DNA of 33,117 bases, from contig PKCZ01000030.1 of NCBI GenBank assembly GCA_002862405.1, positions 1 to 33,117 of the forward strand, read 5' to 3'. The translations under genes and the position numbers were made by a program. The notes under the pieces were generated by a model. The model saw only the letters and a program-made list of their open reading frames with translations. It was not told the DNA's origin and made no database searches. Position 1 is the first letter of the stretch; every line of letters starts with the position of its first letter. The stretch comes from Pseudomonadota bacterium. Its GTDB lineage: Bacteria > Pseudomonadota > Gammaproteobacteria > Pseudomonadales > Halieaceae. This document shows positions 1-33,117 of the stretch, one piece after another.

Positions 1-54
1 TACACATTGTTCGATGTGACGTCACTGATGAGTGATAAAGTCGCCTCGAGATAA
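1..54 (+). CDS. ctaG: C-terminal end of cytochrome c oxidase assembly protein CtaG/Cox11 (truncated by window start)
   Basis: Frame 1 reads YTLFDVTSLMSDKVASR* (stop 52-54). The YTLFDV ending and position directly before coxC fit Cox11/CtaG. Confidence 0.6.
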   Translation, partial: YTLFDVTSLMSDKVASR

Positions 55-96
55 ACCAAAGGGGGGCCCCGGGGGTACGGGGAATAAGGAAAAAAA

Positions 97-1077
97 ATGC
101 CGAGTGCCGAAACTTCAACTGAGTATGAAAAGTACTATGTACCCGAGAGCTCCAGCCTCGCGGTTCGAGCCACAATTGGTTTAGTGCTGTCTGTTTTTGG
201 CGGTGGATTAGTTCTAAATGAGATGACCTTTGGCGGCACGCACGATACGGGCGGTGCTGCTAAGTGGGTGCTCTTTACGGGTCTCGCAATTTTCATTGGA
301 ACGCTAACCTACTGGTTCAGAACAACCATCAAGGAAAACAAGGCCGGTATGAACAGCAGTCAGTTGAGCAATAGTTATGTGCTCGGCATGTTCTGGTTCA
401 TTTTCTCTGAGGTGATGTTCTTCGCCGCATTCTTCGGCGCCTTGCTTTATGTCCGATGGCTGGCAGGTCCTTGGCTTGCTGGTGAGGGCGAAGCAGGGCG
501 AATGAACTTCCTTTTATGGGAAGGGTTTGAATACGCCTGGCCGCCCGTGACGACACCGCAGGAAGTCGTTGGCGGCGCGCTGAGCCAGCCGATCGCCAAC
601 AATGGCGCCTTTGTTTCACAGCACACATCGATGTCATTTGCGGATGCGCAGGCATGGTATGCATGGCTCCCGCTGTGGAACACGATCATTCTTCTTACTT
701 CTAGCGTGACCTGTGAGTTCGCGCACCGAGGACTGTCGCAAGGCAACATTAAGAAATTCGAAGCGTGGCTCGCTGTAACCGTTGGCTTGGCCATCATCTT
801 CTTGTTCCTGCAGGCTGCTGAGTATTACGAGGCGTATGAGCTGTTTGGTTTGACGCTGAACTCGGGTATCTACGGCTCGACTTTCTTTATGTTGACCGGC
901 TTCCACGGTTTCCACGTGGCCATGGGTATGACCATGTTGCTGATCCAGCTGATTCGTTCAGTTCGCAACAAGCATATGACGCCGACCGACCACTTTGGAT
1001 TCTCGGCTTCAAGCTGGTATTGGCACTTCGTCGATGTGGTTTGGGTCTTTCTCTTTATCTTCGTCTACATCATCTGA
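97..1077 (+). CDS. coxC: Cytochrome c oxidase subunit III
   Basis: 326 aa multi-TM protein with subunit III motifs (FWFIFSEVMFFAAFFGALLYVR, GFHGFHVAMG, SWYWHFVDVVWVFLFIFVYI). Preceded by AAGGA. Confidence 0.96.
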   Translation: MPSAETSTEYEKYYVPESSSLAVRATIGLVLSVFGGGLVLNEMTFGGTHDTGGAAKWVLFTGLAIFIGTLTYWFRTTIKENKAGMNSSQLSNSYVLGMFWFIFSEVMFFAAFFGALLYVRWLAGPWLAGEGEAGRMNFLLWEGFEYAWPPVTTPQEVVGGALSQPIANNGAFVSQHTSMSFADAQAWYAWLPLWNTIILLTSSVTCEFAHRGLSQGNIKKFEAWLAVTVGLAIIFLFLQAAEYYEAYELFGLTLNSGIYGSTFFMLTGFHGFHVAMGMTMLLIQLIRSVRNKHMTPTDHFGFSASSWYWHFVDVVWVFLFIFVYII

Positions 1078-1096
1078 AGATGACGAAAGAGTGTTT

Positions 1097-1122
1097 AAAG
1101 GCGGGTTAATCCCGCCTTTTTT
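1097..1122. terminator. Bidirectional Rho-independent terminator between convergent coxC and DUF2909 genes
   Basis: AAAGGCGGG-TTAAT-CCCGCCTTT with 9-bp perfect arms. T-run follows on + strand; A-rich left flank gives a T-rich tail on - strand. Confidence 0.85.
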
Positions 1123-1360
1123 ATTCGGTAGCTTCTGCGGTTGGACGCGCGTCCCAGGGGCTGGGGTGGCCTAGCTGCCCAGTCGCTACACCGTAGACAA
1201 TTAGTGCCATAAGTGTCCCAGCGATACCGACACGCACACGGAGTGAGTTTACGAGTCGGGTCTTCTTTACATCTCCCTGGTCGATCATAAGGAAATAGAG
1301 TCCCGCGCCAAGGGTGATCAGTAACGCGATCATGAGTAAGACAATGAGACCTTTGAGCAT
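1121..1360 (-). CDS. DUF2909-like twin-transmembrane small protein
   Basis: 79 aa with two hydrophobic helices (MLKGLIVLLMIALLITLGAGLYFLMIDQGD..., VGIAGTLMALIVYGVATGQLG), in the usual place between coxC and SURF1. Confidence 0.8.
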   Translation of the reverse strand: MLKGLIVLLMIALLITLGAGLYFLMIDQGDVKKTRLVNSLRVRVGIAGTLMALIVYGVATGQLGHPSPWDARPTAEATE

Positions 1361-1445
1361 GCAAAATCCTTACACTACAGATAACTAGGGCTTCGAGTCT
1401 GCGAAGCGTGTGGGTGAACAGAGCACGGAGTGTAGCGAAACCTAA

Positions 1446-2192
1446 ATGAAGTTGCGCGTTGAACTTGATTGGCGAACGACATTGGCCACATCTTTACTGC
1501 TGCCAACCCTACTCAGTCTAGGTTTTTGGCAGCTCGATCGAGCAGGTGAAAAAGCTGCGCTGATCGACCGCTTGGAGGCGAGACGAGCGCTACCCGCGAT
1601 TACCCCTCAGTCAGCACTGCGGTTGCCGGGCGATGAGCGCGCAGATCGGCAGGTGGTCATGGACGCCCGTTTTACACCCAATCGTTTTATCTTGCTGGAC
1701 AACCGACTGCGTGGTGGCATATTTGGTTATGAGGTTGTCGCCTTCGCCGAGGTAGACCAGCTCGCGGTGGCACTGAATCTTGGTTGGGTTCGTGGCGATC
1801 CCTCGAGACAAACATTGCCCACTATTGTCTTACCTAGTGGCGTGCAGACAGTGAGTGGGCGGCTCTACCAGCCCAGTGGTGAGGCCTTTATGTTGGGTGA
1901 AAACCGGCTGCCGGCGCGGTTTCCGAGCGTGGTGCAACAGCTGACGTTGTCCGCTTGGCAAGATGAGCTTCAAAGGCGGCTCGACCAACCGATATTTCCG
2001 CTTGAGATCCGTGTTGATGAGTTTGAGTCGGTCGCGTTCGATGCGACTTGGGCGATTGTTAATCAAACACCGGCAAAACATCAGGGTTATGCCGTCCAAT
2101 GGTTTACTATGGCGGGTGCTTTGGGTTTGGCCTTTATTTTTCGTAGTACCAATCTACGGCGTTGGCTGCGGCATCGCATCGGTAGACCTTAA
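1446..2192 (+). CDS. SURF1 family cytochrome oxidase biogenesis protein
   Basis: 248 aa; N-terminal TM with LGFWQLDRAGEKAAL, LLDNRLRGGIFGYEVV, LNLGWVRGDPSR, C-terminal TM: SURF1 pattern. Confidence 0.9.
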   Translation: MKLRVELDWRTTLATSLLLPTLLSLGFWQLDRAGEKAALIDRLEARRALPAITPQSALRLPGDERADRQVVMDARFTPNRFILLDNRLRGGIFGYEVVAFAEVDQLAVALNLGWVRGDPSRQTLPTIVLPSGVQTVSGRLYQPSGEAFMLGENRLPARFPSVVQQLTLSAWQDELQRRLDQPIFPLEIRVDEFESVAFDATWAIVNQTPAKHQGYAVQWFTMAGALGLAFIFRSTNLRRWLRHRIGRP

Positions 2193-2220
2193 TCATTGCG
2201 TTTCGCTGGGGGATAACTGA

Positions 2221-2934
2221 GTGACTCAACATACAGATCAGCGGGGCGGTCGCGCCATTTTGCTGCTCATTGCTGGCCTGCCCGTCACCATGATCTTGGC
2301 GGCGACCTGGCTTTGGTATTTTGTCGACCGCGGCGATATCGATATCGTGGGTGCGCTTGGAACGGCCAACAGCGGCGAGATTCTCAGCAATCCGGCGAAT
2401 ATTCGAAGCCGGTCTTTCACCGCCAGTGACGGAAGCGAGACCAGTCTCGACGCGCTGGAGCGAAAGTGGACCTTCATGGTCGTCAATTCTGGCGAGATAT
2501 GTGATGCCACATGTAGCGAGTTGCTCTACCTGACGCGGCAAATCCGAATCGCGATTGGTAGAGATTTCCATCGTATCCAGCGAGTCATGATGGTTGATCT
2601 TCCCGCGGATACTATTCGCATCCAGACGAGCACCGGTGCCGAGAGTGCACAAGAGCGTATTGAAGGGGGTGCTGTTACTGAGGCAATAGATAATGCTTCG
2701 ACCATCGCTGCTGCTGGCGAGACGCCGCTTCTAGACGCTATCGAAAGCGAGCATCCGGACGTCAGCGTCTGGCAAGCGGGTTCCGAGCCGGTGGTTCCAG
2801 AGCGGCATGCTGCTGACAGTGCGTGGTACCTCGTTGATCCCTCAGGCTGGGTCATGATGCGTTACTCCAGCGAGGTCAATTACAAGGACGTCATTGGCGA
2901 CCTCAAGTTCTTGCTTAAGAACTCTGGGGGTTGA
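2221..2934 (+). CDS. Membrane-anchored thioredoxin-fold-like protein with CxxxC motif (cytochrome oxidase locus hypothetical)
   Basis: 237 aa; one N-terminal TM, then KWTFMVVNSGEICDATCSELLYLTRQI with CDATC like SCO CPDVC, and a C-terminal WYLVDPSGWVMMRY strand pair. Confidence 0.7.
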   Translation: MTQHTDQRGGRAILLLIAGLPVTMILAATWLWYFVDRGDIDIVGALGTANSGEILSNPANIRSRSFTASDGSETSLDALERKWTFMVVNSGEICDATCSELLYLTRQIRIAIGRDFHRIQRVMMVDLPADTIRIQTSTGAESAQERIEGGAVTEAIDNASTIAAAGETPLLDAIESEHPDVSVWQAGSEPVVPERHAADSAWYLVDPSGWVMMRYSSEVNYKDVIGDLKFLLKNSGG

Positions 2935-3824
2935 GCATGAGTGAATCGATGTTAGCGCGCTGGCCTGATTTTCTAGAGCTGACAAAGCCTCGCGTCGTTG
3001 CTTTGATGCTCATAACCGCTGTCATTGGCATGTGTATGGCGGTCCCCGGCTTTGTGCCGTGGCAGCCGCTGGTTTTGGGCAATATTGGCATTGCCTTTTG
3101 TGCAGGTGCCGCGGCGGCAATCAACCATGTGGTCGACGAGCGTATTGATCAAAAGATGTCCCGCACTACGAATCGCCCTGTGGCACAAGGGAGGGTCAGT
3201 CAGTCGGAAGCGATTCTCTTTGCAACACTGCTGGCGATTCTTGGTACCGCGCTGCTTGCTGTCACGGTGAATTTACTGACCGCTGTTTTGACGGTGGCGA
3301 GCTTGGTCGGCTACGCCTTCATTTACACCATGTTTTTGAAACGTGCGACGCCACAAAATATCGTTATTGGCGGCCTTGCTGGCGCGGCACCGCCCCTGCT
3401 TGGCTGGACCGCAGTGACCGGTGAAATTCATGCGCACGGGCTGCTCTTGGCCCTCATCATTTTTGCGTGGACGCCGCCCCACTTCTGGGCCCTGGCCATT
3501 CACCGTAAAGAGGAATATGCAGCCGTCGGTATTCCCATGCTGCCGGTTACTCACGGTAACCGCTTTACGGCCCTGCATATTCTTCTTTACACCATACTGA
3601 TGTTTTTAATTACCTTGCTGCCTTACATCACCTTATTGAGCGGTTGGATTTATGCTGTTGCCGCTACGCTCTTGGGCCTACGGTTTTTGTACTGGTCGAT
3701 CGAGATTTTGCGTGAGAAAAATCCCGACGCACCCATGGCGACATTCAAATTTTCGATTACTTATCTAATGGTCCTGTTTATTGCCATGCTTGCTGATCAC
3801 TGGATATTAGGAACGCCGGTATGA
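2931..3824 (+). CDS. cyoE: Protoheme IX farnesyltransferase (heme O synthase); alternative ATG start at 2937
   Basis: UbiA-type polyprenyltransferase: LTKPRVVALMLITAVIGM, NHVVDERIDQKMSRTTNRPVAQG, APPLLGW, WTPPHFWALAI. Confidence 0.96.
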   Translation: MSMSESMLARWPDFLELTKPRVVALMLITAVIGMCMAVPGFVPWQPLVLGNIGIAFCAGAAAAINHVVDERIDQKMSRTTNRPVAQGRVSQSEAILFATLLAILGTALLAVTVNLLTAVLTVASLVGYAFIYTMFLKRATPQNIVIGGLAGAAPPLLGWTAVTGEIHAHGLLLALIIFAWTPPHFWALAIHRKEEYAAVGIPMLPVTHGNRFTALHILLYTILMFLITLLPYITLLSGWIYAVAATLLGLRFLYWSIEILREKNPDAPMATFKFSITYLMVLFIAMLADHWILGTPV

Positions 3825-4480
3825 CCCTTACTCAACAGCATCGTGTTGCTCTGACGGTTATTGCGATCCTTCTGGGTATCGCCATCACTGTGGCGGGTTT
3901 TGTACATCGTATTCAGCAGCCGCGCATCATGACGGTTTCGGAGATGAGGGCCAACGGACTGTTTGTTTTTGACACGCCGCGAGACTCGGGCAAGTTTGTA
4001 CTTACTAACCACAAAGGAACCGAATTCACTGATCAGAGCCTCGAGGGTGATTGGACGTTGCTGTTTTTTGGTTTCACGTACTGCCCTGATGTTTGTCCGA
4101 CAACACTGTCTTTCTTAGCCGAGCTGAAAGGCAGCTTGGAGGGCACTGAAGCGGCGTCGACCGATGTCGTCATGGTCTCGGTCGATCCGGCTCGCGACAC
4201 CGTAGAGCAGCTGTCGACGTACGTGCCCTACTTTCACCCAGAGTTCTTGGGTGTCACCGGTGATTTCCCGGATATTCTCAGTTTTGCACGTCGGTTCAAC
4301 GCGCCCTTTCGTAAGGTCACTATGGAAGATGGCAGTTATCAAATGGACCACAGTGCGAACGTTGTTTTGATCAATCCCAAGGGCGACTTTCACGGCTTCT
4401 TTCGCGCCCCGCTCGACCTGGCCAAAATGAAAGTGACGCTTCGCTCTGCCCAGTTCTACTGGAGTCAACAACATGACTGA
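3821..4480 (+). CDS. SCO1/SenC family copper chaperone
   Basis: 219 aa; GDWTLLFFGFTYCPDVCPTTLSFLAEL, SVDPARDT, and the YQMDHSANVVLINPKG region with conserved His. ATGA overlap with cyoE. Confidence 0.95.
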   Translation: MTLTQQHRVALTVIAILLGIAITVAGFVHRIQQPRIMTVSEMRANGLFVFDTPRDSGKFVLTNHKGTEFTDQSLEGDWTLLFFGFTYCPDVCPTTLSFLAELKGSLEGTEAASTDVVMVSVDPARDTVEQLSTYVPYFHPEFLGVTGDFPDILSFARRFNAPFRKVTMEDGSYQMDHSANVVLINPKGDFHGFFRAPLDLAKMKVTLRSAQFYWSQQHD

Positions 4481-7205
4481 TGCCTCGCGCCTTATCTTGG
4501 TTGATGGCTCGTCTTACCTGTTTCGCGCTTTTCATGCGCTGCCACCACTGGCCAATAGTAAGGGGTTGAACACGGGTGCAGCTAAAGGCGTGATTGGCAT
4601 GTTGAAGCGCCTGCAGGCGGATAATCCGAATGACCAGTTGGTTGTTATTTTCGATGCTAAAGGCCCGACTTTCCGAAACGAAATCTATTCGGAGTACAAA
4701 GCCAATAGGCCGCCCATGCCCGAGGAGCTTCGGGAACAGATTGAACCTATTCACAATGTCATTCGAGCGATGGGCCTGCCACTAATATCGATCTCGGGCG
4801 TTGAAGCTGACGATGTAATCGGCACATTGTCGGAGACGGCCACGGCGGAAAAGCGGCCAGTGCTGATTTCCACGGGTGACAAGGACATGGCACAGCTCGT
4901 GAATGACTACGTGACCTTGGTCAACACCATGACTCAGGTTGTTCTGGACCGCGATGGCGTCGTCGAGAAGTTTGGCGTGCCACCCGAGCTCATCATCGAT
5001 CTGCTGGCCTTGATGGGTGACTCGGTAGATAACATTCCCGGCGTTGCTGGCGTGGGCGAAAAAACGGCCCTTGCCCTACTCCAGAACCTGGGCGGTATCT
5101 CAGACATTTATTCTCAACTAGATCGTGTAGCAGAGCTCCCTATTCGCGGCGCTAAGTCTCTAGGTGAGAAGTTATCTGCCAGCAAGGAAATGGCCGAGCT
5201 GTCCTATGTGCTTGCCACTATTAAGACAGACTGTGAGCTCGCCTTGTCAGAGTCTGATCTTCGTTCATCATCACCCGACACCGATCGCTTGATTGAGCTC
5301 TATCGTGATTTGGAATTTAAGTCCTGGCTGGATGAGCTACTGAGCCTGGGTCTTTTTGCGGATAGCCCCGCAGAGCCGGTACCGAGCCAAGTTTCCGATC
5401 TTTCAGTCGTTACGATCACCGACCAAGCAGTGTTTGATAGCTGGCTATCTCGCCTGGAGGCGGCACCACTGTTTGCCTTTGATACAGAGACGACCAGTTT
5501 GAATTACATGCAGGCGGAAATTGTGGGTCTGTCATTTGCGATTGAACCTGGCGAGGCGGCTTATGTGCCTCTCGCCCATCTAAATCCTGGGCTTGAAGGT
5601 CAGCTCGACCGCGATCGGATTCTCGACCAGATGAAACCATTACTGGAATCTGACGCCGTTAAAAAAGTAGGTCAGCACCTTAAGTACGATGCGAACGTAT
5701 TGGCGAATCATGGCATTACGTTGCGGGGAATAGCGCACGATACGATGCTCCAGTCTTACATCATTGATGCGGTGGGCAGTCGACACGACATGGGCAGCTT
5801 GGCTTTAAAGTATTTGGGTCAGCGTGTCATTTCCTTTGAAAAGGTGGCGGGCAAGGGCGCCAAGCAGGTGTCTTTTGACCATGTTGACATTGAGCAAGCG
5901 GCAGCCTACGCCGCTGAAGACGCCGATGTCACATTGCGTTTGCACGAGGCACTCATGCCCAAGCTCGAGGCTGAGGCATCGCTCAATGAGGTATATCAGC
6001 GGCTGGAACTACCGCTCGTGCCCGTTCTATCAAAAATTGAACGCAATGGCGCCTACGTCAGCATTGATAAGCTTCGGGCGCAAAGCCATGAAATAGCTAT
6101 CCGTTTAGCTGAGCTTGAGTCACAAGCATGTGAGCTGGCGGGACAGCCATTTAATTTGGCATCGCCCAAGCAGCTGGGTGAGATTTTATTCGAGAAGCTT
6201 GAGCTTCCGGTCATCAAAAAGACGCCCAAGGGTGCGCCCTCTACGGCGGAAGAGGTCTTGGTCGAACTGGCGAATGACTACGAGTTACCGGCAGTGCTCA
6301 TTGAGCATAGAGGTCTCGCTAAATTGAAGTCGACCTATACCGATAAGCTACCGGAGATGGTCGATACGCGAACCGGGCGCGTCCATACCTCCTACCATCA
6401 GGCGGTGACGGCGACAGGCCGTTTATCCTCAAGTGATCCCAACCTGCAGAACATCCCCATCCGGACGAAGGAAGGCCGCCGTATTCGGCAAGCCTTTATT
6501 GCACCTGAGGGACGGAAGATCGTCGCCGCTGACTATTCGCAAATTGAGCTTCGGATTATGGCTCACCTCTCGAGTGACGCAGGTCTGCTACATGCGTTTG
6601 CGAACGAGCTGGATGTTCACAGTGCAACGGCGGCAGAGGTTTTTGATGTTTCCTTAGATGAGGTCACCACAGACCAACGCCGTAAAGCTAAAGCGATCAA
6701 CTTTGGTTTGATATATGGCATGTCAGCATTTGGCCTGGCGAGACAGATTGGCGTTGCTCGGGGTGAAGCCCAAGAGTACATCGATCGATATTTTGCTCGC
6801 TATCCGGGGGTCGCTGATTATATGGATGCGACGCGTGCCATTGCTCACGAGCAGGGCTACGTTGAAACGCTGCTGGGTAGACGGCTTTATCTACCGGAAA
6901 TCAATGCGAGAAATAAGCAGCGACAACTGGCTGCTGAGCGAACAGCGATCAACGCGCCGATGCAGGGCACGGCAGCAGACATCATTAAATTAGCCATGAT
7001 CGACGTGGATGCCTGGCTGACCGAGACAGCACTCGACGCGAAGATGATCATGCAGGTTCACGACGAACTGGTATTTGAAGTTGCTGACGAGGCATTTGAA
7101 ACACTCTGTAACAACGTTGCCGAGCGTATGGCCAATGTTATTGAGCTTCAGGTTCCTCTGCTCACCGAGGTGGGGGTGGGCGCGAACTGGGATGAGGCGC
7201 ACTAG
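4473..7205 (+). CDS. polA: DNA polymerase I
   Basis: 910 aa; N-terminal 5'-nuclease (LILVDGSSYLFRAFHALPPL), 3'-5' exonuclease (FAFDTETTSLNYM), polymerase motifs (ADYSQIELRIMAHLS, KAINFGLIYGMSAFGLARQ, MQVHDELVFEV). Confidence 0.98.
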   Translation: MTDASRLILVDGSSYLFRAFHALPPLANSKGLNTGAAKGVIGMLKRLQADNPNDQLVVIFDAKGPTFRNEIYSEYKANRPPMPEELREQIEPIHNVIRAMGLPLISISGVEADDVIGTLSETATAEKRPVLISTGDKDMAQLVNDYVTLVNTMTQVVLDRDGVVEKFGVPPELIIDLLALMGDSVDNIPGVAGVGEKTALALLQNLGGISDIYSQLDRVAELPIRGAKSLGEKLSASKEMAELSYVLATIKTDCELALSESDLRSSSPDTDRLIELYRDLEFKSWLDELLSLGLFADSPAEPVPSQVSDLSVVTITDQAVFDSWLSRLEAAPLFAFDTETTSLNYMQAEIVGLSFAIEPGEAAYVPLAHLNPGLEGQLDRDRILDQMKPLLESDAVKKVGQHLKYDANVLANHGITLRGIAHDTMLQSYIIDAVGSRHDMGSLALKYLGQRVISFEKVAGKGAKQVSFDHVDIEQAAAYAAEDADVTLRLHEALMPKLEAEASLNEVYQRLELPLVPVLSKIERNGAYVSIDKLRAQSHEIAIRLAELESQACELAGQPFNLASPKQLGEILFEKLELPVIKKTPKGAPSTAEEVLVELANDYELPAVLIEHRGLAKLKSTYTDKLPEMVDTRTGRVHTSYHQAVTATGRLSSSDPNLQNIPIRTKEGRRIRQAFIAPEGRKIVAADYSQIELRIMAHLSSDAGLLHAFANELDVHSATAAEVFDVSLDEVTTDQRRKAKAINFGLIYGMSAFGLARQIGVARGEAQEYIDRYFARYPGVADYMDATRAIAHEQGYVETLLGRRLYLPEINARNKQRQLAAERTAINAPMQGTAADIIKLAMIDVDAWLTETALDAKMIMQVHDELVFEVADEAFETLCNNVAERMANVIELQVPLLTEVGVGANWDEAH

Positions 7206-7215
7206 GCCGTAGCCG

Positions 7216-7911
7216 TCAGTCGGCGAGATCATCCTCGATCGCGGTAACGTCGTCCTCGGGGAGTGTCAGCCACCAGTTGAGTGTTCGTTGTAGTTCGTCC
7301 ATGCCCTCATGGTTGTGTGAAGAGAACAGCTGTATGGAGATCCACCGTTCGTGTGCTTTGAGTTCCTTTTTAACACTGAGAAGCGCAGTTTTTGCAGGCC
7401 CTCTTTTGAGCTTGTCGCACTTGGTCAGTAAAATGTGCACCGGCATTTCGCTCACCGCAGCCCATTCGATCATCTGTCGATCGTAATCCTTGAGTGGATG
7501 TCGGATGTCCATCAACAGAATCAGCCCTTTCAGACTGCGCCGATATTGTAGATAGCGCTCGAGCTGTTTATTCCACTCTTCTTTGACTTTCAGCGGCACC
7601 TTGGCAAAGCCATAACCCGGGAGATCAACAAGCCGAATCTGGTCTGCGACAGTAAAAAAGTTGATGAGTTGTGTTCTGCCCGGCGTACGAGAGGTTCTTG
7701 CCAACTTGCTGTTGCCAGTGAGGGCATTGATTGCGCTCGACTTGCCGGCATTACTTCGCCCGGCAAAAGCCACTTCGCAGCCAAAGTCTGCAGGGGCGTT
7801 ATTCAGTGCGCTTGCAGATTGTAAAAATTCAGTGCTTTTAAAATGAAGCTTTTGAAACTTATTGGGCGTATTAATGACAGTGATCCACGTACAGTTTGGT
7901 GTTTTCGACAC
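7216..7911 (-). CDS. engB: Ribosome biogenesis GTP-binding protein EngB/YsxC (YihA)
   Basis: GRSNAGKSSAINALTGN (G1), DLPGYGFAKV (G3), LLTKCDKL (G4); next to polA as in other gammaproteobacteria. Confidence 0.95.
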   Translation of the reverse strand: MSKTPNCTWITVINTPNKFQKLHFKSTEFLQSASALNNAPADFGCEVAFAGRSNAGKSSAINALTGNSKLARTSRTPGRTQLINFFTVADQIRLVDLPGYGFAKVPLKVKEEWNKQLERYLQYRRSLKGLILLMDIRHPLKDYDRQMIEWAAVSEMPVHILLTKCDKLKRGPAKTALLSVKKELKAHERWISIQLFSSHNHEGMDELQRTLNWWLTLPEDDVTAIEDDLAD

Positions 7912-8000
7912 AGTGACTATAATGCCGCTCCAGATTACGTGGGTACAGCAATAAAGTCACAGCACTTAGCGGTGCTCACGCCGTGATAGAGGGTTAAATC

Positions 8001-8309
8001 ATGAAAGCAAACATCTTAAAATTCGCACTCATCATCGGTACATCGTCAGTCGCGACAATGGCAGTCCAAGCAGCTGAGCAGCCACCCCAGTACGCAGCAT
8101 CGTGTGGTGCGTGTCACGCCTACGCTGTAGCGGGCGCACCAAAGACGGGTGATGCAGCCCAGTGGGAGCCAAGGCTTGCGAAGGGAATGGAAGCACTTGT
8201 GTCATCGGTAAAGAACGGTCTGGGTGTTATGCCTGCTGGTGGTATGTGCACAACATGCAGTGATGATGACTACAAGGCACTCATCACATATATGTCGACA
8301 CCCCAATAA
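8001..8309 (+). CDS. Cytochrome c5-family monoheme protein
   Basis: Signal peptide, CGACH heme site, and C-terminal GGMCTTCSDDDYKALITYM with the extra CxxC pair typical of cytochrome c5. Confidence 0.88.
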   Translation: MKANILKFALIIGTSSVATMAVQAAEQPPQYAASCGACHAYAVAGAPKTGDAAQWEPRLAKGMEALVSSVKNGLGVMPAGGMCTTCSDDDYKALITYMSTPQ

Positions 8310-8330
8310 TCGGGTAACAAGGAGTTTAGG

Positions 8331-8966
8331 ATGATCTTTAATCGCGCAATTGCGACCTTGGCGCTGCTAATGGCAGCCAATGTTGCATTGGCCGGTGGCG
8401 TTATGAAAGGTGACGCGGCTGCAGGAGAAGCATTGGTTGGCTCGTGTGCGGCGTGTCATGGTGCTGACGGAAATAGTCTTGCCCCAACATTCCCCAAGCT
8501 CGCAGGTCTGGGTGAACGCTATCTGTTGAAGCAGATGAAAGACATCCGTGATGGTCGAAGGCCCGTCGCCTTGATGGCAGGTCAGGTCGATAACATGACA
8601 GACCAGCAGCTGGCAGACATCGCTGCCTTCTATGACGCACAAGAGCGCACCGCGGGTACAACCGATCCTGATTTGGTGAAGTTAGGTCGTAAGGTGTATC
8701 TCGCAGGTATTGCTGAAAGAAAGGTAGCGGCTTGCTCGGGCTGTCATAGTCCTTCTGGCAAAGGCAATGGCCCAGGAGGTTACCCGGCACTTGCGGGTCA
8801 GCACGCAGACTATGTTGCACAGCAGCTTGAAATGTTTCGTCTTGGCTACGAAGACGAGAGCGGTCGAACCAATGGTGGCGACAGCAAGATTATGCGTACC
8901 ATTGCCTTCGGCTTGAGTGACCTTGAGATCAAGGCGGTCGCAAGTTATGTTGCGGGTCTACAGTAA
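8331..8966 (+). CDS. Diheme cytochrome c4
   Basis: Signal peptide, two class I cytochrome domains with CAACH and CSGCH, typical c4 layout (GNSLAPTFPKLAGLGERYLLKQM; GPGGYPALAGQHADYVAQQL). Confidence 0.93.
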   Translation: MIFNRAIATLALLMAANVALAGGVMKGDAAAGEALVGSCAACHGADGNSLAPTFPKLAGLGERYLLKQMKDIRDGRRPVALMAGQVDNMTDQQLADIAAFYDAQERTAGTTDPDLVKLGRKVYLAGIAERKVAACSGCHSPSGKGNGPGGYPALAGQHADYVAQQLEMFRLGYEDESGRTNGGDSKIMRTIAFGLSDLEIKAVASYVAGLQ

Positions 8967-9005
8967 GAGACGTTAGTAGACTAGTAACAGGCCGGGGGAA
9001 TCGTC

Positions 9006-9668
9006 ATGTTGGGTTGGCTTCGCGTATTAACGTTCGGAGCGGTGGCTGCACTTTCGACCGGTGCGGCTGCGCAAGAGCAATATCAGGAAGGCGTTCATTA
9101 CGACCTGATTGAACCTGCCATCCACACTGGCATTAGCGACCGTGTTGTGGTGACCGAATTCTTTTCCTACGGTTGCGGCCACTGTTACAACTTCGAGCCC
9201 TTACTCGAGTCGTTTGAGTCGCGACTATCTGAAGGTGTTGTCGTTCAGAGAACGCCTGTCATCTGGAACAACAACCCGGGTATGAAGCTGCTCGCAAAAA
9301 CCTACTACGCGGTTGAGGTGCTCGATGTGTTCGAGCCTGTTCACGGCGCTGTATTCAATACCATTCACCGTCAGCGTAAGCGTTTATCTAGTCCTGAAGC
9401 CGTACGTGCCGTGTTTGTTGAAAATGGTGTTGATGCTAAAGATTTTGACCGCGCCTTTGGTTCGTTCGGTATCGACAGCATGGTGCGTCAGGCAGCGGCT
9501 CGTACTGAGGGCGCTCGAGTGCAGGGTACGCCTTCACTCATGGTCAATGGAAAGTACCGCATCGATACACGGCAGGCGGGTAGCCAGGCGAACATGTTGA
9601 AAATAGCGGCTTTTCTCGCCGATAAAGAGCTCGCGCGATTAGAGCGCGCGCCCAACGCGGCTGATTGA
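9006..9668 (+). CDS. dsbA: Thiol:disulfide interchange protein DsbA
   Basis: Signal peptide; EFFSYGCGHCYNFEPLLE (CGHC active site); cis-Pro region VQGTPSLMVNGKYRI. Confidence 0.93.
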   Translation: MLGWLRVLTFGAVAALSTGAAAQEQYQEGVHYDLIEPAIHTGISDRVVVTEFFSYGCGHCYNFEPLLESFESRLSEGVVVQRTPVIWNNNPGMKLLAKTYYAVEVLDVFEPVHGAVFNTIHRQRKRLSSPEAVRAVFVENGVDAKDFDRAFGSFGIDSMVRQAAARTEGARVQGTPSLMVNGKYRIDTRQAGSQANMLKIAAFLADKELARLERAPNAAD

Positions 9669-9692
9669 GTCACTCCCAGCGAATAGCTTGTG

Positions 9693-10169
9693 CTAACCGA
9701 GCGGTATTGCCGTTCGGTTTATCACCTTTCTCAAGACAAAGCTCGAGTGCACGCCCGTGACACCTGGGATGCGGGTCAGCTTGCCCAAAAGTACTGCTTC
9801 AAAGTGCTTCATGTCCTTCACGACGACACGTAACAGATAGTCTGCGCTCTGCCCGGTAACCACGGAGCAATCAATGACCTCGTCGTAAGTCGCTATTTCT
9901 GCCTCAAAGTTCTCGAAGCGATCGGGCGTATGGCGATCCATAGAGATGCTGACGTGCGCCGTAAGGTCGTAGCCCAACTTTTCCGGGTTCAGGATGGCAA
10001 CCTGGCGCTCGATGAAGCCCTCGGTGACGAGCCGCTTAACCCGACGCGCACAGGGCGTGGGTGACAATCCCACTTTATCGGCTAGCTCGAGGTTGCTCAG
10101 GCTGGCGTCTTTCTGCAGCTCAGCCAGCAACCGCAGGTCGGTTCGATCTAGATCATTAACATCAAGCAT
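9693..10169 (-). CDS. Lrp/AsnC family transcriptional regulator
   Basis: 158 aa; N-terminal HTH (LDRTDLRLLAELQKDASLSNLELADKVGLSPTPCARRVKRL) and RAM/AsnC effector domain. Confidence 0.93.
   Translation of the reverse strand: MLDVNDLDRTDLRLLAELQKDASLSNLELADKVGLSPTPCARRVKRLVTEGFIERQVAILNPEKLGYDLTAHVSISMDRHTPDRFENFEAEIATYDEVIDCSVVTGQSADYLLRVVVKDMKHFEAVLLGKLTRIPGVTGVHSSFVLRKVINRTAIPLG
9695..9719 (+). terminator. Terminator-like hairpin downstream of dsbA, overlapping the 3' end of the opposing lrp-like gene
   Basis: AACCGAGCGG-TATTG-CCGTTCGGTT: 10-bp arms with one G/T pair, then a short T-run. Confidence 0.5.
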
Positions 10170-10317
10170 ATTGCTAATATTAGCGTATTTCGCTTAAAAA
10201 AAAACAAATCCGTAGTTATTCACCATTATTTGGTGCTGATATCAGTGATTTTGATCAAATTCCCTAAGCGCTACAGCGTACAATTCCAAGATTAAAGTTC
10301 ACTTAATTGAGTTAGGT
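10170..10317. promoter_or_regulatory. Divergent lrp-like/leuA promoter region with several palindromes
   Basis: AT-rich 148-bp intergenic region with GCTAATATTAGC (10173-10184), CACCATTATTTGGTG (10221-10235), CTGATATCAG (10236-10245), TTTGATCAAA (10250-10259). Confidence 0.6.
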
Positions 10318-12003
10318 ATGAATCATTCAGAGTTTGGGGTGTTTGATTATCGGAAGTACCCCAAGTATCAACCACTAAAGAAGGCTGACCGCCGGTGGCC
10401 TGATGCTGTGTTAACCAAGGCGCCTGAGTGGTGCAGTGTCGACTTGCGTGACGGAAATCAGGCCTTAATAGAGCCTATGACGTCCGACAAGAAATTACGG
10501 ATGTGGGAGTTGTTGCTCGATCTTGGCTTTAAACAGATTGAAGTCGGCTTTCCCTCCGCTTCGTCACACGATTTTGATTTTCTGAGAAAGCTTATTGACG
10601 AGAACCGTATCCCTGATGATGTAACTGTTCAGGTACTTACTCAGGCGCGCGAGGAGCTTATCGTAAAGACCTTTGAAGCGCTAAAGGGGTGCAAGCGCGC
10701 GGTACTTCATTTCTATAACAGCACTTCTACCGTTCAGCGTGATTTCGTATTTGGTTTAGACCGGGAAGGCATCACTGAAATTGCGGTAAAAGGCGCAGAG
10801 CTCGTGAAATCTGCAGCGGCCAAGTACCCTGAAACCGAGTGGGTGTTTGAGTACAGCCCGGAGAGCTTTACCGGCACAGAAATGGATTTTGCCGTAGAAG
10901 TTTGTAACGCCGTTATTGATGTCATCTCGCCAACACCTGATAACAAGATGATCATTAACTTGCCGGCGACCGTTGAAGTGAGCACGCCCAACGTTTATGC
11001 CGATCAGATTGAGTGGTTCTGTGACAGTGTGAATCATCGAGAGTCGCTATTGATTTCACTTCATACACACAACGATCGTGGTGGTGCTGTCGCGGCGAGT
11101 GAGCTGGGTCTTTTGGCCGGCGCCGATCGGATTGAAGGCACTTTGCTAGGGAACGGTGAGCGGACCGGCAATATGGACATCGTGACCATGGCGATGAATC
11201 TGTACAGCCAAGGCATCGATCCTCAACTCGATTTTTCGCAAATGGATGAAATGATTGCCGTGTGTAAAGAGTGCACGCAATTGCCATTACATCCTCGGCA
11301 CCCCTACGCGGGTGAACTGGTATTCACGGCGTTTTCAGGCAGCCACCAGGACGCTATTAACAAGTGTTTGGCGCGGCGAAAGGGTGAGAGCCTGTGGGAA
11401 GTTGCTTACCTGCCTATTGATCCTGCGGATATTGGACGCAGTTATCAGGAAGTGATTCGTATCAATAGCCAGTCAGGGAAAGGTGGTGTTGCTTATGTGC
11501 TTAACCGCGACTACGGGCTCGATCTTCCTCGATGGTTGCAGGTCGACTTTAGCGCTTCGGTTCAAGCACTCGCCGAACGCTCGGAGACAGAAGTTCAGTC
11601 GGACGATATCCGTCAACTGTTCCTCGAGACGTATCTGTTAGATCATCCGCAGCTGTCAGTTGGCAATTACCAATTGGCAAGAGACGATGCCGTTGATCAC
11701 CTCAACGTCGTGATTGAAGGGCTCGAGGGCTCTCCAACCTTGTCAGGGAAAGGCGCGGGCGTTGTTGGTGCGTTTACGGATGCCGTATCCAGCCATACCG
11801 GTCACAAGATTATCGTGGTGGAATATAGCGAGCACACCTTGGGGTCCGACGCGGACGCCGAAGCCATTTGCTATGTCCAATTGGCCATTGATGGCACTCG
11901 TGTATGTGGTGTGGGCCGCAGCACGGACATTGTCCATGCAACAATGAGCGCTATATTATCCGGTCTGGGCCGGTACTCGAGCGGCTACTTGAACGCTGCA
12001 TAA
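10318..12003 (+). CDS. leuA: 2-isopropylmalate synthase, long LeuA type (yeast/actinobacterial-like)
   Basis: 561 aa; TKAPEWCSVDLRDGNQALIEPM, SLHTHNDRGGAVAASELG, GNGERTGNMDIVTMAMNLY; C-terminal regulatory LeuA_dimer-like region. Confidence 0.95.
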   Translation: MNHSEFGVFDYRKYPKYQPLKKADRRWPDAVLTKAPEWCSVDLRDGNQALIEPMTSDKKLRMWELLLDLGFKQIEVGFPSASSHDFDFLRKLIDENRIPDDVTVQVLTQAREELIVKTFEALKGCKRAVLHFYNSTSTVQRDFVFGLDREGITEIAVKGAELVKSAAAKYPETEWVFEYSPESFTGTEMDFAVEVCNAVIDVISPTPDNKMIINLPATVEVSTPNVYADQIEWFCDSVNHRESLLISLHTHNDRGGAVAASELGLLAGADRIEGTLLGNGERTGNMDIVTMAMNLYSQGIDPQLDFSQMDEMIAVCKECTQLPLHPRHPYAGELVFTAFSGSHQDAINKCLARRKGESLWEVAYLPIDPADIGRSYQEVIRINSQSGKGGVAYVLNRDYGLDLPRWLQVDFSASVQALAERSETEVQSDDIRQLFLETYLLDHPQLSVGNYQLARDDAVDHLNVVIEGLEGSPTLSGKGAGVVGAFTDAVSSHTGHKIIVVEYSEHTLGSDADAEAICYVQLAIDGTRVCGVGRSTDIVHATMSAILSGLGRYSSGYLNAA

Positions 12004-12061
12004 AGTGGATAATTTCTGACTGAGATGCAGCGTGCAGTTTTATAAGGAGTCGCTGAGTTAT

Positions 12062-12106
12062 ATGTTCAAACGAAGGCGGAGCTCATTCACGAGGGTGGCT
12101 TTCTGA
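12062..12106 (+). other. Candidate 14-codon upstream ORF (MFKRRRSSFTRVAF) abutting the DUF6279 lipoprotein start
   Basis: ATG 12062 to TGA 12104-12106 is followed immediately by ATG 12107. AAGGAG lies about 12 nt upstream (12044-12049). Confidence 0.3.
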
Positions 12107-12991
12107 ATGCGGGAGCGTCGAGCTTCATTTTCCCGTTTCCTGTCGGCCCTGCTCGTCTTTGCCTTTGTCCTAGCTGGCTGCTCGGCGAATCGATTTTTAT
12201 ATAACCGCGCTGACACATTCGTACGCTGGGCAATCGATGATTATGTTGATCTGACAAGCGAGCAGCAAAGGCAGTTTGATGCAGATCTTGATGGGCTGCT
12301 TGATTGGCACAGGCGTGACGAATTACCGCTTTACAGAGAGTTTATCGTCTCCTCGTTGGACGCGCTCGAGGGCGGAGTGACCATCGAAGAAGCGGTTCTG
12401 ATCTCAGATGCTATTGACGAAGCGGCCAATCGGCTTCAGGTAAAGCTAGTTGATTTGTTGCTTGAGAGTGCAGAGGGCCTGACAGATGGCCAGATACAGG
12501 ACTTTCTGGATGAGCTTGATCGTCGGCAAGCGGAATATGCGCAGGATCGCTTGGTTCGAGACGACATCACATACGCTGATGATGCGGCTGACTCGTTGCA
12601 GCGATTGGCGAAGCGTTTGATCGGCAGATTAAATGATGAACAAAAGGCACTCATCCAGTCGCGTACCACAGAACTGATGCGCATTGACCGCCTATGGCAT
12701 GAGGATCGTTCAGTGTGGGGGGCGAAACTCCGAACCACACTTGAGAGCCGCTTACCCGGGTGGCAGACCGAGATTCGTGCACTGGGTGATACACGCTCCG
12801 AGGCAAGAACGCCGGCTTATGTCGTTGGTATAGAGCACAACGGCGAGGTCATTCTTGGGCTCTTGGTTGAGGTAATCAACGGCCGAACGGAGCGTCAGGA
12901 CAGGCGCATGCGTCGTTTTCTCGATGACCTCATTGCAGATATCGACGCGTTAACCGCAGTCAATGTGGCCGAAGCGCTAGTCGTCCAGTAG
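12107..12991 (+). CDS. DUF6279 family lipoprotein
   Basis: Lipoprotein signal ([16 protein letters not shown]) and [47 protein letters not shown]. Confidence 0.8.
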
Positions 12992-14815
12992 CAATAGATC
13001 CCGTACGGCACCGCGATCTGCGCTTGTTACTGTTTTGGCGTAGAACTTAAGCGCGGGACTCACGTTCCTTGGTCGGTTCTTTACAGGCTTAAAGCCAAGG
13101 GCAGCTTGAGTGGCTCGTCGCTCGTTAAGCAGGGCCTCATCAACCAACACGTTAATGGTACGTTTTGGAATGTCGATGAGGATTCTGTCGCCATCCTCTA
13201 CAAGCGCAATTGCGCCACCTGCTGCCGCTTCCGGAGAAACGTGACCAATCGACAAGCCGGATGTACCGCCAGAGAAGCGACCATCGGTGATCAGTGCACA
13301 GGCTTTACCTAGGCCTTTGGATTTGATGTAACTCGTTGGGTAAAGCATTTCCTGCATACCCGGACCGCCCCGAGGTCCCTCATAGCGCACAATGACCACA
13401 TCACCTGCGTGTACACGATCCTCGAGGATATCGGCGACGGCGTCTTCCTGGCTCTCACATACGTGGGCTCTTCCTTCGAATACCAAGAGCTCATCTTCCA
13501 CACCGGCGGTTTTCACAACACAACCATCCTCGGCAATGTTGCCAAAAAGCACCGCTAGGCCGCCTTCTTCAGAGTAGGCGTTATCAGCTGAGCGAATGCA
13601 GCCGCCCTCTCGGTCTAGGTCGAGTGCCGGCCAACGTGTTGCCTGACTGAATGCTTCCTGTGTCGGGATGCCCGCGGGGCCTGCTTTGAAACGCTCGAGC
13701 GCCAACGCATTGTCAGTGGTAGCAATATCCCAATGAGCTATTGCGTCGCCAATGCTAGGGCTGTGCACGGTGTGGCAGTCAGTATGCAGTTGGCCCGATC
13801 TCGCGAGCTCACCCAAAATGGCCAGTACACCACCCGCTCGGTGAACATCTTCCATGTGATACAGCGGAGTGCTGGGAGCAACTTTACACAACTGAGGTAC
13901 ATTGCGGGAAAGCGCGTCGATGTCAGCCATTGTGAAATCAAGCTCGGCTTCTTGTGCCGCGGCAAGCAAGTGCAGAATGGTGTTGGTTGAGCCGCCCATG
14001 GCAATGTCGAGACTCATGGCATTCTCAAACGCGGCGCGATTGGCAATATTCCTAGGAAGAACACGGTCATCGTCCTCAACGTAGTAGCGCCGGGTGAGTT
14101 CAACCACGAGTCGTCCTGCTTCAAGGAACAGCGCTTTACGATCGGCGTGCGTTGCTAACAGGGAGCCATTACCTGGCAGGCTCAGTCCAAGCGCTTCTGT
14201 GAGGCAATTCATCGAGTTGGCAGTGAACATGCCAGAGCATGAACCACAGGTCGGGCAGGCGGATCGCTCGTAAGCCTCGATTTTGGCGTCGTCGGCACTA
14301 CTGTCTGCGGCAATGACCATGGCGTCAACCAAGTCCAGCTTGTGCTCGGACAGGGCCGTTTTTCCTGCTTCCATTGGGCCACCCGAGACGAAAACCACTG
14401 GGATGTTGAGGCGCATGGCCGCATTGAGCATTCCGGGTGTGATTTTGTCGCAGTTAGAGATACAAACCATGGCGTCGGCACAGTGCGCGTTCACCATGTA
14501 CTCAACAGAGTCTGCAATGATGTCCCTGGAGGGCAAGCTATAGAGCATGCCATCGTGACCCATGGCGATGCCATCATCGACCGCAATGGTGTTGAATTCT
14601 TTGGCGACACCGCCCGCGTTTTCAATTTCGCGCGCGACCAGCTGTCCCAGATCTTTAAGATGGACGTGCCCCGGCACGAACTGCGTGAACGAGTTAACGA
14701 CGGCAATGATGGGTTTCTCAAAGTCACCGTCTTTCATACCGGTTGCACGCCATAAGGCACGTGCTCCTGCCATATTGCGGCCGGCGGTGGATGTTCTCGA
14801 GCGATACTCAGGCAT
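12977..14815 (-). CDS. ilvD: Dihydroxy-acid dehydratase
   Basis: 612 aa; [90 protein letters not shown]. Confidence 0.97.
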
Positions 14816-14846
14816 CAGCTATCTCCAGTAGATCACGCACCATAGA

Positions 14847-16121
14847 CTACAACGCGCGAACAAGAATTTTTGAATTTCGATCTATTTTTGCCTTCTGTTT
14901 CTCGGAATCGGGCAGCGCTTCGGGTGATGACATAGCGAAGCCAAGCTCCTGAAACCAATGACCGGTTTGTGTTGTACGCACATAAACGCGCTCAAGCTTG
15001 GCTTGCTTCGCACCGTCAATGAGCGCTGCCACGAGCCGTTCACCGTGTCCCGAGTCCCTGTAATCCGGATGGGTGGCAACACTTGCGATTTCCGCGATGT
15101 TGTCCGCACGGTTGTCCAACAAGGCGGCGCAGGCGATAACCCGGCTGTCTTTTGTGATGACGGTGAATTTATCGAGGCTGCGTTCGATCTCCTCATTGGA
15201 CTTATCTGCAAGAACGCCTGCTTGCTGTAACGGTCGGATGAGCTCGAGTATGCCTGCCAAGTCGTGTGCCTCGGCACCTTTGATTTGCTCGTATTCGTCT
15301 GGCGATATCAAGGTGCCAATACCATCGTGTGTATACAGTTCTTTAAGCAGGCCGCCATCGAGTGCGTAGCTAATGAGGTGGGATCGAGGTACGCCCGAGT
15401 CACAGGCATCACACGCGAGCATGAGCGCCTCTCTTTGCCCCCGGCCAACGATTTCGAGTACTTGGCGAGCAGCATCAACGGTAAGTTGCCGCTGCAGTTT
15501 CCCGTCCGTGCTTTCGATGCCATCGAAGTCCGACATGATGATTAACTTGTCCGCGCCTAGGCTCCGGCTAACCGCAGCCATCACGTCCAATGCGTCTAGG
15601 GTGAATACTTCTCCAGCAGGGGAATGACCCAGCGTAGAGACCAGACAGATAGCGGAGCCATCTAGCGCGAGTGTCATGCCAGCAACGTCAACATGGCGAA
15701 CCAAACCACGGCCTGATCGATCGACCCCGGCGATGACACCTAAGGGCCGGGCAGTGATGAAGTTACCAGAGATTACTCTGAGTCGCGCATTGTGTAGAGG
15801 GGAGTTGGGCAGCCCCATCGAAAACATCTGCTCAATATGGGTGCGTTCTGCCAACGTATCAGCCACCGCCTGATTCACGGCGATGGGCGTCAAGGACTGT
15901 GAGTTAAAGGTGTTTAGCTCGTGAACCACCACCAGCCGCACACCCAGTGAATGCATGAGCGCGAGGTCGTGCACCACATTGATGAAATTCTCGTCGCTGG
16001 CGGCGCCGCAGCGAAGCCCCACGACCACAGTGGTTCCTCGATGCAAATTAATGTACGGCGCGGTGTGCCGGAACCAATCAATGGTGTCTGTCGAATCTGT
16101 CACGATCGCCGCCCTTAGCAC
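14847..16121 (-). CDS. argA: Amino-acid N-acetyltransferase (N-acetylglutamate synthase, ArgA type)
   Basis: 424 aa; N-terminal amino-acid-kinase-like domain and C-terminal GNAT domain (ASVATHPDYRDSGHGERLVAALI). Starts DTIDWFRHTAPYINLHRGTTVVV. Confidence 0.93.
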   Translation of the reverse strand: MLRAAIVTDSTDTIDWFRHTAPYINLHRGTTVVVGLRCGAASDENFINVVHDLALMHSLGVRLVVVHELNTFNSQSLTPIAVNQAVADTLAERTHIEQMFSMGLPNSPLHNARLRVISGNFITARPLGVIAGVDRSGRGLVRHVDVAGMTLALDGSAICLVSTLGHSPAGEVFTLDALDVMAAVSRSLGADKLIIMSDFDGIESTDGKLQRQLTVDAARQVLEIVGRGQREALMLACDACDSGVPRSHLISYALDGGLLKELYTHDGIGTLISPDEYEQIKGAEAHDLAGILELIRPLQQAGVLADKSNEEIERSLDKFTVITKDSRVIACAALLDNRADNIAEIASVATHPDYRDSGHGERLVAALIDGAKQAKLERVYVRTTQTGHWFQELGFAMSSPEALPDSEKQKAKIDRNSKILVRAL

Positions 16122-16290
16122 CGCAGGCCTAGAAGGATGCTGAATTCCCGTTGCAAGAGCAGATTGATTCGCGTGCTAGCTGCAAGCATTTCCATTAAAA
16201 AATTCCGTGACAAGGCAATTGCCTGAGATTCATTGCGTGGGTGGTGACGCGGTAAAACCACCGCGCCACAACGGAGTGGGAGTATATTAG

Positions 16291-16982
16291 GTGTTTAAAG
16301 TCGTTCCTAGCCTAAGCGCGCTCCTTCAACGCTTCTTCACGCGCCTGGCACAACGAAAGATTCATATTTTATCGACCAACATGATGGGAGGTCGCCTGTA
16401 TGAGGTCGATTTAAGGTTACGACCTCACGGTGATTCAGGTCTTGTGGTTACTTCTGCTCAGGCGTTGGAGCGTTATTTAAAGCACGATGCATGGACTTGG
16501 GAACATCAGGCGTTGTTGCGGGCGCGCCGGAACTAGTCACACAGGTGGAGGCCCTGCGGGCGGAGGTATTGTCGACACGTCGTGACAATGTGCCGGTCGC
16601 CGATGACGTCACAGCAATGCGGCAAAAAATGCGGGAACAATCGCTAGCTGCTGGCGATGCGTCGCATCGAGTAGCGCTGAAATACGGGCGCGGCGGTATT
16701 GTCGATATCGAATTTGTGGTCCAATACCTGGTACTTAAACATGCGGCGCACTATCCCGACGTTGGGCGTTGGTCAGACGTGGTCCGGATACTCGAAGCCC
16801 TCGAAGCCTGCAGAATTTTAAGTTCAAGTGTCGCAAATAGCCTTAAGGAAGCGTATCTAGGCTTGCGGTCGTCAGTGCATCGAGCCGCGGTATCGAACGC
16901 ATCTGACGGTGACTCGGTTGAAACCGATGACTTAATGAAGCAGGCCAGTGCAGTGTGCACGCGTTTGCTGCCGAATTTGTAA
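16291..16982 (+). pseudogene. glnE: Remnant of glutamine synthetase adenylyltransferase (5'-truncated, frameshifted C-terminal fragment)
   Basis: ORF 16291-16536 (FFTRLAQRKIHILSTNMMGGRLYEVDLRLRPHGDSGLVVTSAQALERYLKHDAWTWEHQALLRAR) continues in another frame as ORF 16491-16982 (VVAGAPELVTQ...KYGRGGIVDIEFVVQYLVLKHA...). Both match the GlnE C-terminus; the large N-terminal part is missing. Confidence 0.9.
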
Positions 16983-17023
16983 TGACTCGCGAGCCATCCG
17001 CGAGAGGTGAATAAGGAATAATT

Positions 17024-17950
17024 ATGGACCTGTCCAAGCTGACCGGATCTATCTGGCTAGACGGCGAGCTCATCCCTTGGGAAGAGGCCAAAGTGCATGT
17101 GTTAACGCACACCTTCCACTACGGTCTCGGTGTCTTTGAGGGCGTCAGAGCCTACGCTACCGAGGGTGATAGCACCTGTATCTTTCGGTTGAACCAACAC
17201 ACTGACCGACTCTTTCGATCCGCAAAAATTTTGCAGATGGACATGCCTTACGACAAGGATACCTTGAACGAAGCGCAGCGCGAGGTGGTTCGTGTCAATG
17301 GTCTAGACGAGGCGTATATCAGGCCCATGTGTTTCCTCGGTTCAGAGGGCATGGGACTTCGTGCGGATAACCTAAAAACCCACGTTATGGTGGCCGCCTG
17401 GTCATGGCCTTCATACATGGACCCGGAGGCGCGGGACCGCGGTATTCGGGTACGTACCTCGAGCTACACCCGACATCACGTGAACATTACCATGTGTAAA
17501 GCAAAGGCAAACGGTAACTACATAAACTCTATTTTGGCCCTGCGCGAAGCGCTTGACGCAGGCTGTGAAGAAGCGCTTCTTCTGGATAATGAGGGCTACG
17601 TGGCAGAAGGTAGTGGCGAGAATGTCTTTATAGTGCGAGACGGGACGATTTATACGCCTGAACTCACATCCTGTTTAGAGGGAATTACGCGCGACAGCAT
17701 CTTCAGAATTGCGGCTGATCTTGGCTATCAGATTAAGGAACGAAGAATCACCCGTGATGAGGTGTACGTGGCTGATGAGGCGTTCTTTACGGGTACTGCG
17801 GCCGAGGTAGTGCCCATCCGCGAGCTCGATGGCCGAGCAATTGGTTCCGGTAGCCGTGGCCCTCTGACAGAGCAACTGCAATCGATTTATTTCGATACGG
17901 TTCGCGGTCGCGAGTCACAATATGGAGCGTGGCTTACACCGGTGAGTTAA
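17024..17950 (+). CDS. ilvE: Branched-chain amino acid aminotransferase
   Basis: 308 aa class IV aminotransferase: HTFHYGLGVFEGVRAY, NGNYINSILALREAL, EGYVAEGSGENVFIV, FTGTAAEVVPIRELDGR. Confidence 0.96.
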   Translation: MDLSKLTGSIWLDGELIPWEEAKVHVLTHTFHYGLGVFEGVRAYATEGDSTCIFRLNQHTDRLFRSAKILQMDMPYDKDTLNEAQREVVRVNGLDEAYIRPMCFLGSEGMGLRADNLKTHVMVAAWSWPSYMDPEARDRGIRVRTSSYTRHHVNITMCKAKANGNYINSILALREALDAGCEEALLLDNEGYVAEGSGENVFIVRDGTIYTPELTSCLEGITRDSIFRIAADLGYQIKERRITRDEVYVADEAFFTGTAAEVVPIRELDGRAIGSGSRGPLTEQLQSIYFDTVRGRESQYGAWLTPVS

Positions 17951-17973
17951 CGCCAAAACAAAAGGTGGTTGTG

Positions 17974-18795
17974 ATGGGTGCGTCTACGGGAAAACTGGCG
18001 AGCGAGCGGTTCTTTCGGTCTTGGTCTTGTAAAGACATCGCAAAAGGCGTTGTTCTTATCAGCCACGGGCTGGGCGAGCACTCGGGACGTTACAACCACG
18101 TAGCGCAAGCGTTTACGGCAAACCACCTTCACGTTTATGCACTGGATCATATTGGGCATGGAGAGTCCCCTGGGAAGCGCGCGTTTGTTGAGTCATTCAA
18201 TGAACTTACCACTGGGGTGGCTGAGCTTAGGTCCTATATTGCGTCTGAGCACCCTGACCTCCCGGTGGTGTTGATTGGCCACAGTATGGGCGGGCTTATA
18301 GCCGCACGAACCGTACTCGATGCATCGACCGATTATCAGACCCTCATCCTTACAGGACCACTGCTCGGCGTGCCAACGCCACCACCGGCGTGGCAGACCT
18401 GGTTACTGAGGACGTTGAACGCCCTATTCCCTGCCGCCAAAGCTCTGGAGATTGATGCAAGCGCCGTCTCTCGTGATCAGACAGTGGTCGATGATTATGT
18501 CGCTGATCCACTGGTTCATCATAAAAACATCCCTGCCCGAACCGTGGTGTCTCTATTCGACGAGGCGAGTGCCGTTCTCGGACGAGCAAGCGAGATTTCT
18601 CTGCCAACGTTATTGTTGCACGGTGAGGAAGATGTACTGACATCCGTACCGGCGTCGCGCCAGTTTATGGCTGACTTGAGTGCGACTGATAAGCACATCT
18701 TGGTCTATCCAGGCATGTATCACGAGTTGTTCAACGAGCCCGAGAAAGAGGACATTATTCGCACCTGTCTGGATTGGATAGCCACCCGTTTGTAA
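17974..18795 (+). CDS. Alpha/beta hydrolase, monoacylglycerol lipase-like (ORF track starts at 17929; ATG 17974 with AAAGGTGG upstream preferred)
   Basis: VVLISHGLGEHSGRYNHVAQAF, LDHIGHGESPGKR, GHSMGGLIAART nucleophile elbow, YPGMYHELFNEPEKE. Confidence 0.88.
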   Translation: MGASTGKLASERFFRSWSCKDIAKGVVLISHGLGEHSGRYNHVAQAFTANHLHVYALDHIGHGESPGKRAFVESFNELTTGVAELRSYIASEHPDLPVVLIGHSMGGLIAARTVLDASTDYQTLILTGPLLGVPTPPPAWQTWLLRTLNALFPAAKALEIDASAVSRDQTVVDDYVADPLVHHKNIPARTVVSLFDEASAVLGRASEISLPTLLLHGEEDVLTSVPASRQFMADLSATDKHILVYPGMYHELFNEPEKEDIIRTCLDWIATRL

Positions 18796-18919
18796 GTGGG
18801 TTCGCTCACTCAATGGTTGTGCTGACGCCAATTCGTGGTTGTCCGCGTCACATCCTATTGGCATACTCCCTGCCAACTTCTGGGTGCCCACAGTGAATTC
18901 GCAAGCTTCCCCCACATTG

Positions 18920-20173
18920 ATGCCGCAGACGTCTGCGGCGCCTGACGCGCCGCTCAACATTGCACTTTTGGGCTATCGGTCTGCCCCACATTCGGGCGGA
19001 CAGGGCATCTACCTAAAATATCTCTCCCGCTCGTTGGCTCGAAGGGGTCACAAGGTGACCGTGATCTCGGGCCCACCCTACCCTCAGCTCGATCCGGAAG
19101 TCACACTGATTCGTTTACCCAGCCTCGATTTGTATGAGCACGGCTTGAGATCCATACGCCCGATACAACTACTATCTCGGCTAGAGCGCATTGAATGGTT
19201 TAGTAAGTTGACCGGCGGTTTCGCCGAGCCTTACACCTTTGGTGAGCGTGTGAAGCGCTGGTTCGTAGGACGGGAATCTGAGTTCGATATCATTCACGAC
19301 AACCAGACGATTGCTGACGGAATTCTTAGCTTGCAGCATCGTGGGGTGCCCCTGGTGACAACGATTCACCATCCCATCACTAAAGATTATCGAGCAGCCC
19401 TTGCCGCTGAGCCACGTTGGTATATGCGGCTTTTGATTCATCGCTGGCACAGTTTTTTGCGCATGCAAAAACGTGTGGCACCTCAGTTGCAATCGGTCGT
19501 TACGGTTTCCGGCGCCTCGGCTACAGATATCAGCGACGACTTTAATGTTGATCGGTCGGCGATTTCAGTGATGCATCTTGGCGTCGATACTGAACTATTT
19601 AGGCCGCTCCCTGAAACGGAACGTGAGCCGCATCGTTTGATGACCACAGCGTCTGCCGACGCGCCACTTAAAGGCTTAGCGGTATTACTGCGTGCCATCG
19701 CATCCTTGCGATTGAGTTATCCTGATATTCGTCTAACGCTGGTGGGTCGTCCTAAGCCGGGGGGCGATACGGAAAAGCTAATCGCATCACTGGGGCTCGG
19801 GAATGTTGTGGAGAGTTTCAAAGGCATCAGTCACGAGGAAATGGTCCAAAAATACGCGATTGCCTCGGTTGCCGTGGTGCCCTCTATTTACGAGGGATTT
19901 GGTTTGCCAGCCGTTGAGGCAATGGCATGCGGAGTGCCGCTAGTATCCACGGATGGAGGTGCTCTCGCTGAAGTGGTTGAGGATGCCGGTCTGGTCGTTC
20001 CCGCGGGGGACAGCCAAGCGCTCGCGGCGGCCATTCGCCAACTGTTTGAGGATGATCAGCTTCGAGACGACTATGCCTCGCGCGGCTTATCGCGAGCGGA
20101 GCAACACTTTTGTTGGAATCGCTGTGCTGAGCGAATGGAAGCCTACTATCGGGAGTGTATTGCCGCATGCTGA
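18920..20173 (+). CDS. GT4 family glycosyltransferase (ORF track starts at 18839; ATG 18920 preferred)
   Basis: GT-B fold: N-terminal SGGQGIYLKYLSRSLARRGHKVTVIS; C-terminal PSIYEGFGLPAVEAMACGVPLVSTDGGALAEVV (EX7E motif). Confidence 0.9.
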   Translation: MPQTSAAPDAPLNIALLGYRSAPHSGGQGIYLKYLSRSLARRGHKVTVISGPPYPQLDPEVTLIRLPSLDLYEHGLRSIRPIQLLSRLERIEWFSKLTGGFAEPYTFGERVKRWFVGRESEFDIIHDNQTIADGILSLQHRGVPLVTTIHHPITKDYRAALAAEPRWYMRLLIHRWHSFLRMQKRVAPQLQSVVTVSGASATDISDDFNVDRSAISVMHLGVDTELFRPLPETEREPHRLMTTASADAPLKGLAVLLRAIASLRLSYPDIRLTLVGRPKPGGDTEKLIASLGLGNVVESFKGISHEEMVQKYAIASVAVVPSIYEGFGLPAVEAMACGVPLVSTDGGALAEVVEDAGLVVPAGDSQALAAAIRQLFEDDQLRDDYASRGLSRAEQHFCWNRCAERMEAYYRECIAAC

Positions 20174-20880
20174 CGGTAGACTTCGAATACTTCGACCTGC
20201 GGCCGGGCGATGTCTGCGTCGATTTGGGATGTGGTGAGGGACGTCATTCATTGACTGCCTATCTTCAGGAAGATGTTACGCTGATTGGCCTCGACCTATC
20301 GCATCAGGACTTAAAGACAGCGCAGTCACGCATTGCTGATATGGCGAGTTATAACCCAAAGGGCTCGGTTTATTTTGCTCAGGCGAATGGCTTGTCGCTT
20401 CCGCTTGCTGATCACTCGGTCGATCGGCTCATTTGCTCAGAGGTGCTCGAGCACATCCCCAACTACATTGGTTTTCTGGAAGAGATTGATCGTGTGTTAA
20501 AGCCGGACGGACGACTGTGTATCAGTGTGCCGCGAAGCTGGCCGGAGCGGGTGTGTTGGTCGCTTTGTGACGCCTATCGTCGAACGCCAGGTGGCCATAT
20601 TCGAATTTTCAATGCATCGCACCTCAGTCGTGAGGTCGAGCGGTACACACTAGCTGAGACGCGTCGCCATGGCGCACACGCGCTTCATGTCCCCTATTGG
20701 TGGCTGAAATGTCTCTTTTGGCATGCGAAAACCGAGCCCTTTATTCTTGAGTGGTATCACCGGCTCCTAGTCTGGGATCTTATAAAGCGACCATGGCTCA
20801 CCCGCGCGATTGAGGCGGCGACCAATCCCTGGATGGGTAAAAGCGTCGTGCTGTATTTTGATCGGTCAGAAAAGCATTAG
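20167..20880 (+). CDS. Class I SAM-dependent methyltransferase (ORF track starts at 20155)
   Basis: VCVDLGCGEGRHSLTAYL (motif I), LICSEVLEHIPNYIGFLEEIDRVLKPDGRLCISVPR. Overlaps the 3' end of the GT4 gene. Confidence 0.88.
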   Translation: MLTVDFEYFDLRPGDVCVDLGCGEGRHSLTAYLQEDVTLIGLDLSHQDLKTAQSRIADMASYNPKGSVYFAQANGLSLPLADHSVDRLICSEVLEHIPNYIGFLEEIDRVLKPDGRLCISVPRSWPERVCWSLCDAYRRTPGGHIRIFNASHLSREVERYTLAETRRHGAHALHVPYWWLKCLFWHAKTEPFILEWYHRLLVWDLIKRPWLTRAIEAATNPWMGKSVVLYFDRSEKH

Positions 20881-20889
20881 GATTAAGAC

Positions 20890-21960
20890 ATGAGCCACAG
20901 TAACTCTGCCCCTTTTTCTTACCCTGCTGAAGCGCTGCGTCCGACGGTGGATTACCTACTGGCATCACAGCGAGAGAGCGGCGAGATCCCCTGGTTTGAC
21001 GGTGGACACACCGACCCCTGGAATCACACAGAGGCCGCAATGGGTCTCAGTATTGCCGGAGAGTTCATGGCCGCCGAGCGTGCCTATGACTGGCTTGCCA
21101 GAGAGCAGTTAGACGATGGCAGTTGGTGGGCCTCTTACGTTAATGGCACGCCAGCCAATGTCACCCGGCGCGAGACCAATTATGTCGCCTACATTGCTAC
21201 CGGTGTATGGCATCACTTTTTGATCAGCGAGGATCGAGCATTTCTTGAGCGACTGTTTCCAACCGTTGAGCGCGCGATCGATTTTGTCGTGTCGATGCAG
21301 TCGGAGCACGGTGAAGTAGCATGGGCTTGCGATACCTGGGGTGAAGCGATGGACGATGCGCTCGTGACCGGAAGTAGCTCGGTCTATAAGTCGCTAGAGT
21401 GTGCACTGCATATCGCAAGAATAGTCGGTGTCTTAAAGCCCCAGTGGCGTGAAGCAAGACGCAGGCTCGGCACGGCGCTACGACACCGGCCCGAGCGGTT
21501 TGACCGAAACTGGGAGAGTAAGGCGCGCTATGCGATGGACTGGTTTTATCCCGTCCTTGCGGGTGTTTTTCAGGGTGAGCAGGGGCTGGAACGCATCAAT
21601 GCGCGCTGGCATGAATTTGTGGAGCCCGGCTTGGGTTGTCGGTGTGAAAATCATCAACCCTGGGTCACGGTGGCCGAGTCCTGTGAATTAACTATGGCGC
21701 TTCTCAGCGTGGGCGATGTCGTCAGAGCTCAGACGCTCTTTGACGGCCTATGGCAATGGCGCGACGAGGCGGGTGTTTTCTGGACCGGCTACCAGTTTGA
21801 AGAAGACGTCTTATGGCCGTTAGAGAAGCCGACCTGGACCTCCGGGGCCGTATTATTGGCTGCGGATGCCTTGAGCCAGTACACGACAGCCAGCCGCCTA
21901 TTTATCGAGGTTGATAGCAGGGAGCAGCCCAAGCTCGAACGACGTCACCGCCAGGCTTAG
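20890..21960 (+). CDS. Alpha/alpha-toroid protein, prenyltransferase/squalene-cyclase-repeat-like, function unknown
   Basis: 356 aa with three QW-like repeats: VDYLLASQRESGEIPWF, YDWLAREQLDDGSWWAS, IDFVVSMQSEHGEVAWA. No canonical DXDD cyclase motif seen. Confidence 0.7.
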   Translation: MSHSNSAPFSYPAEALRPTVDYLLASQRESGEIPWFDGGHTDPWNHTEAAMGLSIAGEFMAAERAYDWLAREQLDDGSWWASYVNGTPANVTRRETNYVAYIATGVWHHFLISEDRAFLERLFPTVERAIDFVVSMQSEHGEVAWACDTWGEAMDDALVTGSSSVYKSLECALHIARIVGVLKPQWREARRRLGTALRHRPERFDRNWESKARYAMDWFYPVLAGVFQGEQGLERINARWHEFVEPGLGCRCENHQPWVTVAESCELTMALLSVGDVVRAQTLFDGLWQWRDEAGVFWTGYQFEEDVLWPLEKPTWTSGAVLLAADALSQYTTASRLFIEVDSREQPKLERRHRQA

Positions 21961-21977
21961 TGCCGATCAAATAGCAG

Positions 21978-22595
21978 TTACACTCGTTTTAAAGCGCGTA
22001 GACTCTGAAAGGAGCCCACTTCTTCAAACAGCCCTGATTGTTTTGCGAGTTGCCAGACGGCATGCGGCGCCTGACCTCCCTCTGCCACATTGCCGAAGAC
22101 ATCATGGATGACTAGCAGCCCATCGCGCAGCAGATGCGATGACCAGCCCCGGTAGTCGGCAAGCGCCGCATCTAAACTGTGCCCCCCGTCGATAAACAAA
22201 AAGCCTAGTGGTGTTGTCCAGTGGCGAGCGACCATTGTCGATGGTGCAACGAGCGGAATGACGACATCCTCGGACTGGTAGCGGTTGAGGTTGCGTCTGA
22301 ATTCGGGGAGTGAATCAAAATTTCCCTCATTATCCGTCAGGGTGTCATCGTGAAAAAACTCCCCTACTTGATGCTCCTCACTCCCCCGATGATGGTCTAT
22401 AGCAAAAACAACCGTGTTGGCTTTCCGCGCGACGTCGGCCAGGTGCAGCGTAGACAGACCACAATAACTACCGATTTCCAAGAGCGGGCCCACTCGAGCA
22501 CCGAGTATCGCCCATTGGCGCAGTTTTTCGGCTTCCTCCATTGGAAGGAAGCCCTTCACATCCTTAAACTCGGTCGCTGCCATGGTAGGCTCCAC
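21978..22595 (-). CDS. Class I SAM-dependent methyltransferase (Methyltransf_24-like)
   Basis: LLEIGSYCGLSTLHLADVAR (motif I), FLFIDGGHSLDAALADYRGWSSHLLRDGLLVIHDVF. Internal ATG alternative at 22583. Confidence 0.82.
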   Translation of the reverse strand: MEPTMAATEFKDVKGFLPMEEAEKLRQWAILGARVGPLLEIGSYCGLSTLHLADVARKANTVVFAIDHHRGSEEHQVGEFFHDDTLTDNEGNFDSLPEFRRNLNRYQSEDVVIPLVAPSTMVARHWTTPLGFLFIDGGHSLDAALADYRGWSSHLLRDGLLVIHDVFGNVAEGGQAPHAVWQLAKQSGLFEEVGSFQSLRALKRV

Positions 22596-22647
22596 CCAAA
22601 AGCGTCAGTATATGATGTATCACACTAATCCTCGTAGCATCGACCCT

Positions 22648-23925
22648 ATGGCGCGCCCACTCTACAACTTGCTTATCACGGTTTTGACGCCGTTATTCGT
22701 GCTGCGCCTATTTTATAAAAGCCTGCGTGAGCCGCAGTACCGACGACAGTGGTGGCGACGTTTTGCCCTAGGTCTGCCAGCGCGAACACATCCGGGCGAT
22801 GGGCTCATCTGGGTGCATGCGGTTTCAGTGGGTGAACTGCTCGCCGTCGCACCGCTTATAGAACGTCTGTTAAGCGAGTGGCCCGATAAGGCTGTTTTGG
22901 TGACTAATACAACGCCCACCGGTTCGGCGCAGACGCAAAAGTTGTTTGGGGGCCGAGTTGAACACACATGGTTTCCCTTTGATGCACCACTGGTCACCGG
23001 TGCGTTCATACGCCACTGGGATCCACAACTCATCGTCATGGTGGAGACCGAGATTTGGCCGAATCTTCTGACGTCCGCAAAGGACCAATCGGTGCCCGTC
23101 GCACTGGTCAATGCTCGGCTTTCAGCGCGCTCTGCAAGGGGCTATGCCCGCCTTGGCAGCCTCACCACTCGTGCACTCAATGAATTTGATTTGATTGCTT
23201 GTCAATCAAAGTCAGATTTCAGGCGATTTCGGAAGATTGGCGCCGACCCCGCAAAGATGCAGGTGGTGGGGAGCATCAAATTTGATATTGACCTCGCTGC
23301 GCGCCGTGTTCAGCTAGAGGAAATTCGCGACCAGCTGGGTGAGGTCATACGCTCTCGTCCACTGTGGGCGGCGGCGAGCACGCACCCGGGCGAGGAGCAG
23401 TTGGTGATCAAGGCCTACCTCGCACTGCGCGAGCTAGGCCTGAGCACGCGATTGATGCTAGCCCCGCGACATCCCAACCGCACTCCTGAGATAACCAAGT
23501 TGCTTGAGAATTATGGTTTGCAGTATCAGAAGCGCAGCGAGCATCGTCCGCTGACTGACAGCACGGATGTCCTGCTCATTGATACGCTGGGGGAGCTTAG
23601 TGCGTTCTTAGGCCTGGCCGATGCAGCATTTATTGGTGGTAGTTTGGTGCCGCGTGGTGGGCATAACCCCATTGAGGCGGCGGCCTGGGGGTGCGCTGTC
23701 ATTACCGGTCCTCATGTCATCAACTTTGCCACTATTGTTCGGGACATGGAGCGCGGTGGCGCTATCCGTGTGGTTAAGGATGAAGGTGAGCTCGCGAGCA
23801 GACTGGCGAGTGTATGGACCGAGTCAGTGGATGGCGATGACGCGCAGGTGGCGCGACGCTTTATCGAGACGCGGCGGGGAGCGACCCGCCGTCAGCTCGA
23901 GCTACTAACGGGCTTGGTGGCTTAG
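22648..23925 (+). CDS. waaA: 3-deoxy-D-manno-octulosonic acid (Kdo) transferase (ORF track starts at 22582; ATG 22648 preferred)
   Basis: IWVHAVSVGELLAVAPLIERLL, TTPTGSAQ, VMVETEIWPNLL, NARLSARSARGY, FIGGSLVPRGGHNPIEAAAWG. Confidence 0.95.
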   Translation: MARPLYNLLITVLTPLFVLRLFYKSLREPQYRRQWWRRFALGLPARTHPGDGLIWVHAVSVGELLAVAPLIERLLSEWPDKAVLVTNTTPTGSAQTQKLFGGRVEHTWFPFDAPLVTGAFIRHWDPQLIVMVETEIWPNLLTSAKDQSVPVALVNARLSARSARGYARLGSLTTRALNEFDLIACQSKSDFRRFRKIGADPAKMQVVGSIKFDIDLAARRVQLEEIRDQLGEVIRSRPLWAAASTHPGEEQLVIKAYLALRELGLSTRLMLAPRHPNRTPEITKLLENYGLQYQKRSEHRPLTDSTDVLLIDTLGELSAFLGLADAAFIGGSLVPRGGHNPIEAAAWGCAVITGPHVINFATIVRDMERGGAIRVVKDEGELASRLASVWTESVDGDDAQVARRFIETRRGATRRQLELLTGLVA

Positions 23926-25346
23926 TTTTCCTCAGAGGCCGTTGGTGCCGCGGGCTCAATCAGGAACGATTCAAGCGCAGCGATGTCTTCGGGTGATAAG
24001 GTACCTGCATTCTCTTTGAGTCGCATGCTGTTGAGGACGTAGTCGTAGCGACTATTGGCATAGTCACGTTGCGCTGCAAACACAGCGTTCTGAGCATTCA
24101 GCACGTCGACAATGTTACGCGTGCCCACTTCGTAGCCTGCAACGGTCGCGTCGAGCGCGCTCTGTGTCGACTTGATGGCTTGCTTGCGTGCCTTAACGCG
24201 CGCCACGTCCGAGGTTACCGTCATGTGAAGTGAGCGTGATGCAGTCACCGTGTTACGCGTCAAGTTGATTCGATTTTCTCGCGCGGCATTAAATTGCTCT
24301 GCCGCCCGTCGGCGATTCGCACTGACTGCGCCACCGGCGTACAAGGGCATATCGAGACGAATTTGGAATGACTCGTTATCACCCTCAGATCGCGGCGGTA
24401 GGTTGAACGCATTAGGTGGTGTGACACGGCCGGTTGTTTCGCTTTCGGAATAACCGATTTGCGCACTGACAGTTGGCGCATGACCCATTTGGCGAGATTT
24501 TGCAGTTTGACGGGCGGCCTCTTCCGAATAACGAACAGCCGCGAGCTCAAAATTGTTGGCAAGCGCGAAGTCGACCCAAGCTGCTCGGTCTGATGGTGTT
24601 GGTGCCTCAGGTGTGAACTCATCGCTCAAGAGCAGCAGCTGTCCGTGGTTTTGACCCGTGAGTACTGACAGACGCTCACGGGCTACGGCCACGTTGTTTT
24701 CTTCGATAATACGTGTGACGCCGGCGAGGTCGTAGCGGGCTTCAGCTTCATAGACGTCGGTGATGGCGATCAGACCGACATTAAAACGTTGACGAGTCTG
24801 CTCAAGTTGGCGCGCGAGCGCGCGTTCCTGAGCCTTTGCCGCGAGGAGGTTATCTTGCGCGCGCAGCACCCCAAAATAGGCTTCGGACACGCGCACGATC
24901 AGATTTTGCTGTGCAGCAGCTAATGTTGCTTCAGCCTGCTTGCTTCGCTCGCTCCCGGCTTTCCAATCGAACCAAGCCGACAGGTCAAATAATGTCTGCG
25001 ACAGATTGATGTCATAGCTGGTGGTTTCCGTTCGGGAGCCACTGGTTTGATCCTGGATGACCACTTGACCGTTCTCGAAGTCGGTAATGCTCAGGCGCTT
25101 ATTTTCCGAATCACGAATTGACCGCGAGACACCAGTACGCACTTGGGGCAGCAAGGGCGCGAGAGCGAGAGTCTTTAATTCGAGATCGGCTCTGTATTGA
25201 GCGGTTTCAGCTTTCAACTGCGCATCGTTATCGAGCGCAATCTCATAAATATCTAAAAGGCTTTCGCTTGAGGCGAAGGGCGCTGCCATCAGCAACGTGC
25301 CGGCGATGACGGCCGAAACGGCGCGTCGAGTGACATGAGAAATCAT
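23922..25346 (-). CDS. tolC: TolC family outer membrane channel protein
   Basis: 474 aa; signal peptide, LLDIYEIALDNDAQLKAETAQYRADLE, VSEAYFGVLRAQDNL, QTRQRFNVGLIAITDVYEAEARYDLA, DVLNAQNAVFAAQRDYANSRYDYVLNSMRLKENAGTLSPED. Confidence 0.95.
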   Translation of the reverse strand: MISHVTRRAVSAVIAGTLLMAAPFASSESLLDIYEIALDNDAQLKAETAQYRADLELKTLALAPLLPQVRTGVSRSIRDSENKRLSITDFENGQVVIQDQTSGSRTETTSYDINLSQTLFDLSAWFDWKAGSERSKQAEATLAAAQQNLIVRVSEAYFGVLRAQDNLLAAKAQERALARQLEQTRQRFNVGLIAITDVYEAEARYDLAGVTRIIEENNVAVARERLSVLTGQNHGQLLLLSDEFTPEAPTPSDRAAWVDFALANNFELAAVRYSEEAARQTAKSRQMGHAPTVSAQIGYSESETTGRVTPPNAFNLPPRSEGDNESFQIRLDMPLYAGGAVSANRRRAAEQFNAARENRINLTRNTVTASRSLHMTVTSDVARVKARKQAIKSTQSALDATVAGYEVGTRNIVDVLNAQNAVFAAQRDYANSRYDYVLNSMRLKENAGTLSPEDIAALESFLIEPAAPTASEEN

Positions 25347-25517
25347 GCAATATTCCTTGCTAGTGTCCTTAGACCTACGGTGCGGCGGAGTTTAACATCG
25401 TATACGGGTGGGCGGATAAAATACGTTCATCTTCTGTATTGGCACAATCTTGATCATTGATTGCTACACTTTGGTGGAAGGTTGCGCTGATGGCTACCGG
25501 TGTTTCGAGGAAGTTGA

Positions 25518-25973
25518 GTGCAGAAAAGCAGAAACAAAAAGCGTTTTCAGATGGATCTTGCGGAGCTGCACGCGCTCTGCGAGGCCAACTATGCGCGCCT
25601 GTTGCAGCTCTTCCCAGACTACCAACAGGCAAATGAACGACGCTTCCGATTAGGTCAGCGCTTGGTGGTGCTTACTGTTATCGATCGTGACCGGCACACA
25701 ACCTCGCTTAACGTGCAGTATCACGCGCCCCAACTACCAAAGTTGATGGACTCCAATTTGTATTTACGCATGTATCACGACGTCGCTATGGCCGAGGTGG
25801 TGAAGCATCGATCAAGCCGACGCTTGGAGTCGCGCTATGATTATCCCAATTCCGAGATGCATCAGCCCGACGAGAAGCAACAGCAAAACCAGTTTGTTTC
25901 GGAGCTGTTGAGCCTCTGTTTGTCCGAGGCCCATGCCGATGGTGTCATTTTTGAGGTGGGCAATGTCGACTGA
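25518..25973 (+). CDS. DUF1249 family protein (YqiB-like)
   Basis: LAELHALCEANYARLLQLFP, YHAPQLPKLMDSNLYLRMYHDVAMAEVV, SRYDYPNSEMHQPDEKQQQNQFVSELL; precedes cpdA and parE. Confidence 0.88.
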   Translation: MQKSRNKKRFQMDLAELHALCEANYARLLQLFPDYQQANERRFRLGQRLVVLTVIDRDRHTTSLNVQYHAPQLPKLMDSNLYLRMYHDVAMAEVVKHRSSRRLESRYDYPNSEMHQPDEKQQQNQFVSELLSLCLSEAHADGVIFEVGNVD

Positions 25974-26796
25974 GTCGCTGCTAAGTGGTGATTTGGTCGT
26001 CGCTGACGTAGTAGACACACTGTCGTTGGTGCAGGTCACCGATACCCACTTAACAGGCACCGAAGCAGGATGCCTCCTAGGCATGAATACCGCGCGTTCT
26101 GCTAGGGGTGTCATCCATGCAGCACTCACTGCTGAGAGCGCTGATTGTATTTTAGTGACGGGTGACATTGCCGCCGATGGTCAGCCCGAAGCTTACGGAC
26201 AGCTTGAAGTCTTGCTCGGCACTTCGTTACCCAGCCTTTGGTTGCCGGGCAACCATGACGATGTGTCTTGCCATAAAGATCGCTTCGCGCCGAATATGAA
26301 GCGTCGCTTGCGCGCAAAGCACTGGGATGTGGTGATGCTCGAGACGCAAGTCGAGGGTGAGGTGGGTGGCGTCCTCTCAACCACTGAGCTTGCGGCATTG
26401 AGGTCTGCTGTCGATGATGCGCGGCTGGCAAATAAGGCCCTGCTGGTTGCAACCCACCATCCGCTTCGCCGTCTTGAATCTGCGTGGCTAGACGAGCAAT
26501 CGGTAAAGAACGCATCGGAGGCGCTCGATATTCTCAAGCCCATTGCCGATCAAACAGCGGTGATCAGTGGGCACGTACATCAAGAAAGTGACGAGCTCAT
26601 TAACGGGGTTCGCATGATGACGACACCATCGACCTGCGTGCAATTTGCACCGGGCTCTCAAGACTTTGCGCTCGACAGCAAAGATCCGGGCTATCGACGT
26701 CTTGTGCTACACCCAAATGCTCGTATTGAGACACAGGTTGTTCGCATTTCTGATGAAGAGAACCGACCTCTACTGACTTCCTCGGGTTATCATTAG
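25963..26796 (+). CDS. cpdA: 3',5'-cyclic-AMP phosphodiesterase CpdA-like metallophosphoesterase (ORF track starts at 25933; ATG 25963 preferred)
   Basis: LVQVTDTHL, VTGDIAADG, LPGNHDD, ATHHPLRRLES, ISGHVHQE: class III PDE metal-binding motifs; between DUF1249 and parE. Confidence 0.9.
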   Translation: MSTESLLSGDLVVADVVDTLSLVQVTDTHLTGTEAGCLLGMNTARSARGVIHAALTAESADCILVTGDIAADGQPEAYGQLEVLLGTSLPSLWLPGNHDDVSCHKDRFAPNMKRRLRAKHWDVVMLETQVEGEVGGVLSTTELAALRSAVDDARLANKALLVATHHPLRRLESAWLDEQSVKNASEALDILKPIADQTAVISGHVHQESDELINGVRMMTTPSTCVQFAPGSQDFALDSKDPGYRRLVLHPNARIETQVVRISDEENRPLLTSSGYH

Positions 26797-26851
26797 GCGG
26801 CACGGCGACACGCACGTCGTAAGACGCATTTAACTAAGGCAAACCCACGTA

Positions 26852-28735
26852 ATGACGCAGTACAACGCAGACGCCATCGAGGTATTGACGGGGCTAGAGC
26901 CGGTGCGCAAGCGCCCCGGTATGTATACCGACACTGCTCGTCCCAACCACCTTGCCCAAGAGGTTATCGATAACTCGGTTGACGAGGCCCTCGCGGGCCA
27001 AGCGAATCAAATTGATGTTGTTGTGCATGCCGATGGTGCGATTACCATTACCGATAACGGGCGGGGTATGCCGGTTGATTTACACCCAGAGCAAAAGAAG
27101 CCCGGCGTAGAGGTCATTCTCTCGACGCTGCACGCCGGCGGTAAGTTCTCGGATAAGAACTATCAGTTCAGCGGCGGTCTGCACGGCGTAGGTGTGTCTG
27201 TTGTAAACGCGCTGTCCAAGCGGCTCGACATCACAATCCGCCGCGATGGCAATGTGTACAGCATGGCCTTCGAGAACGGTGATAAGGTTGAAGATCTTGC
27301 CATTACCGGACAATGCGGTAAGCGCAATACCGGGACCGGTATTCGATTCCTGCCTGATGAAACGTTCTTCGACAGTGCCAATTTTGCGATGTCCCGCTTG
27401 GTCCATGCGCTTCGAGCCAAGGCGGTTTTGTGCCCTGGGCTCCGCGTCACGCTGAATGATGAGAAGAAGGGCGAGAAGCAGGAATGGTTTTACGAGGATG
27501 GCATTTCGGACTATCTCGCCGACGCCACCATCGATTATCCCGTCATCCCCGAAGAGCCCTTTACTGCGAGCTTTGCAGGTAAAACCGAGGCCGTCGATTG
27601 GGCCATACAGTGGCTTCCTGAGGGTGGTGACGTAACTGCTGAGTCGTATGTAAATTTGATCCCCACCGCTCAGGGTGGGACACACGTCAATGGCCTTCGC
27701 TCTGGGCTATTAGACGCGATGCGCGAGTTCTGTGAGATTCGAAACCTGCTACCGCGAGGCGTGAAATTGACCGCCGAGGATGTCTGGGATCGCTGCTGTT
27801 ACGTGCTGTCATCGAAGCTGGGTGATCCCCAGTTCTCGGGCCAGACCAAGGAGCGGCTGTCGTCTCGAGAGGCTGCAGGCTTTGTGTCTGGCGTGGCAAA
27901 AGATGCATTTGCGCTTTGGTTGAATCAGCACACATCGGATGCTGAACTACTGGCCGAACTTTGCATTAATCGTGCTCAAGCGCGGATGCGATCGGCCAAG
28001 AAAGTGGTCCGAAAGAAGGCGGCTTCTGGGCCTCAACTACCCGGGAAGCTCGCCGATTGTTCCATTGAAGATCCAGCGCGAAGCGAGCTTTTTCTGGTTG
28101 AGGGGGACTCTGCTGGGGGTTCAGCAAAGCAGGCGCGGGATCGCGAGTTCCAGGCGATTCTTCCGCTTAGAGGTAAGATTCTGAATACCTGGGAGGTGGA
28201 TGCCGGGGAGATTCTTGCGTCGCAGGAGGTTCAAAATATTTCAGTGGCCTTGGGTATCGATCCTGCTAGTGATGATCTCGAGGGGTTGCGTTATCAAAAG
28301 GTCTGTATTTTGGCCGATGCCGACTCAGATGGGCTTCACATCGCAACGCTCATCTGCGCCCTCTTTCTCCGCCACTTTCGGCCCTTGGTTCGGGCGGGTC
28401 ACGTCTTTGTGGCTATGCCGCCTTTGTATCGGGTAGATGTGGGCAAAGACGTTTATTACGCTCTCGATGAGTCCGAAAAGAACGGAATTCTGGAGCGCGT
28501 TGCTGCGGAGAACTCGAGAGCTAAACCCAATGTTCAGCGTTTCAAAGGACTGGGAGAAATGAACCCGTCGCAGTTACGCGAAACAACCATGGACCCCGAT
28601 ACGCGCCGCCTTGTGCAGCTTGTGCTGGACGCAGACGATGACACCAATAGCGTCTTTGACATGCTGCTCGCTAAAAAGCGCGCGGGTGACCGGCGCGAAT
28701 GGCTGGAATCTAAGGGCGACCTCGCCGACGTATAA
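26852..28735 (+). CDS. parE: DNA topoisomerase IV subunit B
   Basis: 627 aa; RKRPGMYTDTARPNHLAQEVIDNSVDEALAG, GGKFSDKNYQFSGGLHGVGVSVVNALS, ELFLVEGDSAGGSAKQARDREFQAILPLRGKILN, KGLGEMNPSQLRETTMDP. Confidence 0.97.
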   Translation: MTQYNADAIEVLTGLEPVRKRPGMYTDTARPNHLAQEVIDNSVDEALAGQANQIDVVVHADGAITITDNGRGMPVDLHPEQKKPGVEVILSTLHAGGKFSDKNYQFSGGLHGVGVSVVNALSKRLDITIRRDGNVYSMAFENGDKVEDLAITGQCGKRNTGTGIRFLPDETFFDSANFAMSRLVHALRAKAVLCPGLRVTLNDEKKGEKQEWFYEDGISDYLADATIDYPVIPEEPFTASFAGKTEAVDWAIQWLPEGGDVTAESYVNLIPTAQGGTHVNGLRSGLLDAMREFCEIRNLLPRGVKLTAEDVWDRCCYVLSSKLGDPQFSGQTKERLSSREAAGFVSGVAKDAFALWLNQHTSDAELLAELCINRAQARMRSAKKVVRKKAASGPQLPGKLADCSIEDPARSELFLVEGDSAGGSAKQARDREFQAILPLRGKILNTWEVDAGEILASQEVQNISVALGIDPASDDLEGLRYQKVCILADADSDGLHIATLICALFLRHFRPLVRAGHVFVAMPPLYRVDVGKDVYYALDESEKNGILERVAAENSRAKPNVQRFKGLGEMNPSQLRETTMDPDTRRLVQLVLDADDDTNSVFDMLLAKKRAGDRREWLESKGDLADV

Positions 28736-28827
28736 CCCAAGCTGGTTTTGAATTTTTGCCTGTGGGTTGGTCATGGCCTCCGTTGAGCGCTATAACCCAT
28801 CAGATCTGTCGAATGGAGAAGGTATCG

Positions 28828-29412
28828 ATGGCCAAATCAATGTTTCCGAAGCTCGTGATTCTACTGAGCGCTCTGGGTGTTATGGCCCCGGCGCAGGCAG
28901 TCTGGACATTGAGCGAAAGCTCACGCATCGGCTTTGTTTCGATTAAGAACAACAGTATCGGTGAAAACAACGCCTTCGAGCGTGTTTCCGGCAGTATCTC
29001 CGCGAATGGCCAGGTTTCGGTCAGCGTCGATCTGTCCTCCGTGGAAACGGGGGTTGGCATCCGCAACGAACGCCTCCAGAAAATGTTGTTTGAAGTCGCC
29101 AGCTTTCCAACGGCAACGATTAATGCGGCGTTAACTGATAAGCAGATTGCGGCGTTAGACGCCGGTGGTGCTCAAACTGAGAGCGTGGGCGTGAGCATTA
29201 GCCTCCACGGCAAGACCGTCAACAAGGCGGCTAATCTTTCAGTGAGTGCCTCTGGTGGTGAGATCCGCGTTATGACGACCCAGCCGATCGTCATCACGGC
29301 GCAGGAGTTTGGGCTTGAGGCAGGTGTTGCGGCGCTGCAGCAAATCGCTGGGCTCAATGCGATCAGCCGATCGATCCCCGTTACTGTGGACCTTCGTCTG
29401 ACTGCCGATTAA
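28828..29412 (+). CDS. YceI family periplasmic protein (ORF track starts at 28756; ATG 28828 preferred)
   Basis: Signal peptide MAKSMFPKLVILLSALGVMAPAQA, then SSRIGFVSIKNNSIGE, DLSSVETGVGIRNERLQKMLFEVASFPTATINA. Confidence 0.9.
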   Translation: MAKSMFPKLVILLSALGVMAPAQAVWTLSESSRIGFVSIKNNSIGENNAFERVSGSISANGQVSVSVDLSSVETGVGIRNERLQKMLFEVASFPTATINAALTDKQIAALDAGGAQTESVGVSISLHGKTVNKAANLSVSASGGEIRVMTTQPIVITAQEFGLEAGVAALQQIAGLNAISRSIPVTVDLRLTAD

Positions 29413-31691
29413 CGCTGTCCCGTTGCCTGCATTAAGGCAACCAGTTGTGACCGATAGCGCTCGTATCGCTGTCGATCGCCGCTGTCCCGTGCAAATGCAA
29501 GGAGCGCGTTGAGCACGTCAGGCTGGCCAGGAAGGTTTGCATTAAGCCGTTCTAGCACTGACATGGCCTCAGGTCCTGAGCCAGTGTTATTGAGCGCAAT
29601 CGCATAAACGTATCGGTGCCGCGATCCCTGATCTTCCAGTTCTGCCGCCTTTTTCAGTGAGATAAGTGCCTTATCGGTTTGGCCAAGGCGGATGAGATGA
29701 AGACCTTGTGAGAACCATAGGGTTCCTGAGTCGGGGATACGCGCAAGGGCACTTGATAAAAGCGCCGACGCCTCATCATTTTTGCCCTCTCGTCTGAGAA
29801 TATCGACCAAGTTTACGATCGCGGGTTCTAGCTGCGGGTTGAGTCGAAGCGCCTCTTCGAGTGCGGCCGTCGCTTTGGTACTTTCGCCCCGATCGATCCA
29901 GAAGTTGGCGACCTGAAGCTGTACCGAAGGCATGTCGAGATGATCGCTTTGTACAGCGAGATACTCCTCAAACAGCGGTTCTAGATCGGCTATATCCTGC
30001 AGCCGCAGCTCTGACGCTGGGATGCCTGCCAGGAGCTGAGCGACCTCCATGCGAACACTAAGGTTAGTGTCCTTTATGAACGGCCGAAGCATGAGGTAGC
30101 GCTGGACAGGCTCGACGCTTCGAAGTGCCCTTACTGCAGAAGCTCGCAATACTGGGCTGTTCGATCGCAGTAACATCGCCGCAGCGCTAGGCAGCTGGCG
30201 CGACCCTAGGTTGCCAAGTTGCTCAATGATCGACGCACGCATGAGGTTGGATTGACTGTCGTCCGCTACCAGAGATTCGAGCGTGGGCAGTGCTCTTAAA
30301 TCACCCCGATCAGCACTGTACCGTGCCTTTGCGAGATTAAGATCTTGAAAGCGACTATTAACCCCCCAGGTTTGAAGTGCATCGTAGGCCCAGGCGTTAC
30401 TCTTGTCCTCATGGCACTGCGTGCAGGCATTGGGGCTGCCAATGCTGAGCGAAATATCGGGTCGCGGTATACGCATGCTGTGATCGCGCCGCGCATCGAC
30501 GGCCATGTAGACTTGCGATGGCATGTGGCAAGCAACGCAGGCGCTTCCAGTACTGGTCACTGCATGGCGGTGATGCGCAGGTGCGTCGTAAGTCTCGCTT
30601 TTGTGGCACTGGGTGCAGATGGCGTTTCCTTCGGCAACCAACTCATTGCTGTGGGGGTCGTGGCAGTTGCTGCATACCACGCCTGCCTGCGCCATCTTGC
30701 TCTGCATGAAGGATCCGTAAACATAAACCTCATCAAGAATCTGCCCGTCGTGCCAATACAGAGGAGATTCGAGCGTCGAAAGGCGGTGAGTATCAAGTAA
30801 CGACTGCCCGTAGTGGTAGTCACCGAGTGTGGCTCGGCGCGAGTGACACCGTCCGCAATTGTCCACTTGTGTCTGGTCGGTCAGTGGGGTGAGGCGATGC
30901 GCGATATCGTCCTCGAGCGCTCTACTCCATTGGCCTCGAGCAGCGAGTGAGAGCGCTAGTCCCATCTCTGCAGGACTCTGGCTGCGATTAACTTTTCCCG
31001 CTGTGGCAAGTTCAACGTGGCGTGAACCTGGTCCGTGGCACGCCTCGCAGCCAACATCAATTTGATCATAGGTCGTCGTGTATTGCCCGCGCGCTCCGTC
31101 GTAGCCCTTTACGACGTTGGTGCTGTGGCACTCAGCACACCGGCTATTCCAGTTGTGGTAGACGCCAGTCCAGTGCAGTGGGCTTTCCGAGGTGACAGGC
31201 TCTTGATCTTCGTAAATGTGATACCACCGCTGGCCTCCTTCAGATGAATTACGAGCATCCCAAGCAATACTTAAGGCATTGAGCCGGTCATTCTTTATAG
31301 GTAAAAGCAGCTGCTGGAGAGGATAAACGCCGAAGACGTACGCGACGCGATAGTCCTGTAATTCCCCGCTTTCATTGTCAGTTTTCACCCAGTACTCATC
31401 ACCTCTGCGAGAAAAGGTGGTAGTGACGCCCTCGTAGATGAAGGTGGCATTATCAAAGTCGCCAAGTACGGTTTTCTCGTTGACTTCTTGCATGGCCAGA
31501 TCGTGGTGTGAGTTGGTCCAGCCCTGAACCTGAGCTTCATGGCACGACGCACAGGCGTCATTACCGACAAAACTGTTTTGCGCGCTGTCTGCTACAGCGA
31601 CTGGACACAGCAAGACGGGTAGCAAGACAGACAGCAAGAAAAACAGCGAAAGAGTGCCGATGCTACCTAGGATTGAACGCACGCTTTTCAC
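29409..31691 (-). CDS. Octaheme c-type cytochrome with C-terminal HEAT-like and TPR-like repeats (ORF track starts at 31748; GTG 31691 preferred)
   Basis: Sec-type leader; eight CXXCH sites (CASCH, CAECH, CEACH, CGRCH, CSNCH, CTQCH, CVACH, CTQCH); then HEAT-like and TPR-like helical repeats. GTG start overlaps the upstream TGA as GTGA. Confidence 0.88.
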   Translation of the reverse strand: MKSVRSILGSIGTLSLFFLLSVLLPVLLCPVAVADSAQNSFVGNDACASCHEAQVQGWTNSHHDLAMQEVNEKTVLGDFDNATFIYEGVTTTFSRRGDEYWVKTDNESGELQDYRVAYVFGVYPLQQLLLPIKNDRLNALSIAWDARNSSEGGQRWYHIYEDQEPVTSESPLHWTGVYHNWNSRCAECHSTNVVKGYDGARGQYTTTYDQIDVGCEACHGPGSRHVELATAGKVNRSQSPAEMGLALSLAARGQWSRALEDDIAHRLTPLTDQTQVDNCGRCHSRRATLGDYHYGQSLLDTHRLSTLESPLYWHDGQILDEVYVYGSFMQSKMAQAGVVCSNCHDPHSNELVAEGNAICTQCHKSETYDAPAHHRHAVTSTGSACVACHMPSQVYMAVDARRDHSMRIPRPDISLSIGSPNACTQCHEDKSNAWAYDALQTWGVNSRFQDLNLAKARYSADRGDLRALPTLESLVADDSQSNLMRASIIEQLGNLGSRQLPSAAAMLLRSNSPVLRASAVRALRSVEPVQRYLMLRPFIKDTNLSVRMEVAQLLAGIPASELRLQDIADLEPLFEEYLAVQSDHLDMPSVQLQVANFWIDRGESTKATAALEEALRLNPQLEPAIVNLVDILRREGKNDEASALLSSALARIPDSGTLWFSQGLHLIRLGQTDKALISLKKAAELEDQGSRHRYVYAIALNNTGSGPEAMSVLERLNANLPGQPDVLNALLAFARDSGDRQRYERYRSQLVALMQATGQR

Positions 31692-32710
31692 GACCAGAGC
31701 TGTCTGCTCAGTTCGGCGACAGGCCTGCTCGCGCCTCGTGCAAGCCATTCGGCCAGTGCGCCTGCGACATCTTCAAAGTGAACGTCGGGTGCCGCAGGCA
31801 TGGCGTCAAACCATTTACGTGCCGTCTGCGTTTCTAACGATTGCATGGTAGTTGCATACCCTAATTGCTCAAGTGCGGCCGCATTAGATAGCTGCTCCAT
31901 CTGCTTTGCCAATGGGCGGGTGAGAACGGGCTTCTTCCACTGCAAACACTCGGAGATGAGTTCAAAGCCAGTATTGCAGATAACACCTTGTGCGGCTGCA
32001 AGGTCGCGTTTGAAGCCATGGATATTGGCTTTTCGTCGCACAACATTTCCGTGCACCTCATCACTGATCTCGGGCGAATATTGAATAAATGACTGGTCGG
32101 GGAAACCTTTAAGCCAGGCGGTCGTTATATTCTGATCCTCAAAAGGGAGATAAACGAGGATATGGTTAGCAACTGACTCAGGGTCGATTTTTGGTAGGTC
32201 AAGAATGGGCGGTAGAATTGTGTCGTCAAAGGGTGCCCAGTGTAGACCTGCTGATAGGTCGACCGGTGCAAACTGTTGCATCACCAAACGGCTCAGGGCG
32301 GTATCGCCCGCCGTGGGTGTATCTTTACCAAAGGCGTACTGATGCCCAATACCGATGACCTCTCTGCCACGCGCTTTGCAGGCCCAAGCGGTCACTGGCT
32401 CATAATCGCAAACAATCAGATCGTACGGATCAAGATCGAGGTTTGTCGTGTCCCTGATGAAGGTGGCAGGAGAAAGAGCAATAGCTGTCTTTCGGTATCT
32501 CATTTTGCCAGCTTCAGTAACCATGGTAAGCCCTTCTCGGTGCTTGAAGTCACCGAACGGCTCCATATCAAACAGCTTTTCTTTGGGCCTGCCTGAAAAT
32601 AGCCAGGTTACGTCAACATCGTAGCCCCTGAGTGCCTGGGACACACCGCGTGCGCGGCTAATATGTCCCTGCCCGGTACCTTGGACACCGTAAAGAATTT
32701 TTCTTGTCAT
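31688..32710 (-). CDS. MJ1255/VC2487 family glycosyltransferase-like protein
   Basis: 340 aa; MTRKILYGVQGTGQGHISRARGVSQAL N-terminus, NTGFELISECLQWKKPVLTRPLAKQMEQLSNAAALEQLGYA C-terminal donor region. Confidence 0.85.
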   Translation of the reverse strand: MTRKILYGVQGTGQGHISRARGVSQALRGYDVDVTWLFSGRPKEKLFDMEPFGDFKHREGLTMVTEAGKMRYRKTAIALSPATFIRDTTNLDLDPYDLIVCDYEPVTAWACKARGREVIGIGHQYAFGKDTPTAGDTALSRLVMQQFAPVDLSAGLHWAPFDDTILPPILDLPKIDPESVANHILVYLPFEDQNITTAWLKGFPDQSFIQYSPEISDEVHGNVVRRKANIHGFKRDLAAAQGVICNTGFELISECLQWKKPVLTRPLAKQMEQLSNAAALEQLGYATTMQSLETQTARKWFDAMPAAPDVHFEDVAGALAEWLARGASRPVAELSRQLWS

Positions 32711-32719
32711 TACTGCGTT

Positions 32720-33117
32720 TTACCAGATGTTGAGCAGTGAGGCAGTGCCAACGGCGATCCCAGATCCCATGACCGCACCTGCAACGATATCTCCTGGGTA
32801 ATGGACACCGATGACTACTCGCGATGCACCCACTAAAGATGCCCAGATGAACATGGCGGTGTAGGCGCCACCAAAGGTGATGATGGTAATAGTAGAAAAG
32901 CAAAAAGCCGCTGACGTGTGGCCCGATGGGAAGCTGAATTTGTCGGATGCGGCGATAAGAGATTTGAGATTTTTCTTAAAGTCGCATGGCCGCTGACGCT
33001 TTAGTGTGTTTTTCATGATGTAGTAGATGATTCGCTCTGCGAGCATGGCGACCGCCAGTGCCACCGCATAGGTGGGTGCCAGCAACGAACCAGATAACCA
33101 GACCACTGCGGGTGTTA
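32720..33117 (-). CDS. PAP2 family phosphatase (5' end truncated by window edge)
   Basis: KNTLKRQRP, FSFPSGHTSA, SRVVIGVHYPGDI: the three PAP2 signature motifs. Frame stays open to the window end. Confidence 0.88.
   Translation of the reverse strand, partial: TPAVVWLSGSLLAPTYAVALAVAMLAERIIYYIMKNTLKRQRPCDFKKNLKSLIAASDKFSFPSGHTSAAFCFSTITIITFGGAYTAMFIWASLVGASRVVIGVHYPGDIVAGAVMGSGIAVGTASLLNIW

Follow-up and report, generated by a model that had tools for sequence, protein, structure and literature searches.

Adenylylation of glutamine synthetase (GS), by which GlnE turns the enzyme off under plentiful nitrogen, is a textbook example of covalent enzyme control. To our knowledge, GSII and GSIII are classes of GS for which adenylylation is not known. 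Bacterial GSII has usually been reported from actinobacteria and rhizobia (PMC9397018), and the GSII of Rhodopseudomonas palustris is reported to escape adenylylation (PMC10100968). In the literature, we found no report tying the loss of glnE to GSII, and none on the GS of Luminiphilus. The stretch of DNA analysed here (33,117 nucleotides, hereafter the window) is contig C14 of the draft genome G000 (2.53 Mb, 209 contigs, 93.7% complete), which belongs to a marine, Luminiphilus-like member of the Halieaceae. Its nearest named relatives are Halieaceae and Luminiphilus metagenome genomes, and genome sizes within its genus range from 1.3 to 3.6 Mb. The reference loci used for comparison were L032, L033 (identical in sequence to G017, and accompanied by L027 in the alignment of the 16-bp deletion described below), and L028 from G001.

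Of glnE, the window retains only the last ~223 codons (codons ~714–936 of 936), which are divided between two reading frames. The first part (16327..16536, + strand) contains codons ~714–780 and encodes the RLYEVDLRLRP region of the adenylylase half without the DxD motif. Its frame is open from a GTG at 16291 and ends with a TAG at 16534–16536, and the corresponding 81-residue ORF (16291–16533, +) matches the Pfam family GlnE (PF03710) with an E-value of 2e-27, over profile positions 171–237 of 252 only. The second part (16512..16982, +) is in a different frame, contains codons ~782–936 and the native stop, and has 90% protein identity to residues 782–936 of the G017 GlnE. It overlaps a 163-residue ORF (16491–16982, +) with a GlnD_UR_UTase domain (PF08335, E 1.5e-8). 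Both flanking genes are intact. On the left is argA, encoding N-acetylglutamate synthase with AA_kinase and GNAT domains (14847..16121, −), which is the neighbour in the relatives too; on the right is ilvE, encoding the branched-chain aminotransferase (17024..17950, +; PF01063, E 6e-58), which has 98–99% protein identity in L032 and L033. Elsewhere in the window, positions 20890–21960 (+) encode a 356-residue protein without a Pfam match, adjoined by methyltransferase and glycosyltransferase genes, and a search of the window gave no Rfam matches.

Two lesions distinguish the window from the intact loci. The former glnE upstream region between argA and glnE (16122..16326) aligns with L033, L032, and G001 up to CGCTCCTT. 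Beyond this point ~2.22 kb is missing relative to L033 (L033 positions 2068–4286): the gap opens ~80 bp before the start codon and extends to codon ~713, and it takes in the start and ~712 codons. The deletion junction (16325..16327, +) is flanked by collinear sequence on both sides, and the two ends that meet at ~16326 share almost no overlapping sequence. The deletion took out the deadenylylase half completely and stripped the adenylylase half of its DxD motif; the catalytic motif of the latter is seen in L033 (YESDLDLVF) and falls inside the stretch missing from the window. The second lesion (16510..16515, +) was located by alignment with L032, L033/L027, and L028. Sixteen base pairs are missing at ~16510, and two direct GCGTTG repeats bound these 16 bp in L032 and G001. 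This is a slippage-type deletion, separate from the ~2.22-kb one, and the frame shift that it causes leads to the TAG at 16534. The remnant resembles GlnE (NCBIfam NF008292, Pfam PF03710/PF08335) in its family, in its place between argA and ilvE, and in its nucleotide sequence, ~94% identical along the 3′ end that survives. However, the features of a functional GlnE, namely two nucleotidyltransferase halves, a GSDxDL-type motif, and a frame open through the C-terminus, are absent from the window copy, which has lost one half, the DxD of the other, and its frame, and cannot work as GlnE. From what is established about nucleotidyltransferases, the loss of the DxD and of the whole deadenylylase half leaves the remnant catalytically dead.

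In L032, L033/G017, and G001, a single uninterrupted glnE of ~936 codons is located between argA and ilvE and has ~94% nucleotide identity to the remnant; the gene order ilvD–argA–[glnE]–ilvE is matched in G017 and G001. These comparisons bear out the original prediction that a truncated C-terminal glnE remnant in two frames lies upstream of ilvE, with argA 170 bp away. Its expectation that the fragment lacks the catalytic motif and should be inactive agrees with the position of the DxD inside the deleted stretch, and the decay in situ that it proposed is supported by the complete 936-codon orthologues in the same argA–ilvE interval of the relatives. The loss was also suggested to be recent, which agrees with the dN/dS of the remnant and the changes in its upstream region given below.

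The upstream region (16122..16326) contains 10 changes found only in the window, against 1, 3, and 6 changes of this kind in the sisters L033, L032, and G001. On its terminal branch, the remnant has a dN/dS of 0.43, compared with 0.11–0.40 for the same stretch in the intact sisters. The difference is non-significant (Fisher test of N/S counts, p 0.30), which leaves decay after the loss statistically unsupported. Together, the dN/dS and the upstream changes are consistent with a recent loss of glnE. A scan for promoters and terminators gave nothing above chance, and the retention of the 3′ end for an ilvE promoter is an idea without positive support. The background rate of broken genes was estimated from 53 ORFs of G017 traceable in a ~450-kb sample of the G000 sequence, among which glnE is the sole truncated or frameshifted one. 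Four other ORFs were flagged for in-frame stops, all near an ORF end only: the stop precedes the likely start in glnD and in a short ORF, one ORF has two stops in its first 28 residues, and one has a stop 12 residues from its end. Two G017 ORFs with end-proximal in-frame stops in G000, a start-proximal pair and one close to the 3′ end, are located on contig C12 (L255, positions 76–1197 and 6556–7431).

The original prediction had tied the loss of adenylylation control to there being no other glnE in the genome. In the 93.7%-complete assembly, there is no second GlnE (PF03710) match beyond the remnant, and a 2.27-kb DNA probe representing the lost stretch of glnE gave no match in G000 and no orphan 5′ half. 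G000 retains intact glnD and two PII genes, ntrB and ntrC adjoining glnA, and an intact GlnA that keeps the target site DKDLYDLP, including the tyrosine whose retention the original prediction had left to be checked. Within the GS control of G000, the GlnE arm alone is missing. The GlnA of G000 resembles other GSI-beta enzymes in scoring above the family cut-offs and in keeping the target site, but differs from those systems in that the genome has no enzyme for the target tyrosine, and in a glutamate-to-glycine change just past the loop (DLPAGEA instead of DLPAEEA). The GlnA gene (L213, positions 3312–4718, contig C33) has four unique substitutions, which include this change and a histidine-to-tyrosine change in the KYCVHNVAHAYG stretch.

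Contig C102 of G000 encodes a full-length, 337-residue GSII (glnII). The protein matches eukaryotic-type GS structures (PDB: 3fky, 4bax) end to end, with E-values of ~1e-92 to 1e-95, and matches Streptomyces GSII too. It aligns with the GlnII model NF041605 over positions 1–332 of 333 (E 7e-113), at 377 bits, which is under the 500-bit equivalog cut-off. The protein is thus a eukaryotic-type GS, like the GSII of rhizobia and Streptomyces, but a divergent member of the class that occurs in a marine gammaproteobacterium. The genes for GSII of G000 and G001 are found in different genomic places from those of the group of G020 and G021, and have only ~75% DNA identity to them; GSII was therefore either acquired separately or moved. 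Beside glnII in G000, an MFS transporter gene (L205, positions 42–1369, contig C102) is split by a frameshift, whereas it is one 459-residue ORF in G001. Near the variable GSII site, the otherwise collinear regions downstream of glnA contain insertions of ~13 kb in G062 (L271–L272, contig C2) and ~7 kb in G063 (L267, contig C11).

A GlnE match is present in 48 of 57 genomes of the genus, and the remaining genomes are partly incomplete assemblies. A loss was therefore counted only where the argA–ilvE interval is assembled, which gave eight confirmed cases (G000, G020, G021, G062, G064, G113, G119, and G028). Genomes without a glnE match in which the ilvE region is unassembled (G014, G008, G049, and G059, as well as G117 and G122 from another genus) were not counted as losses; G019, G048, and G063 break off at contig ends. 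In G021, G062, and G064, the argA–ilvE interval is only ~340 bp long and has no 3′ part of glnE; two of the three have a possible 44-codon N-terminal trace. In G020, the interval contains a stop-riddled 3′ remnant. G113 and G119, from another genus of Halieaceae, have only a 3′ glnE stub upstream of ilvE, which is open over ~190 codons in G113 and interrupted in G119. In G028, a member of another family, there is no glnE match and the argA–ilvE interval holds other genes. In a tree built from ilvE, argA, and ilvD, the losses within Halieaceae are spread over at least four distinct lineages, all of which have glnE-bearing sisters, and the losses in G113 and G119 may be one shared event. Halieaceae have lost glnE on at least four occasions, with a fifth loss outside the family, and what usually persists is a decayed 3′ stub next to ilvE. 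The GSI target loop of G113 is altered to DKDLYHLP (L212, positions 2067–3494), and a search for glnD in the G113 genome did not find it. The two independent lesions, the loss in at least four Halieaceae lineages, and the host GSII go beyond the original prediction.

GSII is present in all seven confirmed glnE-less Halieaceae (G000, G020, G021, G062, G064, G113, and G119), and the only GS of G028 is the product of a 760-codon GSIII-like gene (L186, contig C20), with no GSI above the cut-off. An alternative GS thus occurs in 8/8 confirmed glnE-less genomes and in one of the six glnE-bearing genomes that were typed. The exception is G001; no GSII was found in G006, G010, G016, G017, and G063, of which the absence from G017 is weakened by a contig end near the GSII site, while G063 has the MFS gene that neighbours this site but no GSII. 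The association of glnE loss with an alternative GS has a Fisher p of 0.003 by genome and 0.015 by independent event, for 14 related genomes without correction for kinship or for the pattern having been noticed post hoc. Because G001 keeps glnE alongside GSII, GSII does not force the loss. An intact GSI is missing from three of the eight glnE-less genomes. In G020, the GSI glnA is a decayed N-terminal remnant of ~179 codons (L198, positions 2242–2747, contig C6) beside an intact glnII and directly followed by ntrB, and in G119, which is 99% complete, a search for GSI did not find it. G020, G119, and the GSIII-bearing G028 share with G000 the loss of glnE and the alternative GS, but their GSI is decayed or was not found whereas that of G000 is kept, and G000 is thus apparently at an earlier stage.

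We consider it probable that the locus is a recent glnE pseudogene formed in situ, whose loss was tolerated because of a second, unmodified GS, GSII. A different origin of the pattern, in which the organism has an intact glnE and ~2.2 kb and 16 bp were lost during assembly of a low-coverage or strain-mixed stretch, is improbable. The division of the draft into 209 contigs and the frameshift in the MFS gene on C102, which points to lesions or errors elsewhere, would allow it. However, it would have to account for two separate lesions ~190 bp apart in one gene with intact, collinear flanks, the lack of an orphan glnE 5′ half in the assembly, the lack of further truncation among the 53 sampled ORFs, and the independent decay of the glnE locus in G020 and others.

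The remnant may also be real but owe nothing to GSII, having decayed at random in a small marine genome for which adenylylation is unneeded in steady, nitrogen-poor water. The genome sizes within the genus and the recurrence of glnE loss are in keeping with this, but we regard it as rather unlikely, as an alternative GS accompanies each of the eight confirmed losses, the typed glnE-bearing genomes of like size mostly have no GSII, and the glnE-less G113 and G119 have larger genomes (3.8 and 5.2 Mb). That the 163-residue C-terminal ORF is instead kept as a small functional protein, such as a PII- or GlnA-binding fragment, is very unlikely. Although the 3′ part persists in G000, G020, G113, and G119 (G113 still has ~190 open codons) and the G000 remnant shows a dN/dS under 1, the copies of G020 and G119 contain stops, a 3′ part is missing from the G021 group, and the G000 ORF has no native start; the closeness to ilvE also explains why the 3′ end is retained.

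In the reading of glnE as a pseudogene whose loss GSII made tolerable, the ~2.2-kb deletion removed the promoter-proximal part of the gene, the deadenylylase half, and the catalytic DxD, and the 16-bp deletion broke the frame of the rest. The cell would then neither adenylylate nor deadenylylate GSI, and GlnA would stay unmodified and active, with its control left to its amount, set through PII, NtrB, and NtrC, and to feedback inhibition. Glutamine would also be made by GSII, beyond the control of GlnE, and adenylylation of GSI would no longer limit the flux. GSII, which is not known to be adenylylated, probably makes adenylylation control dispensable, and in a lineage that has it the loss of glnE would be tolerated and probably favoured or unopposed.

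More tentatively, GSII could set off an ordered dismantling of GS control in marine gammaproteobacteria, in which GlnE goes first and GSI follows, while PII, GlnD, and NtrB/NtrC persist. The proposed stages are G001, with all components and GSII; G000, with a freshly wrecked glnE; G021, G062, and G064, with glnE deleted and GSI kept; G020, with glnE and GSI both decaying; and G119, in which no GSI was found. This series is suggestive, as it compares separate lineages and does not follow one lineage through time.

A single glnE pseudogene is ordinary, whereas its recurrent, GSII-associated loss is moderately interesting and can be tested. The repeated losses, each with a second GS, would serve as natural experiments on the conditions under which adenylylation control pays, and would reveal a probable sequence of steps in the dismantling of a regulatory cascade. 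For inference from marine genomes, the presence of PII and GlnD genes does not imply an adenylylated GS.
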